Part shown: piece by piece, positions 1 to 64,000 of the stretch
Position numbering within the stretch: the first letter of the stretch is position 1
How the letters are laid out: each line of letters starts with the position of its first letter
Assembly (NCBI GenBank): GCA_016865505.2
Contig: AP025252.1
Coordinates: 5,478,137 to 5,542,136 of the forward strand
Source: Bryobacterales bacterium F-183
GTDB taxonomy: Bacteria; Acidobacteriota; Terriglobia; Bryobacterales; Bryobacteraceae
Reading direction: 5' to 3'
Length of the DNA stretch: 64,000 nt
Translations under genes and position numbers: made by a program
The notes under the pieces: generated by a model
Database searches by the model: none
What the model was told of the DNA's origin: nothing
Seen by the model: only the letters and a program-made list of their open reading frames with translations

Positions 1-402
1 CGTGAGACGGTCGAAGTCTGACACTCGCGTGATCGGGTCCAACACCTCAGACGAGACCTCGGTCAACAAACGGCACCGGCAACGCTGCCCGCGCACGAGG
101 TCATAAACAGCAGTACTCGCGAGGGCCGCCCCAACAACGCCAAAGAAGATGCGCGCGGCAATGGCCTCCACCTCGAGCATCATGAGGAAAGCAAGGGCCG
201 ATATCGCAAACAGTGCGACCTCCATCCAGATCAACTGAGGCTGCTCAGTAGCGGTGATTGCCTGAATGTCGCGCAGATGAAAGCGGCGGTACTCCTCGGT
301 GAAGCGCATCGACCGGACCACGAGCAGATGGTCGTCTCCGAGCCAAAGCTGAACCGACCCAAAGATCGAGCGTTTCTTGCGGCTGAGCCGGGTGTACCTC
401 AT
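1..402 (-). CDS. Membrane protein of unknown function, 3' end cut by window edge
   Basis: An open frame of 134 codons runs off the left edge, so the C-terminus is missing. The ATG at 402 overlaps the TGA of the upstream gene in an ATGA arrangement, which decides the start and implies translational coupling. The first 50 or so residues are polar and begin MRYTRLSRKKRS. Two hydrophobic stretches follow at about residues 58-72 and 80-95, likely a membrane hairpin, and then a cysteine pair in a basic stretch (RGQRCRCR). I recognise no family. It is the last visible gene of the minus-strand run that begins at 7161, so its role is probably linked to the neighbouring RDD and zinc-finger membrane proteins. 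That link is inference from context only. Confidence 0.7.
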   Translation of the reverse strand, partial: MRYTRLSRKKRSIFGSVQLWLGDDHLLVVRSMRFTEEYRRFHLRDIQAITATEQPQLIWMEVALFAISALAFLMMLEVEAIAARIFFGVVGAALASTAVYDLVRGQRCRCRLLTEVSSEVLDPITRVSDFDRLT

Positions 403-1010
403 AGCGCCGGACCTCTACTTCCACGGCCCGGGCTGTTGGCCACAGACCAGAAGAGCGCGATCCAAATGGCCGTTTGCAGAAGTCCCAGCACAATCACCAG
501 GACGAAGCGAAAGGTGGTGTAGCGTGGAACGATGCTGCGTGGCTTGCGCCAGTACCAGATGGCGAGGACAATCGACAGCGGCGCGGTGATTAACGAAGGC
601 CAGAAGAAGAAGAAAAATCCCCCCAGGTTCAGCCCCAGGAGGATCGAGTCATAAAGGACACGGCGTTTGTCGAGCAGAGTGCCGGAGCCCGGTGCTTTGG
701 GGCTCGTAAAGCAGGTTGGACAAATGTGCCCGCCAGTCGATCCTGTATCCAAATCACACAGGCCACAGATAAACCGGCCGCAGGAATCGCAGGCGACAAT
801 GGCGCGGCTGCGAGGGTGAAAGAAGCAGCTTGATTCGCTTTCGGACCCGATCGCTTCCGGAGACTGGCCAGCGACTGTGTGTTGAATCGCCGGAAAGACG
901 CGCGTCCAGGACCTCTTGCCGCAATATGGACATAAGGCGCCCTGCTGTTGGTTCCACAGCTCAGGCGGGATGCCGCCCTGGCAAGAATCACACCGCAGGT
1001 CGCCTGTCAC
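399..1010 (-). CDS. Zinc-finger membrane protein (B-box-like)
   Basis: A 203-residue protein with an N-terminal CxxC...CxxC zinc ribbon (CDSC and CPYCGKRSW, residues about 7-35). A second cysteine/histidine cluster resembling a B-box finger follows (CFFHP, CDSC, CGLCD, CPTC, residues about 62-100). The C-terminal third carries two strongly hydrophobic segments, one containing a run of five phenylalanines, so the zinc domains probably face the cytoplasm from a membrane anchor. It starts 9 bases after the stop of the GYF/RDD gene and overlaps the next gene by 4 bases, so it belongs to the same transcript. The function is unknown. The combination of tandem zinc modules and a membrane hairpin suggests a scaffold or adaptor rather than an enzyme, which is inference. 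Confidence 0.75.
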   Translation of the reverse strand: MTGDLRCDSCQGGIPPELWNQQQGALCPYCGKRSWTRVFPAIQHTVAGQSPEAIGSESESSCFFHPRSRAIVACDSCGRFICGLCDLDTGSTGGHICPTCFTSPKAPGSGTLLDKRRVLYDSILLGLNLGGFFFFFWPSLITAPLSIVLAIWYWRKPRSIVPRYTTFRFVLVIVLGLLQTAIWIALFWSVANSPGRGSRGPAL

Positions 1011-1019
1011 AGAGGCCGT

Positions 1020-1928
1020 TTACTTGGTGGAGATCACCCGTGTGTCGCAGATGTAATCGTGCAGCGTGCGCTTTTCCGCATCGAATGCAGCGATGATGTA
1101 TCCCAGGCCAAGAATGATGCCACTAACAACAGCGGCGAAGTAGCGCCCGATGCCGCGCTGGAACGAGATCGGAGAGCCATCGGAACGGGTCACCTTCAAC
1201 CCCATCACTTGCTTTCCAATGGTCGCGCCCTTGGTGGACAGGAAATAGCCCACGTAGGCGGCAGCGCCTGCAATCTGCACCAACTGCAGCAAGCCTGAGA
1301 TGGCGATGATGCTGAATGGATTGTCCGAAATCATGCCAACCGCCAACTGGATGGGGAAGGCGATGATAAAGCCCGCAAAGCCGATGATGATGCCGTCAAT
1401 CAATAGCGCGACAAACCGGATCCAAAAGCCGCCGAACTGACGCGGACCTACGGCACTGGCGCCACCTTCGCGCATGCGCTGCATGTACGCCGGCTTGCAG
1501 TTGGCGCAAACGTACCCGTTGCCAAGGTACACGACATCATTCATCGAAAACTGCTGGCCGCAGTTGGCGCAAGTTACGCCCTGCTGTTGTTGCTGCTGCC
1601 CAAACGTCTGCTGTATGCCTTGCTGAAAAGACTGTGCCGCTTGCTGGAACCCGGCGCCGATCTGCGCGAACGGATCCTGCTGCGGCGGCGCGGGCGTGTA
1701 CGGCTGTTGCTGTGGCGCGGCGGCAGGCGGTGGCGTGTATGGGGCGGCAGGAGGAGGAGGCGCTGGTGCTGCAGCCGGGCGAACCGTGCTCAGCGGCTGC
1801 CAGTTTGCCATTCCTTCCTTCCATACCAACGTGTCCTGCTTGATACTGCCAAGACGGATCATGTTGTCCAGAGTGGCGTCGTCAATGGGGCCCGCCTGAC
1901 GGCCGTTGTCCGCGTAGTACCAGCTCAT
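1020..1928 (-). CDS. GYF-domain / RDD-family membrane protein
   Basis: A 302-residue modular protein. Residues 1-52 form a GYF_2-type domain (starts MSWYYADNGRQAGP, later LVWKEGMANWQPL), a module known for binding proline-rich peptides. Residues about 55-115 are a proline-, alanine- and glutamine-rich linker ending in a Gln tract. Residues about 119-145 hold a CxxC...CxxC zinc ribbon (CANCGQQF, CANCKP). The C-terminal 135 residues are an RDD domain with three to four membrane segments (RFVALLIDGIIIGFAGF, GKQVMGLKVTRSDG). RDD proteins are integral membrane proteins of mostly unknown, possibly transport-related, function. It lies 11 bases downstream of the histidine kinase gene and 9 upstream of the zinc-finger protein, within one operon-like run. 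Confidence 0.85.
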   Translation of the reverse strand: MSWYYADNGRQAGPIDDATLDNMIRLGSIKQDTLVWKEGMANWQPLSTVRPAAAPAPPPPAAPYTPPPAAAPQQQPYTPAPPQQDPFAQIGAGFQQAAQSFQQGIQQTFGQQQQQQGVTCANCGQQFSMNDVVYLGNGYVCANCKPAYMQRMREGGASAVGPRQFGGFWIRFVALLIDGIIIGFAGFIIAFPIQLAVGMISDNPFSIIAISGLLQLVQIAGAAAYVGYFLSTKGATIGKQVMGLKVTRSDGSPISFQRGIGRYFAAVVSGIILGLGYIIAAFDAEKRTLHDYICDTRVISTK

Positions 1929-1939
1929 AGCTTCAGACT

Positions 1940-3145
1940 TCAGAGTGTATCATTTATGCCCGGCTCCGGTATTCCTGGCTCTGGCTCCGGCGGTTGCGGG
2001 ATCGTCACCGTAAAGACGCTGCCTTTGCCCGTTTGGCTGGTAACAGCGATGTTGCCGCCATGCAGGTCCACCAGGCCCTTGGCAATAGCGAGCCCCAGAC
2101 CCGCTCCGCGTGGCGCTGCCGCAGCATCACCGCGAGGAAACTGCTGGAATCGGTCAAAAATGTACGGCATCTCGGATTCCGGGATGCCTTCGCCCGTATC
2201 CTCCACGGTACAGCGCAACAACTGCGGCGCGCGATCGATCCGCAGTTTCACGCTTCCTCCGCGCCCCGTAAATTTGATGGCATTGCTGAGCAGGTTGCCC
2301 AGGACCTGGGTCAGCCGCAGGCGATCCACAAAGGCTTGACGGGGCTGACCATCGAGCTCGATCCCCAAAGCCACTTCGCGTGAAACCGCCTTCGATTCCA
2401 TCAACACCTGCAGATCGTTGGCAATCGCCTCCAGATCGCACTGCTCCCGCTGCAGCGGGAAATGTCCCGCTTCAATCCGCGAAATATCCATCACCTCTGC
2501 AATCAGGTTGCTCAAATGCGTTGCCGCGGTGAGAACATTGGCGACATACGCCGTCTGGCGGGCATTGAGTTCGCCGGCCTTACCTTGCTTCAAAAGTGTC
2601 GAGAAGCCGGTGATGGCATGTAACGGCGTCAGCAGTTCGTGACTCATCTGCGCCAGGAAGTCTCGCTTGAGGTCGTTGAGGCGCTCCGTTTCCTGATTCC
2701 TCGCGGCCAGGACCGCTGCTTTCGATTGCAAACGGAAATTCGCGATGCCGTGCTCGTGAGCGCTCTGCAGTGCCTTCTGCGTGAAGTCGAATGACGAGCT
2801 CAGCACCTCCACGCCGATGATCCGATGCTCCGGTGTGCGCAACGCGATGGCCTTCAACCCAATCTCGACGCCGTCATGAGTGGTTTCCGACCAGGGTTCT
2901 GAGATAACGCACCGTTGTGCCGGCTGCGGGTTGTTCCAGAACTCCACCGCCTCTTCCAGGAAGTGATCAAAAAAAGAGAACGGTCCGCCAAAGTTCCAGG
3001 TGCCGTCCGGATTCTCGATCCAGACGCTCTGAACCCAACCCGGGAGTTCCTCGACCACACGAAGTAGGCCGTCCTGGTACTCAAACAACACGATGTCGAG
3101 GCAGCTCAACAACTCGGCTGCCATGTACGGACGCAGGCTACTCAC
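1940..3145 (-). CDS. Soluble sensor histidine kinase (PAS-like, HisKA, HATPase_c)
   Basis: A 401-residue kinase without membrane segments. Residues 1-118 look like a PAS-type sensory domain. HisKA follows with the phospho-acceptor His169 in QMSHELLTPLHAITG. The ATPase domain has an N box at NLLSNAIKF (284-292), a G1 box DTGEG (316-320) and a G2 box GAGLGLAI (348-355). The ATG overlaps the stop of the GTPase gene as ATGA, so the two are translationally coupled. The likely phospho-partner is the NtrC-type regulator five genes upstream in the same run (7161-5758), but no receiver is fused here. Being cytosolic, it may sense an internal ligand or the state of the GTPase module. The kinase call is secure and the partner is inferred. 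Confidence 0.92.
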   Translation of the reverse strand: MSSLRPYMAAELLSCLDIVLFEYQDGLLRVVEELPGWVQSVWIENPDGTWNFGGPFSFFDHFLEEAVEFWNNPQPAQRCVISEPWSETTHDGVEIGLKAIALRTPEHRIIGVEVLSSSFDFTQKALQSAHEHGIANFRLQSKAAVLAARNQETERLNDLKRDFLAQMSHELLTPLHAITGFSTLLKQGKAGELNARQTAYVANVLTAATHLSNLIAEVMDISRIEAGHFPLQREQCDLEAIANDLQVLMESKAVSREVALGIELDGQPRQAFVDRLRLTQVLGNLLSNAIKFTGRGGSVKLRIDRAPQLLRCTVEDTGEGIPESEMPYIFDRFQQFPRGDAAAAPRGAGLGLAIAKGLVDLHGGNIAVTSQTGKGSVFTVTIPQPPEPEPGIPEPGINDTL

Positions 3146-3663
3146 GCAGTTTGGACAGCCGATGCGGCCGCTTCGACGAGGTTGTCGGCAAGATGCTGAA
3201 AGGCGGCCTCTACTCCGTCGCCTGTTTTGGCTGACGTCGCATGTGCGCTCCAGCCTTGTTTTTCCAGCCGGTCCAGATCCTCCGGCGAAATCTCCCAGTC
3301 CTCTCGCAAGTCGCTTTTGTTGGCGAGCAGAACAAAGCGCGCATCCGGATGCGCGGCGGCCACCTCGCCCTGCAGTCGCAACGCGGTCAGGAAGCTGTCC
3401 TGCCGCGTACCATCCACCACCAGCATGTAGCCCGACATGCCACGCAAATGTTTCATCGACAGGCTGGTGAAGTTATCCTCACCCGCGAGGTCCCACAGCA
3501 CGAGCGTCACCTCGTGACCACGAGCGTGAAGTTCGCGCCGGTCCACTCGCACACCAACGGTAGTGAGATACCGATCGTCGTAAATGGACGACACAAACCG
3601 TTTGACGAGACTGGTTTTGCCTACGCCAAACGACCCAATCAGGCAGACCTTAAAGTGCAGCAT
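3142..3663 (-). CDS. Ras-like small GTPase (bacterial Rup/MglA-type)
   Basis: A compact 173-residue G domain. Visible motifs are the P-loop GSFGVGKT (10-17), threonines in the switch I region near residue 35, G3 as DLAGE (58-62), G4 NKSD (115-118) and G5 TSAK (143-146). I chose the ATG at 3663 because it starts directly at the first beta strand (MLHFKVCLIG) and lies 5 bases past the upstream stop. The position of the catalytic glutamine of eukaryotic Ras (DTAGQ) is Glu62 here, so intrinsic hydrolysis may be low or depend on a partner. The gene lies between a membrane OmpA-domain protein and a histidine kinase. Bacterial Ras-superfamily GTPases such as MglA control polarity, and what this one controls is unknown. 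Confidence 0.93.
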   Translation of the reverse strand: MLHFKVCLIGSFGVGKTSLVKRFVSSIYDDRYLTTVGVRVDRRELHARGHEVTLVLWDLAGEDNFTSLSMKHLRGMSGYMLVVDGTRQDSFLTALRLQGEVAAAHPDARFVLLANKSDLREDWEISPEDLDRLEKQGWSAHATSAKTGDGVEAAFQHLADNLVEAAASAVQTA

Positions 3664-3668
3664 CGGTG

Positions 3669-5192
3669 TTATCTCCCGGCTCGCGGTTCGCTGAACGCGC
3701 GAAAGGTCACACGCCTGCGCAAGGCAGTACGTGAAAGGTCCGCTTCTTCTGTCAACGCCCCCGCAGGGACCTGCATTTGAATCAATCGCTGGCGTACCCA
3801 TTCGGCCCGCCTGCGGCTCAGTTCGCGATTCGCGTCTGTTGGACCCAGCGGATCCGCAGAACCAACTACCGCGATATGGCCAACGCGATTTGTTTTCTCA
3901 GCCAGATCGAGATACCTGCGAATCTCTGCGGCTGCATCCTCGACGTCTTCCTCATTTCCCATGACGTACTTTCCGGTCTCGAATCGTAGCACTGTGCGCG
4001 ACAGATCGCGCTCTAGCTGCTCCAACGCCCGCCGCATCGCAAACGTGGGATCGAGCGACAGGTGCGCGTCCCAGCGTTGCACAATGTTTGCCGGATTCAA
4101 TCCGGTCCCCTCTAACAGAGATGCTGGTTCCAGGGCCAATGGGTCCCTTAAACCGGCCACGCGGTACGTTCCGCCCCAGAATGACCGGCGTGACTCGGTC
4201 ACCGTGATACCAGGTTGCGAGGACAAACGGCTCAGGAAAGTGTTCCAACGCTGCGCATCAAACCAGGACCAATACGCGAATCCTGCGAGCAGCAAGGCCG
4301 CCGTCCACAAAAGCGGCTTCCAAGGCACCTTGCGGCTTCGAACACTATCCGCCGCGCGCCCCAACATGCAGGCGTCCAGGTATTGTCGCGTTTCGCTAAA
4401 GCGCGACACATCTCCGCGGAACTGTTCGAGTGCCTCGTAGTGCGTAAAGTGAATCCGTTCCAGGTTCTCCTGCATGACTTCCCGCAAAGAAGTTGGTGCG
4501 GAACCACGCACGGCGCAAGCCAGCAATGCTCTTGGGCCGCCCTGGATCCAGATGCTCAGTTCGCCGAACTGAACGGTCTCGAGTTCATCGCCACTCGCCA
4601 CCTTAAACGAATCCAGTACGAAATCACGGATCGCCGTCAACATGCTGGACACCAGCCCGGCATCGCGAGCCATGGCTGGGTCGGTGGTTCGATGTTCGAT
4701 GAGGATGCCGGTATCCCGATGAATCAGGAACGCCTGTTCCACTCGAAACAGCGCGCTGCGCAGCAGGACGATCTCGCCATAGCTCTTTCCGGTTCGAATC
4801 GCCTCCAGCCGCCACTGCACGCTCTTGAGGGAAAAACTCTGTTCCAGCGTGCGCGACAGCCCGTCGATGAGCGCCTGCATTGAAGAGGCCACCGCTTTGC
4901 GGACGGCGGGCCCGATCACGGGAAACAGCACGTCCGAGAACCCTTGCGGATCCCGGCGGCCAAAGGTACGAAGCCCCTCTTCAACGACAGGCTGCATCGA
5001 TCGACGCAATTGCGTGGATGAATTGGCGCTGAGGTCAACCGCGCGAGGCAGTATCCGGCTGGTTTCTTCGCTGCGTAGTTCGGGCTCGTCGAGCCTGGCG
5101 CGGAGCATTTCCAGCTCGTCCAGGTCGCGTCCGATCAGAATTCGCCGGAGCCGCTGGTATTCTTCGGCGCTGGACGGCTTGCGGTCCGCCAC
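3669..5192 (-). CDS. Membrane protein with OmpA-like C-terminal domain and roadblock/longin-like N-terminal region
   Basis: A 507-residue protein. Residues 1-285 are predicted cytoplasmic, one membrane segment lies at about 290-310 (PWKPLLWTAALLLAGFAYW), and the C-terminus has an OmpA-type peptidoglycan-binding signature (GSADPLGPTDANRELSRRR, then AEWVRQRL, near residues 445-480). Between about 150 and 265 the predicted order of elements is strand, strand, helix, three strands, helix (AFLIHRDTGILIEH; SSMLTAIRDFVLDSF; VQFGELSIWIQGG; ALLACAVRG). That is how roadblock/longin GTPase-regulator folds are built. The gene directly precedes the small GTPase by 5 bases. The OmpA and transmembrane calls are seen in the sequence. 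The longin/roadblock reading is inference from pattern and context. Confidence 0.88.
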   Translation of the reverse strand: MADRKPSSAEEYQRLRRILIGRDLDELEMLRARLDEPELRSEETSRILPRAVDLSANSSTQLRRSMQPVVEEGLRTFGRRDPQGFSDVLFPVIGPAVRKAVASSMQALIDGLSRTLEQSFSLKSVQWRLEAIRTGKSYGEIVLLRSALFRVEQAFLIHRDTGILIEHRTTDPAMARDAGLVSSMLTAIRDFVLDSFKVASGDELETVQFGELSIWIQGGPRALLACAVRGSAPTSLREVMQENLERIHFTHYEALEQFRGDVSRFSETRQYLDACMLGRAADSVRSRKVPWKPLLWTAALLLAGFAYWSWFDAQRWNTFLSRLSSQPGITVTESRRSFWGGTYRVAGLRDPLALEPASLLEGTGLNPANIVQRWDAHLSLDPTFAMRRALEQLERDLSRTVLRFETGKYVMGNEEDVEDAAAEIRRYLDLAEKTNRVGHIAVVGSADPLGPTDANRELSRRRAEWVRQRLIQMQVPAGALTEEADLSRTALRRRVTFRAFSEPRAGR

Positions 5193-5201
5193 GGCGTCCG
5201 C

Positions 5202-5783
5202 CTAGTGCTCCGGAGGGGTGTCCGGCAGACGGAAGTCGCCCGTGAGCCGCATCGCCATTTCGTTGAGTAACCCGGCAATCGAGGTACGATCGGCTTTGTC
5301 GTTGCGCAGTTGGCTGAAGTGCCGTTCCAGGCTTTCGTTACTTTCGCGATGCCGGGCCTGCATCTCCTGTAGCAAGCTGGTGGAACGCGAAAGGATCTCT
5401 TCTCGAATCGAACGGCTGGTTTCCGACGCCGCGTCGTTCGCCTCGTTCAGCCGCCGCGACAGATTCTCGTGGATCTCGTGCAGCTCTCGCGCAGCCTGCT
5501 GGAATGCGGCATTGCGTTCGTCGCGCTCTGCGCGCAGACGCTGTGCCTGAGCCTCAAACTCACGCTTGACATACGCTTCCAGCGCTTCCAAGCGCTGACG
5601 AGTCATTTCCCGGATTTCGTTAGACTCGCGAAGCAGCGTTTCTTCCAAACGGCGAAAACGCTGGTCGTAATCGCGCATTTGTCCGCCAAACAGAATGTCG
5701 CGGATCTTGTCTACGTTGCCAGTTCCGTCTTCGTTTCCGACCCCAAGGGGATTTCCCTCACCCATTTGCATCGTGTTGTTCAT
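5202..5783 (-). CDS. Coiled-coil protein of a GTPase/OmpA gene cluster
   Basis: A highly charged 193-residue protein with no signal peptide or membrane segment. A short disordered head precedes a conserved-looking block (DKIRDILFGGQMRDYDQRF, residues about 24-42). A long predicted coiled coil follows, rich in Glu, Arg and Gln, to residue about 160, and the tail ends in TPPEH. I chose the ATG at 5783 because a GAGG sequence lies 9 bases upstream. An in-frame GTG at 5789 would leave only 3 bases. It overlaps the end of the response regulator gene by 26 bases and ends 9 bases before the OmpA-domain gene, so coupling is tight. It is probably a structural or scaffolding partner of the GTPase module, which is inference. 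Confidence 0.87.
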   Translation of the reverse strand: MNNTMQMGEGNPLGVGNEDGTGNVDKIRDILFGGQMRDYDQRFRRLEETLLRESNEIREMTRQRLEALEAYVKREFEAQAQRLRAERDERNAAFQQAARELHEIHENLSRRLNEANDAASETSRSIREEILSRSTSLLQEMQARHRESNESLERHFSQLRNDKADRTSIAGLLNEMAMRLTGDFRLPDTPPEH

Positions 5784-7161
5784 GGTCACTGTCCTCGCCA
5801 GGAGCAGCTGCGCCGCTATTGCTTAGTAAACGATAAAGTGTAGCGCGACTTACTCCCAACACCCCTGCAGCTTTTACTTTGTTGCCACCCACGGCTGCCA
5901 GTACCTTCTGTGCGTGCAACCGTTGGATTTCATCCAGTGTGACCAGTAGCGTATCACTTCCGGGAGCCTGAACTTCAGCCGTACGGATTCGGCTGGGCAG
6001 ATCGTTGACGTCCACCCAGGGCGGCTCAGCCATCATACATGCATAGCCGATGGCATTTTCCAGGTCGCGGACGTTGCCGGGCCAGTGGTACCGCACGAGC
6101 AATGCTTCCGCTCGCCGGCGTAGCCCTTCGAACTCTTTGCCGTACCGCGCGGAAAACTGCCGGATGAAATGACGAATCAACAGCGGGATGTCATCCGGAC
6201 GGCTGGCAAGCGGCGGCAGCTTTACCTCAACCATCGAGAGCCGGAAGAACAGATCTTCCCGGAAGGCCTTGCGTTCCACGTCCGCTAGCAAGTCGCGATT
6301 CGTGGCAGCCACGATCCGAACGTTCACCTTGCGTACGTGCGTCGCGCCGATGCGCTGGATCTCCTGCTGTTGGATAGCGCGAAGCAGCTTTGCTTGCGCG
6401 GCTAGTGGCAGTTCCCCCAGCTCATCCAAAAACAGGACCCCGTTGTGGGCTGCCTCGAACAGGCCGGTCTTGTCGTTAATGGCGCCGGTAAATGAACCCT
6501 TGAGGTGGCCGAACAGCTCTGATTCCACCAGATTTTCTGGGATCGCTGCACAGTTGCAGATGACAAATGGCCCCGCCGACACCGGACTGAGCCGATGCAG
6601 TGCCTGCGCGACAAGTTCCTTGCCTGTCCCGGTAGGACCCGTGATCAAAGCAGTTTGAAAGTGAGGACCGATGCGCCGCAGCCTGGCGAAGACCTCCAGC
6701 ATCAAGGCGCTGTGGCCAATGATGCCCTGAAACTGATTGGCCTCTAACGATTCCGCGTCGAGCCGCTGGACTTTGTTGCGGCGGCGCCATTCGGAGATGA
6801 GCCCGCCGACGCGTTCCTGCAACCGCTCCACCTGCAGCGGCTTGTTCAGGTAATCGCAAGCGCCGTACTGAATCGCCTCGACGGCTGCCTCTGTGGAGTA
6901 GTGCGCCGTGAGCAGGATGACGTCCACGGTCGGATCCATCGCCACCAGTTGCTTCAGCAACTCCAGCCCACTCATTCCAGGCATCATCAGATCTAACAGG
7001 ACAATCTGCGGATGCTCGTCACGAGCGATCTCAAGTGCGCGGAGGGGATTGTTACAGGTTAGAATCCGTAACCCAGGCTGCTCTAACGCGTGGGAGATCA
7101 GCTCAAGAGACAGCGGGTCGTCATCTACGCTAAGCAGCGTAACGGGTCTGTGAGATTCCAT
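5758..7161 (-). CDS. NtrC-family sigma54-dependent response regulator
   Basis: A 467-residue three-domain regulator. The receiver spans 1-120 with phospho-acceptor Asp57 in VLLDLMMPGMSG and Lys107 in NKPL. The AAA+ domain has Walker A GPTGTGKE (175-182), the sigma54-contact loop as GSFTGA (222-227, a Ser variant of GAFTGA) and Walker B LFLDE (243-247). A Fis-type helix-turn-helix lies near the C-terminus (KVKAAGVLGVSRATLYRLL). It is expected to activate sigma54 promoters after phosphorylation. It is the first gene of the run and is probably driven by the histidine kinase five genes downstream. An AGAGG lies immediately before the ATG, closer than usual. I could not identify its target promoters in this window. 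Confidence 0.95.
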   Translation of the reverse strand: MESHRPVTLLSVDDDPLSLELISHALEQPGLRILTCNNPLRALEIARDEHPQIVLLDLMMPGMSGLELLKQLVAMDPTVDVILLTAHYSTEAAVEAIQYGACDYLNKPLQVERLQERVGGLISEWRRRNKVQRLDAESLEANQFQGIIGHSALMLEVFARLRRIGPHFQTALITGPTGTGKELVAQALHRLSPVSAGPFVICNCAAIPENLVESELFGHLKGSFTGAINDKTGLFEAAHNGVLFLDELGELPLAAQAKLLRAIQQQEIQRIGATHVRKVNVRIVAATNRDLLADVERKAFREDLFFRLSMVEVKLPPLASRPDDIPLLIRHFIRQFSARYGKEFEGLRRRAEALLVRYHWPGNVRDLENAIGYACMMAEPPWVDVNDLPSRIRTAEVQAPGSDTLLVTLDEIQRLHAQKVLAAVGGNKVKAAGVLGVSRATLYRLLSNSGAAAPGEDSDHEQHDANG

Positions 7162-7241
7162 CCTCTAGGAATCATCATTGCATGACTGAGGGGAGCATTG
7201 CGCTTCGGCTCGCGCGATTTATGTGAAATAACCAACCAATG

Positions 7242-7364
7242 CTAGTACTTCGGAGGCTGTGGTTTTACCGGTACCGCCGACGTCCGAGGCCCAGAGGCAA
7301 GGCCTTCGAGCAACATGGCAAGAAGAAGAAAACCAATTACGAACAAACCAATTGTGCCTGGCAT
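7242..7364 (-). CDS. Candidate 40-residue membrane microprotein
   Basis: In the otherwise empty 263-base gap there is an ATG-to-TAG frame of 40 codons. It begins MPGTIGLFVIGFLLLAMLLE, a single hydrophobic helix, and ends in a short polar, proline-rich tail (PVKPQPPKY). This layout is typical of one-pass small membrane proteins. The upstream ribosome-binding site is weak (GAGC about 8 bases before the ATG). It has the same orientation as both neighbours, lying between an exported protein gene (ends 7425) and the NtrC-type regulator (starts 7161). No family is recognisable at this length. Reality depends on conservation in relatives. Confidence 0.45.
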   Translation of the reverse strand: MPGTIGLFVIGFLLLAMLLEGLASGPRTSAVPVKPQPPKY

Positions 7365-7424
7365 TTTATTTGCTCAATCGCCCCTCTCACACAATAGAGC
7401 GCAGACTGAGGCAAAAGTAGGTCA

Positions 7425-8075
7425 CTACTGGCCCTTCTTTTTTTGCTCCTCGATCTCGCCTTTGCGGCGAAGGGTTGGGGCCTTCTTCTTGGGAGTCTCC
7501 GCGGCCTTTTTCTCCGCTTCCTTCCGAGCCTTCACCTCCTCCACCGACATCATGGACTCACGATCCGCCTTGATCTTCTGTTCGCGCTCGGCGACCTCGC
7601 GGCCGCGTTCCTTGATGTCCTGCTGCGAGAGGTCCAGGCTATCTTGTGTCGTCTCAACCGCCTGCTTCAGCACGAACTCGTACCGCTGAAAGTCCTTTGG
7701 AGGGGCGTTCAGGATCTTTTCGAGGTCGGCCAGCAGTTCCTTTTCAGCCGCAGCTACAGCGGCTAGTCCTAAAGAGATGTCCACCTTGCGCTTCAGTGCG
7801 TCGTCCGCCACCGTATCGATGGCCTCGATGATTTGGGTGAAGTCCTCCAGAGTGTCGTGTACGAAGACCGAACGGCCCGGCTTCTCCCGGGACAGGGTCT
7901 GCTTCAACATATCCACGCGCTGGCGGGCAAAGTAGATATACAGCTTCAACCGCTCGTTTGGTTCCTGGACCTCGCGTACCCGGTCCGCCTCGTCGGGCGT
8001 CAGGAAGTCGCGCTCCTGTGCGATCGACAAGCACGCGGAGCCGAAGGCGAACACCAGTACCAAAAGCAGTTTCAT
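7425..8075 (-). CDS. Exported protein of unknown function, charged C-terminus
   Basis: A 216-residue protein with a signal peptide (MKLLLVLVFAFGSACLSIAQ). The mature part is helical and charged and ends in a lysine/glutamate-rich tail (residues about 165-216). The start is fixed by an ATGA overlap with the upstream gene's stop. Residues about 30-65 (EPNERLKLYIYFARQRVDML) resemble the corresponding stretch of the neighbour at 8072 (NPERRAEYALDHAHNMLDTA). The two are probably distant duplicates of one helical exported family. I recognise no named domain. Co-transcription with the neighbour, and perhaps with the TPR gene and uvrA upstream, is likely from the spacing. Confidence 0.8.
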   Translation of the reverse strand: MKLLLVLVFAFGSACLSIAQERDFLTPDEADRVREVQEPNERLKLYIYFARQRVDMLKQTLSREKPGRSVFVHDTLEDFTQIIEAIDTVADDALKRKVDISLGLAAVAAAEKELLADLEKILNAPPKDFQRYEFVLKQAVETTQDSLDLSQQDIKERGREVAEREQKIKADRESMMSVEEVKARKEAEKKAAETPKKKAPTLRRKGEIEEQKKKGQ

Positions 8076-8518
8076 GACTTGGTAAAGATCCCGTTCACAA
8101 TCTCTTCGTTAATCTCTTCCAGCCGGGCGACCACCTTTTTCACCACCGGCCGGTCGTCCACACTCACTTCGGACTCCATGCTCTTCAGTCGCCGGATCAG
8201 CAACTGGATGCGCTGTTCCATCTTCTTAAACTGCTTGGAATTCTTGCGTGGATCTTTCCCGGTTGCCTTTAACGAATCCTGGCAGAGCTGTACCGAATCG
8301 CCAATTTCCAATACTGCGCCTTCAAACCGGTCGTACTTCGCCTCTTTATACAAGCTGCGGGCGGTGTCCAGCATGTTGTGTGCGTGGTCCAGCGCGTACT
8401 CGGCACGGCGCTCCGGGTTTTGCTCCGCCTTGACGGAATCTAGGTCCTGACCAAAGGTGGACGGAACTGCAGCTAAGACAGACAACAACAACGCGAGAAC
8501 GAGATGCGGACGTTTCAT
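8072..8518 (-). CDS. Small exported helical protein
   Basis: A 148-residue protein with a clear signal peptide (MKRPHLVLALLLSVLAAVPSTFGQ). The mature region is predicted helical with many charged residues (QNPERRAEYALDHAHNMLDT, later KKMEQRIQLLIRRLKSMESE). It resembles the following gene product in its first mature helix, suggesting an old tandem duplication. The gene overlaps the next by 4 bases and begins 11 bases after the stop of the TPR protein gene, so all sit in one transcript. No enzyme motif is visible. The likely location is periplasmic, by the signal peptide. The function is unknown. Confidence 0.8.
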   Translation of the reverse strand: MKRPHLVLALLLSVLAAVPSTFGQDLDSVKAEQNPERRAEYALDHAHNMLDTARSLYKEAKYDRFEGAVLEIGDSVQLCQDSLKATGKDPRKNSKQFKKMEQRIQLLIRRLKSMESEVSVDDRPVVKKVVARLEEINEEIVNGIFTKS

Positions 8519-8529
8519 AACGGGTGAGA

Positions 8530-9744
8530 CTACTTTCGCGAAAGCTCTTTCTCTAAAATTTTAACGCGCTGCCTCGCCTGAAACTCCTGATCGGGGTGCT
8601 TGCCACCGGAAGAAGCCAGAAACTTCTGATAGGCCTCCAGGGCGGGCTTCTGCATCTTATTCTTGTCGAGAACAATCGCGCGGAGGAAGAAATGCCCCGA
8701 TGTCTCCGCGTTGAGTTGCTTTACTTTATCAAGCGCGGCGATGGCCGTTGCATAGTCTTCCACCAGCACCAGCATACCGGCCATCTCGGTCCAGGCTTCC
8801 ACATTCTCCGGCTTGAGCTTGGCAGCAGAAAAAAACGTATTTGCAGCCTCCTGGAACCTCCGCTGATCGCGAAGCAGGCGGCCTCGGATCATGTACAGTT
8901 CGGCTTCCTTCGGCTCCGCCGCAATCGTACGGTCAATCAGGGCCAGCGCCTTATCCGGCTTGCCGCTTCGCATGTACGCTTGCGCGAGGGCATAGCTGTT
9001 CCCTGCAGTGGCCGACTTGGAGACAGCGATCTCCAGCGGCGCGATCGCTTCTGCGGGCTTGCCTTGGTCAAGCAGCAGGACCCCCAGACGTTCCTGCGCT
9101 GCCGCTACCTGCGGGTATTGCCGGTACAACTCCATGGCAGCGTCCACCTGCTTCTTCTCTTCGTAGATCGCGGCGAGTTCCAGCACTGCATCGCCGTACT
9201 GGCCCGGGTCGAGTTGCCCGGCCTTGACGAACTCAGGCTGCGATTCCGCCAGCTTACCCTGTTGCATCAGGCTACGCGCCAGACCGTACTGCGCGACAGC
9301 AGACTTTCCGTCGATTCCCAAAGCCGTACGGTACGCCGCTTCCGCCTGCGTGAACTGCTTTTCCGCCAGATACGCCTCCGCCAGATAGTACGCTGGCCGG
9401 AACTCCTGCGGCTTCTGCTGTACGGCATCGGCAAGAAGCGGAATCGCCTCTTTCGCCTGGCGATTCTCCACGAGAATGATGCCGAGGTTGAGTTCCGCCT
9501 GGTACAGATTCGGCTTCAACGCGAGCGTCTTGCGGTAACTTGCGATCGCGTCGGGATCTTTGTGGATGGCGGAATTGGCGAGGCCCAGGTGGAACCAGGA
9601 ATAGTAATCGCTGGCATCCGCGGCCACCGCCTTTTGGAAGTGACCGATCGCCTCTTCAAACTTCTGCTCCTCAATCGCCTTGGCACCAAGCGCGGCGTGA
9701 TCCTGTCCCAGGGTCAGCAACAGAGGTAGCAGAAGTATCGTCAT
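8530..9744 (-). CDS. Exported TPR-repeat protein
   Basis: A 404-residue protein made almost wholly of tetratricopeptide repeats after a short hydrophobic leader (MTILLLPLLLTLGQ). Repeats are readable as A.....A....A.......P units, for example AIGHFQKAVAADASDYYSWF and AIASYRKTLALKPNLYQAEL, then throughout to residue about 390. I chose the ATG at 9744 because it overlaps the uvrA stop as ATGA and gives a signal peptide. A longer frame upstream would read through uvrA coding sequence. TPR arrays act as protein-binding scaffolds, probably periplasmic here. Translational coupling to the cytosolic repair protein UvrA is functionally odd. Confidence 0.88.
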   Translation of the reverse strand: MTILLLPLLLTLGQDHAALGAKAIEEQKFEEAIGHFQKAVAADASDYYSWFHLGLANSAIHKDPDAIASYRKTLALKPNLYQAELNLGIILVENRQAKEAIPLLADAVQQKPQEFRPAYYLAEAYLAEKQFTQAEAAYRTALGIDGKSAVAQYGLARSLMQQGKLAESQPEFVKAGQLDPGQYGDAVLELAAIYEEKKQVDAAMELYRQYPQVAAAQERLGVLLLDQGKPAEAIAPLEIAVSKSATAGNSYALAQAYMRSGKPDKALALIDRTIAAEPKEAELYMIRGRLLRDQRRFQEAANTFFSAAKLKPENVEAWTEMAGMLVLVEDYATAIAALDKVKQLNAETSGHFFLRAIVLDKNKMQKPALEAYQKFLASSGGKHPDQEFQARQRVKILEKELSRK

Positions 9745-12533
9745 AGTTCCTTGGCCAAAAACTGACCCGTATAGCTGTTTGGGACGGCAGCAATCTGGTC
9801 GGGGTTTCCGACCGCCACAATTTGTCCACCTTTGCCGCCGCCTTCCGGACCCAGATCGATCACCCAATCGGCCGTCTTGATCACGTCCATATTATGCTCG
9901 ATGATCAGGATGCTGGCCCCATTGGCAATCAGCCGCTGGAACGCGTCCAGCAGCTTGGCGATGTCGTCAAAGTGGAGTCCGGTGGTCGGTTCGTCAAAAA
10001 TGTACAGCAGCCCTTCCGACGACGACTGTCCCAGGTGCGCCGCAAGCTTCACGCGCTGCGCCTCACCGCCCGAGAGCGTCGTGGCCGACTGCCCCAAGCG
10101 CAGGTACCCAAGCCCCACATCATCCAGGACCTTCAGCTTCGCCGTCAGCCTCTGATGGTCGGAAAAGAAGCCCAGTGCTTCTTTGATGGTCAACTGCAGG
10201 ACCTCGTGGATATTCAGTCCCTTGTGCCGGACCTCCAGCACACCGCTCTTGTAACGGGTACCCTTGCACTCGTCGCACACCAGTTCCACGTCGGCCAGAA
10301 ACTGCATTTCCACCGTGACCGTACCGTCGCCCTGGCACGTCTCGCAGCGTCCACCAGGAATGTTGAACGAGAAGTGCCCCGCGCCGTACCCTCGCCGGTC
10401 CGCTTCCGTGGTGCTCGCAAAGATCTCGCGAATGATGTCGAACGCCTTCACATAGGTGACGGGGTTCGACCGCGGCGTACGTCCGATGGGCGACTGGTCC
10501 ACCAGAATCACTTCGCGCAGCAGGTTCGCCCGCTCCACGCGACGGCAGGTGACTTTGTCGACGGAAAACTCGTTCTCGTCGGAAGCTGCTTTGGGCGTAT
10601 CGCGCTTCAGCAGTTTCTCCAGCGACTTGTGAATCACCTCGTGCACGAGCGTGCTTTTGCCGGAACCCGACACACCAGTGACGGCCACCATCATGTTCAA
10701 CGGCAGCTCGACGTCGATGCCCTTCAGGTTATGCGCCCGCGCACCAATAAACTTGACAGTCTTCTTGGCATTAAACGGACGACGCTTCTGGCCCGTCGAT
10801 GTTTGCAAATCCCCGCGCAGGTACTTTCCGGTAAGTGACTTGTTCTTCGCCCCGGTCAACTGCTGGAACGTTCCCGCAAAGATCACTTCACCGCCGCGTT
10901 CCCCTGCCCCGGGCCCCATGTCCACAACATGATCCGCAGCGCGCATGACGTCCGGATCGTGCTCCACGACAACAATCGTATTGCCGATGTCGCGCAGATC
11001 TTCCAGGATATGAATAAGCCGGCTGGTATCGCGCGAATGCAAGCCGATCGAAGGTTCATCCAGTACGTACACCGAGCCCACCAAGCGAGAACCGAGGCAG
11101 GTCGCCAACTGGATGCGCTGCGATTCGCCTCCGGATAGGGTCATCGACAGACGGTCCAGAGTCAGGTACTCGAGGCCGACATCGTTCAGGAACTTCAGCC
11201 GCTGCTGGATCTCCACCAACAGCTTCTCCGCCACGATCCGCTCTTCGTCGCTCAACTCCAGCACGCCAAAAAACTTGTACGCATCCTCGATGTTGAGCTT
11301 CACCACCTCGGCCATGTTCTTGCCGCCGACGCGTACATTCAACGCATCCTGCCGCAGGCGCGACCCGTGGCAGTCCGGACATTCGGCATAGCCGCGATAC
11401 CGGCTCATAAACACCCGGACATGCACCTTGTACTTCTTGCTCTCGACGTCGTCCCAAAAGTCCTTCAGGGCCTTGTTTAGCGCTTTCCACTCGTCTGCGG
11501 TGAACTCTCCCACAGGGACATTCATGCGTACCTTGCCCTTGTACGCCGTCTTGAAGTCCTTCTGCGCCCAGGAATAGGCAGGGCGCATCCACGGGTCGAT
11601 CGCACCCCTATCGATTGAAACGCCCTTGTCCGGAATGACAAGGTCCATGTCGTAATCGATCGTATTGCCAAAGCCCTGGCAGCGACGGCAAGCTCCGAAA
11701 GGCGAGTTGAAGCTAAACAGTCCGGGCTCCGGCTGGACGTACTCGATGCCGCAACGCTTGCAGGAAAACTTCTCACTAAACGCGATCGTCTTATCGCCCC
11801 CCGCTTCCTCAAACAGGACCTCGCCCGATTCCCGGTAACAGATTTCCACCGAATCCACGATCCGCTGGTGGATGTCGCCGCCAATCGCAATGCGATCCAC
11901 CAGTACGAACACGGGCTTCTTGAAGTTGACGTCCAGGATGGATTCCGGCGTCGAAAACTCGTACGTCTGCCCTGCCTGGTACAGCCGGGTAAACCCGCGT
12001 TTGCGCAGGTCAAACAAATGGTCGCGCAGCGCTTCACTGGCGCGCGGATTCTTCGGGTCAGCAGCTTTGATCGGAAACAGGATGTACCAGCGTGACCGTT
12101 CCGGCTGTCCGAGCATCGCCTTCGCGACATGGTCCACCGTGTCTCGAATCACGTGTTGACCGCAGCTCGAGCAATACGTCCGTCCGGCCCGCGCGTAGAG
12201 CAACCGAAGGAAGTCGTAAAGCTCCGTTGAGGTCGCTACCGTGGACCGCGGATTCCGCGTCTGGTTCTTCTGCTTGATGGCAATGGGCGGCGCGATGCCG
12301 TCAATTTCGTCGACGTCCGGTTTTTCCATCCGCTCCAAAAACTGCCGTGCGTATGCGGATAGCGATTCCACGTAGCGCCGCTGGCCTTCGGCGTAAATCG
12401 TGTCGAACACCAACGACGATTTCCCGGAGCCGGAAACGCCCGTCACAACGGTGAGTTGATTGTGCGGAATCTCGAGCGACACATTCTTCAAGTTGTGTAC
12501 TCGAGCCCCGCGAATGCGGATGGATTCTTCCAA
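9741..12533 (-). CDS. uvrA: Excinuclease ABC subunit A (UvrA)
   Basis: A 930-residue protein of normal family length. It is the damage-recognition ATPase of nucleotide excision repair, working with UvrB. Both ABC modules are present: Walker A GVSGSGKS at 32-39 and again in the second half, and signatures LSGGESQRIQLA and LSGGEAQRVKLA, each followed by DEP(S/T). Zinc-binding cysteine clusters are visible (CKRCGIEY...CRRCQG; CETCQGDG...CDECKG). The start is a TTG at 12533. An upstream in-frame stop at 12597-12599 and the absence of any ATG between support it, and the protein begins with the usual I.I.GAR.HNLK block. No Shine-Dalgarno is evident. A 10-base-stem inverted repeat lies 5 bases upstream of the TTG. 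Confidence 0.98.
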   Translation of the reverse strand: MEESIRIRGARVHNLKNVSLEIPHNQLTVVTGVSGSGKSSLVFDTIYAEGQRRYVESLSAYARQFLERMEKPDVDEIDGIAPPIAIKQKNQTRNPRSTVATSTELYDFLRLLYARAGRTYCSSCGQHVIRDTVDHVAKAMLGQPERSRWYILFPIKAADPKNPRASEALRDHLFDLRKRGFTRLYQAGQTYEFSTPESILDVNFKKPVFVLVDRIAIGGDIHQRIVDSVEICYRESGEVLFEEAGGDKTIAFSEKFSCKRCGIEYVQPEPGLFSFNSPFGACRRCQGFGNTIDYDMDLVIPDKGVSIDRGAIDPWMRPAYSWAQKDFKTAYKGKVRMNVPVGEFTADEWKALNKALKDFWDDVESKKYKVHVRVFMSRYRGYAECPDCHGSRLRQDALNVRVGGKNMAEVVKLNIEDAYKFFGVLELSDEERIVAEKLLVEIQQRLKFLNDVGLEYLTLDRLSMTLSGGESQRIQLATCLGSRLVGSVYVLDEPSIGLHSRDTSRLIHILEDLRDIGNTIVVVEHDPDVMRAADHVVDMGPGAGERGGEVIFAGTFQQLTGAKNKSLTGKYLRGDLQTSTGQKRRPFNAKKTVKFIGARAHNLKGIDVELPLNMMVAVTGVSGSGKSTLVHEVIHKSLEKLLKRDTPKAASDENEFSVDKVTCRRVERANLLREVILVDQSPIGRTPRSNPVTYVKAFDIIREIFASTTEADRRGYGAGHFSFNIPGGRCETCQGDGTVTVEMQFLADVELVCDECKGTRYKSGVLEVRHKGLNIHEVLQLTIKEALGFFSDHQRLTAKLKVLDDVGLGYLRLGQSATTLSGGEAQRVKLAAHLGQSSSEGLLYIFDEPTTGLHFDDIAKLLDAFQRLIANGASILIIEHNMDVIKTADWVIDLGPEGGGKGGQIVAVGNPDQIAAVPNSYTGQFLAKEL

Positions 12534-12538
12534 GGGGG

Positions 12539-12578
12539 TTCGCCTGTTATTGTACCGAATGGCGCAACAACAGGCGAA
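12539..12578. promoter_or_regulatory. Inverted repeat in front of uvrA
   Basis: Perfect 10-base arms TTCGCCTGTT (12539-12548) and AACAGGCGAA (12569-12578) are separated by 20 bases. The element ends 5 bases before the uvrA TTG and lies 18 bases after the stop of the minus-strand gene at 12597. No T tract follows on the minus strand, so it does not look like a simple terminator. The loop contains TACAAT on the minus strand, a possible -10 element. It could be an operator or a leader hairpin that shields the uvrA start. It is not a match to the CTGT-N8-ACAG LexA type. Confidence 0.4.
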
Positions 12579-12596
12579 TACAAGGCGAAGAAATTC

Positions 12597-13454
12597 TTAC
12601 TCCTCGAACTTCAGAATGAATTCAAGGTTGCGATTGAAGGTGATCGTCGCGCCAAGGCGGACAATCGATACGGAGCCCGTCGGAAATACGATCCGGTCAC
12701 CGGGCGAATGCAACAGGATCTTGGTGTCGGTCGCCGGAACCGTGATCGCATCGCTTTGGCTCGCCGCCCAGAACGCCTTATTCGGAGTCATGCCGTTGAA
12801 GGTGCGGAAGGCGAGACCTACGGGGTCGCTCACTACACGATTCGGGATATTGCCCGGGATCTCCGCCTGCGCGATCATCTCAAAGCCAAGATCTTTATCC
12901 TCGATCCGGAACTTGAAGGTCTTCACCCCTCGGCGATCTGTTACGCCTGCTGTGACTTTGGCCATGCGTACGGATCCCGGTCCGAAGGCAGCATTCAACT
13001 GGTCTACGTCGGCCGATGCTTCAAATCCCGGGAATACGATTTCCTGGCGCGGCGTCGCAAGATTGGAATTTAGGACGGTGGTCGTAATCAAAACGGCCGA
13101 CGTGGGACCAAACGTCGTCGGTGATGAGGCATCGGGCTGAAAGCGCTGATCCAGAAAGAAGTTCAGCGTAATCGTCGCGGTGTCCGACCCTGCAGGACTG
13201 GCAACTGGCGTATAGCCGGGCGGCAAAACAGCCTGTAATTCTTTGAGCGGGACAAAAACAGGCACAGCCATCTGGAAAGACCGTACGCTGCGATAGGTGT
13301 ATCCAGCTACCTGGGCCGCTTTTGGACCTTGGGTACCAGCAACCGCGGAATCGTAATCGTAAGTGGGAGGCGGGGCGGGAGTGCCGGCATTCTGTGCCAG
13401 CATCGACAATCCGGTAGCGGTGAGAAGCGAGAAAGATCGAAGAAGCGTTTTCAC
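12597..13454 (-). CDS. Exported protein, possibly acetoacetate-decarboxylase-like fold
   Basis: A 285-residue protein starting with GTG and carrying a signal peptide (ends LSMLAQ), then a proline-rich linker. The body has a block that reads like the start of acetoacetate-decarboxylase-like proteins (MAVPVFVPLKELQAVLPPGY, residues about 62-81), followed by mixed beta strands. The catalytic lysine context of that family is not obvious, and the enzymes of that family are normally cytosolic, so I would not assign an activity. It is separated from uvrA by 63 bases holding an inverted repeat, and from the GAF-ANTAR gene upstream by a terminator. It is probably a single-gene unit. Confidence 0.72.
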   Translation of the reverse strand: MKTLLRSFSLLTATGLSMLAQNAGTPAPPPTYDYDSAVAGTQGPKAAQVAGYTYRSVRSFQMAVPVFVPLKELQAVLPPGYTPVASPAGSDTATITLNFFLDQRFQPDASSPTTFGPTSAVLITTTVLNSNLATPRQEIVFPGFEASADVDQLNAAFGPGSVRMAKVTAGVTDRRGVKTFKFRIEDKDLGFEMIAQAEIPGNIPNRVVSDPVGLAFRTFNGMTPNKAFWAASQSDAITVPATDTKILLHSPGDRIVFPTGSVSIVRLGATITFNRNLEFILKFEE

Positions 13455-13472
13455 ACCTCAGCAAGCGTAAAC

Positions 13473-13513
13473 ACAAAAGGGCAATGCTCATTTATTTCAA
13501 GTGAGCACTGCCC
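13473..13513 (-). terminator. Rho-independent terminator of the GAF-ANTAR gene
   Basis: Arms at 13479-13490 and 13502-13513 pair over 12 positions with one A/C mismatch, loop of 11 bases. On the minus strand the hairpin is followed by TTTTGTGTTT. It lies 27 bases past the stop of the gene ending at 13540, as expected for its terminator. Confidence 0.75.
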
Positions 13514-13539
13514 CATGCTGAGTGATTGCTTCAGCGTAT

Positions 13540-14283
13540 TTAAGCGTCGGGTTTGCGAGCCAGTTCTTCCGACAGGATGATCGCTTCGGCGAGTTCCTTC
13601 ATCGGACGGCGCAGACGGCGGCTTTCGTTGCGCAGGCGCAAGTACGCTTCCTCTTCCGTCAATGCGTGACGATTTTGCAGGATGCCCTTGGCGCGCTCGA
13701 CAAGCTTGCGCGTTTCGAGTTGCTCGCGCAGCAGGTTGTTCTGCTCCTCAAGCATCGACTTGCCAACGGCCGAACCCATCTGTTCGCCGATAAATGTAAC
13801 GAGAGAAACCTCTTCCGGGGTGTGTTCGTACGGCTGCCGGTGATGTACGTTCACAACGCCAATCACCTCGCCGCGATTCACCAGCGGTACCGAAAGAAAC
13901 GCTTCGTAAGTATCTTCCACCAGCGCTTGGAAGCGCTTAAACCGGGCATCCTGCGTGGCGTTTTTCGGCAGGGTTACCACGGACTTGTGCTCTGCCACCC
14001 ATCCGGTGATACCTTCACCAACCTTCATGCGAAGATTGCCAAGGTCCTTGGCGTGCGGCACTTGCGACGCCCGCAGAACAATTTCATTCGTGTCAAGATC
14101 CATCAAATAGACGAGGGCGGCGTCACAATTCGTGACCTGCGCCGTAAGTCCAATGATTTCACCCAGCATTTCGTCCAGCGAGAGTTCTGACGCGACGATG
14201 TTGCTGATACGGTGCATCAGGTTGACTTGCGACGCGACAGGGTCCATGATTGCGGTCGGAGGCTCCTCAAGGGTGGAGTTCAT
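13540..14283 (-). CDS. GAF-ANTAR regulator (predicted RNA-binding antiterminator)
   Basis: A 247-residue two-domain protein. A GAF sensory domain covers residues about 20-170 (MHRISNIVASELSLDEML, GEGITGWVAEH, FLSVPLVNRGEVIGVVNVHH). A C-terminal ANTAR domain follows (LREQLETRKLVERAKGILQN, then EEEAYLRLRNESRR). ANTAR domains bind paired hairpins in nascent RNA and prevent termination. The activating signal for the GAF domain is unknown. I prefer the ATG at 14283, with AAGGAG 12 bases upstream. A TTG at 14319 is an alternative. Its start codon shares the palindrome CATG with the likely start of the divergent gene. No target hairpin pair was identified near it. Confidence 0.92.
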   Translation of the reverse strand: MNSTLEEPPTAIMDPVASQVNLMHRISNIVASELSLDEMLGEIIGLTAQVTNCDAALVYLMDLDTNEIVLRASQVPHAKDLGNLRMKVGEGITGWVAEHKSVVTLPKNATQDARFKRFQALVEDTYEAFLSVPLVNRGEVIGVVNVHHRQPYEHTPEEVSLVTFIGEQMGSAVGKSMLEEQNNLLREQLETRKLVERAKGILQNRHALTEEEAYLRLRNESRRLRRPMKELAEAIILSEELARKPDA

Positions 14284-16108
14284 GTCTTTATTCAACTCCT
14301 TGTCGGAATGCAACGCCAATCGATTTTTTCAATCGAACCCATGGCAGCACCGGGGTGTGGTGTGTTTCTTCTTTCTTTTCATGGAGCTGTTCTGTGGACA
14401 TGTAGCAATTGCGCAGACCAAGGAAAAAACAACCCGCTGGACACTTGTTCGGGAAGGGCTGGTTTCCGTCTATACCGACGCCGGTCCGCAGGTGGCCATC
14501 CGAACCCTGGAACGGGTTCGTACCATGGCCGAACTCTTTCGCGAATTCGGTAGGCCCGCCGTCGAGCGTCCCGTTCGCATCGTGGTTTTCCGTTCTTCGG
14601 CCGAGTTTGAGCAGTACCGCCCGTCACGAATCAGCGTAGGGTTTTTCCAGTCCGGCGCCGAGGGCGACTGGATCGTCTTCCCCGCCTCCGCAACCGATAG
14701 GGTCTTGCTGCACGAGTTCACGCATCTGCTCCTGCATCGAACCACCGCGACCCTGCCCCAGTGGCTGGAAGAGGGCTTGGCCGAGTTCTTCTCCACCACC
14801 CGGATCATCAACGGCTACGCCGAATTCGGCCTGCCGATTCCCGAACATCAGCGCAACTTGCAGTTTCTGGGGTACCTCCGCGCCTCCGACCTTACCGCGG
14901 TCAGGAAGAATGGCATTCATTACGAGGAGCCCGAACTCGCCAACCGCTTTTACGCGACCTCCTGGATGCTGGTGCACATGCTGTACTCCGCTCCCCGCTA
15001 TTCCGCCAACATGCCTGGTTTTGTACAGGCCTTGGACGATCTACCCTCCGCAGCCGCACTCCCCGATCTGTTTCGCTCCAGTTTCGGCGTCACTCTGGAC
15101 GACGCCCTGGACGAGGCGCGCAAGCGCGCGTCATCCGTGAACCTCGGCGGTGGACCCCAGCGTCGTATTGAGGTCGGGACGCTCGACCTCGCTCCCGTTC
15201 CCGCACCAAGCCCCGTATCGCCGACAGACCTCGCCACCCTCCAGGCAGAACTCTTTCTTGATCGAGGCTTGCCGGACCAGGCGGCGCGCAAATACGACGA
15301 AGTGGTCCGTATCGCACCCTCGGCGGTAGTACGCGACACGGCTCTGGGCTATGCAGCACTCGCCAGTAACAGCCCAAACGAAGCTCTTGCAAGGTTCGGC
15401 GCGGCAGTCAAAGGCGGCACCACCGATGCTCGCACGGTACTCGAGTACGCCATGCTTCTGCGCGATTCGCAGGGTCCGGCCTCTCGCGACACGGTCACGC
15501 AGTTGCTCGAAAAAGCGGTAAACCTCGACCCCAACTACGCCGAAGTCCTGTTCCTTTTGGGGGTCCGTGCCAGCGACCGGCAGGAGTACTCGAAAGCAAT
15601 TCTGTTGCTGCAGAAAGCAGTCGCAGTACTTCCCCGTCAAAGCGCGTTTTGGCATGCCCTCGCTTATGCCCAGGCGAAAACCGGTGCATCCGACGAAGCG
15701 CGACGCTCCGCCAACCGCGCACTCCGAGCCGCCGAGAATCTGGAACAGGAAGAAATGGCAAAGGCCCTCCTGCAAATGGAAGGATTTCGTAATCCCGATA
15801 CCTCGCGACAACCGGCGCGCCGGTCCGCCACCGAAATCGGTTCGGGCTGGCAGAATCCCAAGGGTGACGCCACGGCAGCAGGGCTTTTGGAATCGTTGGA
15901 CTGCTCCGCTACACCTGGACCACGCCTCCTGGTGCGTACATCCTCCGGCATCGAATCCTTTTCCATACAGGACCCGCAAAACATACAAATGGAAGGGGCT
16001 GGAACCACATCGATGGAATGGACCTGCGGAAAAATCACCCCACAACGTGTCCAGGTAGAGTACCTGCGTTCTAGCCGGAAACTAATAGTCCTGCGCTTTC
16101 TGCACTAA
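14282..16108 (+). CDS. Exported zinc-peptidase-like protein with TPR repeats
   Basis: About 608 residues. The N-terminus contains a hydrophobic signal segment (VVCFFFLFMELFCGHVAIAQ). A peptidase-MA/DUF1570-like domain follows with a HEFTH metal motif (VLLHEFTHLLLHRTTATLPQ) and a downstream EEGLAEFF that can supply the third ligand. The second half is a TPR array (residues about 340-520) and a C-terminal beta-rich tail. The start is uncertain. ATG at 14282 has AAGGG 8 bases upstream but gives a long n-region, GTG at 14357 would give a 20-residue signal peptide, and ATG at 14381 is the other option. It is divergent from the GAF-ANTAR gene. Predicted location is periplasm or cell surface, and the substrate is unknown. 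Confidence 0.85.
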   Translation: MSLFNSLSECNANRFFQSNPWQHRGVVCFFFLFMELFCGHVAIAQTKEKTTRWTLVREGLVSVYTDAGPQVAIRTLERVRTMAELFREFGRPAVERPVRIVVFRSSAEFEQYRPSRISVGFFQSGAEGDWIVFPASATDRVLLHEFTHLLLHRTTATLPQWLEEGLAEFFSTTRIINGYAEFGLPIPEHQRNLQFLGYLRASDLTAVRKNGIHYEEPELANRFYATSWMLVHMLYSAPRYSANMPGFVQALDDLPSAAALPDLFRSSFGVTLDDALDEARKRASSVNLGGGPQRRIEVGTLDLAPVPAPSPVSPTDLATLQAELFLDRGLPDQAARKYDEVVRIAPSAVVRDTALGYAALASNSPNEALARFGAAVKGGTTDARTVLEYAMLLRDSQGPASRDTVTQLLEKAVNLDPNYAEVLFLLGVRASDRQEYSKAILLLQKAVAVLPRQSAFWHALAYAQAKTGASDEARRSANRALRAAENLEQEEMAKALLQMEGFRNPDTSRQPARRSATEIGSGWQNPKGDATAAGLLESLDCSATPGPRLLVRTSSGIESFSIQDPQNIQMEGAGTTSMEWTCGKITPQRVQVEYLRSSRKLIVLRFLH

Positions 16109-16150
16109 CGTACTGGAACCAGGCTACGAAGCAACCTTAGGGAAAGACAG

Positions 16151-16552
16151 GTGAAATCGCGGGTTTCTTTGTACCCCGACGTCCCGCAAGATGGACGTAT
16201 GGCAGAGCAGAAAAGCACACCCAGTTTGTTCATCCGGGTGCTGCAAGGCATCGTTCTCGGCATCGTGCTATCCATCCCGGTTGTACTTTGGGGATTGTCG
16301 CGGGCCGAAGAGGCCCAGGCGTCCGCCGGAAGCGAGCCCGCCTCCACTACTGGCACGGCTGCGGCAAAGCCTTCCACTGCCAGATCTCGCAAGGCCAAAA
16401 CGGGAGTGATCGGACGGAAACAGGTCCCGGTTCGAAAGCCGGACGGGGAAACCATCCCGGCAAGCCAGATGCACCTTCGCGTGGACGACGGTTCGCGGGT
16501 CCCCGTTTCGTCTGTAAGTGCGCAGACTGCCAAAGCGGCCGAAGTCGACTAG
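16151..16552 (+). CDS. Small single-pass membrane protein, unknown function
   Basis: A protein of 133 residues if it starts at the GTG at 16151, which has AGGGA 7 bases upstream. It would be 117 residues from the ATG at 16199. There is one membrane helix (FIRVLQGIVLGIVLSIPVVLWGL, after MAEQKSTPS). The remaining part is low-complexity, Ala-, Ser- and Thr-rich, with a basic patch (ARSRKAKTGVIGRKQVPVRK). No domain is recognisable. A strong hairpin at 16604-16629, just past the stop, probably terminates it. The composition suggests an inner-membrane anchor with a flexible outer tail. Confidence 0.65.
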   Translation: MKSRVSLYPDVPQDGRMAEQKSTPSLFIRVLQGIVLGIVLSIPVVLWGLSRAEEAQASAGSEPASTTGTAAAKPSTARSRKAKTGVIGRKQVPVRKPDGETIPASQMHLRVDDGSRVPVSSVSAQTAKAAEVD

Positions 16553-16603
16553 CCAGTTCTTTCGTTCTTTTTCCGAAACGCAACTACCCTTTAGAAATGC
16601 AAA

Positions 16604-16637
16604 CAGCCAAGCCGCGAAAGGCTTGGCTGTCTTATTC
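16604..16637 (+). terminator. Strong hairpin after the gene ending at 16552
   Basis: A perfect 10-base stem CAGCCAAGCC (16604-16613) / GGCTTGGCTG (16620-16629) with loop GCGAAA, followed by TCTTATTCT. The T run is imperfect, so it could be a terminator or the first element of a structured leader. Two more hairpins follow at 16649-16662 (ACCGG/CCGGT) and 16674-16694 (GGAACG/CGTTCC) before the TPR gene at 16808. Confidence 0.5.
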
Positions 16638-16772
16638 TCCTCGAACTCACCGGTTTCCCGGTAGCTCCTCAGCGGAACGGCCTTGGTGCGTTCCAAGATC
16701 CGTTGGCACCCGTTTGTTATGTTCAGTTGGGCGACGTTTCCCATCGCCCTCGTACAGTCATGCGTAACTCAT

Positions 16773-16796
16773 CGGAAAAAGGTTCAACGTTTTCCG
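16773..16796. repeat. Stem-loop element, copy 1, upstream of the TPR gene
   Basis: A 7-base stem CGGAAAA/TTTTCCG with loop AGGTTCAACG, ending 11 bases before the ATG at 16808. No Shine-Dalgarno is visible in between. The core AAAGGTTCAACGTTTTCCG matches the element at 46561-46579 at all but two positions. The stem bases differ between copies but remain paired, which argues for a conserved structure or a protein-binding palindrome. Confidence 0.45.
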
Positions 16797-16807
16797 CAGA
16801 TTGCGAA

Positions 16808-18385
16808 ATGACAATTATTATGGGGATAGTGCGTCCGTTCTATCTCGCTCTTTTTCTATGTGGTTTCTCTCTGCTACCTGCTCAGCCCCAGGGGGGAGTG
16901 AAGCTCGATTCCAAGCGTATCGCCACACTCATGAGCGAGGGTTTACGTCACCAGGAAGCAGGTGACACCGCCAAAGCGATTGCCGTTTACTCGGAGTTGA
17001 TCTCGGCCAGCGGGGGGACAGCAGCCGCAAGCGTGTACTTTCAGCGCGGGTTGGCCTACGCCGCGCGGGAAGAGTGGCAAAAAGCCATCTCGGATTACGA
17101 CAAAGCAGCAGCGATCGGCTTCGAGCAAGCCCGCCTGTACCTGTCGCGCGCCGCTGCCCGCGTCAAAGTCGATGAACTCGAACCTGCCACCAAGGACTAC
17201 TCGACGGCCATCCGCCTCAGGTTGGACGATCCAGCCGGTTGGATCGGTCGCGCCCGCGTCCGGGTGGCACAGGGCCGCTTTACCGAAGCGATTGAGGACT
17301 TTGACCAGGCCGTCCGTCTCAAGCCCGACTCCGAGGAAGCGCTGCTCGATCGTGGTCGTGCCCAAGGTGAGCGTGGCGACTTCCGATCTGCCGTCGCGGA
17401 TTTTGACCGCATCGTTGCCATCAACCCGAAGCATGAAAAGGCCTATGCGTATCGCGGAGCCGCAAAAGCCCGGCTAGGCGATCATGCAGGCGCTATTCTG
17501 GATTTCACCCAAGCCATCGGCAAGAACAGTGACGACATGGTGCTGTACCTCGCGCGAGCTTCGTCGTACTCGATCCTCGGCGAGCACGAAAAAGCCCTCG
17601 CCGATCGTGAGCAGGCCGTCAAGTTGCGTCCCACTTCGGCTCTCGCTTTAGTGGCGCGAGGCTCGTCCTACCATCAACTTGGTAAGCACGAGTTAGGGTT
17701 GGCAGACCGGACGGAAGCCATCCGCATCGATCCGAACTATGCCGAAGCATGGACCGCCCGCGGCAACGCCTACTTCCTGTTGGGTCGCTACGCCGAAGCT
17801 CTCGGCGACTTGGACCACTCGCTGAAGTTGGACCCTACGCAGCAGGATCTTCGGCCTTTGCTCGAAGAAGCCCGGCAGCGCTTCATTTCCTCTGCGGTCA
17901 ACACCGCCAAATCGGATCCGCCAGCGCCGGCAGCGTCTATCGTCCGCGAACCGGAACCCGCACCCGCGCCAGCGCCGCCTCCGCCATCAGTAGTACCAAC
18001 AACGGCGGTAACTCCAACACCAGCGCCGAAACCCGCTCCGGTCGTCAAGCCGGCGGCGCCCCCTCCAACACCCACGACGCCCGAAGGTTGGAACCAAAAA
18101 GCACGTCAGCACATTGCTGCCAAAGAGTTCGCCGAAGCCGTGGAAGCTTTCACCAGGGCGATTCAGATGAAGAAAGACTTCGCGGTTGCTTACAATGGTA
18201 GAGGTTTCGCGCACTACCTGCTGCGCGACTATAGAAAGTCGATCGCCGACCTCGACGAGGCCATCCGCATCAATCCGCAGTACGGCAACGCGTTCCGTAA
18301 CCGTGCCAACACCAAACGCGCGCTGGGCGACAAGCCGGGCGCCGAGGCGGATCTGAGTGCGGCCAATCGCATCGAGGGCCGCTAA
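16808..18385 (+). CDS. Exported protein with two TPR blocks and a proline-rich linker
   Basis: A 525-residue protein. The signal peptide is at the N-terminus (GIVRPFYLALFLCGFSLLPAQ). About nine TPR units follow to residue about 355 (for example AIEDFDQAVRLKPDSEEALL and AIRIDPNYAEAWTARGNAYF). Then comes a 70-residue Pro/Ala linker with repeated PAPAP and PPP, and two or three further TPRs at the C-terminus (AVEAFTRAIQMKKDFAVAYN). I chose the ATG at 16808. A second ATG at 16820 would also leave a good signal peptide. The linker may span the periplasm or cell wall. It is a protein-interaction scaffold by family, with unknown partners. It lies downstream of an unusual stretch of hairpins. Confidence 0.88.
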   Translation: MTIIMGIVRPFYLALFLCGFSLLPAQPQGGVKLDSKRIATLMSEGLRHQEAGDTAKAIAVYSELISASGGTAAASVYFQRGLAYAAREEWQKAISDYDKAAAIGFEQARLYLSRAAARVKVDELEPATKDYSTAIRLRLDDPAGWIGRARVRVAQGRFTEAIEDFDQAVRLKPDSEEALLDRGRAQGERGDFRSAVADFDRIVAINPKHEKAYAYRGAAKARLGDHAGAILDFTQAIGKNSDDMVLYLARASSYSILGEHEKALADREQAVKLRPTSALALVARGSSYHQLGKHELGLADRTEAIRIDPNYAEAWTARGNAYFLLGRYAEALGDLDHSLKLDPTQQDLRPLLEEARQRFISSAVNTAKSDPPAPAASIVREPEPAPAPAPPPPSVVPTTAVTPTPAPKPAPVVKPAAPPPTPTTPEGWNQKARQHIAAKEFAEAVEAFTRAIQMKKDFAVAYNGRGFAHYLLRDYRKSIADLDEAIRINPQYGNAFRNRANTKRALGDKPGAEADLSAANRIEGR

Positions 18386-18410
18386 CGTTATTTAGGAAAG
18401 TTTGAGATTC

Positions 18411-18818
18411 ATGGCTGTTGAAACGCTAACTGCCGAGGCCCTGCGAGCCTCCCGCTCCCTTCGCAACCTGACCAGAGAAGAAGAAGGCACGGACGTGTTC
18501 CTGCTGCCTGGCGGAATATACGGATTTACGTTTTCCCCGGGCCAGAAGGAAATGCCCATCTACGCCAAGCAGCCCTACCAGAGCTTTGAAGTGCACCACC
18601 TCAAAGACGGCTCCACGCACCTGCTGGGGTTTGTCGACGCCGGGGTAAAGAGCAAGCTCGAGAGCAAGGCTGGCGCTGTAGAAGCCGCGCTGTACCCGTC
18701 TCCGTTCGGTTCCTCCACCGAATTGGTAAGCATCGACATCAAGGATTTGCAGCCCGCGAAGAAGGCCATCTCTCGCGAAGACGGCAACCCTCTCAAGACC
18801 CTGATCTACTCTGAGTAA
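18411..18818 (+). CDS. Conserved-looking soluble protein of unknown function
   Basis: A 135-residue protein, ATG at 18411 with AGGAAAG upstream. There is no signal peptide and no membrane segment. The sequence is mixed alpha/beta with hydrophobic strands in the middle (TDVFLLPGGIYGFTF, SFEVHHLKDGSTHLLGFVD) and ends LKTLIYSE. I recognise no domain. It lies 25 bases after the TPR gene and 7 before nfo, on the same strand. Its composition and codon use match the neighbours, so it is very probably real. Confidence 0.7.
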   Translation: MAVETLTAEALRASRSLRNLTREEEGTDVFLLPGGIYGFTFSPGQKEMPIYAKQPYQSFEVHHLKDGSTHLLGFVDAGVKSKLESKAGAVEAALYPSPFGSSTELVSIDIKDLQPAKKAISREDGNPLKTLIYSE

Positions 18819-18825
18819 GTTCCAA

Positions 18826-19692
18826 GTGGCACTCGCCCCAAGGCTCGGCCTGCATACCTCTACGGCCGGCGGGCTGGACAACGCCGCACACGAAGCTCTG
18901 GCTGTCGGTGCGGACTGTTTGCAGATTTTTTCCTCCAGCCCCCGGACGTGGAAGGCGAATCCCGTCGATGCAGTCCGAGCCAAAACCTTTCGCCTGCTGC
19001 GCGACAAGCACGGTCTTGCGCCACTGGCCATCCACTGCAATTACCTCATCAACCTGGCCTCCACCGACGCTACGGTACTCGAGAACTCGGTCCGTTCTCT
19101 TCGCGGCGAGATCGAGCGCGCTATCGCGATCGAAGCGGACTATCTGGTATTGCACCCCGGAAGCAAGAAGAATCATCCGGACGCCGAAACTGCCATCCAG
19201 TTTGCGGCGGCGGCCATTCACACGGCTGCACGCGGCCTCCGCTTCGGCAAACTCAAGATCTTGTTTGAGAACACCGCCGGCGCGGGCCAGTCCATTGGGT
19301 CAAGCTTCGAAGAATTGGCGCTGCTGACGAACCTGATTGCTCAACTCGGCCCCTTACCCTCCGGCTACTGCATCGACACGTGCCACTGCTACGCAGCTGG
19401 CTACGACGTTTCCACGCAGGTCGGCCTTTCCGAAACTGTTCGCCAATTGGACTCCATTCTGGGCCTTGAGAACATCCCGATGTTTCACGCCAACGACTCC
19501 AAAGGGGGGCTTGGTTCACACATGGATCGTCATGCAAACATCGGCTTCGGCCAGATCGGGTCCGAGGGCTTCCGCCGTATTCTTACTCATCCGCAACTTG
19601 CGCCTGGCAAAGCCTTTATCCTCGAAACCCCAATGGACGATGGCTGGGCTCAACGTGACCTCGATGCCCTGCGGGCATTGGCTGGCGCCTAA
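18826..19692 (+). CDS. nfo: Endonuclease IV (AP endonuclease)
   Basis: A 288-residue TIM-barrel nuclease that cleaves 5' of abasic sites in base excision repair. All family blocks are readable: GLHTSTAGG at the start, IHCNYLINLA, LVLHPGS, LKILFENTAG, GYCIDTCHCYAAGYD, MFHANDSKGGLGSHMDRHANIG and AFILETP. These supply the His, Asp and Glu ligands of the three-zinc centre. The start is a GTG at 18826, 7 bases after the previous stop. The length fits the family (about 280). It is the second DNA-repair gene in the window after uvrA, and the two are not adjacent. Confidence 0.96.
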   Translation: MALAPRLGLHTSTAGGLDNAAHEALAVGADCLQIFSSSPRTWKANPVDAVRAKTFRLLRDKHGLAPLAIHCNYLINLASTDATVLENSVRSLRGEIERAIAIEADYLVLHPGSKKNHPDAETAIQFAAAAIHTAARGLRFGKLKILFENTAGAGQSIGSSFEELALLTNLIAQLGPLPSGYCIDTCHCYAAGYDVSTQVGLSETVRQLDSILGLENIPMFHANDSKGGLGSHMDRHANIGFGQIGSEGFRRILTHPQLAPGKAFILETPMDDGWAQRDLDALRALAGA

Positions 19693-19737
19693 GCAGGTTT
19701 TGCTCAAAAAGGATCTTGCCGCGACGATAGAGTCCTT

Positions 19738-22700
19738 GTGGCAGGCTCCCGGCGCGCAGGTCGCTCAGTCCGGCTCTTTCTAACAGCGCTGTACGTGAGC
19801 ATTGCAGCGGTGGGGCAAGTGCGCCCGCAGTCGACCGGCGCCATTCCGCTGCTCCCATCACAGTACGTCGTTGACGAATGGACCAGCGACCTTGGGATGC
19901 CCGAAGAAACCGCCTCAGAAATGGTGCGGATTCCGAACGATCATTTGCTGATCGCCACCGCCCAAGGCGTGATCCGATTTGATGGCCAACGCTTCCGAAC
20001 CCTCTACCCAGACCTTCCCAAAGCATCGGTCCATTCCATTATCTGGACGCCTGGTTTTGGCGCCGAATGCGCGATTGTTGGGTACGGTGTCGCAGCAGTC
20101 CAGGACACTTCGCTCACACTGCGCCATCCATTCAATCTCCCTTCACACACACAGCGCGTGATCCGCAGGGATCGAAATCGTCGCCTGCTGTTTCTTGTGG
20201 GCGCGGAGCTATATCGCGAAGATCGCCCCGGTGGTGAACTCAGGCTATGGAGAAAGCTCCCGGCAGCAGCCCAACGTATGCTGGAACTGCCAGACGGCTC
20301 CTGGATCGTCAGTGTCAATACAGACCTATACCGGGTGACCGATCACGACCCAAGCCCACTGCCTTACCTGCACCTCACCGGTCGCATCGAAGCGTTGCAA
20401 CGAACCCGTGGCGGCTCTCTGTACATCGGTACGTCTGAAGGCCTGTTCCGGCACCAGACAGGTGAGACGAATGTAACGCCCGTACGAACCAAGCTGAGTG
20501 TCTTTGCCATCGCCGAGTCCGCTGCCGGCGAAGTCTGGATCGGCACTGAGCGGGGCCTCGAGCGCCTGGGCGTGGACGGCAAACTACAACCGTTCAGTAC
20601 CAACCTTCACCTGCGCCCGGAGCCGATCTCCAGCATCCTGTGCGACGACGATGGCAGCATCTGGGCCGCGTACGTCACGGGCGGTCTGTTTCGCCTTCGA
20701 CGCCCCCGCTTTGCGAACTGGTCTATGGAGGAAGGCCTGCTAGGCGGTGTTGTACAGTCGGCCCACCACGATCAGGAAGGCGGCGTTTGGGTGGTCGCAC
20801 GTGGTGGCCTCCATCACCTCAGGGCAGATGGCACCATTCGCGACATTGACGGCGACTGGAAAGTGGTCAACGCAAAGCACAGCGTTTACAGCGATGCCGA
20901 ACATAAACTCTGGATCCTCGGAAACTGGGAACTCCGCGAGGTCGACACGATTTCCGGCGCCGTTCGCAAACTGCCGCTACCACCGTCCAATAAAGCCTGG
21001 TTCCGATTGCATCGCCGAGCGTCCGGCGAGCGTTGGATTGTCAACGTGAGCGGCAAGGTGTACAAGTGGATCGACGGCGGGTGGACGCAGTTGCCGCTCG
21101 AAGGCATGCCATCGCCGCCTTCAACAGGAACCCTGGTCGAGTCTCCGTTTGGCGAAACCTGGATTGCGATTCGTAGCGCCGGCCTTTTCCGTCTGGCCGG
21201 CAACCGCGTCGAGGCAGTTGCGCCGGACGATCCCGCGCGCTTGATCGTCCATTCCATCTACCCCGATCAGGACGGCAACGTGTGGCTCGGCTTCGACGGC
21301 GGTGGCCTTGGGCTTTACGAGAACGGGCGTATCTATTCGATGTCCGTCGATCCAACCGTTCAGCTCAATAGCACTTACCTGATTGCAGAAGATAAATCAG
21401 GTTACCTGTGGTTCGGCCTCCGCAGCGGCTTGTTGCGAATCGAGAAGAAGCAGTTGCTCGGCTATCTGAGAGGCAAGCTGACGGAACCACTCGCGATGGA
21501 TCGCTACACGGCGCAAGGCGACCTTCCCAGCGGCAATTTTGGCACTTCGAGCACAGTCAACCACCCACGTCCGGCATCCGTGTTGTGGCTCCCGCATCTC
21601 CGGGGGCTCGTGCGCGTCGATGCCGCAACCGTCAAGTCATTCCGCACGCCGCCCACACCACACATCGATCAGGTGTTGGTCGATGATGTGCCGTACCCCG
21701 TGGCCGACGGTACGGTGGTGGTGCCCCCAGGCGCGCAACGGGTGACCATTGGCTTTCACGGCACATTCCTGCCAGAGCCCATGCGCGTCACCTATCGCTA
21801 CCAGCTCGACAATTTCCAGCAGACACCTTCCGGGCCGTACCCGCAACGCGAAGCGACCTTCACACAGCTTCCCCCTGGCTCGTACACGTTCCGCCTTTGG
21901 AGCGCCAATAGCGACGGGGTTTGGAACACAGATCCGTTACGGCTTCACGTACACGTACAGCCCGCCTTCTATCAGACCTTCGTTTTCCGCCTCTGTGTCC
22001 TCGCAGGTCTGTGCCTGATCGTCTACGCCGCCATCAACTGGCGTACGCGCATCCTGCGGCGGGATAAAGAGGAGCTGGAAAAGCGTGTGGAAGCCCGCAC
22101 CCACGAACTGGAAGAGGCACGCATCACGGCTGAGAACGCAGCCAAGGTAAAGAGTGACTTCCTCGCCACCATGAGCCATGAGATCCGCACCCCTCTGCAT
22201 GGCGTTTTGGGTACCCTCGAGCTCCTCGGTGAACGTCCGCTCGACGGCGAAGAGAGGGAGTACGTCCGCACCGCCAAGGACTCCGGCCAGGCGCTCCTCC
22301 AACTTCTGAATGACGTACTGGACCTCTCGCGTCTGGAGGCCGGATACTCGATGCTCCAGCCGGAAGAATTCGCTTTCCCGGAGCTTTGCACGGATGTCGT
22401 AGCTGCATTCCGCCACGCCGCCACCATCAAAGGTCTCGAGCTCAAGCTGCAGCTCGATGGACTGCCGCCACGAGTTGTCGGCGATCCTTCCCGGCTTCGC
22501 CAGATTCTCAGCAACCTGCTTGGCAATGCCATCAAGTTCACGGACACGGGTTGGGTCGAGCTCTCTGTCAAGGCGCGGCCCGCAGACCACCGGCGTTTCG
22601 CCATTCGATTCCAGGTCACCGATACGGGCGTCGGCATCGACCCGGCCAAATTCGACGCACTTTTCCAGCCCTTTTCACAACTCGATGGGTCTTCGAAGAA

Positions 22701-23316
22701 ACGCTACAAGGGCACGGGCCTTGGCCTCGCCATCTGCCGGCGCCTCTGCGAAGACATGGCAGGGCACATCAGCGTCAACAGCCAGCCCGGCGGAGGTGCG
22801 CAGTTCCTTGTCGACCTTGTGCTCCCCGGCGGGGCAAACCAACCCGCTGCCCTGCCCGATTCCACACAGCGCCAGCACGAACTTGGTCAGTTGGTCGGCC
22901 GTATTCTGCTGGTGGAAGATAACCGCGTGAATCAGCTGGTGGCGGCACGCATGCTCACGCGTCTGGGCTGCACCTTCGACATCGCGGTGGACGGCATCGA
23001 TGGCGTCGAGCAGGCAGCCAAGTCCCGCTACGACGCGATTCTAATGGACTGCAATATGCCTCGCGCCACCGGCACGGAAGCCACCCGTATGATTCGTTCG
23101 GGCGGTGGCCCAAATTCAAAAACGCCAGTGATTGCCCTCACCGCAGGCTCGTCTTCTGAGGATCGCGAAGCGTGTACCGCGGCCGGCATGGAGGGTTTTC
23201 TTACCAAGCCATACTCTCTCGCGCAGCTCTATTCCGTGCTGTCCCCCTACCTGGAGCACGCAGAGGACTCAACATCCAACAACAACAGCCCCATCCTGCA
23301 GATGGAAAGCCCCTAG
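19738..23316 (+). CDS. Propeller-type hybrid sensor histidine kinase
   Basis: A 1192-residue hybrid kinase. A signal/anchor N-terminus (to residue about 31) is followed by a two-component-regulator beta-propeller region (about 50-640, many GxxWIGT/DGxxWxG repeats such as GEVWIGTERGLERL and GNVWLGFDGGGLGLY). Then come a Y_Y_Y domain (about 660-740), one membrane helix (748-768), HisKA with His813 in ATMSHEIRTPLHG, HATPase_c (DTGVGID, GTGLGLAI) and a C-terminal receiver with Asp1104 in ILMDCNMPRATG. This is the periplasmic-sensing architecture used for glycan signals in Bacteroidetes hybrid systems, but here without an AraC-type output. An external response regulator would be needed. Its stop overlaps the convergent esterase stop at CTAG. 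Confidence 0.95.
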   Translation: MAGSRRAGRSVRLFLTALYVSIAAVGQVRPQSTGAIPLLPSQYVVDEWTSDLGMPEETASEMVRIPNDHLLIATAQGVIRFDGQRFRTLYPDLPKASVHSIIWTPGFGAECAIVGYGVAAVQDTSLTLRHPFNLPSHTQRVIRRDRNRRLLFLVGAELYREDRPGGELRLWRKLPAAAQRMLELPDGSWIVSVNTDLYRVTDHDPSPLPYLHLTGRIEALQRTRGGSLYIGTSEGLFRHQTGETNVTPVRTKLSVFAIAESAAGEVWIGTERGLERLGVDGKLQPFSTNLHLRPEPISSILCDDDGSIWAAYVTGGLFRLRRPRFANWSMEEGLLGGVVQSAHHDQEGGVWVVARGGLHHLRADGTIRDIDGDWKVVNAKHSVYSDAEHKLWILGNWELREVDTISGAVRKLPLPPSNKAWFRLHRRASGERWIVNVSGKVYKWIDGGWTQLPLEGMPSPPSTGTLVESPFGETWIAIRSAGLFRLAGNRVEAVAPDDPARLIVHSIYPDQDGNVWLGFDGGGLGLYENGRIYSMSVDPTVQLNSTYLIAEDKSGYLWFGLRSGLLRIEKKQLLGYLRGKLTEPLAMDRYTAQGDLPSGNFGTSSTVNHPRPASVLWLPHLRGLVRVDAATVKSFRTPPTPHIDQVLVDDVPYPVADGTVVVPPGAQRVTIGFHGTFLPEPMRVTYRYQLDNFQQTPSGPYPQREATFTQLPPGSYTFRLWSANSDGVWNTDPLRLHVHVQPAFYQTFVFRLCVLAGLCLIVYAAINWRTRILRRDKEELEKRVEARTHELEEARITAENAAKVKSDFLATMSHEIRTPLHGVLGTLELLGERPLDGEEREYVRTAKDSGQALLQLLNDVLDLSRLEAGYSMLQPEEFAFPELCTDVVAAFRHAATIKGLELKLQLDGLPPRVVGDPSRLRQILSNLLGNAIKFTDTGWVELSVKARPADHRRFAIRFQVTDTGVGIDPAKFDALFQPFSQLDGSSKKRYKGTGLGLAICRRLCEDMAGHISVNSQPGGGAQFLVDLVLPGGANQPAALPDSTQRQHELGQLVGRILLVEDNRVNQLVAARMLTRLGCTFDIAVDGIDGVEQAAKSRYDAILMDCNMPRATGTEATRMIRSGGGPNSKTPVIALTAGSSSEDREACTAAGMEGFLTKPYSLAQLYSVLSPYLEHAEDSTSNNNSPILQMESP

Positions 23317-25085
23317 TTCGACATCCGCCGCCGTACCTCGGCGAGCCCACCGAGCCGCTCAAACCCGGGCAGATCTGGCGCTTCCGCAGGCCCCTTGGCA
23401 CTCATCAACTCGAGTCTCACAGGCACCCGCGACAGTGCCACGGCAGTCATACACAAAGCAGTGAACTTTCCGTCGCCCATGCATTGAAGCCGCACCGGCC
23501 CGCGACCTGATGCATACGCAATCGCAGTCAGCATATCCTGCAGGCGGTTCGCGTCGTCACTCGCGTGGTAAGTCAGGTACTCCAATCGCATGCGAGCGTC
23601 CCTTGCTCGATCCACCGCGGCCGATCCTCGTTGGAAGACGTCCACCAACAAGCGTATGGACGCTCCCGTATCCCCCGCCATACTCTTAGCGGCGTTGCGC
23701 ATTCCATCTTCGTGGACCTGGATCACCGTCCCCGCCTTGCGCGATGTCCCAGGTATCATTTCCACCGGAACCCGATCGCCGCAGCAGGCCCTCGTCAACA
23801 CCAGGTCCGATCCGGTGCGCACGGCTCGAACACCACCCGGGCAGCGCACCCCAAACGCCATCTCCAAAGCTGTCCGCCATTCCGCCAAAGGCAATGCAGC
23901 AGTTGGCTTTCGCACAGCCTTCCAAGTAGCGAACACCTCGCTCTTGCTTTCCTTTTTCGGCTTGGGCAAATCCTCGCCAATCAACAGATCGCGTTCGACG
24001 TCCAGATCCATTGGCGGCTCCGCAAGCACCGCAGGCGACTGCTTCAGCACGCGCGCAAAGAACGAATAGGCGGCCTGCCGGCTAAGTAAGTTGTAGTTGT
24101 GGCCCGCATCAATCTGTACCTGTTGTGCGCGGCCAGCCTGACCAAACAGTTCATACACCGCTCGCACCTGAGGATGCTCTTCCTTGGGCGTATTCTTCGT
24201 CCAGTCTTTGGTCGCCGAAATCAGCAGCAAGGGCTTCGGCGCCATCATCGCAGCGATCTCAACATTGTTCGTACCCAGCCGCAACGAAGGAGCCATTTCG
24301 CAAGCGTCGTCTCCCTGAAATCCGGCCGACACCATATTTACGGGCGCTGCCGCCGCGATGCGATCATCCACCGCCGCGGCCAAAAACGTTTGCGTACCAC
24401 CACCGCTCGCTCCAGTCATGCCGATTCGCGCGGGATCAATGAAGTCCAAGCCCTGCAGCAGATCAATCGCTCTGATCGTGTTCCAAAGCTGGATGCCCAA
24501 CGGGTGAAACGACCATGCCAATTCCTCCTCCGCCTCGCCAAACTCATGGGGCAATTGCTTCGTGTCGTTATAACCGACCATATCCCACGCAAATGCCACA
24601 ATCCCTTGGGATGCCAGCCCGGCGCACAAGGAAGGAACCGAATAATCGTCCGCATGGTGGATCCGCCCGTGTTTCCAGTGTCCGTGCGCCACCAGAACCG
24701 CTGGCAATCGCCGTTTGCTCTCGCCTACCGGCAGGTAGAGATTACCGGCAATTCGCAGCCCGGGCAAACTCTCGAAGCTGATCTTCTCCACGGAGTACTT
24801 CGGCCTTACCACCGGTTCTCCATGCCGCCGCATCAACAATGGCGACTTCGCGGGTGCCGGCAACAACCCGGCGGCGGCCAGAATCTGCTTTCGAAGCTCC
24901 GTTCTGCGCCGATTCCACTCCGCCAAAGTTCGCGGAGGCGAAAATACAGTGTGGGTATCGCTATTCCGTTCGTTTATGTTACGAGCATCGCGGGGACGGC
25001 CGGAACCCTCTTGTGCAAAGCCATTTGCCACTCCAAAACACAGCAAAGTTCCATACAAAACGTTGCGAATCTGCCCGGCAACCAT
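23313..25085 (-). CDS. Exported alpha/beta-hydrolase, acetyl-xylan-esterase-like
   Basis: A 590-residue protein. I chose the ATG at 25085, which gives a signal peptide (VLYGTLLCFGVANGFAQ). A TTG at 25127 is the longer option. The hydrolase core shows the oxyanion-region strand AVLVAHGHW, the nucleophile elbow GMTGASGGGTQ with Ser227, an Asp region (LLLISATKDWTKNTP) and a His in IDAGHNYN. This is the order of family-7-type carbohydrate esterases and related peptidase-like hydrolases. The C-terminal 200 residues have no visible domain. The substrate is unassigned, and acetylated glycan is plausible. It converges on the hybrid kinase gene with overlapping stops. Confidence 0.85.
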   Translation of the reverse strand: MVAGQIRNVLYGTLLCFGVANGFAQEGSGRPRDARNINERNSDTHTVFSPPRTLAEWNRRRTELRKQILAAAGLLPAPAKSPLLMRRHGEPVVRPKYSVEKISFESLPGLRIAGNLYLPVGESKRRLPAVLVAHGHWKHGRIHHADDYSVPSLCAGLASQGIVAFAWDMVGYNDTKQLPHEFGEAEEELAWSFHPLGIQLWNTIRAIDLLQGLDFIDPARIGMTGASGGGTQTFLAAAVDDRIAAAAPVNMVSAGFQGDDACEMAPSLRLGTNNVEIAAMMAPKPLLLISATKDWTKNTPKEEHPQVRAVYELFGQAGRAQQVQIDAGHNYNLLSRQAAYSFFARVLKQSPAVLAEPPMDLDVERDLLIGEDLPKPKKESKSEVFATWKAVRKPTAALPLAEWRTALEMAFGVRCPGGVRAVRTGSDLVLTRACCGDRVPVEMIPGTSRKAGTVIQVHEDGMRNAAKSMAGDTGASIRLLVDVFQRGSAAVDRARDARMRLEYLTYHASDDANRLQDMLTAIAYASGRGPVRLQCMGDGKFTALCMTAVALSRVPVRLELMSAKGPAEAPDLPGFERLGGLAEVRRRMSN

Positions 25086-25202
25086 GTATCTGCTGGAGTC
25101 ATTCCACAAACTCTTTGTGTTACGCAAATGAGGGTTTCTTGATATTTCTGTGGAAAACTAACCGGGATTTCACATTGGCAGCGCTAAAATGAGAGGTATC
25201 CC

Positions 25203-28200
25203 ATGCTGTACAAAATAGTCTCGCTGTTTGTTATCAGTAGTACCTTCCTTTTCTCCCAATCCACAGCAGGTCTCGGCGGCATCAATGGCGTAGTCACAGA
25301 CGCCAGCGGCGCGGCTGTACCGAAGGCAAATGTCACCGTCGAGAACGACGCCAAAGGCATCCGCCGTGCGCTAACCACCAACGACGCGGGTATCTTCAAT
25401 GTCCCGTCCCTTATCCCGGCCGAAGGCTACTCTGTACGAGTAGAAGCCGCTGGGTTCAGCGCTTATGAAGTGAAGAACATCACGCTGCAAGTAGGCCAGA
25501 ACCTTGGCCTCACCGTGAACCTTCAGGTACAGGCCGCCAACCAGACCGTCGACGTCACCGCCCAGGCGCCCATCGTCGAATCCACCAAAACCGGTATGTC
25601 GCAAACCGTCAACCAAAAGCAGATTGACGAGTTGCCGATCAACGGTCGCCGCGTGGACTCCTTCGTACTGCTGGCCCCGGCCGTCGTGCCGGATGGCACC
25701 TTCGGTCTCGTCAGCTTCCGCGGCATCGCCGGCGGCAACAGCTTCCTCACCGACGGCAACGACACCACCAATCAGTTTTACAACGAGAACGCCGGCCGCA
25801 CGCGCATCTCTTCGCAGATCTCGCAGGACGCCGTGCAGGAATTCCAGGTGCTCACCAATGGCTACTCCGCAGAGTTCGGCCGCGCCTCTGGTGGCGTCAT
25901 CAATACCGTCACCCGGTCCGGCGGCAACCAGACCCACGGGACCGCGTACTGGTTCTTCCGCAATCAGGACTTCAACGCGCGCGACAGCTACTCCGCCACC
26001 AACCCTCAGGAACGCCGCGATCAGTTCGGCGGCTCTCTGGGTGGCCGCATCATCAAGGACAAGCTGTTCTACTTCGGCAACGTCGAACTGACCCGTCGCG
26101 ACTTCCCGCTGGTCAACCGCCTCGTCAACCCGAATCTTTTCAATGCCAACGGCGCGTTCATTGCGGCCTGCTCGTCGCCCGCCGCCGCTTGCCAGACAGC
26201 CTACAACGCGATCTTCACCCGTCAGTTCCAGACTCTGGACCGCAGCGCGGACTCCGAACTCGCGTTTGCGAAGATCGATTGGCGCCCCACCGACCGTCAC
26301 TCCTTCGCCTTCTCCGGCAATTACTTGCGCTGGATCTCGCCCAACGGCATCCAGACCCAAGCCGTGTTGACCAATGGCAACGGCATCGGCAACAACGCCA
26401 ACTCGACCGTGCGTACCCGCTACGGCCGCGCCTCCTGGACGGCTGTCCCCACCAACACCACGGTGAACGAACTACGCTTCGGGTGGTTCAAAGATCGCCT
26501 GTTTGACGATGTCAACAACGACCTGATCTCGCCCGCCACTGGACGCCTTGGCCTTTCCATTCAGGGCCAGTCGAACCTCGGCACAGCAGTCGATTATCCT
26601 CGCCTGAACCCCTCCGAGCAGCGCTTCTCCATCGCAGACTCTTTCAGTTGGACCCGCGGCAAGCACTCGATGAAGTTCGGCTTCGACATCGCCAACACCC
26701 AGGATTACTTCAATATCCTGCGCAACCAATTCGGCAGCTACAGCTACGGCACGTGGTCGGACTTCGTGCTGGACTTCAACCGCATCGACAATGGTGACGG
26801 CCGATTCCTTCGCCGCTGGCAGAGCTTCACCCAGACCGTCGGCAACCCGATCATCGACTTCACCACCAGAGACTACGCCTTCTTCGTGCAGGACCAGTGG
26901 CGCGCCACCCAGAAGCTGACGCTGAACTACGGTGTCCGCTATGACTACTCGCAGCTGCCGCAACCGGAAAATCCCAACCGCGACTACCCGGCCACCGGCA
27001 TCATCCGCTCGCCCGGCAAGAACTTCGCACCGCGCTTTGGCCTTGCCTACGCACTGAACGACAAGACCGTCATCCGCACCGGTTATGGCATCTTTTACGC
27101 CCGCTTCCAGGGCGGCTTGCTGCAAACCGTGATCCTCGGCAACGGCAGCTACCAGCCGTCAGTGCTGCTGCAGAACGGCGATGCTCGCGGACCCCAGTTC
27201 CCGAACATCCTGCCTTCCAACGCCTCGGGCCTCCCCGGTGGTGCAATCAGCCTCAACCTCACCAGTTCCGACTTTCGCAACCCCTACACGCAGCAGTGGG
27301 ACTTCGCCATCGAACGCCAGCTTGCCTACAACCTGGGCATGACGGTGAACTACATCGGCTCCCGCGGCGTGGCCCTCACCACCGTGCGTGACCTCAACAT
27401 CGGTGCGCTCGGCGCCCCTGTGACCTACCGCATCTTGGATGCTGCCGGTAACCAGACCGGCACGTTCTCGACGCCCGGTTACTACACGGCAAACCGCGTA
27501 GACACCCGCTACCAGCGCATCAATCAGATTGAGAACGGCGGCAACAGCTACTACCACGCGCTCGCCGTACAGCTGCAAAAGCGTATGTCGCGCGGCTTCC
27601 AGGCTTCGGTGGCCTACACCTGGTCGCATGCCATTGACACCGCCAACCAGCAGGGTGGCAACAACGCGATCTTCTTCAGCTCACCATTCTCCACCTACAA
27701 CGGCGACTACAGCGCCGACAAGGGCACCTCAAGCCTCGACCAGCGCCACCGCGCCGTGTTGACCTCGGTGTGGGAACCGCAGTGGGGCAAGCAGTCCTCG
27801 AACGCATTCGTGAAGTACGTAGTGGCCAACTGGCAGTTCTCGCACTTGACCACGCTCGCTTCCGGTCAGCCGGTCACAACCACCATGCGCGTCGTCGGCT
27901 CGCCCTTCACGGGTGCGGCCTTCAACACCAGCCTCAACGGCTTCGGTGGCTCCAGCCGCGTACCGTTCCTGCCCTTCTCGAACCTCAACCTCGACCCGAT
28001 TTACCGGGCCGACGTTCGCGTCACCAAGATCCTGCGCTTTACCGAGCGTGTGAACATGGCGCTGAACTTTGAAGCATTCAACGTGTCGAACTCGCAGTAC
28101 AACACGGGCATCATTACCGAAGCCTTCAACGCTTCTGGCGGCGTGATCCGTCCCAGCAACGGTTTGGGCAACGGAACAGCGTCCCAGGGCTTCCCCGACG

Positions 28201-28247
28201 GTACCAACGCCCGTCGAGCCCAGGTCAGCGCCCGCTTCGTGTTCTAA
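25203..28247 (+). CDS. TonB-dependent receptor with carboxypeptidase-regulatory domain (Oar-like), 1
   Basis: A 1014-residue outer-membrane protein. The signal peptide (MLYKIVSLFVISSTFLFSQ) is followed by a carboxypeptidase-regulatory Ig-like domain at about 27-105 (GINGVVTDASGAAVPKANVT). Next are a plug domain (about 120-240, IDELPINGRRVDSFVLLAP, FLTDGNDTTNQFYNENAG) and a long beta-barrel ending in Phe (QVSARFVF), the usual barrel sorting signal. An AGAGG lies 5 bases before the ATG. These receptors are numerous in Acidobacteria, and the ligand is usually oligosaccharide or peptide, unknown here. A perfect terminator follows. The gene lies next to an esterase, consistent with glycan uptake, but that link is inference. 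Confidence 0.95.
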   Translation: MLYKIVSLFVISSTFLFSQSTAGLGGINGVVTDASGAAVPKANVTVENDAKGIRRALTTNDAGIFNVPSLIPAEGYSVRVEAAGFSAYEVKNITLQVGQNLGLTVNLQVQAANQTVDVTAQAPIVESTKTGMSQTVNQKQIDELPINGRRVDSFVLLAPAVVPDGTFGLVSFRGIAGGNSFLTDGNDTTNQFYNENAGRTRISSQISQDAVQEFQVLTNGYSAEFGRASGGVINTVTRSGGNQTHGTAYWFFRNQDFNARDSYSATNPQERRDQFGGSLGGRIIKDKLFYFGNVELTRRDFPLVNRLVNPNLFNANGAFIAACSSPAAACQTAYNAIFTRQFQTLDRSADSELAFAKIDWRPTDRHSFAFSGNYLRWISPNGIQTQAVLTNGNGIGNNANSTVRTRYGRASWTAVPTNTTVNELRFGWFKDRLFDDVNNDLISPATGRLGLSIQGQSNLGTAVDYPRLNPSEQRFSIADSFSWTRGKHSMKFGFDIANTQDYFNILRNQFGSYSYGTWSDFVLDFNRIDNGDGRFLRRWQSFTQTVGNPIIDFTTRDYAFFVQDQWRATQKLTLNYGVRYDYSQLPQPENPNRDYPATGIIRSPGKNFAPRFGLAYALNDKTVIRTGYGIFYARFQGGLLQTVILGNGSYQPSVLLQNGDARGPQFPNILPSNASGLPGGAISLNLTSSDFRNPYTQQWDFAIERQLAYNLGMTVNYIGSRGVALTTVRDLNIGALGAPVTYRILDAAGNQTGTFSTPGYYTANRVDTRYQRINQIENGGNSYYHALAVQLQKRMSRGFQASVAYTWSHAIDTANQQGGNNAIFFSSPFSTYNGDYSADKGTSSLDQRHRAVLTSVWEPQWGKQSSNAFVKYVVANWQFSHLTTLASGQPVTTTMRVVGSPFTGAAFNTSLNGFGGSSRVPFLPFSNLNLDPIYRADVRVTKILRFTERVNMALNFEAFNVSNSQYNTGIITEAFNASGGVIRPSNGLGNGTASQGFPDGTNARRAQVSARFVF

Positions 28248-28276
28248 ACCAACCGCGACAAGCCCAACCCAAACCC

Positions 28277-28311
28277 AAAGGCCCCTCCGAAACGAGGGGC
28301 CTTTCCCTTTT
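28277..28311 (+). terminator. Rho-independent terminator of the first TonB receptor gene
   Basis: A perfect 11-base stem AAAGGCCCCTC (28277-28287) / GAGGGGCCTTT (28294-28304) with loop CGAAAC, followed by CCCTTTT. It lies 30 bases past the receptor stop and abuts the stop of the convergent acyltransferase gene at 28311, so it may serve both strands. Confidence 0.9.
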
Positions 28312-29156
28312 CAGTAGATTGAGGGCTCACCCGGCGGGCGCGTCTTCCATCGGCGATGCAGCCACAGCCATTGATCGGGATGCTCGCGGATCACAGACTC
28401 AATCACTGCGTGAATCGCCCGCGTATCCGCGTCTGCATCGCCAGTCATCTCGACCAGCGGGTAAAACTTCAGCACATACCTCTGCGTGCTCTCGTTCCAC
28501 AGCGCGAACCCTGGGATCACAGCCGCCCCCGATCGTGCAGCGAGCCGCGCAAACGCCGTACCCGCACAGGCTGGAACTCCAAAAAAGTTGATAAAGGTTC
28601 CCTCGGCGAGGCCAACATTCTGGTCAATCAAAATGCCTACCGGCTCGTTGCGCTTGAGTGCCTTGAGGATGTCGCGAACCGCGTCTTTCTTGGCGATAAC
28701 GTTGTTACCGGTCCACGCGCGACGCTCTTCGACAATCGCATCCACATGCCGGTTGTCGAGCGGACGCACCATCACGTGCATAGGCTCAGTCATCAACGAA
28801 TGCGCAATCGCCGAAAGCTCCCAGTTGCCCAAATGCGCGGTCGCAAACAGAACACCCTTGCCACGACGCTTGGCCTCTTCATAGTGCTCGAAGCCTTCGT
28901 ACTCGATGATGTCGCGAATGTTCTCTCGGTTCAGCGATGGCACCCTCGCAACCGCTGCCAACACGCGAGCGACGGACCGAAACACGCCATCCACGATCTC
29001 AGGCCGATCTGCCATCCCTGCGATCTCAAGGTTCCGCAGCGCCGTGCGCCGTAGCTTCGGCACGGCCAGATCCAAAAGCTTGGCGTACACTCGCGCCAGC
29101 GCAGGCACACGCGCCATGCTCCACAGCATCAGCCGTACCAGCGTTGCCAGTGCCAC
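28311..29156 (-). CDS. Lysophospholipid acyltransferase (LpxL/HtrB family)
   Basis: A 281-residue membrane-associated acyltransferase of the lipid A biosynthesis lauroyl/myristoyl transferase type. The catalytic H-x4-E motif is His108/Glu113 in ATAHLGNWELSA. A further family block is IDQNVGLAEGTFINFFG, followed by LAARSGAAVIPGFALW and QWLWLHRRWKTRP at the C-terminus. The N-terminal hydrophobic stretch would dock it to the inner membrane. It follows mnmA by 2 bases, so it is co-transcribed with a tRNA-thiolation gene pair. Whether it acts on lipid A or another lipid cannot be told here. Confidence 0.9.
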   Translation of the reverse strand: MALATLVRLMLWSMARVPALARVYAKLLDLAVPKLRRTALRNLEIAGMADRPEIVDGVFRSVARVLAAVARVPSLNRENIRDIIEYEGFEHYEEAKRRGKGVLFATAHLGNWELSAIAHSLMTEPMHVMVRPLDNRHVDAIVEERRAWTGNNVIAKKDAVRDILKALKRNEPVGILIDQNVGLAEGTFINFFGVPACAGTAFARLAARSGAAVIPGFALWNESTQRYVLKFYPLVEMTGDADADTRAIHAVIESVIREHPDQWLWLHRRWKTRPPGEPSIY

Positions 29157-29158
29157 TG

Positions 29159-30262
29159 TTAGTCGATCCAGCCGCCGCCCAACACAACATCGCCGTCGTA
29201 CATCACGGCCCCCTGCCCCGGCGTAATCGCCCGCTGGGGTTCATCAAACCGAACCTCAACCCGAGCAGGATCACTCGTCGGCATCACGGTTGCAGGCGCT
29301 GGCAAGTGCTTATTGCGGATGCGCACCGTCGCGCGAACCGGCGCCGTGATGGGCGCAACTGAAATCCAATTGACGTCCTTCACAGCCATATTCGTGCGCA
29401 GCAGCGAATCGCCGGAACCAACGATCACACGCTGTGTCGCAGGCTCGGTCGCAATCACGTAGAGTGGCTCTTTCGCCGCGATACCCAAGCCTTTGCGCTG
29501 CCCGACCGTGTAATGATGCACGCCGGAATGCTCGCCCAACACCGTCCCTTGCTCCGAGACAATCTCGCCGGTCGCCTGAGGAGGCGTGATCCCCTGCTCC
29601 TTGAAATAGCTATCAATAAACGCCGCGTAGTCGCCGTTCGGCACAAAGCAGATCTCTTGCGAATCCGGCTTCGAATAGATCGGGACGTTCAACTCGCGCG
29701 CCAACTCTCGCACCTGCGGCTTGGTCATCCCGCCCAACGGAAACAGCGTACGTGATAACTGCTGCTGGGTCAGGCCGAACAGAAAGTACGTTTGGTCCTT
29801 CGCGCTATCCACGGCCCGCTTCATGCGGTACCGGCCCGAAGCCTCGTGATAGTCAATCTGCGCGTAATGCCCTGTGGCTACATAATCCGCGTGTACGCCT
29901 GCGGCCATCTCCAAAAACTGGTCGAACTTGATGTGGTTGTTGCAAAGCGTGCATGGAATCGGCGTACGCCCTGCCAGATACTCATCGATAAACGGCTTCA
30001 CCACCTGCTGCTCGAACCGCTTCTCGAAGTTCACCACGTAATACGGTATGCCAAGCTTCTCGGCAACGTACCGTGCGTCGTACACATCATCGAGCGAACA
30101 GCACCGCCCTGTCGGACCATCGGGCACCAATTCCGGCAGACGCCGCTGGTTCCACAACTGCATCGTCATGCCGACAATGTTCTTGCCGTCGCGATGCAGC
30201 ATGGCCGCAACGGTCGACGAGTCGACGCCGCCCGACATCGCTACTGCTGTGAGCTCAGACAT
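29159..30262 (-). CDS. mnmA: tRNA-specific 2-thiouridylase MnmA
   Basis: A 367-residue enzyme that installs sulfur at position 2 of U34 in Lys, Glu and Gln tRNAs, using ATP and a persulfide donor. The PP-loop SGGVDS is at 10-15. Catalytic cysteines are Cys107 in CTLCNNHIKFD and a second in SKPDSQEICFVPNGDY. The central KDQTYFLFGL and C-terminal HHYTVGQRKGLGI blocks are typical. I chose the ATG at 30262, which overlaps the cysteine desulfurase stop by 8 bases and places MSELTAVAMSGG at the family N-terminus. Its neighbour supplies the sulfur, so the pair forms a working tRNA thiolation unit. Confidence 0.97.
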   Translation of the reverse strand: MSELTAVAMSGGVDSSTVAAMLHRDGKNIVGMTMQLWNQRRLPELVPDGPTGRCCSLDDVYDARYVAEKLGIPYYVVNFEKRFEQQVVKPFIDEYLAGRTPIPCTLCNNHIKFDQFLEMAAGVHADYVATGHYAQIDYHEASGRYRMKRAVDSAKDQTYFLFGLTQQQLSRTLFPLGGMTKPQVRELARELNVPIYSKPDSQEICFVPNGDYAAFIDSYFKEQGITPPQATGEIVSEQGTVLGEHSGVHHYTVGQRKGLGIAAKEPLYVIATEPATQRVIVGSGDSLLRTNMAVKDVNWISVAPITAPVRATVRIRNKHLPAPATVMPTSDPARVEVRFDEPQRAITPGQGAVMYDGDVVLGGGWID

Positions 30263-31370
30263 GCACAGGAGCCAATCTATGTAAGTGATGCGCGGCCTGC
30301 GCCGTAGCTTCAATCAGCGCATCCACCTGCGCTTCAGTATTCGAACGTCCCAAAGAGATGCGCAGACAGGATCTTGCGTCCTCTTTGCTCAATCCCATCG
30401 CAGTCAGTACGTGTGACGGCTCAACAGCGCCGCTGGAACAGGCCGCGCCGCTCGATACCGCAAAGCCCTTCAGGTCCAGCGCGATCACCATCGGCTCACC
30501 TTCAATACCTTCAAAGCGGATGTTCGACGTATTGGGCACCCTCGGCGACCCGGCACAGTTCACAGACGCAAACGGCACACGCTCCAACACCCCACGTTCC
30601 AACCGATCTCGCAACTCCGGCGACGGCAAACCCTGATCGAAAATCATCCGCGCCGCACGACCCAAAGCCACTGCACCTGCGACATTCTCGGTCCCCGGCC
30701 GCCGATCCCGCTCCTGATGCCCACCAAACGTGCGAGGCTGCAACTTCACACCCTTGCGCACATACAACGCGCCAATGCCCTTGGGAGCGTACAGCTTATG
30801 TCCACTCACGCTGTATAGGTCAGCAACGGTCGCATCCACGGCGATCTTGCCCACTGCTTGCACACCGTCCACATGCAGCAACGCGCCCGCCGCGTGCGCC
30901 ACCTTCGCGATCTCGTCCAACGGCTGAATCACACCGGTCTCGTTGTTCACATGCATCACCGATACCAACGCTGTCTTACCGGGTCGAATTGCCTTGCGCA
31001 CATCGTCCGGATCCACAATGCAGGACGCACCAACCGGCACCACCGTCACATCCAGCCGCGAGCAAGGCTCCAGCACTGCAGGATGCTCGATCGCAGTAGT
31101 CACCACATGCTGACCTTCCCCAACGATTCCGAAAATCGCAAGATTGTTCGACTCTGTACCGCCCGAAGTCCAAACAATCTCCGTCGGGTGGCACTGCAGC
31201 AAAGCCGCCAGATCTCGCCGCGCGGACTCCAACTTTTGCTTTGCCGTCTGCCCAAAATGGTGGATCGAAGACGCATTCCCGAACTGCCCGGTGAGCATGG
31301 GAACAAACGCCTCCATCACCTCGGGCGATACTGGGGTTGTCGCGTTGTGATCGAAGTAAAAACGATCCAC
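30255..31370 (-). CDS. Cysteine desulfurase (NifS/IscS family)
   Basis: A 371-residue PLP enzyme that takes sulfur from cysteine to form a protein persulfide. Motifs are FDHNATTPV at the N-terminus, TSGGTESNN (phosphate binding), the cofactor lysine Lys192 in SVSGHKLYAPKG, and the persulfide Cys311 in SSGAACSSG, the short-loop form of NifS-like class I enzymes. It overlaps mnmA by 8 bases. In several bacteria such dedicated desulfurases feed MnmA directly. No iscU/iscA genes are near, so a role in tRNA thiolation rather than general Fe-S assembly is likely, by inference. Confidence 0.95.
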   Translation of the reverse strand: MDRFYFDHNATTPVSPEVMEAFVPMLTGQFGNASSIHHFGQTAKQKLESARRDLAALLQCHPTEIVWTSGGTESNNLAIFGIVGEGQHVVTTAIEHPAVLEPCSRLDVTVVPVGASCIVDPDDVRKAIRPGKTALVSVMHVNNETGVIQPLDEIAKVAHAAGALLHVDGVQAVGKIAVDATVADLYSVSGHKLYAPKGIGALYVRKGVKLQPRTFGGHQERDRRPGTENVAGAVALGRAARMIFDQGLPSPELRDRLERGVLERVPFASVNCAGSPRVPNTSNIRFEGIEGEPMVIALDLKGFAVSSGAACSSGAVEPSHVLTAMGLSKEDARSCLRISLGRSNTEAQVDALIEATAQAAHHLHRLAPVHV

Positions 31371-31388
31371 AACTCAATTTTAACAGCC

Positions 31389-32144
31389 ATGCCGGTTATC
31401 ACCCTCACCACGGACTTCGGCCTCTCCGACCACTTCGTCGGCACCATGAAGGGCGTCATCGCAGGCATCGCCCCCAAATCTACCGTCATCGACATCTGCC
31501 ACCTTGTAACGCCGCACAACATAGCGGAAGGTGCTTTCGTACTTTCGCAGGCGTACCGCTACTTTCCCAAGGGCACCATCCATGTCGCCGTGGTCGATCC
31601 AGGCGTCGGAACCCAGCGCCGGCCGATCCTCGCGCAAGCGAACGGACAGTACTTCATCGGCCCGGATAACGGCATTTTCAGCTTCCTCGAAAAAGTCAAA
31701 GTCCGCGCCATCGAGAACACCAGGTACTTTCTGCCGGCCCAAAGCAGTACCTTCCACGGCCGCGATATCTTCGCCCCCAGCGCCGCCCATCTCGCCGCAG
31801 GCCAAAAGCCCAAATCCTTTGGACCTCTGATCAACGATCCAGTCACCATCGACCTGTTCCCCAAGCAACTCACACGCAAGAAGTGGACGGGCCTCGTACT
31901 CAAGGTGGACCACTTCGGCAACCTCATCACCAACCTACCTGCCACCCTTGGCCGGGTGAAACAACTCACCATCGCAGACCGGACCCTCACCGAAACCGCC
32001 GCGACCTACCAACAGATGAGCGACACCACTCCCACGCTCATCGCAGGCAGTTCCGGCTATTTCGAAGTTTCCGTCCGCCAGGGCAGCGCGCAGGCAGCAC
32101 TTGGATGTGGGGCCGGGACACCGCTAGAATTAACCCTATGGTAA
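31389..32144 (+). CDS. SAM hydroxide adenosyltransferase (DUF62 family)
   Basis: A 251-residue protein of the family that includes fluorinase, chlorinase and SAM hydrolases. Typical blocks are ITLTTDFGLSDHFVGTMKG at the N-terminus, VHVAVVDPGVGTQRRPI, FIGPDNGIFS, FHGRDIFAPSAAHLA and VDHFGNLITN, then a C-terminal beta domain. Family members without the halogen signature use hydroxide to cleave SAM into adenosine and methionine. I chose the ATG at 31389, 18 bases from the divergent desulfurase start. An earlier in-frame start would run antisense through that gene. Its stop overlaps the next start (ATGGTAA). Confidence 0.93.
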   Translation: MPVITLTTDFGLSDHFVGTMKGVIAGIAPKSTVIDICHLVTPHNIAEGAFVLSQAYRYFPKGTIHVAVVDPGVGTQRRPILAQANGQYFIGPDNGIFSFLEKVKVRAIENTRYFLPAQSSTFHGRDIFAPSAAHLAAGQKPKSFGPLINDPVTIDLFPKQLTRKKWTGLVLKVDHFGNLITNLPATLGRVKQLTIADRTLTETAATYQQMSDTTPTLIAGSSGYFEVSVRQGSAQAALGCGAGTPLELTLW

Positions 32145-34462
32145 AGAAGTACCTCGCCGCGGCGGTCCTCGCCGGTGGCGTCGTTGCGCTCGCACAATCC
32201 AAGCACAGCCCCATCGACAAGTTCCGGCAAATGGAAGAGGTCTTCCCCACGCCGAACGAATACCGTAATGCCTCCGGAGCCCCCGGTCACAAATACTGGC
32301 AGCAAAAAGCGGACTACAAGATCAAAGTTGAGATCGACGACGCCACCCAGAAGCTGACCGGCTCGGAAACGGTCACCTACCACAACAACTCGCCGGACAC
32401 CCTCACCTATCTCTGGCTCCAACTGGACCAGAACATCTGGGACCCGAACTCCGACGCCATCACCACGCGCACCGCACCCAACTTCCGCCAACTCCCGTTC
32501 CGTAGTGCAGCCGCGCTCCTTCGCGATCCCTTCCCCGGCGGCTACAACATCCAAAGCGTCACCGACGCGACCGGCGGCAAACTGCCGTATACCATCGTCA
32601 AAACCATGATGCGTGTGGATCTCAAAGATCCACTGCTCCCCGGCGGCAAGTTCGTCTTCAACGTCAGTTGGGACTACAACATCACCAACTCCAAGTGGCT
32701 CCCCGGCCGAACTGGTTATGAGTTCTTCCAGAAGGACGGCAACTATCTCTACGCCATGGCGCAATGGTTCCCGCGCCTCGCTGCCTACTACGATGTCTAC
32801 GGCTGGCAGCACAAGCAGTTCCTCGGCCAGGGCGAGTTCACCTTGGAATTCGGCGACTATCAGGTAGAGATCACAGTCCCGAATGACCACGTGGTAGCCG
32901 CAACCGGCGTCCTGCAAAATCCCCAGCAGGTTCTTACCGCCAAGTGGCGCGAACGTCTGGAACAGGCCAAGAAGGCCACCAAGCCAGTCATGATCGTCAC
33001 CGAGGCGGAAGCGATCGAAGCCGAAAAAGGCAAGCCCACCGGCAAGAAGACCTGGATCTTCCACGCGCAGAACGTGCGCGACTTCGCCTTCGCCAGTTCC
33101 CGCAAGTTCATTTGGGACGCGCAGCTGCACACCGCTGGCGGCCACAACACCATGGCGATGTCCTTCTATCCGAAGGAAGGCAATCCGCTCTGGGAAAAGT
33201 ACAGTACCCAGGCCGTCATCCACACGCTCAACACCTACTCGCGTTACTCGTTCCTCTATCCGTACCCCACCGCGATCTCCGTCAACGGCGTCGTGAACGG
33301 CGGCATGGAATACCCGATGATCTGCTTCAACGGACCCCGTCCGCTCGAAGACAAGACCTACTCCTCGCGCACCAAGTACGGCCTGATTTCGGTCGTCATC
33401 CATGAGGTCGGCCACAACTACTTCCCCATGGTCGTCAACTCCGACGAACGCCAGTGGACGTGGCTCGATGAAGGCATCAACTCCTTCCTGCAGTACCTCA
33501 GCGAGCAGGAATGGGAAGAGAAGTACCCGTCGCGCCGCGGCGAACCCCGCAGCATCACCGAGTACATGACCAGCGACATCCAGGAGCCGATCATGACCAA
33601 TTCGGAAACGATCATCAATCTCGGCTCTAACGCCTATCACAAAGCGGAAGTCGGCCTGAACATCCTGCGCGAAACCATCCTCGGCCGTGAGCTCTTTGAC
33701 TTCGCCTTCCGCGAGTACTCGCGCCGTTGGAAGTTCAAGCGCCCCACCCCCTCGGACTTCTTCCGCACCATGGAGGACGCCTCCGGCGTGGACCTCGATT
33801 GGTTCTGGCGCGGCTGGTTCTACACCACCGAACACACCGACATCTCGCTGGAAAGCGTCAAGCTCTACTCGCTCGACACTCGCAATCCAGAAGTCGAAAA
33901 GCCGATCTCCAAAGCGCGCAAGAACGAGGAACCCGTCAGCATCTCCGAACAGCGCAACAAGACCCTCCACCGCCGCATTCAGGACTATCCGGAACTCGCC
34001 GACTTCTACAACAAGTTCGACGAATACGCTGTCACCGAAAAAGATCGTGCGGAATACAAGAAGTTCCTCGACACCTTGGAAGCCGACGAAAAGGCTGCCC
34101 TGGTACAGGGCTTCAACTTCTACGTGATGGACTTCAAGAACGTTGGTGGACTCGTAATGCCGCTCATCCTGCAGATCGAGTACACCGACGGCACCAGCGA
34201 TCTCCAGCGCATCCCTGCCGAGATTTGGCGCAAGAACAACGTTGCAGTTTCCAAGCTCCACGTCACGCGCAAAGAGATCAAGCAGATCACCGTCGATCCA
34301 TTCCTCGAAACCGCGGACACCGATCTCACTAACAACCACTTCCCCCGCAAGCCTGTAAAGAGCCCCTTCCAGCTCTTCAAAGACCGGAAGGAAACCAACC
34401 CCATGCAGGACCTGAAAGATCACGCCAAACCGCTGTCAGATTCCACCAGCGGCGCACAGTGA
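32138..34462 (+). CDS. Exported M1-family metallopeptidase
   Basis: A 774-residue protein. The signal peptide (MVKKYLAAAVLAGGVVALAQ) is followed by an N-terminal beta saddle (IKVEIDDATQKLTGSETVTY, TYLWLQLDQN). The substrate-anchoring GxMEN motif takes the form GGMEYP. Zinc ligands are HEVGH at 422-426 plus Glu445 in TWLDEGINSF, exactly the HExxH-x18-E spacing. The helical C-terminal part is poorly defined. Family members remove N-terminal residues from peptides. The variant motif suggests a distinct exopeptidase subgroup, and periplasmic peptide breakdown is likely. The start overlaps the DUF62 stop, and its own stop overlaps the next gene (GTGA), giving a three-gene coupled unit. Confidence 0.94.
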   Translation: MVKKYLAAAVLAGGVVALAQSKHSPIDKFRQMEEVFPTPNEYRNASGAPGHKYWQQKADYKIKVEIDDATQKLTGSETVTYHNNSPDTLTYLWLQLDQNIWDPNSDAITTRTAPNFRQLPFRSAAALLRDPFPGGYNIQSVTDATGGKLPYTIVKTMMRVDLKDPLLPGGKFVFNVSWDYNITNSKWLPGRTGYEFFQKDGNYLYAMAQWFPRLAAYYDVYGWQHKQFLGQGEFTLEFGDYQVEITVPNDHVVAATGVLQNPQQVLTAKWRERLEQAKKATKPVMIVTEAEAIEAEKGKPTGKKTWIFHAQNVRDFAFASSRKFIWDAQLHTAGGHNTMAMSFYPKEGNPLWEKYSTQAVIHTLNTYSRYSFLYPYPTAISVNGVVNGGMEYPMICFNGPRPLEDKTYSSRTKYGLISVVIHEVGHNYFPMVVNSDERQWTWLDEGINSFLQYLSEQEWEEKYPSRRGEPRSITEYMTSDIQEPIMTNSETIINLGSNAYHKAEVGLNILRETILGRELFDFAFREYSRRWKFKRPTPSDFFRTMEDASGVDLDWFWRGWFYTTEHTDISLESVKLYSLDTRNPEVEKPISKARKNEEPVSISEQRNKTLHRRIQDYPELADFYNKFDEYAVTEKDRAEYKKFLDTLEADEKAALVQGFNFYVMDFKNVGGLVMPLILQIEYTDGTSDLQRIPAEIWRKNNVAVSKLHVTRKEIKQITVDPFLETADTDLTNNHFPRKPVKSPFQLFKDRKETNPMQDLKDHAKPLSDSTSGAQ

Positions 34463-34953
34463 TCAAGCGCAGTCTAGCTCTTCTTCTGGCGTGTACCTGT
34501 GCCTTCGGGCATGGTGTACACGCCAGTCTTACTTCCATCCAGTACAACGAAGCTGCCAGATCGCTCGAAATCATCATGGTGATGTCGGCCGACGACATGG
34601 AGGCAGTGCTCCGTCGCGACACCGGCAAGCAGGTGGAAATCGATCGCGGCGCGGATCAGCTTGTCTTCGGCTACATCGCCAAAACTCTCGAACTCCGCAG
34701 CCAGCAGGCTCCGCTCAAGTTGCAATGGGTGGGTATGGAAGTATCGGTGCAAAAAGTCACAGCGTACCTCGAGGCAAAAGTCCCGGATGGCACCTCAGTC
34801 GACGGCATGCGCATCCGCAACGACCTTTTGCTCGACCTTTTGAACGATCAGGTAAACATCCTCAGCGTCAAACGCAGCGGCAAACCCAACGCCAAAGCGT
34901 CAGAACATCTCTTCAACTCGCGTGGAACGTGGCAGACGGTGAAATTGCCCTAA
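34459..34953 (+). CDS. Small exported protein resembling DUF6702
   Basis: A 164-residue protein starting with GTG in a GTGA overlap with the M1 peptidase stop. The signal peptide is IKRSLALLLACTCAFGHGVHA. The mature N-terminus (ASLTSIQYNEAARSLEIIMV, then MSADDMEAVL) resembles the DUF6702 pattern of a histidine-led beta sandwich, often seen beside M1 peptidases. The assignment is from memory of the pattern and needs a profile search. Its last 41 bases overlap the convergent MBL-fold gene. It is probably a periplasmic accessory of the peptidase. Confidence 0.75.
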   Translation: MIKRSLALLLACTCAFGHGVHASLTSIQYNEAARSLEIIMVMSADDMEAVLRRDTGKQVEIDRGADQLVFGYIAKTLELRSQQAPLKLQWVGMEVSVQKVTAYLEAKVPDGTSVDGMRIRNDLLLDLLNDQVNILSVKRSGKPNAKASEHLFNSRGTWQTVKLP

Positions 34954-35728
34954 GGTGGCGTTCCGCAGAGAACCTCACTGCCTCTTTCGCACCACCCTCA
35001 ATCGCATTCCCAAACGCGCCGTACGCATTGTCGAACTCAAACGGCGCAAGTGACTTCACGATATGGTGTATCGCTGCCGGACCCAGCGGGATGTAGTTCG
35101 GATAGCTGTACATAAAGCCGAAATGCTTGCGATCTGGACAAACCTGCAGGATGTCCCCGGTCAGCAATCCATCGCCTTGCTTCCAGTGCAACACGGTACC
35201 GCCGTCAAAGTGCCCGCCACAATGTACAAGGGTAAGGTCTTTCAAAATCGGCTTGGTGAATCCATCCCAATACTCAATCGCTCCGCCGTCGCGCTGCACC
35301 CACTTGCGATCCGCAGCATGCAGATAGATCGGGATCCCGCCAAACGCCTCGCTCCACTCGAGCATCGTCGAATAGTAGTGCGGATGCGATATCGCAATCG
35401 CCGCGACACCGCCGTGCGCCCACAGCGTAGACACGGTATCGGGATCGCAGAGCGACACACAATCCCAAAGCAGATTGCCTTCGCTCGTTTGCACCAGGTA
35501 CGCCCGCTGTCCAATGCCGAAGTGCGGTTTGGTCACCACGCTGTACAACCCATCCGCGACACGATCCACAACGTTCCGGCAATGCCGCCGCAGGTCACGC
35601 ATCAACGTCCAACGCTGTCCATGCGCAGGCACATACTGGCGCTCATCGTCGCAGATCGGACAACGCGCGGGAGGCAATTCCGACGGCGCGGCTTGCGTCC
35701 CACAGGCAAGACAGATAAAGGCTTCCAC
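34913..35728 (-). CDS. MBL-fold protein with zinc ribbon, degenerate metal motif
   Basis: A 271-residue protein. An N-terminal zinc ribbon (Cys6, Cys9, Cys23, Cys26) precedes a metallo-beta-lactamase fold. The first-metal motif HxHxDH reads His115-Pro-His117-Tyr-Tyr-Ser120, so the Asp and last His that bind the second metal are gone. His173 (CGGHFDGG) and Asp192 (LTGDILQV) are still present, and the usual final His is not obvious. It may bind one metal or act without hydrolysis. It lies 6 bases from xerC on the same strand and overlaps the convergent small exported gene by 41 bases. Confidence 0.85.
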   Translation of the reverse strand: MEAFICLACGTQAAPSELPPARCPICDDERQYVPAHGQRWTLMRDLRRHCRNVVDRVADGLYSVVTKPHFGIGQRAYLVQTSEGNLLWDCVSLCDPDTVSTLWAHGGVAAIAISHPHYYSTMLEWSEAFGGIPIYLHAADRKWVQRDGGAIEYWDGFTKPILKDLTLVHCGGHFDGGTVLHWKQGDGLLTGDILQVCPDRKHFGFMYSYPNYIPLGPAAIHHIVKSLAPFEFDNAYGAFGNAIEGGAKEAVRFSAERHLRAISPSATFHAS

Positions 35729-35734
35729 GATTCG

Positions 35735-36643
35735 CTATTTCGCTTTCCGCGTGGCTAGGGGATGGGCTTTATCGTACACCGACATGAGGTCGGCAAGCGA
35801 CACCTGCGTGTACTTTTGCGTCGTAGAAAGCCGCGAATGCCCCAAGAGCTCCTGGATCGCACGAAGGTCCGCGCCGCTCGACAACAAATGCGTTGCGTAC
35901 GCATGCCGCAAAGTATGCGGATGCATCGCGTCCCCGTCGCTCAGCATCCGCGTGTAAAATCGCACCACCTCATAAATCTGCCGTACCCCCATCCGCCGCC
36001 CTCGCGCACCGAGCAGCAACGCCTGCGGGTCGCCGGACGCACTGCGAACCGCAAGATATCGCTCCAGCGCCTCCGCCGCCTTGGACCCAAACGGAACCTG
36101 CCGCTCCTTCTTGCCCTTCCCCAGAACGCGCAGCCAGCGCTCGCCATGATCAAAGTCCGTCAGGTTGAGGGACGCCAATTCGCTTACCCGCAATCCGCAG
36201 CCGTACAGCAGTTCAAAGATCAGCCGGTCGCGTTCCGGTTGCGGCTGATCCAACTCGTCTGCTGGTATCCGATCCAGGATTTGATTGGTCTGCTCCGCAG
36301 TCGGTACGCGAGGCAATGTCTTCGGCGATTTCGGAGTCCGCAGCAACCGCGCAGGATTCTTCTCGATCGCTCCATTCCGCAGCAGGAACTTAAACAGCGA
36401 CCGTACCGCCGCCAGTTTCCGCCGGATCGACGTCGCTTCCAGATCGTTGTCGTACAGGTGGGCCAACCACTCGCGCAGCGTCAGTAAATCAATCTCTCGG
36501 ACCTCAGGCGCAGCACCCCCAGGAGGCGTCAGATAGGCAAGCCACTGCTCCAGATCGGACCTGTAGTTCCGCAGCGTATGCGCGGATGAGTTCGCCCGCT
36601 CCAACTCGCCTAGGTACGCATCGATGGACTCACGCAACGCCAT
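35735..36643 (-). CDS. xerC: Tyrosine recombinase XerC
   Basis: A 302-residue site-specific recombinase of normal Xer length. An N-terminal SAM-like core-binding domain (1-100) precedes the catalytic domain with Arg152 (GLRVSEL), Lys176 (GKGKKER), His243 and Arg246 (HPHTLRHAYATHLL), His269 (LGHSRLSTT) and the nucleophile Tyr278. Xer recombinases resolve chromosome dimers at dif. The overlap with trmFO repeats a gene order also known in Firmicutes, which favours XerC/CodV over a mobile-element integrase. No dif-like site or element borders were seen nearby. Confidence 0.93.
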   Translation of the reverse strand: MALRESIDAYLGELERANSSAHTLRNYRSDLEQWLAYLTPPGGAAPEVREIDLLTLREWLAHLYDNDLEATSIRRKLAAVRSLFKFLLRNGAIEKNPARLLRTPKSPKTLPRVPTAEQTNQILDRIPADELDQPQPERDRLIFELLYGCGLRVSELASLNLTDFDHGERWLRVLGKGKKERQVPFGSKAAEALERYLAVRSASGDPQALLLGARGRRMGVRQIYEVVRFYTRMLSDGDAMHPHTLRHAYATHLLSSGADLRAIQELLGHSRLSTTQKYTQVSLADLMSVYDKAHPLATRKAK

Positions 36644-37958
36644 AGGCAGTTAACGCTTCCGCAGCCCTCCGGCATACCTCAGCGTGCCGTGCCTTCTTGT
36701 CGTGCTTGAACTTCTTGCGCTCCTCTTCCGTAAGATGAGGCAGCAAATCGAACGTGATGTTGGCCGGCTGATAATCCTCCGGGTCCGCCCCGGCGATGTA
36801 GTGGCACAGCGACCCCAAGGCCGTTGCACGAGGCAGTTCGCGCAGTTCCTCAGCCTTTGCATAGGCAGCTGCAAACTTGCCCGCCAGCAGCCCGGTGGCA
36901 ATCGACTCCACGTATCCTTCCACACCAGAAATCTGCCCGGCAAAGAATACGCGAGGGTCATTCTTCAACTGCAGACACCGGTTCAATAGCGTAGGTCCGT
37001 TGATGTACGTATTGCGATGGATCTGCCCATACCGCAGGAACTCGGCTTTCTCAAGCCCAGGAATCATCCGGAAGATCCGCTGCTGTTCCGGAAACCGCAT
37101 GTGGTTCTGAAAGCCCACCAGATTGTAGCTATCGGCGCGTATGTTCTCCTGCCGCAACTGGACCACGGCCCAAGGCCGCCGCCCCGTACGAGGATCCGTC
37201 AGCCCCATCGGCTTCATCGGCCCGAACCGCAGCGTATCCTTACCTCGGCGCGCGATCTCTTCAATCGGCAGGCAGGCTTCAAAGTACGGGGTCTTGTCTT
37301 CTTCAATATGCGCAGGCACAGCCTGCCCCTGCGTCAACGCATCCAGGAACGCGTCATACTGCGGCTTATCAAATGGACAGTTGATGTAATCATCCGTCCC
37401 GTCCATGCTCTTGCCGTACCTCGATGCCTTGAACGCAATCGACATGTCGATGGTCTCCGCATCCACGATGGGACTGATCGCGTCGTAGAAGTACAGCCGG
37501 TCCGCACCCGTCTTAGCGCTAATCGATTCCGCCAGCGGACCGCTCGTCAAAGGTCCACTCGCGATCACCACGATTCCCTGCTCCGGTACCGACGTCACTT
37601 CTTCGCGCCGCACCGTAATCAGCGGATCCGCCTCAATGCGCCGCGTGATCTCTCCGCCAAACACATCGCGATCCACTGTCAACGCCTGCCCGCCTGGCAC
37701 ACGAGCTACAGCCGCTGCATCCAACAACAGCGACCCAAGACGACGCAATTCCTGCTTCAGCAACCAAGGGGCAGAATTCTCGCTCTCACTCTTTAACGAG
37801 TTCGAACACACCAGTTCCGCAAACGCATCCGTCTTATGCGCTGCCGTGGACTTCACGGGCCGCATCTCGTACAACGTAACTGGTATCCCCGCGCGAGCCA
37901 CCTGCCAAGCCGCCTCGCATCCCGCAAGCCCAGCGCCAATGATTGTGATTGGTTCCAA
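36630..37958 (-). CDS. trmFO: Folate-dependent tRNA (uracil-54-C5)-methyltransferase TrmFO
   Basis: A 442-residue FAD enzyme that makes 5-methyluridine at position 54 of tRNA from methylenetetrahydrofolate. The FAD-binding GAGLAGCEAAW lies at residues 8-18, followed by the family signatures LYEMRPVKSTAAHKTDAFAE, ELVCSNSLKSES and GQALTVDRD. In the C-terminal half FFAGQISGVEGYVESIATGL is also typical. It overlaps xerC by 14 bases. With mnmA and the desulfurase nearby, this is the second tRNA-modification locus in the window. Confidence 0.97.
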   Translation of the reverse strand: MEPITIIGAGLAGCEAAWQVARAGIPVTLYEMRPVKSTAAHKTDAFAELVCSNSLKSESENSAPWLLKQELRRLGSLLLDAAAVARVPGGQALTVDRDVFGGEITRRIEADPLITVRREEVTSVPEQGIVVIASGPLTSGPLAESISAKTGADRLYFYDAISPIVDAETIDMSIAFKASRYGKSMDGTDDYINCPFDKPQYDAFLDALTQGQAVPAHIEEDKTPYFEACLPIEEIARRGKDTLRFGPMKPMGLTDPRTGRRPWAVVQLRQENIRADSYNLVGFQNHMRFPEQQRIFRMIPGLEKAEFLRYGQIHRNTYINGPTLLNRCLQLKNDPRVFFAGQISGVEGYVESIATGLLAGKFAAAYAKAEELRELPRATALGSLCHYIAGADPEDYQPANITFDLLPHLTEEERKKFKHDKKARHAEVCRRAAEALTAYGVA

Positions 37959-37966
37959 CTTTCAGG

Positions 37967-38677
37967 TTATCGGAACATCGGGTCTGGCTTCTTGGGAACC
38001 ACCAGCACTTCATTCAAAAAGTCCACCAATGGCAGCGTAGCTTTCAAGTGCTTCACCAACATCGGCACCAACTCTGGCGTATCCGCAAGCCCCTCGGACG
38101 GAAACGTCCTGTACACAAACCAGCCCTTGTACCGCAGGTATTCCGCCGCTGGATGATCCGCGGCAAACCCCTTCGGCACGCGCTTCAAAGCATCACCCTG
38201 TAGCCCGCCCATGACGTCCGACAGGCTCTTGCTCGTCATGATTTTGTGGAACCGCGCATAATCCTCAGCGATCTTGTTCCGCACCACATAAATCGCCTCG
38301 GGCTCCGGCATGTACACACCGCCGCCCACTGCGACTTCTTCATCGGAAACGCTGCAGTAAAAGCTCCCGGCCCCATGCTTCGATGTCGCACCGCTACGCC
38401 CAAACAGCATCGCCAGGTTCGTCTTGTATGGCGACTTGTTGGCGCTAAATCGCGTATCCCGATGAATGCGATAAATCGCCTTCTTGGGTTCGGTCACATG
38501 ATGAGGCGCAAACTTCCCGATCTCCACATTCAGCGCTGCCACCAACTCCTCGCGAGGCACCTTGACATACGCCTCATAGTCCGCGCGATTCGCCTCAAAC
38601 CACTCCCGCGTGTTGTTCTTCCGCAGCTTCTTCAAAAACTGCAAGCCTGTCTTGGGAAACCCCGCAAACGCCGTCAT
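37967..38677 (-). CDS. DUF2461 family protein
   Basis: A 236-residue protein that matches the DUF2461/TIGR02453 pattern: FLKKLRKNNTREWFEANRAD near the N-terminus, then YRIHRDTRFSANKSPYKTNLA and GGGVYMPEPEAIYVVRNKI. The biochemical role is unknown. I chose the ATG at 38677, with AAGGA 5 bases upstream. The ATG overlaps the TGA of the sulfatase-like gene (TGATG), so it is translationally coupled to it. It lies 8 bases from trmFO. Confidence 0.92.
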   Translation of the reverse strand: MTAFAGFPKTGLQFLKKLRKNNTREWFEANRADYEAYVKVPREELVAALNVEIGKFAPHHVTEPKKAIYRIHRDTRFSANKSPYKTNLAMLFGRSGATSKHGAGSFYCSVSDEEVAVGGGVYMPEPEAIYVVRNKIAEDYARFHKIMTSKSLSDVMGGLQGDALKRVPKGFAADHPAAEYLRYKGWFVYRTFPSEGLADTPELVPMLVKHLKATLPLVDFLNEVLVVPKKPDPMFR

Positions 38678-40209
38678 CACATTCCTTTCAAGATGCGCGA
38701 CGCCGCTGCCGACACCGTGCGATTCTTCTCGGTCTTCAGCATCTCCTCAATCGCCGCCTTTGCACTACCGTCCGTCTGCAAGGCCAGCAACGCCAGGTAC
38801 CGTACCCATTCCTCCGGGCTTTTCAACTCACGCAGCAGCGCCTTCGTATTGCCGAGCGCCTGCGCCGCCGCCACGCGAACCGCGCCGCTGCTATCCCGAG
38901 TCAACCGCTCAATCTCACGCCGGTGCGTATCCTTGCCCTTCACACAAGCCCAGTATCGAAGTGGCGACTCTTCCTCCGCAAAGGCTGCATAGATCTTGTC
39001 CAATGATTTTGTCGACGCCAACTCCGTCAGCTTCGTCTGCAACGCGACAAACTCCGGAGCGCGTCCCGCAGCGTACCGGGTACGCCACTGCGCCTCGCGC
39101 ACAGCCAACTCCGCGTCTGGCATCAGCCCCAAGTCGCGAACCTCGGCCCGCCACCGTTCCAACTGCTCTCGCATTCGCGACACGACAGCCGCCTCAGCCT
39201 TCGCGATGTCCGTCACCTCGTTGGGATCGGTCTGTGTATCGTACAGTTCTTCAGCCCCCGTCGAATAGTTCCGCACATACCGGTAGCGCCCCTCGCGAAC
39301 CGACCGCACATACTCATACCGGTCTCGCACCCGATCCATCGAGGCGTACACAAACCGCCGTTGCTGTGGACTCGACAGCGGTTGTCCTTGCATATAAGCC
39401 GGCACGCGAACCCCAGCCGCCGTAAGCAACGTCGGAGCGATGTCGATCAAGCTCACCAACCGTTGCGACACTGCACCCGTCATCTGCCCCGGCATCCGTA
39501 CCAGCAGCGGTACGCGAGTCCCGGTCTCGTACACCGCGCTATTTCCTTCTTCGAGCGCAAACCCGTACTCGCTGGCAAAGATCACCAGCCAGTCTGGCGT
39601 GGCTTCTTTCAGCCGTGCCGAAAATTGCATGTCCAAGAGCCCAATCAGCTCGTTGTAATGCGCCCAGTCCAGCCGACTATCGTCGTTATCTTCAAAGTGC
39701 GGTGGCAATTGGGCATCAGCGCCTTTGCCTCGTAACTCCGGCTTCAGCGTCTTCACCAACCGCTCGTACGCCGCGTCCCGCAGCCGTATCCGCGCGGGCG
39801 ACACCGCATCCAATCGCCGCCACACAAAGCGAGGCTTACCCGCCGGGGCCTGCGACGCGGCCACCCAGTACCCCGCAGCCTTCAACGCATCCGGCAACCG
39901 TTTGATGAACTCCGGCAGCACCGCGCGACCATCCATGTGCATGCCGGTGGACACTGGCCACATCCCGGTCTCAAGCCCAGCGCGCGACACCGCAGGGATC
40001 GACGAGACAGCAAACGCCTTCTCGTACCTCGTGGCTTGTGCGGCAAACGCGTCGAGAGCAGGGGTAGCCACACTGCTGTACCCATAGCAGCCCAGATGCG
40101 GACCGAGGTTCCCACAAGTAATTAGCAGGATATTCGGTAGCTTCGCCGGCTCCTGTCCAAAAAGCTTCGCAAAAGCGGCGGTGGCAAGCAGACTGCGTCG
40201 AGCAATCAT
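38677..40209 (-). CDS. Sulfatase-fold pseudoenzyme with HEAT-like C-terminus
   Basis: A 510-residue protein with a Tat-like leader (IARRSLLATAAF). The sulfatase fold is clear (NILLIT, GPHLGCYG, SRAGLETGMWPVSTGMH, IDIAPTLL, ELYDTQTDPNEVTD). The catalytic apparatus is lost. The formylglycine motif CxPSR reads Pro72-Ala-Val-Ser-Arg76, the metal-binding Asp pair after NILLIT is Gly33-Asn34, and the later DHG motif reads SEYG. The last 80 or so residues form HEAT-like helical repeats (RRAAQALGNTKALL-type units). It probably binds rather than cleaves a ligand. It is divergent from the S9 cluster (26 bases between starts) and coupled to DUF2461. Confidence 0.9.
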   Translation of the reverse strand: MIARRSLLATAAFAKLFGQEPAKLPNILLITCGNLGPHLGCYGYSSVATPALDAFAAQATRYEKAFAVSSIPAVSRAGLETGMWPVSTGMHMDGRAVLPEFIKRLPDALKAAGYWVAASQAPAGKPRFVWRRLDAVSPARIRLRDAAYERLVKTLKPELRGKGADAQLPPHFEDNDDSRLDWAHYNELIGLLDMQFSARLKEATPDWLVIFASEYGFALEEGNSAVYETGTRVPLLVRMPGQMTGAVSQRLVSLIDIAPTLLTAAGVRVPAYMQGQPLSSPQQRRFVYASMDRVRDRYEYVRSVREGRYRYVRNYSTGAEELYDTQTDPNEVTDIAKAEAAVVSRMREQLERWRAEVRDLGLMPDAELAVREAQWRTRYAAGRAPEFVALQTKLTELASTKSLDKIYAAFAEEESPLRYWACVKGKDTHRREIERLTRDSSGAVRVAAAQALGNTKALLRELKSPEEWVRYLALLALQTDGSAKAAIEEMLKTEKNRTVSAAASRILKGM

Positions 40210-40234
40210 CTCTTCAAAGGTTAATATGTAACCC

Positions 40235-42220
40235 ATGCGGCATCCGGTCTTTGCGTTGCTCGCCTGTACAACCCTCCTCGCACAGGCACCCGCGGTCACC
40301 TCGTGGACCCCGGAACTTTCCCTGCAATTCCAAACCGTCACAAACGTCAGCGTCTCCCCCGACGGCAAGTCGGTCGCCTGGATTCAAACAAAGCCCTTGC
40401 TCGAAACCGAACGAAGCGAGCAGATCGCGCATCTTTGGGTGGCCGCATCCGACGGATCTCGGCGCATCGCGCTCACCCGCGGCGACCGTAGCGCGATCAC
40501 CGGTGGCCTCGCCAGATGGTCGCCGGACAGCCAGTCGCTTTTCTTCCTCTCCAACCGCAGCGGAGGCTCGCCGCAGATCTACCGTATGCGCATCGCCGGC
40601 GGCGAAGCCGAAAAACTGACCGATTTCAAAGGCGCGATCGGGACCTTCGGCCTCTCGCCCGACGGCACAACAATCGCGTTCACCGCGCGTGAAACAGACC
40701 CGGAAGAGGAGAAGGCGAAGAAAGAAAAGCGCGACATGCGCATCGTCGACATCCCCAATCAGAATCAAACGCTATACCTCGTCCCCACCGCAGCCGACGT
40801 GGACGGCAAGCGCAAGCACCGCAAGCTGATCGACGCCAAGCATCATATCCCCAACTTTGACTGGTCGCCCGATTCCAAAGCCATCGCCTTCACCCGCTGG
40901 CCCGGCACGCTGTACGACAACTGGATCAAGGCCGACGTCGCGGAAGTAGACATCGCAACCGGCGCCATCAAGGACCTCGCGGCATCCGCCACTGCCGCCG
41001 AAACCGACCCGCAGTATTCGCCCGACGGCAAGTACATCGCCATCACACGCAGCAGCGGCCCAAAGCCCAAGTGGGCCTTCGCCAATCGCATCACTCTACT
41101 GGCCCGCGCCGGAGGTGCACCCCGCGAACTCCCCGCCACCTACGATGAACAGCCGCGCGTCATCGGCTGGGCCAAGGACTCTTCCAAGCTCTACTTCACC
41201 GAAGCCAAGCGCACCCGTACCTACATCGGTGCGATGCCCATCGATGGACCCCCATCCGTCTTCTATGAGATCTCGCGAGGCGTCTTCACGGCGGACCTTA
41301 ACGCCACCGGCACCCACTTCGGCCTCAGCTTTGAGACGCCCGATCAACCCTCCGAAGCGTACGCGATGCCCGTAGGCGGCACCACCACGATGAAGCGAGT
41401 CAGCGCTGCCAACAGTGAGATCGCCAAGCCTGCCGTGGGCCGCACAGAGGCCATCACCTGGAAGAGCAAAGACGGCCTCGATGTAGAAGGTCTTCTTACA
41501 TACCCCGTCGGCTACAAGGAAGGCGACAAGGTCCCGCTCATCCTCAATATCCACGGCGGCCCGACAGGTGTTTTCAACGAAGGCTTCCTCGGCAAGAGCG
41601 GCATCTATCCACTCGCAGTCTTCGCCTCCAAAGGCTACGCGATCCTGCGACCCAACCCTCGCGGGTCCAGCGGCTATGGCAAGGACTTCCGCTTCGCCAA
41701 CTACAACGACTGGGGCGGCAAAGACTATGAAGACGACCAGGCCGGCGTCGACAAGCTCATCCAGATGGGCATCGCGGACCCGGACCGCCTCGCCATCATG
41801 GGCTGGTCCTATGGCGGCTACATGACCAGTTGGACCATCACCCAAACCAACCGCTTCAAAGCCGCCGTCATCGGAGCCGCCGTCACCAACCTTTGGAGCT
41901 TCACCGGCACAGCCGACATTCCGGGCTTCATCCCGGACTACTTCGGCGGCGAACCCTGGGACAACATCGAGCCCTACCGCAAGCACTCCCCGATCACCCA
42001 CATCAAGAACGTCAAGACACCCGCGTTGATCCTGCACGGCGAAGCCGATGACCGCGTCCCCGTCGGACAAGGCTACGAATACTACAACGCGCTCAAGCGC
42101 CAGGGCGGCATCGCCAAAATGGTCGTGTACCCGCGCACGCCACACGGCCCGCGCGAACCCAAGTTCGTGCTCGACATCATGCAGCGCCACCTCGATTGGG
42201 TAGAGAAGTATGTTCGCTAG
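40235..42220 (+). CDS. S9-family serine peptidase, tandem copy 1
   Basis: A 661-residue exported peptidase of the prolyl-oligopeptidase/dipeptidyl-peptidase family. Signal peptide MRHPVFALLACTTLLAQ. An N-terminal beta-propeller of WSPDS/SPDGK repeats runs to about residue 380. The C-terminal alpha/beta hydrolase has the nucleophile Ser525 in GWSYGGYM, Asp in HGEADDRVPV and His in PRTPHGPREPKF. It removes dipeptides or cleaves short peptides, probably in the periplasm. The stop overlaps the start of copy 2 by 11 bases. Three homologous genes in a row suggest substrate diversification. Confidence 0.96.
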   Translation: MRHPVFALLACTTLLAQAPAVTSWTPELSLQFQTVTNVSVSPDGKSVAWIQTKPLLETERSEQIAHLWVAASDGSRRIALTRGDRSAITGGLARWSPDSQSLFFLSNRSGGSPQIYRMRIAGGEAEKLTDFKGAIGTFGLSPDGTTIAFTARETDPEEEKAKKEKRDMRIVDIPNQNQTLYLVPTAADVDGKRKHRKLIDAKHHIPNFDWSPDSKAIAFTRWPGTLYDNWIKADVAEVDIATGAIKDLAASATAAETDPQYSPDGKYIAITRSSGPKPKWAFANRITLLARAGGAPRELPATYDEQPRVIGWAKDSSKLYFTEAKRTRTYIGAMPIDGPPSVFYEISRGVFTADLNATGTHFGLSFETPDQPSEAYAMPVGGTTTMKRVSAANSEIAKPAVGRTEAITWKSKDGLDVEGLLTYPVGYKEGDKVPLILNIHGGPTGVFNEGFLGKSGIYPLAVFASKGYAILRPNPRGSSGYGKDFRFANYNDWGGKDYEDDQAGVDKLIQMGIADPDRLAIMGWSYGGYMTSWTITQTNRFKAAVIGAAVTNLWSFTGTADIPGFIPDYFGGEPWDNIEPYRKHSPITHIKNVKTPALILHGEADDRVPVGQGYEYYNALKRQGGIAKMVVYPRTPHGPREPKFVLDIMQRHLDWVEKYVR

Positions 42221-44051
42221 CCTCGTCGCGTTCACACTGGCCACGTGGACGCCGGAAGCGCAGTTGAAGGTCACCGGCTTCGGCGAAGTCGTACCCTCAC
42301 CGGACGGCAAGCTCACCGCGTGGACTGAGGTTCGCCCCGGCTACGCGAGGCTCCGCATTGGAGGCAAAGAGGTCCCCGTCTGGACTGGCACCGCCACCGG
42401 ACTCACCTTCTCGCCAGACGGCAAGTACCTCTACTGGCAGTCCGGCAACGTGGCGTTTCGCACGCTCACCCAAGGCCCCGGCGAACCCCAGCGTCTCAGC
42501 CGCTACCCGGGAAATGTCGGGCCGTACAAGCTCTCGCCAGACGGCACGATGCTGGCCTTCCTCGCCCAGGAAGAGATCGCCCCCAAGTCCCGAATCCGCG
42601 TCGTCGGCGAACTCAAGTACCGGCACAAACTCTGTACGATGCCCTCAGACGGCACCTCTGGAGAAGTCGCCTGCAAGGTCACTCCCGTGGGCTTCGCTGC
42701 AGGACTCGAATGGTCGCCCGACGGTCGCGCCATCGCCTTCGAATCGCGAGTCACGCCCTTTCCGGACGACTCTCGAACCTCCGACATCTACGAGGCCGAC
42801 CTCGCCACCGGCGAACTCCACGAGATCGCCAAGACCGGTGCGTCGGAAGCGCAGCCTGCGTACTCGCCCGACGGCCGCTACCTCGCCTATGTCCGCAGCG
42901 ACAATCCCCCGCTGCAGCCTGGCGACGAGCACCTCGTTCTCTACGATCGCACTCGCAAGTCCACCCGAGCCCTGCCGTTCACGCAGGATCGTCTCCCCAA
43001 GATCCTCGGCTGGTCGCCCGACAGCCGCAACGTCTACTACACCGAAGCTCGCGGCACTCGTAACGTCGTCTTCGCGATGCCGCTGGACGGTCCGCCAACG
43101 TCAATCTTCACGCCCGATGGAGTCGCCTCGGCGATGTCCCCCAGCCACACCGGCAAGTACCTCGGCTTTGCTCTCGAAACCGCAGAATCAGCCCCGGAAG
43201 CGCATCTGCTCACTCTTGGCACCGGTAAGCCGGAAAAGCTCAGCGCCGTCAACGCCAATGTAGAATCCGTCGGCAAGACAGAGATCTTCTGGTGGCGCTC
43301 CCGCGACAACCTGGAGATCGAAGGCCTCATCACGTACCCGGCAAACTTCGACAAGTCCAAGAAGTACCCGATGATCGTCATCCTCCACGGCGGACCCTAT
43401 GGCAACTTCACCGAGTCCTTCGTAGGACGCAGCGGCCTCTACCCCATCGCGACCTTCGCCGCCAAAGGCTATGTCGTATTCCGTCCCAACCCTCGCGCCT
43501 CCACCGGCTACGGGCGGGACTTCCGATACGCCAACCTCAAAGACTGGGGCGGCGGCGATTACAACGACGTCATCACTGGCGTACGCAATGTCATCGGTCT
43601 TGGCTTTGTCGACAAGTCCCGCATGGCTGTCATGGGCTGGAGCTATGGCGGCTTCCTCACCAACTGGACGGTCACCCACACCAATGAATTCAAGGCGGCG
43701 GCCGCAGGCGCAGGTGTATCCAACCTGCTCAGCCAAACCGGCACCAGCGACATCCGCAGCAACAAGATCGATGCCTTCGGTGCACCCTGGGACAACCAGC
43801 AGTTCTACATCGAACGCTCGCCGCTGACGTACGCCAAGAACGTCACTACACCAACTCTGTTCCTCGGCGGCGATGCCGACGAACGCGTCCCGATCTCGCA
43901 GACCTACGAGATGTACCACGCCCTCAAGCGACGCGGCGTACCCACGCAGATGGTCGTGTACCCCGGCGCGCCGCACTCTCCAACCGATCCCGAATACGTC
44001 CTCGACATCATGAAGCGCCATATCGATTGGGTGGAAAGATATGTTCAATAA
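42210..44051 (+). CDS. S9-family serine peptidase, tandem copy 2
   Basis: A 613-residue homologue of its neighbours, about 30-50 residues shorter, mainly in the propeller. The start overlaps copy 1 by 11 bases (ATGTTCGCTAG). The leader is short (MFASLVAFTLATWTPEAQ) and may or may not work as a signal peptide. Propeller repeats (EWSPDGRAIAFES, GWSPDSRNVYYTE) precede the hydrolase domain with Ser478 in GWSYGGFL, Asp in GDADERVPI and His in PGAPHSPTDPEY. The GGFL and PHSP changes relative to the neighbours suggest a different substrate range. It overlaps copy 3 by 11 bases. Confidence 0.95.
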   Translation: MFASLVAFTLATWTPEAQLKVTGFGEVVPSPDGKLTAWTEVRPGYARLRIGGKEVPVWTGTATGLTFSPDGKYLYWQSGNVAFRTLTQGPGEPQRLSRYPGNVGPYKLSPDGTMLAFLAQEEIAPKSRIRVVGELKYRHKLCTMPSDGTSGEVACKVTPVGFAAGLEWSPDGRAIAFESRVTPFPDDSRTSDIYEADLATGELHEIAKTGASEAQPAYSPDGRYLAYVRSDNPPLQPGDEHLVLYDRTRKSTRALPFTQDRLPKILGWSPDSRNVYYTEARGTRNVVFAMPLDGPPTSIFTPDGVASAMSPSHTGKYLGFALETAESAPEAHLLTLGTGKPEKLSAVNANVESVGKTEIFWWRSRDNLEIEGLITYPANFDKSKKYPMIVILHGGPYGNFTESFVGRSGLYPIATFAAKGYVVFRPNPRASTGYGRDFRYANLKDWGGGDYNDVITGVRNVIGLGFVDKSRMAVMGWSYGGFLTNWTVTHTNEFKAAAAGAGVSNLLSQTGTSDIRSNKIDAFGAPWDNQQFYIERSPLTYAKNVTTPTLFLGGDADERVPISQTYEMYHALKRRGVPTQMVVYPGAPHSPTDPEYVLDIMKRHIDWVERYVQ

Positions 44052-45969
44052 ACTCGTCCTGTTCACCGCCACAGTGTGCGCCGCAGCCACCTGGACTCCG
44101 GCGTCCATGATGAAGGTCAAACCCGTCGCGGCAGTCACCCCGTCGCCAGACGGCAAACTCGTTGTTTGGACAGAGAGCCGCGCCCTCATGGAAGGCGAAA
44201 AGAGCGAGATGCTCGTACAGCTCTGGCTCGGCAAGACGGACGGCTCATCGCGCTTCCAACTCACCTCCGGCGACAAGAGCGCGACAGCACCGGCCTGGTC
44301 GCCCGACAGCAAGACCATTTACTTCCTGCGCGGCGGCCAAGTCGAAAAGATCCCCGTCGACGGAGGCGAGGCCGAAGCTGCCACCAAGTTCGCCGGCAGC
44401 GTACAGAGCTTCGACCTCTCGCCCAACGGCAAGTGGATCGCCTTCACCGGCCGCGAGACCGACAAGGATGACGAAGCCGCACGCCGCGAGAAGCGCGACT
44501 TTAAGGTCATCGACGAGAACCCTAAGAACGCAGCCCTGTTTGTACAACTTCTCAGCAGCGGCAAGCCTCGTAAAGTCGCCAGCGGACCTTGGCACGTCGC
44601 GAACCTGGACTGGTCGCCGGACTCTGCACGCATCGCCTTCGAAACACATCCCACGCCCGGTGCCGACGACGGTCCCATTGCCGACGTAATGGAGGTGGAA
44701 GTCGAAACCGGCAACGTGCGCGCCATCGCCACCACCAAAGGCACCGAATCCTCTCCGCGCTACTCGCCCGACGGCAAGTACATCGCCTTCGTACACATCG
44801 CCGGCGAGGCCGCCCGCGTCCTGCGAGGCTCACGCGTCGCACTCTACACCCGCGCCAACGGCAACGTGCGCGACCTTCCGGCGTCGCATGACGAATCCCC
44901 GCAGATCGTCGGCTGGGCCAAGGACTCCACTCGCATCTACTTCGCAGAATCCCGGGGCACGCGCTCCGAGCTCTACGTCGCGCCCGTCGATGGACCGATC
45001 ACGACGTTGTACGCCCCGACCTCCGGAACGAACACCGGCGTGACCTTGAACGCAACGGCAACCCACTTCGGTATGGTGTCGCAAACCCCCAACGAACCGG
45101 CCGAAGCCTACGTTCTCGACCTCGCCTCCAACAAGCCGGTACGCGTGAGTGAAGCGAATACGGGAATCCCCCGTACTGGCATTGCAGAAACGCGCCTCAT
45201 CAAGTGGAAGTCTTCGAAGGATGGCAAGGAGATTGAAGGTCTGCTCACACTTCCCCTTGGCTATCAGGCCGGCAGGAAGTATCCGCTGATCCTCAACATC
45301 CATGGCGGACCCGCAGGTGCCTTCAATGAGCAGTTCATCGGTAATGCTGCGATTTATCCAATAGCAGCATTCGCGGAAAAAGGCTTTGCCGTACTTCGCC
45401 CCAATCCGCGAGGCTCATCGGCCTACGGTCGCGGCTTTCGCAATGCCAACGTGAACGACTGGGGAGGCGGTGATTACCTGGATCTCATGTCCGGCGTCGA
45501 CGAAGTCATCAAGCAAGGCATCGCCGACGCAGACAAGCTTGCCGTAATGGGCTGGAGCTACGGTGGCTACATGACCAACTGGGTCATCACGCAAACCAGC
45601 CGCTTCAAGTGCGCAGCGTCTGGCGCGGGTCTGTCCAACATGGCGTCGATGTGGGGAACGAATGACATCCCCGGCTTAATCGACGAGTACTTCACCGGGC
45701 CGTGGTACGACCAACCGCAGCGGTACGAGAATCTCTCGCCTCTCTTCCATGCGAAGAAAGTCACCACACCGACGCTTTTCTTACACGGTGAGCAGGACTT
45801 CCGTGTGCCCATTACACAGGCCTACGAAATGCACAACGCACTAGAGCGTCGTGGTGTAGCAACACAGATGGTGGCTTACCCGCGTACGCCGCATGGACCT
45901 CAGGAACCCAAGTTCCTGCAGGACGTCATGCAGCGCCACCTCGACTGGGTGGATCGCTATATTCAATAG
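44041..45969 (+). CDS. S9-family serine peptidase, tandem copy 3
   Basis: A 642-residue third copy, starting within the last codons of copy 2 (ATGTTCAATAA). Leader MFNKLVLFTATVCAAATW is a likely signal peptide. The propeller has SPDGK and SPNGK repeats, and the hydrolase domain has Ser506 in GWSYGGYMTNW, Asp in HGEQDFRVPI and His in PRTPHGPQEPKF. In the catalytic blocks it looks closer to copy 1 than to copy 2. A strong terminator follows 17 bases after the stop, so the three genes form one complete transcription unit. Confidence 0.95.
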   Translation: MFNKLVLFTATVCAAATWTPASMMKVKPVAAVTPSPDGKLVVWTESRALMEGEKSEMLVQLWLGKTDGSSRFQLTSGDKSATAPAWSPDSKTIYFLRGGQVEKIPVDGGEAEAATKFAGSVQSFDLSPNGKWIAFTGRETDKDDEAARREKRDFKVIDENPKNAALFVQLLSSGKPRKVASGPWHVANLDWSPDSARIAFETHPTPGADDGPIADVMEVEVETGNVRAIATTKGTESSPRYSPDGKYIAFVHIAGEAARVLRGSRVALYTRANGNVRDLPASHDESPQIVGWAKDSTRIYFAESRGTRSELYVAPVDGPITTLYAPTSGTNTGVTLNATATHFGMVSQTPNEPAEAYVLDLASNKPVRVSEANTGIPRTGIAETRLIKWKSSKDGKEIEGLLTLPLGYQAGRKYPLILNIHGGPAGAFNEQFIGNAAIYPIAAFAEKGFAVLRPNPRGSSAYGRGFRNANVNDWGGGDYLDLMSGVDEVIKQGIADADKLAVMGWSYGGYMTNWVITQTSRFKCAASGAGLSNMASMWGTNDIPGLIDEYFTGPWYDQPQRYENLSPLFHAKKVTTPTLFLHGEQDFRVPITQAYEMHNALERRGVATQMVAYPRTPHGPQEPKFLQDVMQRHLDWVDRYIQ

Positions 45970-45986
45970 CAAGTGAAGAAATGCGC

Positions 45987-46032
45987 GAAGGGCGCGGCAT
46001 CCCAAACGGGAACGCCGCGCCCTTCTTGCTTT
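45987..46032 (+). terminator. Rho-independent terminator of the S9 peptidase operon
   Basis: A perfect 12-base stem GAAGGGCGCGGC (45987-45998) / GCCGCGCCCTTC (46014-46025), with TCCC/GGGA pairing inside the loop, followed by TTGCTTT. It lies between the peptidase stop and the convergent DksA-type gene and may stop transcription from both sides. Confidence 0.8.
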
Positions 46033-46053
46033 GCGGGAAAAATGTGGCCGGAA

Positions 46054-46434
46054 TTAGGCGACGAGCAGTTCGTCGAACTCTTCCGAGAACTCTTCCTGAC
46101 GGCGATCCGCGATCTCTTGGCAGGAGATGCAGTACGGAGTCCACGGCACAGCGTTGAGGCGCTTCAGATTGATGTCCTCTTCGCAGTGCATGCACACGCC
46201 GTACGAGCCTTCCTCGATGCGGCGCAGCGCCGCGCGCACATTGCGCAACAGCGTGGACTCACGGTCCAGCGTACGGATCGCGAGTTCGCGCTCCGCTGCG
46301 TGCTGCACTTCATCGAGCGCATCAGGCGTCTTTTCGATCGCGATGCCTTCGCGATTCCGCACGTTGCCCTCGAGTTCGCGACGCTTCGCGTCCAGGGTCA
46401 TCTTAAAGCGGTTGAGTTCGGTCTTGGTCATCAT
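46054..46434 (-). CDS. DksA/TraR-family zinc-finger regulator
   Basis: A 126-residue protein. An N-terminal coiled-coil hairpin (residues about 1-75) is followed by a canonical four-cysteine zinc finger, Cys81, Cys84, Cys102 and Cys105 (CMHCEEDI, CISCQE). DksA-type proteins insert into the RNA polymerase secondary channel and, with ppGpp, retune ribosomal and amino-acid promoters. The start has a good AGGAG 8 bases upstream. Two ATG codons in a row leave 126 or 125 residues. Upstream is a 515-base leader and a strong promoter, suggesting post-transcriptional control. It is shorter than E. coli DksA (151), so TraR/DksA2-type function is possible. Confidence 0.93.
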   Translation of the reverse strand: MMTKTELNRFKMTLDAKRRELEGNVRNREGIAIEKTPDALDEVQHAAERELAIRTLDRESTLLRNVRAALRRIEEGSYGVCMHCEEDINLKRLNAVPWTPYCISCQEIADRRQEEFSEEFDELLVA

Positions 46435-46949
46435 GGTTGCTTCTCCTCTGATCTTTCTTGTTTTGTTGTCTTTGTTGTTGTCTACTAACTGTTTTCAACT
46501 AGCTGCTTCACTTGCTGCTTTACTTTTGTGTTATGCCGTCTTAGACGCTATCCATTCGCGAAAGGTTCAGCGTTTTGCGAATGATTTACGTCGCTGACAA
46601 ATTTGTTACAATCCGCAACTCGCATCTCTTTTCGTCCTTCGCAAGACTACGAGATGACGATTACTACAAAAAGGTTTCACGTTCCTTCCAACTTCTGACC
46701 CATCTTCTTAGCACGACGCCTTCCAAACCATCTAACGCGAAATTCGCGTCAGAATCGGCGCAAGATATCATGCTGCGCCCTCCAGCATCTCGTCACGACG
46801 GACGGATACCGCTAGATCCGCTTGCGGGTGGAACCTACCTACATTTTTGGGGGTAGTTAACGATCGCTGAAGATGACGCCCCGGACCGGGAACCCTCGCG
46901 ATCTTCTACTTGCCAAAGCCGTGCTGAATTGTTTTTACTGATTCAGCTT
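46435..46949 (-). ncRNA. Long structured leader or small RNA upstream of dksA-type gene
   Basis: No convincing protein gene lies in this stretch, which is visibly more AT-rich than its surroundings. Read on the minus strand from the promoter at 46956-46983, it contains successive stem-loops: GCTGAAT/ATTCAGC (46923-46947), GAAGAT/ATCTTC (46869-46906), GGCGCA/TGCGCC (46756-46779), an 11-base near-perfect stem at 46731-46753 and the element at 46553-46582. A purine-rich ribosome-binding region follows. It may be a regulatory leader or an independent RNA whose 3' end lies before the coding region. It is not a recognisable 6S, tmRNA, SRP or RNase P RNA. Confidence 0.45.
46553..46582. repeat. Stem-loop element, copy 2, in the dksA leader
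   Basis: Arms CATTCGCGAAA (46553-46563) and TTTTGCGAATG (46572-46582) pair over 11 positions with one G/T wobble. The loop is GGTTCAGC. The core AAAGGTTCAGCGTTTTGCG is nearly identical to the element at 16773-16796, with paired substitutions in the stem. A weaker related sequence (AAAAAGGTTTCACGTT) lies at 46668-46683. Confidence 0.45.
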
Positions 46950-46955
46950 TTCGGT

Positions 46956-46983
46956 ATGTTACCACGTCAGCGCACAATGTCAA
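46956..46983 (-). promoter_or_regulatory. Strong sigma70-type promoter driving the dksA leader
   Basis: On the minus strand TTGACA (46983-46978) and TAACAT (46961-46956) are separated by 16 bases. The -35 box is a full consensus match. The predicted transcript would start near 46949, immediately at a 7-base stem-loop. The dksA ATG is about 515 bases downstream. Confidence 0.65.
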
Positions 46984-47091
46984 GCAATTTTTTAGCCAAA
47001 CTTGCCGCGTCCAACCATTGACCAACCATATCGACGCGCCGACCCTCGTACTTTAGGGCAAATCGTATACTAGAAAGAGTCCCGCCAGCCA

Positions 47092-48735
47092 ATGCCCCCC
47101 AGTCGCTTCAAGACCATACTCCTCATCGTCTGCGCCTGCTTCTTTCTGCTCTGCCTGGCCTTTATCCCCCTCATCGGGATTCAAAACGACGAGGCGCTCT
47201 TCGCCACTGTCGTCTACGGACCGATCCTCCGCGAGTTCCGCCTCCGCGCCTTCGGACACGACCTCCCGCTCATGGTCATGACCTATCTCGGCGCCTTAAA
47301 ATCATGGGTTTACGCCGCCATCTACGGCCTTTTCACGCCGTCCCTCTTCAGCCTGCGCATTCCCCCGGCGGTCATCGGTGCTGCCACCATCGCCGTCTTT
47401 TCTGCTTTCCTCAGTAAAGCGACAAAATCGCTTCCAGCCGCCATCGCCGCCGCGTTTCTTTTGGCCCTCGACCCCTCTTTCCTTTTGATGACGGTCTACG
47501 ATTGGGGTCCCGTCGCTTTCCAGCACCTCTTCCTTGTGTGCGGATGCTACCTCTTGTGGAAGTTCGCCAACAACCCAGACGCTCAGCGACCTCTGTTTTT
47601 GGGATTCTTCTGTCTCGGTATGGGACTCTGGGACAAAGCACTGCTGAGTTGGAGTCTCATCGGCCTCAGCATCGCTACAGTTAGCGTTTTTCATCGGGAA
47701 CTGCGCCAACTGTTCACGCTACGGCGAGCGGGCATTGCAATCCTCGGTTTTCTGATTGGCGGAGCTCCATTAGTTCTCTACAACGTCCGCCACGGCCTCA
47801 AAACCTTCCGCGGCAACGCCAAAATCGACTGGAGCGAGGTCGCGCCCAAGTGGGTCCATGCAAAGTCAACCCTTGACGGATCGGCACTTTTTGGGTATCT
47901 CGTCCGGGAAGAGTGGGAAAAAACGTCTGTACCGCCCGCGCCCGGCCTCGCAACCACCAGCTACGCCCTCCGCGAAGCCGTTGGAGAGCGCCGCCAGACC
48001 CTCGGCTACTGGGCCTTCCTGATCTCCGCCCTCGCCGTACCTCTGTGGTGGCGTCGCCGCCGTGCGGCCTTCTTCGCGCTCATCTACCTCGCCTGCGCCT
48101 GGACCATCATGGCCGCCACCAAGGACGCCGGTGCCTCCGCACACCATGTCGTACTCCTCTGGCCCTTCCCGCAGTTTGTGATCGCTCTGGCCTTCGCTGG
48201 TCTCGCCGACCGCGGCCGCTGGGGCGTCCTTACTCTCGGGATTGTCGTAGGCGTACTGTCCACCCAGAATTTCCTGGTGCTGAATCAGTACTACACGCAA
48301 GCCACACGCTTCTGCGGCGGCACCGTCTGGACCGATGCCATGGACCCGCTCCACAAAGCGATCGTCAACCGCCCGGCACCCACCCCCATGGTGAACCTCC
48401 TCGGCTGGGGCACCGAGTTCACGCTCATCATGCTCGAGAAAGGTAAATTGCCGCTCCGCAACGCGTCAGTACACGTGGCGGCAGACAACCCCAGCCAGGA
48501 CGACCGCAACGCGATACAGGCCATCCTAGGCGAAGCAGGCGCCCTCTACGTGGGCCATGTGGAGGACCAGGAACTCCAACCCGGCTTAGTCAAGCGGTTT
48601 GACCAGCAGGCTGCGTCCTTCGGCTACCGTCGCGAGGAAGTTCAAATCATCGCCGACCGTTGCGGCCGTCCGATGTTCGAACTCTTCCGCTACGTCCCCG
48701 CAGCTACTGCTGCAGCGACACCGTCCCCCAAATAA
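47092..48735 (+). CDS. GT-C-type membrane glycosyltransferase (GT39/ArnT-like)
   Basis: A 547-residue polytopic protein with about ten hydrophobic segments. The first periplasmic loop after helix one carries an acidic pair (Asp33-Glu34 in GIQNDEALFATV), the position of the catalytic acid residues in protein-mannosyl- and ArnT-type transferases. The C-terminal 150 residues are soluble and periplasmic. It would use a polyprenyl-phosphate sugar donor, with the acceptor unknown. A TATACT -10-like box lies at 47066-47071, but no clear -35 or Shine-Dalgarno was seen. Its last 32 bases overlap the convergent membrane protein gene. Confidence 0.85.
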   Translation: MPPSRFKTILLIVCACFFLLCLAFIPLIGIQNDEALFATVVYGPILREFRLRAFGHDLPLMVMTYLGALKSWVYAAIYGLFTPSLFSLRIPPAVIGAATIAVFSAFLSKATKSLPAAIAAAFLLALDPSFLLMTVYDWGPVAFQHLFLVCGCYLLWKFANNPDAQRPLFLGFFCLGMGLWDKALLSWSLIGLSIATVSVFHRELRQLFTLRRAGIAILGFLIGGAPLVLYNVRHGLKTFRGNAKIDWSEVAPKWVHAKSTLDGSALFGYLVREEWEKTSVPPAPGLATTSYALREAVGERRQTLGYWAFLISALAVPLWWRRRRAAFFALIYLACAWTIMAATKDAGASAHHVVLLWPFPQFVIALAFAGLADRGRWGVLTLGIVVGVLSTQNFLVLNQYYTQATRFCGGTVWTDAMDPLHKAIVNRPAPTPMVNLLGWGTEFTLIMLEKGKLPLRNASVHVAADNPSQDDRNAIQAILGEAGALYVGHVEDQELQPGLVKRFDQQAASFGYRREEVQIIADRCGRPMFELFRYVPAATAAATPSPK

Positions 48736-50461
48736 GCCCCAGGTCGCGCTTATCCCCAGGGACGCGCGTCGCTCGATCCACAGAAAAAGTCAAAGGCAGC
48801 CATCCGTCGCGACTCAGGCCCGGCGGCAGATCTACCCGCCAATCAAAGGCGTCGACCTTCTCAAATCGCTTCGTACCCAACACCGTCGACCCCGAAGCCA
48901 CCGTCAGCGAGACCGGACCCTGCGCGATCACAGTCTCGGGACAAAACCCGGTAACCCGCACGCGCCGATCTCCAGGCTCCGCACCAATCCGCAGCGACGC
49001 CGTCTTCGCCATCCACCGGAACTTCCCTTCCACCGGCCACCACCCAGGACCTAGCAAACTCTCGTACGCCGTTTCTCCCAGATTGATACTCCGCGGACGG
49101 CTCTGCACATACTGTGGCAGGATCACGCTGCGGTACCGGTTGGTCGCGTCGGACACCCGGTCTCCGGCAATCGACAGCACGATCGTTTTGCCACTCTCCA
49201 AAGCCTCCACAGCCTGCCGCTGCGAGATCTTGTATGCCGACACACCGCCCAAGTCCGCACGCGCGCGTATGCCGCTCTCGGACCCCGGCACCAGGTACAC
49301 CTTGTTCAGCCCGTACAGCCGAAACGGCGTGTCCTGCAATCCCGTATTGAAAAGCTCCGTATCGATCCCGCTCAGCAGCACCGTATCCGCACCCTTTGCG
49401 CGCGCCGCCGTGGACCCGTTCTCCAGCAGATTCTGAATCCGCTGCGAGGCAGTCAAAAAGAAGTCGATCTCCGGCCGCGCCGCACTCGCGGACATCCATA
49501 CATAGCCCGCACACACCGCCAACTCCACCATGCCGGCGACTCTGCCGCGGACCGTACCCGCCAACAGCGCGACTCCCGTCAGCGGTAGCGCCAAATAGTA
49601 TCCGGAGATCCGGTTCTGCAGCGGCAACACCGGTGCCAGCAGCACTACGAACCAAGCCGCAAAGTACAAGGGCAGAAAGTCCCGCTCCTTCGCAGCCCGC
49701 CATACCGCCCACCCAAGCAGCGCGACCCCAAACGCCCCTGCTGCCATCCACGAGTACTCGCCCAGGCTCGCCAGCATCCCCAGGTCGTACACCGCAGCGT
49801 ACTCATTGCCCGACGGCCGTGGGATCACAAACAAATGCAGGACCACAAACAGCAGCGCCGGTGGCCACAGCCACAACGTACGTCGCCACTGCTCACGCGC
49901 AAACAGCCAGCAGTACAGCGTAGCCAGGGCCGGATACACCACAGCCGTTTCGAGCACGCCGAACCACACCAGGTACACCGCATACTGCGCCCACCACCTG
50001 CCACGCAGCAGGAACCAGAACGCCAGCAACAGGCAAAGCGACGCCAGGATTTGGTTGAACGATGCCGCCCACATCAACGGGCGTGCCAAGTGTGCCGATG
50101 CGGCATACACGACGCCCGCAGCCAGCGCCTGCATCCATGTGCCACCCAGAAACGCCGCGATGCGAACCAGCAGCCAAAGTACGGCCAGCTGGCAGCCGAA
50201 CGCAATCAAGCGAAATGGCAGCGGGTCGATCCCGAAGATACTGCTGAGTCCAAAGAAGTACAGCCGCTCGCTGAACAACCGCACCGTACCCTGTGCGCGA
50301 GGCTCAAACAGCACAGCCAATCCGCCGCCAGCGTCGATCTCCTGCTTGAGCCCGAGCCAGGCAAAGTCGTCCATCAGGAACCAGACGTCAAACGCCTGCC
50401 AATAGACGCCAAAGCACACGGCCACCGCAGCTAGCCAAGCGAGCCAGAACCCGCGGGTCAC
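48704..50461 (-). CDS. Polytopic membrane protein, GT-C glycosyltransferase-like
   Basis: A 585-residue protein with about ten membrane segments in the first 330 residues and a soluble C-terminal half. An acidic pair follows the first helix (FLMDDFAWLGL), matching the DD/DE motif of GT-C transferases, though sequence similarity to the neighbour at 47092 is not obvious. The C-terminal half ends in beta-rich sequence (DLGLIWGTVSLQQ). The start overlaps the lipoprotein stop by 4 bases (ATGA type), so it is downstream in a unit with the lipoprotein and molybdoenzyme. Function in surface glycan or protein glycosylation is inferred. Confidence 0.82.
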   Translation of the reverse strand: MTRGFWLAWLAAVAVCFGVYWQAFDVWFLMDDFAWLGLKQEIDAGGGLAVLFEPRAQGTVRLFSERLYFFGLSSIFGIDPLPFRLIAFGCQLAVLWLLVRIAAFLGGTWMQALAAGVVYAASAHLARPLMWAASFNQILASLCLLLAFWFLLRGRWWAQYAVYLVWFGVLETAVVYPALATLYCWLFAREQWRRTLWLWPPALLFVVLHLFVIPRPSGNEYAAVYDLGMLASLGEYSWMAAGAFGVALLGWAVWRAAKERDFLPLYFAAWFVVLLAPVLPLQNRISGYYLALPLTGVALLAGTVRGRVAGMVELAVCAGYVWMSASAARPEIDFFLTASQRIQNLLENGSTAARAKGADTVLLSGIDTELFNTGLQDTPFRLYGLNKVYLVPGSESGIRARADLGGVSAYKISQRQAVEALESGKTIVLSIAGDRVSDATNRYRSVILPQYVQSRPRSINLGETAYESLLGPGWWPVEGKFRWMAKTASLRIGAEPGDRRVRVTGFCPETVIAQGPVSLTVASGSTVLGTKRFEKVDAFDWRVDLPPGLSRDGWLPLTFSVDRATRVPGDKRDLGLIWGTVSLQQ

Positions 50462-51003
50462 TTCACTTCAAGCCCAATGAGTTGAACAATCACAGCCAGA
50501 TCGCGCTGGTCTGATTCGCTGGCCGGAATGAACTTGTCCACCTTGAACGACACCGTGACAGACTCATTCTGCAGAGCCGATGCCGGAATCTCCCGCGTGT
50601 ACGTCGCAGGACCCGCCGCGACATACTTCTCCGCCGGCAATTCCATCGCATCCAGCTTCGCGCTCACATTCAGCGACCCGAACTTCTGAATCGACACTTC
50701 CGCCACGGAGAACTTCAGGATCAGGTTCGCACCCTTCTTCGCGGCATCTTTCGGTACCTTCAACGTCACCGCAAAGTCGCCCGACGCCCAGCGCCACGCA
50801 TCGTGCTCCACTTCATGGAACCCGCGCAGCAACTGTACCGCCGCCCGTGGATCCGCCGTGTGGATCATCGTCACCAGACCCGCTGGCTCCTCCGATATCG
50901 GTGGACCACCACCCGTAGCCGCCGCTTGCTTGTTACGCGTCCTGCAGCCCGGCAGCGTCAGCATAGCCGCCGCCAGCAACACCGCTATGGTTAGTCTCCG
51001 CAT
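50458..51003 (-). CDS. Lipoprotein of unknown function
   Basis: A 181-residue protein with a lipoprotein signal peptide and lipobox (IAVLLAAAMLTLPGC, Cys20). The mature part is beta-rich, with blocks such as GDFAVTLKVPKDAAKKGANL and EVSIQKFGSLNVSAKLDAME that suggest an immunoglobulin-like sandwich. I chose the ATG at 51003, which overlaps the molybdoenzyme stop by 13 bases. An ATG at 51024 would add seven residues. It lies between the molybdoenzyme and a membrane glycosyltransferase-like gene, with overlaps on both sides. Confidence 0.8.
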   Translation of the reverse strand: MRRLTIAVLLAAAMLTLPGCRTRNKQAAATGGGPPISEEPAGLVTMIHTADPRAAVQLLRGFHEVEHDAWRWASGDFAVTLKVPKDAAKKGANLILKFSVAEVSIQKFGSLNVSAKLDAMELPAEKYVAAGPATYTREIPASALQNESVTVSFKVDKFIPASESDQRDLAVIVQLIGLEVK

Positions 51004-53057
51004 TTTTCGATCTGCACCAAACATGAATAGAAAGTCGCACCGCCGCCCATATCGGTCAGCCGGTCAGACGTCAGCGTATTGATCCCGCCCCCGCTACCCG
51101 GCGACAGCTTCGGCCAGCGTACTGACGGCGCATACAACACACCGGGACCCACCACACCATCGACCTCCGCACGCAGCGTCACCGATCCGCGATCATTGAA
51201 CAGCCGGACTACATCGCCCGTACGAATCTGCCGCGCCTCGGCATCCGCCGTATGAATCGCCACAAACCCCGTCTCATCATCGACGTCAGGCTTGTTACCG
51301 AACGTCGAGTTCATGCTGTTGTGGCTCTTCGACGAGACAAGTTCCATCGGATACCGGGACCGCAGCGCGGCATCGCCCGCGCGCGACTCCACCGGAGGCA
51401 CATACTCCAACTCGCCCGCGCCAAACTCAAACTTGCCCGACCGTGTCGTGAACCCACCTTCAGCAAACGGCAAGAATGGCTGCCCTTCCGGCGCGATGTT
51501 CAGCCGTATCGAACGCTCGCGATCCAGCCGTTCCACAGTGATCCCGTCCAAATACCGATGCCCGGACCGCAGCAGACCCGCAATCATGCTGTCTTCCGAC
51601 TCATCGAAGCAGGCATCATCAAAACCCATACGCTTGGCCAGCAACCGGAACACTTCCACATTGGACTTACACTCGCCCGGCGCATCCAGCGCAGGCCGTG
51701 CCAACTGCAAATGATAGTGCCCGTACGCGAGGTACAAGTCGGTATGCTCCAGGAACGTAGTCGCCGGCAGCAGGACATCCGCATAGTCCGCAGTATCCGT
51801 TTGAAACTGCTCCAGCACGACAGTAAACAAATCCGGTCGCGACAATCCCTTGCGCACCAGATTCAGATTCGGAGCAATCGCCGCGGGGTTTGTGTTGTAC
51901 ACCACCATCGCCTTCACCGGCGGATTGTCCACTTCCGTCAAGACCTTGCCGAGCTCGCTCATGTTCAAGATACGAGCCTCGCGTCCCAACGCGGACTTCT
52001 GCTGCAACTCAGGCATCTCCAGATTCGCCCGGTTGAACTGGAAGCCACCCGATGTCGACATCTGCAACCCGCCGCCAATCTCGCGCCACGCGCCAGTGAG
52101 CGCAGGCAGAGCAGAAATCGCACGAATCGCCGCACCACCGCGTTCCGACCGTTGTATCCCGTAGTTCGCGCGAATCATCGCCGGCCGGGTCGTTGCGTAC
52201 TCGCGAGCCAGCAACTCCACATCTTCCCGCGCGATCCCGGTAACGCCTTCCACATACTCCGGCGTGTACTTCGCCGCCAGCGACTTCAGTTCCGCGAACC
52301 CATTCGTGTACCGGTCGATGTAGTCCTGATCCTGCAGATTCTCCCGCAAAATCACGTGAATCATTCCCAGCGCCAAAGCCAGGTCCGTACCCGGATGGAT
52401 GCGGAAAAAGCGATCCGCCACTTCGCCGGTCTTCTTCTTCACCGGCTCGATCACGTAAAACTTCGCACCGTTCCGCCGCGCCTCTGTGATGAACGGCCAC
52501 AAGTGGACATTCGTCGTCAGGACATTCGCGCCCCACGCGATAATCAACTTCGAATGCCGGAACTGCTCAGGCTCCGCTGTCGTACGAATTCCAAAGCTAC
52601 GCGTCAAAGCCTCGCCGCCGGCCGACGAGCAGATCGTACGATCCAGCCGCGATGCGCCGAGCCGGTGGAAGAACCGCCGGTCCATGCCGCTGCCATTCAA
52701 CAGCCCCATCGTACCCGCGTAGCTGTAGGGCAGTATCGACTCTGACCCGAACTCCGCAGCCGCAGCCTGCAACCGCGCAGCGATCGTGTCCAGCGCCTCG
52801 TCCCAGCTGATCCGCGCGAACTTGCCCTCGCCCTTCGCGCCAATGCGCTTCTGCGGATACAGTAGGCGATCCGGCGAATACTCACGATCCAGGTACTTCG
52901 CCACCTTGCCGCAAAGGAACCCGCGCGTCACCGGATGATCCGGATTGCCCCGCAGACGCGACCCGCGACCTTGCTCGTCGACATTGATTAACAGCGAGCA
53001 AGTATCCGGACAATCGAGCGCGCACACCGAGTGCTTTACAACGGAGGGGGTGCTCAT
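50991..53057 (-). CDS. Molybdopterin oxidoreductase, single-subunit type
   Basis: A 688-residue member of the DMSO-reductase/formate-dehydrogenase superfamily. The N-terminal [4Fe-4S] site is Cys12, Cys16, Cys20 and Cys49 (CALDCPDTC...FLCGK). Cys143 in TICSSAGG is a candidate molybdenum ligand. Cofactor-binding blocks (IIAWGANVLTTNVHLWPF, VVYNTNPAAIAPN) and the C-terminal Molydop_binding domain (LVSSKSHNSMNSTFGNKPDV) are present. There is no Tat signal, so it is cytoplasmic. No iron-sulfur or membrane partner subunits, nor molybdenum-cofactor genes, are adjacent. The substrate is unknown, and general family labels such as formate dehydrogenase would be over-precise. Confidence 0.93.
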   Translation of the reverse strand: MSTPSVVKHSVCALDCPDTCSLLINVDEQGRGSRLRGNPDHPVTRGFLCGKVAKYLDREYSPDRLLYPQKRIGAKGEGKFARISWDEALDTIAARLQAAAAEFGSESILPYSYAGTMGLLNGSGMDRRFFHRLGASRLDRTICSSAGGEALTRSFGIRTTAEPEQFRHSKLIIAWGANVLTTNVHLWPFITEARRNGAKFYVIEPVKKKTGEVADRFFRIHPGTDLALALGMIHVILRENLQDQDYIDRYTNGFAELKSLAAKYTPEYVEGVTGIAREDVELLAREYATTRPAMIRANYGIQRSERGGAAIRAISALPALTGAWREIGGGLQMSTSGGFQFNRANLEMPELQQKSALGREARILNMSELGKVLTEVDNPPVKAMVVYNTNPAAIAPNLNLVRKGLSRPDLFTVVLEQFQTDTADYADVLLPATTFLEHTDLYLAYGHYHLQLARPALDAPGECKSNVEVFRLLAKRMGFDDACFDESEDSMIAGLLRSGHRYLDGITVERLDRERSIRLNIAPEGQPFLPFAEGGFTTRSGKFEFGAGELEYVPPVESRAGDAALRSRYPMELVSSKSHNSMNSTFGNKPDVDDETGFVAIHTADAEARQIRTGDVVRLFNDRGSVTLRAEVDGVVGPGVLYAPSVRWPKLSPGSGGGINTLTSDRLTDMGGGATFYSCLVQIEKCGD

Positions 53058-54382
53058 TTCCCAAGTATAGCGGCCGGACGACCCACAGCCGTATCGCCAA
53101 ACCGGTCCTGCTGCTCCGCCAACCGCTGCTTCATCGAGGCAAGCCGTCCCGCAAACTTCGCGTCGCCGGAACGATCATTCAACTCCCAAGGATCATCCAC
53201 GACATCGAACAGTTGAAACCGCCCGATCTTCGGATACCAGATCAGCTTCCATCGCTCCTCCCGCACCATCCGCTGCACATCGCGGTACACACCGAACACC
53301 GAGTCTCGAACCTTCTTCTGCCGCCCCGCAATCACCGGAGTGAGACTCAACCCTTCCACACCCTTGGGGAGATGGACACCGGTCAACCCGCAAAGCGTGG
53401 GAAACAGGTCATGCATCTGCGCCAACGCATCCGTACTTCCCTTCCGAATGCCCGGACCAGCAAAGATCAGCGGACTCTTGAAGTGCTCGTACAGATTCTG
53501 CTTGCCCATCAATCCATGACGTCCGCCCACAGCCAGGCCCTGGTCACTGGTAAACACCACAATCGTGTTCCCCTCCAACCCCGAATCGCGCAGCGCCCGC
53601 AGAATCCGTCCCAGATGAAAATCAAAGCAGGAGATCGCCGCATAGTATTCCGCCAGATGCCGCCGCATCTCCTCCGGCGTGCGCGGATGCGGCGCGAGCA
53701 TCTCATCGCGTATCCGCAGGTCTCCGTTGTCAAACGGATGCTCGGGCATAAAGTTCGGCGGCAGCGTTAGCTTTGCCGGATCGTACAAGTCCAGAAAGCG
53801 CTTCGGCGCTACTCGTGGATCATGCGGCGTACCGGGTGCCAGATAAATCAGAAACGGCTTGCCACCGCGATCCTCCCGCATCCACTCAATCACTTGATCG
53901 GCAAGCCGCTCCGGCTCATTCGCCCGCGCCTCTACATCATTTCCCTGCGGCTCCAGTGAATACCGCTTGGTGTCAAACGCCTCGCTCGCCGGCAGGTACG
54001 TGTTGCCACGCTTGCCCAAGTGATATGTGTGATAGCCGGCAGCAGAGAACGCCTTCGGCAACAACGGCAAATCCGGGGGAAGCGGCGTATTGCGATCCGG
54101 GATGCGAAACACCGTACGCCCGGTCATCAGCATCGTACGGCTGGGCAGGCACATCGCGGGCACCATGCCCCCTTGCGAGTAGAAGTTACGGAAGCAAAAC
54201 CCGCGGCCCACCAGTGCATCCAACGTGGGCGTATGGATCTCTTTATTGCCCAGCGCCGCGATCGTGTCGAACCGCTGGTCATCCGTATTCACCAGCAGTA
54301 CATTCGGCCGCCCGGTAACCGGCTGTGCGGTAGCCGCCACAACCGTAGCTGCAGAACTCAAAAAAGACCGTCGCGTCAGCAT
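53054..54382 (-). CDS. Exported sulfatase (intact catalytic motif)
   Basis: A 442-residue sulfatase. Tat leader LTRRSFLSSAATVVAAT. The metal-binding Asp34-Asp35 (NVLLVNTDDQR) and the formylglycine motif Cys78-Leu-Pro-Ser-Arg82 (AMCLPSRTMLMTGR) are present. Later blocks are PGTPHDP and FTSDQGLAVG (DQG in place of DHG). It therefore should be active if a formylglycine-generating enzyme is available, but none is encoded here. I chose the ATG at 54382 for the leader. It overlaps the molybdoenzyme start by 4 bases. It contrasts with the dead sulfatase at 38677. Confidence 0.94.
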   Translation of the reverse strand: MLTRRSFLSSAATVVAATAQPVTGRPNVLLVNTDDQRFDTIAALGNKEIHTPTLDALVGRGFCFRNFYSQGGMVPAMCLPSRTMLMTGRTVFRIPDRNTPLPPDLPLLPKAFSAAGYHTYHLGKRGNTYLPASEAFDTKRYSLEPQGNDVEARANEPERLADQVIEWMREDRGGKPFLIYLAPGTPHDPRVAPKRFLDLYDPAKLTLPPNFMPEHPFDNGDLRIRDEMLAPHPRTPEEMRRHLAEYYAAISCFDFHLGRILRALRDSGLEGNTIVVFTSDQGLAVGGRHGLMGKQNLYEHFKSPLIFAGPGIRKGSTDALAQMHDLFPTLCGLTGVHLPKGVEGLSLTPVIAGRQKKVRDSVFGVYRDVQRMVREERWKLIWYPKIGRFQLFDVVDDPWELNDRSGDAKFAGRLASMKQRLAEQQDRFGDTAVGRPAAILGK

Positions 54383-54401
54383 TGGCTGCCAGTATACAAA
54401 G

Positions 54402-54432
54402 CAAAAAGGCCTCCCCGGCAAAGGGGAGGCCT
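54402..54432 (-). terminator. Rho-independent terminator of the second TonB receptor gene
   Basis: A perfect 10-base stem AGGCCTCCCC (54407-54416) / GGGGAGGCCT (54423-54432), loop GGCAAA, followed on the minus strand by TTTTTG. It lies 18 bases past the receptor stop and 19 before the sulfatase start, separating the two units. Confidence 0.9.
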
Positions 54433-54450
54433 CCTGTGTCGAACTACGAT

Positions 54451-57400
54451 TTAGAACGTGTACCGCAGCCCCATGACGATGCGGCGATTGCCACCGTCGG
54501 TGAGCCACTGGTTGCCAAAGTTCGCATTGCCGATGAGAGCGTTCGGAATACCAAAGTTGCGGGTATTCGTCGCGTTGTACATCTCAGCGCGGAAGTTCAG
54601 CGCATGACCTTCAATCGGCAGCCGGAACTTCTTGTTCAGCGACAGATCGAGGTTGCCGATACCGTCGGCGCGCAGGATGTTGCGTCCCGCGTTGCCGAGC
54701 GGCGAGGCCGCCGTAACCTGGCTGAACAAGGTCGCCGGACGTCCGCCGGTCTGCTGCCACAGCTGCTCAATCGAATTGGCCGACACATCAACATCCGTGT
54801 TTACGTTCGGGCGAATCGAGTTGCCGATCAGCGAATCGATACCGCTCAGCAGGCGCTGCGGGTCGACACCGGCCAACGGCGAGAACGGCGAGCCGGACTG
54901 GAACGTCAGGAAGCCCGACACCTGCCAGCCACCGAGCACCGCGCCCACTGCGCCCTTCTGCTCGCGCAGGAACGGCAGTTCCCAAACACCGTTCACCACA
55001 AAGCGATGCGGACGGTCATAAGTCGACCGGCCACGATCCGCGCGGCGGTTGAACGAGTTCTGCGCGACAGCCACTTCACCAGCGGTTGAAGCATTGAACA
55101 CTTCCGAAGCGTCGTCGATGAACGCGCTCCAGGTGTAGTGCGTCGCCATCGAAACACCGCGGGACAGGCGCTTCTCCAAGCTCACCTGCATCGAGTGATA
55201 AATCGAGGACGCCGAGTTCGCACGCTGACGGATGATGCCTCGATTCGGGTCGACACGCACCGTGCCGTTCGTGCCCGGAACCGTCGGGTTGCCGTCCAGA
55301 GACTGGAACAGCGCCGTACCCTTGGTGCTCACGCCGCCAACGGTCAACGCCCAGTTCTGGCCAAGCTGACGCTGCACCTGCAGTGCAAACTGCTCGGCCA
55401 GCGGAGCGCGGAACGTCTTATCCGCAGTCGTACGCGTAATCAGCAGCGGATTGTTGATGGCCGGAATCTGGCCACGGCGAATGTTGTCGATCGAGGTCCA
55501 CGCACCCTGCAGCGGCGGATTCGCCACCAGAGTGAACGGGAACGCGCTGAACACATTCAACGCCATGTTGTTGAAGATCAGGTCGTACGTACGCGAGTAT
55601 CCGCCACGCAGCACCGACTTATCTTCACCCGTCAACCAGCCCAGCGGACCCCGCATCTTGCCAATGCGGTAGTTGAAGCCAAAGCGCGGTGCCCAGTTGT
55701 TGGTGTCGCGGCCCGGCGGCTGATCCATCACAAAGCCCGGATTGTTGTTGTACTGCGCAACAACGCGGGTGTTCAGGTCCTTCAAATACTGCAACGCATT
55801 GCCAGGACTTTCATAACGAATGCCGTAGCTCAACGTCAGATTCTTTGTGGCGCGCCATTCGTCCTGAAGGAAGAAGAAGTAGTCGTTGTACTTGTAGTGC
55901 TGCTTGGTCGGCACGCCCGGCAGAGGCGTGTTGATCGTAGCAGTCAATGCCGTATCGTTCACCAGATCCTGCAGTGTCGAGTACACCAGGCGCCCGCGAA
56001 GAGTCGGGTTGAACACCGAAGCCTGTTCCTGGCGGCGGAAGTCGATACCGAACTTCATGTTGTGCGAACCGCGGATGTAGATGACATTGTTGACGATCTG
56101 GTAGTTGTTGAAGACACCGGACTGCGGGAAGTTCACCGCAAAGCCAGCCGCCGTACGAGTGGCAGCGGCATTGAAGCCGGTCATGCCAAGCTGATTCACT
56201 TCAAGCGAAGGAATCGCTTCGCCCGACGGATCGGAACCGAACGTCGCTGAATCCTGGCGGTTGTACGACAGGCGCAGTTCGTTGATCAGGTTGGGACGCA
56301 AGGTCGAGTTCAGCGACGCGACAGCGATGTGGCGATCCTGCGGATTCACCGACGTCAAACCCGGAGGCACAGCCTGACCGGACACCTGCTCGCGCTTATC
56401 GGCCTGGTAGCGGACAAACATCGTCTGCTGGTCGTTGAACCGGTGATCCACACGCGCGGACCACTGCCATACATTCAACAGGTTCGGAGCCGCGCCCGAC
56501 AGCACGCCAAGCGGAATCTGCGTCGTAACGCCGTTCAGCGTAACGGGAGCCGTAGCACCCGTCGGCTGCTGTGCGCCGGGAACAAACTGCAACAACGCGC
56601 GAACCTGCGGCAGCGTACCCGCAATCTGGTTCAACAGCGTCTTGCCGGCTTCCGTCGGAGCCGAACCGATCGACGTACCGCTCTGGAAGATGCGATCCGT
56701 CCAGCGAAGGGCCGACACAAAGAAGAAGGTGCGATCCCGTACGATCGGACCGCCGAACGTACCCGCAAACTGGTTCTCCTTACGCGCGGGTGCAGCCGTA
56801 AAACCATTGCGCTTGTCGAGGTTGCTCAGAGCGTTGACCTTGTTGTGGTTCAGGAACCAATAGGCCGTACCGTGGAATTGGTTCGAACCACTCTTGGTAA
56901 CGATGTTCACCACCGAGCCAGCCGCGCGGCCGTACTCAGCCAGGAACTGGTTGGTGATCAGGCGGAACTCCGCCACCGTATCGGGGTTGTTCACCTGCTG
57001 CGTGGCACCGCCCACCGACGGCGAAACCATGTCGCCACCGTCGAGCATAAAGTTGTTCGAGCGCGTACGCGCGCCGTTCACCGAAAAGCTCACGCCACCG
57101 TCGGCAAAGCCCGAGTTGCCGTTCGACAACTGCGACACGCCCGCGACGGACAGAGCAAGATTCAGAACGTTCCGATTCGGCGCCAGCGGAAGCTCCGTGA
57201 TGCGCTTGACGTCAAAGTTCACGCCCACTTCCGCGTTGGTGGTGTTCACCAGCGTAGCGTCGGACGACACCGTAACCGTATCGCTCACCGCGCCAACCTG
57301 CAATTGAATGGGAAGATCTGCGTCCTGGTTCAGGCGCAGCGTGATGCCAGACTGCTGATACTTCGAAAAGCCCTGGGCTTCCACCGTGACGTCGTAGCTG

Positions 57401-57624
57401 CCGATCGACAGCAGCGGCAGACGGAAACGGCCTTCATTATCTGTGGTTGCTTCTTTGCTTGCGTTCGTACCCGTATTCCGGGCCGTGACCTTGGCGTTCG
57501 GTACCGCAGCCCCTGCTGGATCCGTTACCGTACCAAGAATGTTACTGGTAGTTTGTGCGGGAACTAGGCTAGCTAGCCCCAGGCTCGCGCATAATACGCG
57601 CGTTGCGAGTTGAATTGACCTCAT
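54451..57624 (-). CDS. TonB-dependent receptor with carboxypeptidase-regulatory domain (Oar-like), 2
   Basis: A 1057-residue outer-membrane receptor with the same layout as the one at 25203. It has a signal peptide (LCASLGLASLVPAQ), a regulatory Ig-like domain (ILGTVTDPAGAAVPNAKVTA), a plug (ITELPLAPNRNVLNLAL, FMLDGGDMVSPSVGG) and a barrel ending in YTF. It differs in the loops, so ligand preference is probably different. GAGG lies 7 bases upstream of the ATG. A plausible promoter lies at 57678-57707 and a terminator at 54402-54432, giving a single-gene unit. The neighbouring sulfatase suggests sulfated glycan as ligand, which is only inference. Confidence 0.95.
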   Translation of the reverse strand: MRSIQLATRVLCASLGLASLVPAQTTSNILGTVTDPAGAAVPNAKVTARNTGTNASKEATTDNEGRFRLPLLSIGSYDVTVEAQGFSKYQQSGITLRLNQDADLPIQLQVGAVSDTVTVSSDATLVNTTNAEVGVNFDVKRITELPLAPNRNVLNLALSVAGVSQLSNGNSGFADGGVSFSVNGARTRSNNFMLDGGDMVSPSVGGATQQVNNPDTVAEFRLITNQFLAEYGRAAGSVVNIVTKSGSNQFHGTAYWFLNHNKVNALSNLDKRNGFTAAPARKENQFAGTFGGPIVRDRTFFFVSALRWTDRIFQSGTSIGSAPTEAGKTLLNQIAGTLPQVRALLQFVPGAQQPTGATAPVTLNGVTTQIPLGVLSGAAPNLLNVWQWSARVDHRFNDQQTMFVRYQADKREQVSGQAVPPGLTSVNPQDRHIAVASLNSTLRPNLINELRLSYNRQDSATFGSDPSGEAIPSLEVNQLGMTGFNAAATRTAAGFAVNFPQSGVFNNYQIVNNVIYIRGSHNMKFGIDFRRQEQASVFNPTLRGRLVYSTLQDLVNDTALTATINTPLPGVPTKQHYKYNDYFFFLQDEWRATKNLTLSYGIRYESPGNALQYLKDLNTRVVAQYNNNPGFVMDQPPGRDTNNWAPRFGFNYRIGKMRGPLGWLTGEDKSVLRGGYSRTYDLIFNNMALNVFSAFPFTLVANPPLQGAWTSIDNIRRGQIPAINNPLLITRTTADKTFRAPLAEQFALQVQRQLGQNWALTVGGVSTKGTALFQSLDGNPTVPGTNGTVRVDPNRGIIRQRANSASSIYHSMQVSLEKRLSRGVSMATHYTWSAFIDDASEVFNASTAGEVAVAQNSFNRRADRGRSTYDRPHRFVVNGVWELPFLREQKGAVGAVLGGWQVSGFLTFQSGSPFSPLAGVDPQRLLSGIDSLIGNSIRPNVNTDVDVSANSIEQLWQQTGGRPATLFSQVTAASPLGNAGRNILRADGIGNLDLSLNKKFRLPIEGHALNFRAEMYNATNTRNFGIPNALIGNANFGNQWLTDGGNRRIVMGLRYTF

Positions 57625-57677
57625 TAACTAACCTCATCGACCTATGTAATTCTTTCATTCGCCCCAACTTTGATCTG

Positions 57678-57707
57678 ATATTAACAAAGTTTTACAGTTA
57701 GGTGAAA
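57678..57707 (-). promoter_or_regulatory. Probable promoter of the second TonB receptor gene
   Basis: On the minus strand TTTCAC (57707-57702) and TAATAT (57683-57678) are separated by 18 bases. The predicted start is about 45 bases before the ATG at 57624. The intergenic region is visibly AT-rich. Confidence 0.4.
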
Positions 57708-57729
57708 GATACTCAAAACAGCTAAGAGG

Positions 57730-60700
57730 TTGACGTCACACGCCTACCCGTGGGACACAAAAGTTAGGCCTCGCTTGCATCGCTTTTGCTTATTGATCCC
57801 ATTTCTTTGCGTTCTGGCGACGGCACAGCCTACTGCGGAAACCGTCCTGGCTTGGTCAGCGACCCCTGCTAAATACAACAAATTGCGTGATTATCGACGC
57901 TGGCCGTCCCTTCCCGTCTTCGCCGCCAGCGTTACACCCGCCGAACGCCGCGCCCTGGCCGCCGATCCGCAAGTCCGCCTCATCTCGCCCCAGCAGCAGT
58001 ACCGCACCCACAATAGTCCAGGCGTACTGGCCGCCAGAATCCCCTACGCCTGGGAGCGCGGCTACACTGGCACTGCCGCTCCAGTAGCTCTAGTAGACAC
58101 AGGTGTGTCGCCGGGCCACCCCGACTTTGCAACACTGCAAGTGCAAAGCGCCATTTTCCTCGATGCAGGCAAGAATCACCCCTGCTTCGACGACGACGCA
58201 ACCAACCCGCGGGACCTTCAGGGCCACGGCACTCGCACAGCTTCGATCCTCGTCGGCGCCGCTCCTGGTATTCAAGAAATCTATTCGTTGAAGGCCGGCT
58301 TCAAGCCGAAGACGGGTACGCCCAACTGCCCCGCCGCGGACGGTATCCTGCTCTCCACCGACATCTTCGACGCGCTCGACTACGCCATCCGTAAAACTCC
58401 CGCCAAGGTCATCAATCTCAGCCTCGGCGCCCCCGCCATCAGCGATGACGACCTCATGTCCAAAGTCATGGACTACGTCGCCGACGTCTACAACGTCACG
58501 CTTGTCTTCTCCGCTGGCAACTCCGGACCCGACGGCACCATCAACTCTCCCGGAATCAGCTACAACGGCCTGACGGTGTCGAACATCGACACACAAGGCA
58601 ACCCGCACTTCTCCAGCACTCGCGGACCCACCCCCGGCCTCCGCCGCAAGCCGGACGTCGCCGCCGTAGGCGTCAACGTCGCCGCCGCCGACGCCTTCTC
58701 GAACGACCTCACGCTCGCCACCGGAACCAGTGCCAGCGCACCTTTGGTCAGTGCCGCCGCAGCCCTGCTGTACGAGTCCGGCATCCAGGACGCGCTGGCC
58801 ATCAAAGCCGCACTCATTAACAACACCGGCCAATCCGGCGCTTGGCGCAACGACCTCGGTTGGGGACCACTCCAACTCGCCCCAGCCTTCGACAACCGCT
58901 TCCAAACCCTCCGCGGACAAGGCACCTCATTCTTCCGCCTCATCTTCAACGGCCCCGCCAAAGGCACCTTAGTCTGGAACCGCCGCGTCAACACTGACTC
59001 GCCGGAAGCACCATCGCCGCTATCGTCCGTAACCGCCATCGTCTATCGCGCAGGCGCCGAAGTCCTGCGTACAGGTCCCGATGCCAACGGCAACGTCCTC
59101 CAACTCGAACTTGCCCCGGGTGACTACACGCTCAAAATCGAAACCGCTGACCCCACGGAAACCTTCGCCCTCGCCTGGAACCGCCCCGGCATCACAACGG
59201 CGACAGCCCCCGCGCTCGACTTCACCTGCGCCTACCCAAGCTCCATCGCCGCCTCCCGCACCCTCACCGTCGCCTGCACCGCCACCAACACCGGAGGCAC
59301 GGACCTTTGGAATGTCACCGGCACTGTCTTCGCCCCCGCAGGCTTCAGCAGTGGTGGACCCCAAAGCTTCGGCAATCTCCTGCCCGGAGCCGCACGTACT
59401 CTCACCTGGAACATCGCCGCCGCCAGTACAACCGGCACCTACGACATCTCAGCCAGCGCCACCGTCAACGGCGTACCCAGCGTCACCACACAAGCCTCGC
59501 CCATGCCGTCGATTCAGGTCGTCGCAGCGCCCGACGTACCGGCCCTCAGCCCGATAGCAGCATCCTTCACAGACCGCGCCACGGTGCAGATCACCAACCC
59601 CGGCACGCGACCTTGGATCGTCAGCAGCCGTCCGTCATTCGTCAGCGCCAGCGTAACAGCCGCCGCGAACATCACCTTCCAAAGCAACACCACAACACCG
59701 GGAACCTACCAGGGCACGTACACCGTATCGAACGGCCTCAGCACGCTAACCGGCACCGTCAGGCTCACCGTACCTCCGGCCATCACCCCACAGATCGAAG
59801 CCGCACGCATCGCCATCAATCCGCAAGTGGTCGTGGGTTGCCCCGCCCCAGAAGCCGTCGTTATTGTCTCGGAAGCAGCGCTACCGTCCGTCTGGTTCTT
59901 CGCCCGCACCGTTCAGCAAAATGACCGCGCGCTGGTACGCTGGCTGAACCCCAACGGCGAAACGATTTCGCAGACCAGCCTGCCAATGCCCAACGAAGCG
60001 AACCCCAATGGTTACTGCTTCTCCGCAGCAGCACCGGCCTTCCGCACCACCGGCACCTGGACCGCAGAAATCTACTGGAACGGCATCCGCCAGACGCAAA
60101 TCCCCTTCACTGTGCGATCCCGCATCGACACGATCAAGAACACGTTCGTCTGGCCCGCCACCATCCAAACCACGCGACAGCCGGACACGCTGCGCTTCGT
60201 CTACGTCGAACCCGGCAGCGGCACCCGCTACACCACCGCGCCAGACGCGCCTCTCGGCGGCAACTGGACCGTCGAAATCTACACCGATCACGGCAAAGTG
60301 GAAGAGATCCCGATCCACATCGCGCCGCCTGCTGAGGTAACCACGCTCGAAATCAAGGACGGCCAACTGTCGCTCGAAAGCGATGCCGAAGTGCTCGTAC
60401 GCTTTATCAATCCATCAGGCACAGTCGTCGACGAAGCCCGCCGAACCAGCGGCCGCTTCGACATCCCATCACCCAATGAATTCGGCACTTGGCAAGTACG
60501 CGTGATAGCCGGAGGCGTCACAGTCAGGCTGCTTCACTTCGATCAACTACCCTTCGCGCTCTACAAAACGGAAATGGATCGCAATGGAGACTACTCGCCG
60601 CTCGATCGCCAAGCGACCCTCACCGTCGAAGCCGAGCAGACCTTAGATGTCGTGTACGTCCACCTGGCCACAGGCAGACAAGTGAAGCAGGCGTCGCTGC

Positions 60701-60855
60701 CTATAGCAGGCGCCATCGGCGCGCGCTACACCGGCCGTTGGGAGGCTCGTGCAGTCGACCCCAACTCGCGTCTGATCTTTGCAAGAGTCCCGTTCACCAT
60801 CGCCGGACCGGGGATTCTCCCGGACGGCGCAGCGTGGGCGCCTTTACAGCAGTAA
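57730..60855 (+). CDS. Exported subtilase (S8) with Ig-like C-terminal modules
   Basis: A 1041-residue protein. The hydrophobic leader (CLLIPFLCVLATAQ) is followed by a short propeptide-like part and the peptidase domain with Asp123 (VALVDTGVSPGHPD), His166 (DLQGHGTRTAS) and Ser334 (GTSASAPLVSAAAALL). The last 550 residues are beta-rich repeats, one resembling a CARDB/NEW3-type module (VACTATNTGGTDLWNVTGTV), typical of surface adhesion stalks. The start is uncertain: TTG at 57730 as listed, or TTG at 57775 with TTAGG 6 bases upstream, which would give a shorter n-region. It probably degrades extracellular protein. The 3' end overlaps the convergent M48-like gene by 62 bases. Confidence 0.92.
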   Translation: MTSHAYPWDTKVRPRLHRFCLLIPFLCVLATAQPTAETVLAWSATPAKYNKLRDYRRWPSLPVFAASVTPAERRALAADPQVRLISPQQQYRTHNSPGVLAARIPYAWERGYTGTAAPVALVDTGVSPGHPDFATLQVQSAIFLDAGKNHPCFDDDATNPRDLQGHGTRTASILVGAAPGIQEIYSLKAGFKPKTGTPNCPAADGILLSTDIFDALDYAIRKTPAKVINLSLGAPAISDDDLMSKVMDYVADVYNVTLVFSAGNSGPDGTINSPGISYNGLTVSNIDTQGNPHFSSTRGPTPGLRRKPDVAAVGVNVAAADAFSNDLTLATGTSASAPLVSAAAALLYESGIQDALAIKAALINNTGQSGAWRNDLGWGPLQLAPAFDNRFQTLRGQGTSFFRLIFNGPAKGTLVWNRRVNTDSPEAPSPLSSVTAIVYRAGAEVLRTGPDANGNVLQLELAPGDYTLKIETADPTETFALAWNRPGITTATAPALDFTCAYPSSIAASRTLTVACTATNTGGTDLWNVTGTVFAPAGFSSGGPQSFGNLLPGAARTLTWNIAAASTTGTYDISASATVNGVPSVTTQASPMPSIQVVAAPDVPALSPIAASFTDRATVQITNPGTRPWIVSSRPSFVSASVTAAANITFQSNTTTPGTYQGTYTVSNGLSTLTGTVRLTVPPAITPQIEAARIAINPQVVVGCPAPEAVVIVSEAALPSVWFFARTVQQNDRALVRWLNPNGETISQTSLPMPNEANPNGYCFSAAAPAFRTTGTWTAEIYWNGIRQTQIPFTVRSRIDTIKNTFVWPATIQTTRQPDTLRFVYVEPGSGTRYTTAPDAPLGGNWTVEIYTDHGKVEEIPIHIAPPAEVTTLEIKDGQLSLESDAEVLVRFINPSGTVVDEARRTSGRFDIPSPNEFGTWQVRVIAGGVTVRLLHFDQLPFALYKTEMDRNGDYSPLDRQATLTVEAEQTLDVVYVHLATGRQVKQASLPIAGAIGARYTGRWEARAVDPNSRLIFARVPFTIAGPGILPDGAAWAPLQQ

Positions 60856-61471
60856 TCGCATCAATCTCCGCGCGGAACGCTTCAAACGCCGCACTATCCG
60901 GCACTCCGCCTGGCACGCCCTCACCAACTTCGCGATTCAGATTCAGTCGCACTGCCAAACCGCGCCAGGCAGATGAATCATAGCCAGCCGCAGCAAGCGC
61001 CGCTACTGTATCCGCATCCGCCTTGCGTTCTTTCCCAGCCAACTCCGCCGCCATCGCAGCGGGCACCAAGTCACCAGAGAACATCACTAAGGGACCATCA
61101 CCGTGGGTACGCAGGAACAACAACGCATGATGCGCGACACCATGCGCAATCAGCGCCGACATCTCCGCCTCATTCCGGACCTTCGCCAGTATCTTCAACG
61201 GCAGCAGGATCGTGCCGTCGGGAAGAAGCCGCGGTTCGGCCGACTCACGGCGCGTAACGAGTGCTTTCCATGCCCAATCCGCGGGGCTATCCGGGACATG
61301 GGAAGCCACGCGCTCGACCAGCGGGTCGAGGTACGCTGCAAACTCCGCACGCTCGACGATCGGCTCGTCCTTGACCATCGCACGTGCGATTGCTTCTCGC
61401 TTCTCGGCCGCAACCTGCTGTCCAAGGGCAACCACAGCGCCCGCAAGGCCAAGAACAAGAATCGAACGCAT
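60794..61471 (-). CDS. Exported M48-like protein with inactivated HExxH
   Basis: A 225-residue protein with a signal peptide (MRSILVLGLAGAVVALGQ). The M48 peptidase pattern is readable: TRRESAEPRLLPDGTILLPL (the strand before the active helix), then EAEMSALIAHGVAHHALLF, and ERKADADTVAALAAAGYD as the E(x)nAD helix. The active motif is His110-Gly-Val-Ala-His114, so the catalytic Glu is Gly111. The zinc ligands His110, His114 and Glu148 remain. It may bind zinc or peptide without cleaving. It overlaps the convergent subtilase gene by 62 bases and starts 12 bases after the DUF1501 stop. Confidence 0.82.
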   Translation of the reverse strand: MRSILVLGLAGAVVALGQQVAAEKREAIARAMVKDEPIVERAEFAAYLDPLVERVASHVPDSPADWAWKALVTRRESAEPRLLPDGTILLPLKILAKVRNEAEMSALIAHGVAHHALLFLRTHGDGPLVMFSGDLVPAAMAAELAGKERKADADTVAALAAAGYDSSAWRGLAVRLNLNREVGEGVPGGVPDSAAFEAFRAEIDAITAVKAPTLRRPGESPVRRW

Positions 61472-61483
61472 CGCAAAATCACC

Positions 61484-62902
61484 TCAAATAATCTCTTTGA
61501 TCAGCGACCCCGATACGTCCGTCAACCGGAAATTGCGGCCATTGTGCGGGTACGTCAGCTTATCGTGATGTAGACCCATCTGATGCAAAATCGTTGCATG
61601 CAGGTCGTTCACAGACTTGCGATTCTCCACCGCCTTATACCCGTACTCATCCGTCGCACCCACGATGTTGCCGCCCTTGATGCCGCCGCCAGCCAGCCAC
61701 AACGAGAACCCATACGGATTGTGGTCGCGCCCATTCATTCGCTGCGAAATCGGCATACGGCCAAACTCCCCATGCCAGATCACCAACGTCGAATCGAGCA
61801 GCCCGTTCGCCTTCAGATCCTTCAGCAAACCGGCTAGCGGCTTATCGGTTTCCTTCGCGTGCATGCCATGATTCAGTTCCAGGTCGAAGTGCGCATCCCA
61901 GCTTTCGGTAAAGTTGCCGCCGCCGGAATAGATCTGCACAAACCGTACCCCGCGCTCCACCAACCGCCGCGCCATCAGACACTGCCGCCCAAAGTACTCA
62001 GTCTCCGGCTCATCCAGTCCGTACAACTTCTGAATCGCCGCGGACTCCTGCTCGAGCGCGACAGCCTTCACCGCATGCGTCTGCATACGGTACGCCAACT
62101 CGTGCGCCGCAATCCGCGCGCTGAACTCCGAATCTTCCGGATTCTTCGCCAGATGCTCTTCGTTGAGCTTGTTCAGCAGGTCCAGCCACTTCCGCTGCCG
62201 GTCGCCCGACATCTCGGCCGGAGGCCGCAGATCCACAATCGGATCTCCATTCGTACGGAACGGTGTACCCTGATACGCCGCCGGCATAAACCCATTGCTC
62301 CAGTTCGGAGCCCCGCCAATCGGACCTCCGCGCCAATCCTGGAACACCACAAACGACGGCAGATTCTGATTCTCGCTACCCAGCCCGTACGTGATCCACG
62401 ACCCCATCGACGGATAGCCCGTCAGAATAAAGCCCGTGTTCATCTGGAACAGCGCCGGAGCATGATCATTCGACGTGCAGTACATCGAGCGGATCAGCGC
62501 GATGTCGTCCGCCATCCCGCCCACATGCGGGAACAAGTCGGACACATCCATGCCGCACTGGCCGTACTTCTTGAACTTCCAGGGCGAAGGCAACAAGCCA
62601 CCGGGCAAGCCTTGCGACACCACAACTTCGCCCTTGCCCACCATGGTCTCGCCCGCGCGCCGCGCCAACTCCGGCTTCGGATCGAACGTATCCACCTGGC
62701 TCACGCCGCCATAGCAGAAGATCGAAATCACAGCCTTCGCCTTGGCGGCAAAATGTGGAGCCTTGGGTGCCAGCGGATTCACGGCAGCACCTGCCGCATC
62801 GCCCGTCGCCGCCAATCCCAGATCCGCCAATGCCAGACCCGCTACGCCGCCCCCACACCGGGCCAGCAATTCACGTCGTGACCAAAATCTCTTGTTCGTC
62901 AT
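61484..62902 (-). CDS. DUF1501 family exported protein
   Basis: A 472-residue protein with a Tat signal (FWSRRELLARCGGGVAGLA). DUF1501 features are VISIFCYGGVSQVDTFDPKP, LPHVGGMADDIALIRSM-type sequence (SDLFPHVGGMADDIALIRSM) and IWHGEFGRMP with GRDHNPYGFS towards the C-terminus. The family has an alkaline-phosphatase/sulfatase-like fold, with unknown activity. It directly follows a DUF1553-type gene by 9 bases. This pairing is characteristic of Planctomycetes, Verrucomicrobia and Acidobacteria, where the two are thought to act together on extracellular polymers. Confidence 0.94.
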   Translation of the reverse strand: MTNKRFWSRRELLARCGGGVAGLALADLGLAATGDAAGAAVNPLAPKAPHFAAKAKAVISIFCYGGVSQVDTFDPKPELARRAGETMVGKGEVVVSQGLPGGLLPSPWKFKKYGQCGMDVSDLFPHVGGMADDIALIRSMYCTSNDHAPALFQMNTGFILTGYPSMGSWITYGLGSENQNLPSFVVFQDWRGGPIGGAPNWSNGFMPAAYQGTPFRTNGDPIVDLRPPAEMSGDRQRKWLDLLNKLNEEHLAKNPEDSEFSARIAAHELAYRMQTHAVKAVALEQESAAIQKLYGLDEPETEYFGRQCLMARRLVERGVRFVQIYSGGGNFTESWDAHFDLELNHGMHAKETDKPLAGLLKDLKANGLLDSTLVIWHGEFGRMPISQRMNGRDHNPYGFSLWLAGGGIKGGNIVGATDEYGYKAVENRKSVNDLHATILHQMGLHHDKLTYPHNGRNFRLTDVSGSLIKEII

Positions 62903-62911
62903 TGCCGTCCC

Positions 62912-64000
62912 CTATTGGATGTACGCGAATTCGTTCAGGTTAAACATCGTCTGGCAGAAATCCACCAAACCCGTTGGATTGTTCTTGATAAAGCCCAGTG
63001 CCAATTCGGTCTCACGAGCCGAAGGCTTGCGCGACAGCGCAATCTCGTACGCCCGTTCCACCTGCGCCTGCACGTCGTTGCCAACGTCCAACCGCAATCG
63101 TTCGGCAAACATCTTCGCCTGATGCATCGCAAACCCGGAATTCATCAGAATCAAAGACTGCGTCGCGATCGTAGACCGGTTACGCCGCGCACAAGCCGAA
63201 TTCGTATCCGGCTTATCGAACAGATCAAACATCGGCAGCGGAATCGTGCGCTTCGAAAACACATAAATGCTGCGCCGGAACGTCGACGCATCCGTCTCCG
63301 CCTTACCCGGCCAATCGCGCTTGGTGCTCGCCGCAAACAATGCCGGATCGATGAACGGGAACACGCCAGGACCACCGATCGTCTTGTCCAGCGTACCCGC
63401 AACAGCCAACACGGAATCGCGCAGGACTTCGGCCTCAACACGAGTACGAGCCTGCCGCCACAGCATGCGATTCGTCGGGTCGATCTTGCGGTTCGCCTCA
63501 ATGTCGTCGCTCGCCATCTGGTACGCGTCCGACATCAGCATCAGCCGGTGCATGGCCTTCATGCTCCAGCCCTTGTCGATGAATTCGCTCGCCAGCCAAT
63601 CCAGCAGTTCCGGATGCGTCGGAGCCTCGCCCGTCTTGCCAAAATTGCTCGGCGTACGAACGATGCCTTCCCCAAAGTGATGCTGCCAGATCCGGTTCAC
63701 CATCACCCGCGCAAACAGCGGATGCGTGGGCGATGTCAGCCAATCGGCAAATGCCTTACGCCGCAAGCTGCTCGACGCATTCGGATCGGGCGTCGGAAAC
63801 TTCGGCAAAGCATTCGGCGCAGACGCTACCGTCAGCACCCCAGGCTGCATCACCGATCCCTTGTTGCCGATGCTGCCGTGATGCAGAAAGTGCGATTCCT
63901 TGGGCTTTCCGCCGTCTTTCTCCACCGTGGACCACGCCGTATCGATCACCGGCTTCTGCAACTCGGTGAGCGTGATCTGCTCATTCAGATGGCAGCTCTT
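62912..64000 (-). CDS. DUF1553 (PSD1-type) protein, 5' end cut by window edge
   Basis: An open frame of 362 residues reaches the right edge, so the N-terminal part (in the family a PSCyt1/PSCyt2 cytochrome-like section and DUF1549) is missing. The visible part matches DUF1553: RRKAFADWLTSPTHPLFARV, MVNRIWQHHFGEGIVRTPSN, HPELLDWLASEFIDKGWSMK, then SDAYQMAS and the C-terminal FNLNEFAYIQ. It is the upstream partner of the DUF1501 gene (9-base gap). The codons before the TTG at 63961 (reading KSCHLNEQITLTE) are in frame and family-like, so the gene does continue beyond 64000. Confidence 0.93.
   Translation of the reverse strand, partial: KSCHLNEQITLTELQKPVIDTAWSTVEKDGGKPKESHFLHHGSIGNKGSVMQPGVLTVASAPNALPKFPTPDPNASSSLRRKAFADWLTSPTHPLFARVMVNRIWQHHFGEGIVRTPSNFGKTGEAPTHPELLDWLASEFIDKGWSMKAMHRLMLMSDAYQMASDDIEANRKIDPTNRMLWRQARTRVEAEVLRDSVLAVAGTLDKTIGGPGVFPFIDPALFAASTKRDWPGKAETDASTFRRSIYVFSKRTIPLPMFDLFDKPDTNSACARRNRSTIATQSLILMNSGFAMHQAKMFAERLRLDVGNDVQAQVERAYEIALSRKPSARETELALGFIKNNPTGLVDFCQTMFNLNEFAYIQ

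Follow-up and report, generated by a model that had tools for sequence, protein, structure and literature searches.

The window, a stretch of 64,000 nt from Bryobacterales bacterium F-183, carries on its minus strand an ORF (46434-46054) for a DksA/TraR zinc-finger protein, as judged by its match to Pfam zf-dskA_traR (41.3 bits). Its best NCBIfam match is TIGR02420 (dksA), at 80.1 bits and below the cut-off of 115.5 for that model. A dksA homologue is present in 99 of 101 genomes, that of F-183 included. An earlier, sequence-only reading of this DNA had proposed a long structured leader or small RNA upstream of a DksA-type regulator, and as regards the regulator it is borne out. At 40235-45969 lie three S9 prolyl-oligopeptidase-like genes in tandem, the third recognized by Pfam and the other two by resemblance. 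On the far side, the control region of dksA is bounded by a divergent ORF (Table 1), which forms a long, convergent pair with the ORF at 48704-50461 on the minus strand; the two ends overlap, neither ORF has a Pfam match at E 0.001, and both look like membrane proteins by eye.

The interval upstream of dksA is AT-rich and without a credible protein gene, as had been claimed: its GC content (46435-46948) is 0.475, compared with 0.596 in the window. It holds two minus-strand ORFs of at least 20 aa that begin with ATG (35 and 25 aa), and G001, a genome of the same genus, has a different one instead, so that we rejected a short protein-coding ORF within the leader. On the plus strand there is a TTG ORF of 93 aa, within which the G001 alignment has gaps of lengths not divisible by three. 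Directly in front of the dksA start, 45 nt (46435-46479) are A-rich and identical in G001 at 45/45 positions, as against 30/50 in the 50 nt upstream of them; perhaps this is an element for translation or RNA stability.

Table 1. Features of the dksA locus, in window coordinates
Feature	Position	Strand	Remarks
dksA-type ORF, 126 aa	46054..46434	-	Pfam zf-dskA_traR and NCBIfam TIGR02420
Predicted long leader of the distal sigma70-type start, about 515 nt	46435..46949	-	fold z -2.29; 2/101 genomes
Proximal ECF-type promoter P1 (putative), GAACCTT-N14-CGTCTAA	46541..46568	-	top PWM site of the window; kept in G001
Weak second ECF-like site, GAAACCT...CGTCATC	46653..46678	-	PWM 15.6; spacing 17, 2-3 nt shorter than P1
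Long stem-loop of the predicted leader	46862..46903	-	closing pair G-C, A-U in G001
5' hairpin of the predicted leader	46923..46947	-	one pair U-A, C-G in G001
Sigma70-type promoter (putative), TTGACA-16-TAACAT, TG before the -10	46956..46983	-	10/12 consensus bases
Sigma54-type -24/-12 site, TGGCTAAAAAATTGC (TGGC-N7-TTGC)	46984..46998	-	abuts TTGACA of the sigma70-type promoter
Sigma28 (FliA/SigD)-type site, TAAAG-N15-GTCGATATGG	47026..47055	-	boxes kept in G001
Divergent ORF, 547 aa, bounding the dksA control region	47092..48735	+	no Pfam match at E 0.001

A 556-nt stretch of this region is matched in only two of the 101 genomes, that of F-183 itself and G001 (83% identity), and the alignment of the two consists of conserved islands amid diverged sequence. 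In G001 the TTGACA hexamer is kept at 6/6 positions with the same spacing of 16, and the -10 element, TATTAT, is better than TAACAT of the window. The sigma54-type sequence TGGCTAAAAAATTGC directly before TTGACA is kept at 14 of 15 bases. Farther upstream, CCTAAAG and GTCGATATGG are identical at 16 of 17 positions, whereas the spacer between them agrees at only 3 of 15. Closer to dksA, TGAACCTTTCGCGAATGGATAGCGTCTAA lies inside a block kept at 56/61, and the 50 nt around the weak second ECF-like site are identical at 46/50. Boxes conserved around a diverged spacer of constant length suggest a promoter-like pattern.

The sequence of the distal sigma70-type promoter by itself proves little: TTGACA-16-TAACAT with up to two mismatches has a single match in the window, and shuffled sequences average 1.56. 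Similarly, 2.7 kb contain three promoter-like sites, compared with 1.1 (sd 0.9) after shuffling. It is the conservation in G001 that makes this site convincing. The promoter postulated by the sequence-only reading is thus present, but probably not as the sole start, since a conserved ECF-type promoter lies close to the gene. This site, P1, is the best-scoring PWM position on either strand of the window (23.4), where sites scoring above 10 have a background of 0.055 per kb and strand. The hallmark boxes of ECF promoters, according to an excerpt of PMC8103513, are AAC at -35 and CGT at -10, and P1 has both. The predicted P1 start falls near 46535, which would give a 5' UTR of about 100 nt. In silico, therefore, conserved P1 places a start near the ATG, the finding that the sequence-only reading had named as counting against its leader.

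Motifs conserved upstream of dksA in Bryobacteraceae

We compared the best 80 of 110 dksA loci, which together with the window gave 81 upstream regions and, once L051 with its 62 nt of upstream sequence was dropped, 80. Because one of them (L033) is the G001 contig, 78 come from outside the genus. The record titles mostly name Bryobacteraceae, Bryobacterales or Acidobacteria. Three MAG titles (L052, L077 and L110) name Bordetella, Arcobacter and Acidimicrobiia; the dksA genes in them are 67-74% identical to that of the window, and the records are probably mislabelled.

The ECF-type site is the motif nearest the gene. A strict ECF pattern occurs within 200 nt of the start codon in 61 of the 80 regions (shuffles average 0.0; reverse strand 0), and in all 61 strict sites AAC and CGTC are 19 or 20 nt apart. 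When the gap in the AC-type pattern AAC[CT]T-gap-CGTC[TA] was varied over the last 300 nt, gaps of 14 and 15 were found at 32 and 36 loci, and no remaining gap between 6 and 23 at more than three. A PWM site is present in 72/80 regions, mostly 65-190 nt upstream of the start codon. Since 61 of these same 80 regions served to train the matrix, independent evidence comes not from its counts but from the gap scans and from the 12 held-out loci described below. Farther upstream, at 300-1000 nt, at least 33 of the 80 loci have an ECF-type site with a PWM score above 10, a lower bound because no more than three sites, the best-scoring, were retained for each locus. In a few of these loci the farther site is the sole strong one, and in one cluster a second ECF-type site lies about 250 nt before P1. 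Directly in front of the ECF -35, a short inverted repeat (TnAGCG...CGCTnA or TGAG...CTCA) can be seen by eye in L034, L046, L070, L073 and L087. It is possibly an operator; by count it is not a terminator.

As for the sigma54-type site, TGG-N8-TTGC is found in 74/80 upstream regions (5.9 in shuffles) and the stricter TGGC-N7-TTGC in 59/80 (2.05 in shuffles; 2 on the reverse strand). Other gaps (3-6, 8-10 and 12) give 0-4 loci, except for gap 11 with 17 loci, where TTGC recurs as TTGCTTGC. The window contains eight matches to the sigma54 pattern on both strands against 3.8 expected, which makes such a site meaningless in a single sequence; it is conservation and place that carry the claim. An excerpt of PMC3333780 gives the sigma54 consensus boxes as TGGCAC-N5-TTGC, and TGGCTAAAAAATTGC has TGGC and TTGC rightly spaced, with CT in place of the CAC tail.

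An extended -10 element (TGnTAnnnT) follows the sigma54-type site within 40 nt at 67 of 73 loci, where 5.1 would be expected. The distances between the two fall into two classes, 6-11 nt (40 loci) and 15-21 nt (27 loci, the window among them). Only the class with the longer spacing has a recognizable -35 element, with 3.4 matching bases compared with 2.46 in shuffles; in the shorter class the corresponding value, 2.5, is at background.

Upstream of the sigma54-type site, a sigma28-type motif completes the array. TAA-N19-CGATA occurs at 41/80 loci, a gap of 18 at six, and the remaining gaps from 12 to 26 at 0-3. With gaps of 17-20, the pattern is found in the 160 nt before the sigma54-type site at 36 of 73 loci (0.32 in shuffles; 0 on the reverse strand). 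Counted with a gap of 18, 19 or 20 before the sigma54-type site, it is present at 39 of the 80 loci and missing from 41. The site listed in Table 1 is the one exact match to TAAA-N18-CGATA in the window; allowing one mismatch yields eight, against 4.4 expected. The published sigma28 consensus, as excerpted from PMC3333780, is TNAAG-N14/15-GCCGATA. The site upstream of dksA, TAAAG-N15-GTCGATA, departs from GCCGATA at one position, and the gap scan across the family peaks at one value.

The recurrence of these motifs extends beyond alignable sequence. By blastn at E 1e-3, the 450 nt in front of the ECF site sort into 21 groups with no match between one group and another, yet the motifs recur: at least one member has the sigma54-type site in 20 clusters, the ECF-type site in 18, the -10 element in 16 and the sigma28-type site in nine. 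Cluster C (seven loci) has the sigma54-type site once and the -10 element not at all, and the cluster of L104, L108 and L112 is without a -10 element. Of a further 28 loci (L005-L032), we kept as a held-out set the 12 whose last 60 nt match none of the 80 and dropped 16. These 12 were not used to find the motifs; three of them (L015, L019 and L027) had turned up in a later pattern search for the ECF site. Of the 12, 11 have the ECF-type site, 11 the sigma54-type site, ten the extended -10 and eight the sigma28-type site.

Outside the family the picture is different. We considered 17 dksA-like loci, taken with unchecked start codons from 16 genomes of other families in the same order or class, one of which (L223) has only 219 nt of upstream sequence. 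No ECF site above a score of 7 was found at any of the 17. TGG-N8-TTGC occurs at four, one of them (L210, at -183) near the Bryobacteraceae form, and a sigma28-like site at three, in two cases near the gene (L213 and L216). This scarcity makes the array look like a Bryobacteraceae trait, bearing in mind that some outgroup genes may be paralogues. Within Bryobacteraceae, the motifs, their spacings and their order are conserved. The sequence-only reading had looked to dksA upstream regions of relatives for conservation; conserved sequence elements are indeed there, but what the family keeps is the promoter array and not an RNA. Family-wide, then, the function of the interval would seem to be that of promoter DNA, used by several sigma factors.

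Sigma factors of the sigma54, sigma28 and ECF classes are encoded in the F-183 genome. RpoN of F-183 is the product of the L115 ORF (TIGR02395, 400.1 bits; cut-off 277.35). Two matches in the F-183 genome lie above the TIGR02479 cut-off for FliA/WhiG-type sigma factors, a gene type present in 44 of 61 genomes. An RpoE-like ECF sigma factor is found at E 1e-60 in 56 of the 61; both counts include F-183. The ECF motif precedes the RpoE-like sigma gene at 3/30 loci, too few to indicate autoregulation, and the cognate sigma factor of P1 may be another ECF sigma. Strict ECF matches in the F-183 genome equal those of the backward control in both scans (1 vs 1 and 2 vs 2), and a pattern search of 61 genomes returned 11 sites, six of them before dksA, compared with three for the backward pattern. 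In F-183 an ECF-type site also lies about 80-100 nt before groES (L113:1501-1526; G000:C1:905260-905285). A heat-shock ECF regulon including groES was rejected, with the motif at 1/30 groES loci in addition to the 3/30 RpoE-like sigma loci.

The predicted leader RNA and the question of a small RNA

Within the genus, the predicted long leader looks structured. Its MFE is -151.8, compared with -138.1 (sd 6.0) in 100 shuffles, two of which are equally stable, and the stem-loops noted in the sequence-only reading, the first of them right at the predicted start (46947-46923), hold up. When the stretch before P1 is folded as an alignment of two sequences, the window and G001, it scores z -3.86 against column shuffles. 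Of 131 predicted pairs, six differ on both sides between the two sequences and still pair, and the block at 46849-46805 is kept at 40/45. With two sequences only, this is suggestive of a real fold in the genus. The sigma54-type site and P1 are 431 nt apart in the window and 439 nt apart in G001, as against 92-326 nt at the other loci having both sites; the genus thus carries extra, structured sequence between the promoters.

The fold and the conserved block favor the idea that the leader is a functional element that controls dksA after initiation, through feedback or through binding of a small molecule or protein. We nevertheless regard it as unlikely to be the main explanation. Rfam gave no match at gathering score in the window, so that a known RNA family or riboswitch, which the sequence-only reading had thought worth searching for, was rejected. 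With the threshold relaxed to E 5, the one match in the region 45950-47150 was mir-1397 (E 1.6), and it falls within the dksA ORF. The 5' 191 nt of the leader have strong matches in 2/150 genomes, and beyond these the best match is 22 nt long, at E 0.01. A profile built from the two leader sequences matches only its own two members among the 81 upstream regions, and a family-wide conserved RNA was rejected on this ground. Alignment folds in other clusters are mixed. Before P1, z is -2.87 for cluster A, -3.12 for E and -2.28 for F, and ranges from -1.63 to +0.95 for the others. After P1 it is -14.5 for C, -4.4 for G, -3.4 for B2, -2.4 for F and -2.2 for J, with the others near zero, the column shuffle being crude for gapped or small alignments. 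Moreover, part of the conservation of the interval arises because promoters sit inside it. Of the proposed riboregulatory leader, what survives is a conserved distal promoter and a fold that beats chance in the two members of the genus; no Rfam family and no family-wide structure emerged, and among the genomes searched the sequence was found only in F-183 and G001. A riboregulatory leader specific to the genus of F-183 is possible.

Less probable still is that the distal sigma54/sigma70-type promoter is the start of a separate small RNA whose 3' end lies before P1. Small RNAs of this kind, GlmY and GlmZ, have overlapping sigma54 and sigma70 promoters (excerpt of PMC4098024), and the 5' part of the leader has prominent stem-loops. 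Such an RNA, however, would be expected to end in a terminator, and terminator-like hairpins before P1 were found at 10/75 loci, compared with 13.0 for shuffled sequences and 12 for the reverse strand; a consensus scan for terminators on the minus strand of the interval found none. A small RNA with its own terminator was therefore rejected, hairpins being visible by eye in some clusters but in numbers not above those of shuffles. With no excess of terminator signals in front of P1, a transcript that reads through into dksA is the more economical interpretation. 6S RNA was also rejected, as the F-183 genome has no RF00013 match at E 0.001 (5/14 control genomes give one). Finally, that the motifs are transcription-factor sites or remnants and not promoters in use seems very improbable: they are known from sequence alone, and the inverted repeat by the ECF -35 in some clusters could be an operator, but each of the motifs agrees with the consensus of a known sigma class and has a constant spacing of its own.

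A candidate composite control region and known systems

The reading that we consider likely is that 47055-46435 is a composite control region, in which promoters of different sigma classes stand in tandem and supply dksA. Judging by the motifs, each site would be used as a promoter. The sigma28-type site would start transcription near 47018, and the overlapping sigma54/sigma70 start would lie about 515-540 nt upstream of dksA (predicted starts about 46972 and 46949). P1 would yield a dksA transcript with the short leader. In the genus of F-183, the long leader would be the extended 5' UTR of the distal start, bearing hairpins. With the ECF site near the gene, the 515-nt leader can be at most one of several transcripts, and probably is one of them. 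Sigma54 promoters need activation by an enhancer-binding protein. In such an arrangement, DksA would be made whichever holoenzyme dominates, be it in growth, in starvation or nitrogen stress, in a sigma28 programme or in envelope stress.

It is established that DksA, acting with ppGpp, shifts RNA polymerase from one sigma factor to another. If dksA is itself transcribed by several of them, a loop would close between sigma competition and the stringent response. We lean slightly against committing to the fullest version of this model, in which Bryobacteraceae DksA is under four sigma classes (sigma28, sigma54, sigma70 and ECF), its supply either tracking holoenzyme shifts or being buffered against them, and the distal transcript of the genus also carries a new structured leader between the promoters. 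The predictions, both of start sites and of sigma dependence, are precise. The motifs would provide an initial consensus of promoters of several sigma classes for Bryobacteraceae, a soil group on whose sigma factors we found almost nothing in the literature.

To our knowledge, the dksA promoter region of E. coli is not known to contain sigma54, sigma28 or ECF sites. That region was reportedly treated by Chandrangsu et al. in 2012 (cited in PMC7461557). No comparable dksA promoter array is described in the literature that we found, a search that covered titles and abstract openings and left most subscription journals outside its coverage, and no publication found joins Acidobacteria, ECF sigma factors and dksA. 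The main text of a 2025 survey of sigma54 regulons (PMC12316311) contains neither dksA nor terms beginning with Acidobacteri-.

Several known systems nonetheless share parts of the arrangement, as far as excerpts of the respective papers go. In GlmY/GlmZ (PMC4098024), as upstream of dksA, a sigma54 site overlaps a sigma70 site; those promoters drive small RNAs, whereas the F-183 region shows no terminator signal and leads into dksA. A study of the Geobacter sulfurreducens RpoN regulon (PMC2725144) likewise examined dksA in the context of RpoN, but tabulated it with an RpoD promoter, unlike the sigma54-type site in F-183. The sigma28 promoter of Chlamydia pneumoniae hctB, TNAAG-N15-GCC (PMC3333780), has the boxes and the 15-nt spacer of the site proposed here; it serves another gene, and the F-183 site is a prediction from sequence. 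Lastly, in E. coli RpoE and DksA/ppGpp belong to one circuit (PMC8103513), as we propose for an ECF sigma factor and DksA in F-183. The direction differs: in E. coli DksA affects RpoE-dependent promoters, whereas in F-183 an ECF-type promoter precedes dksA.
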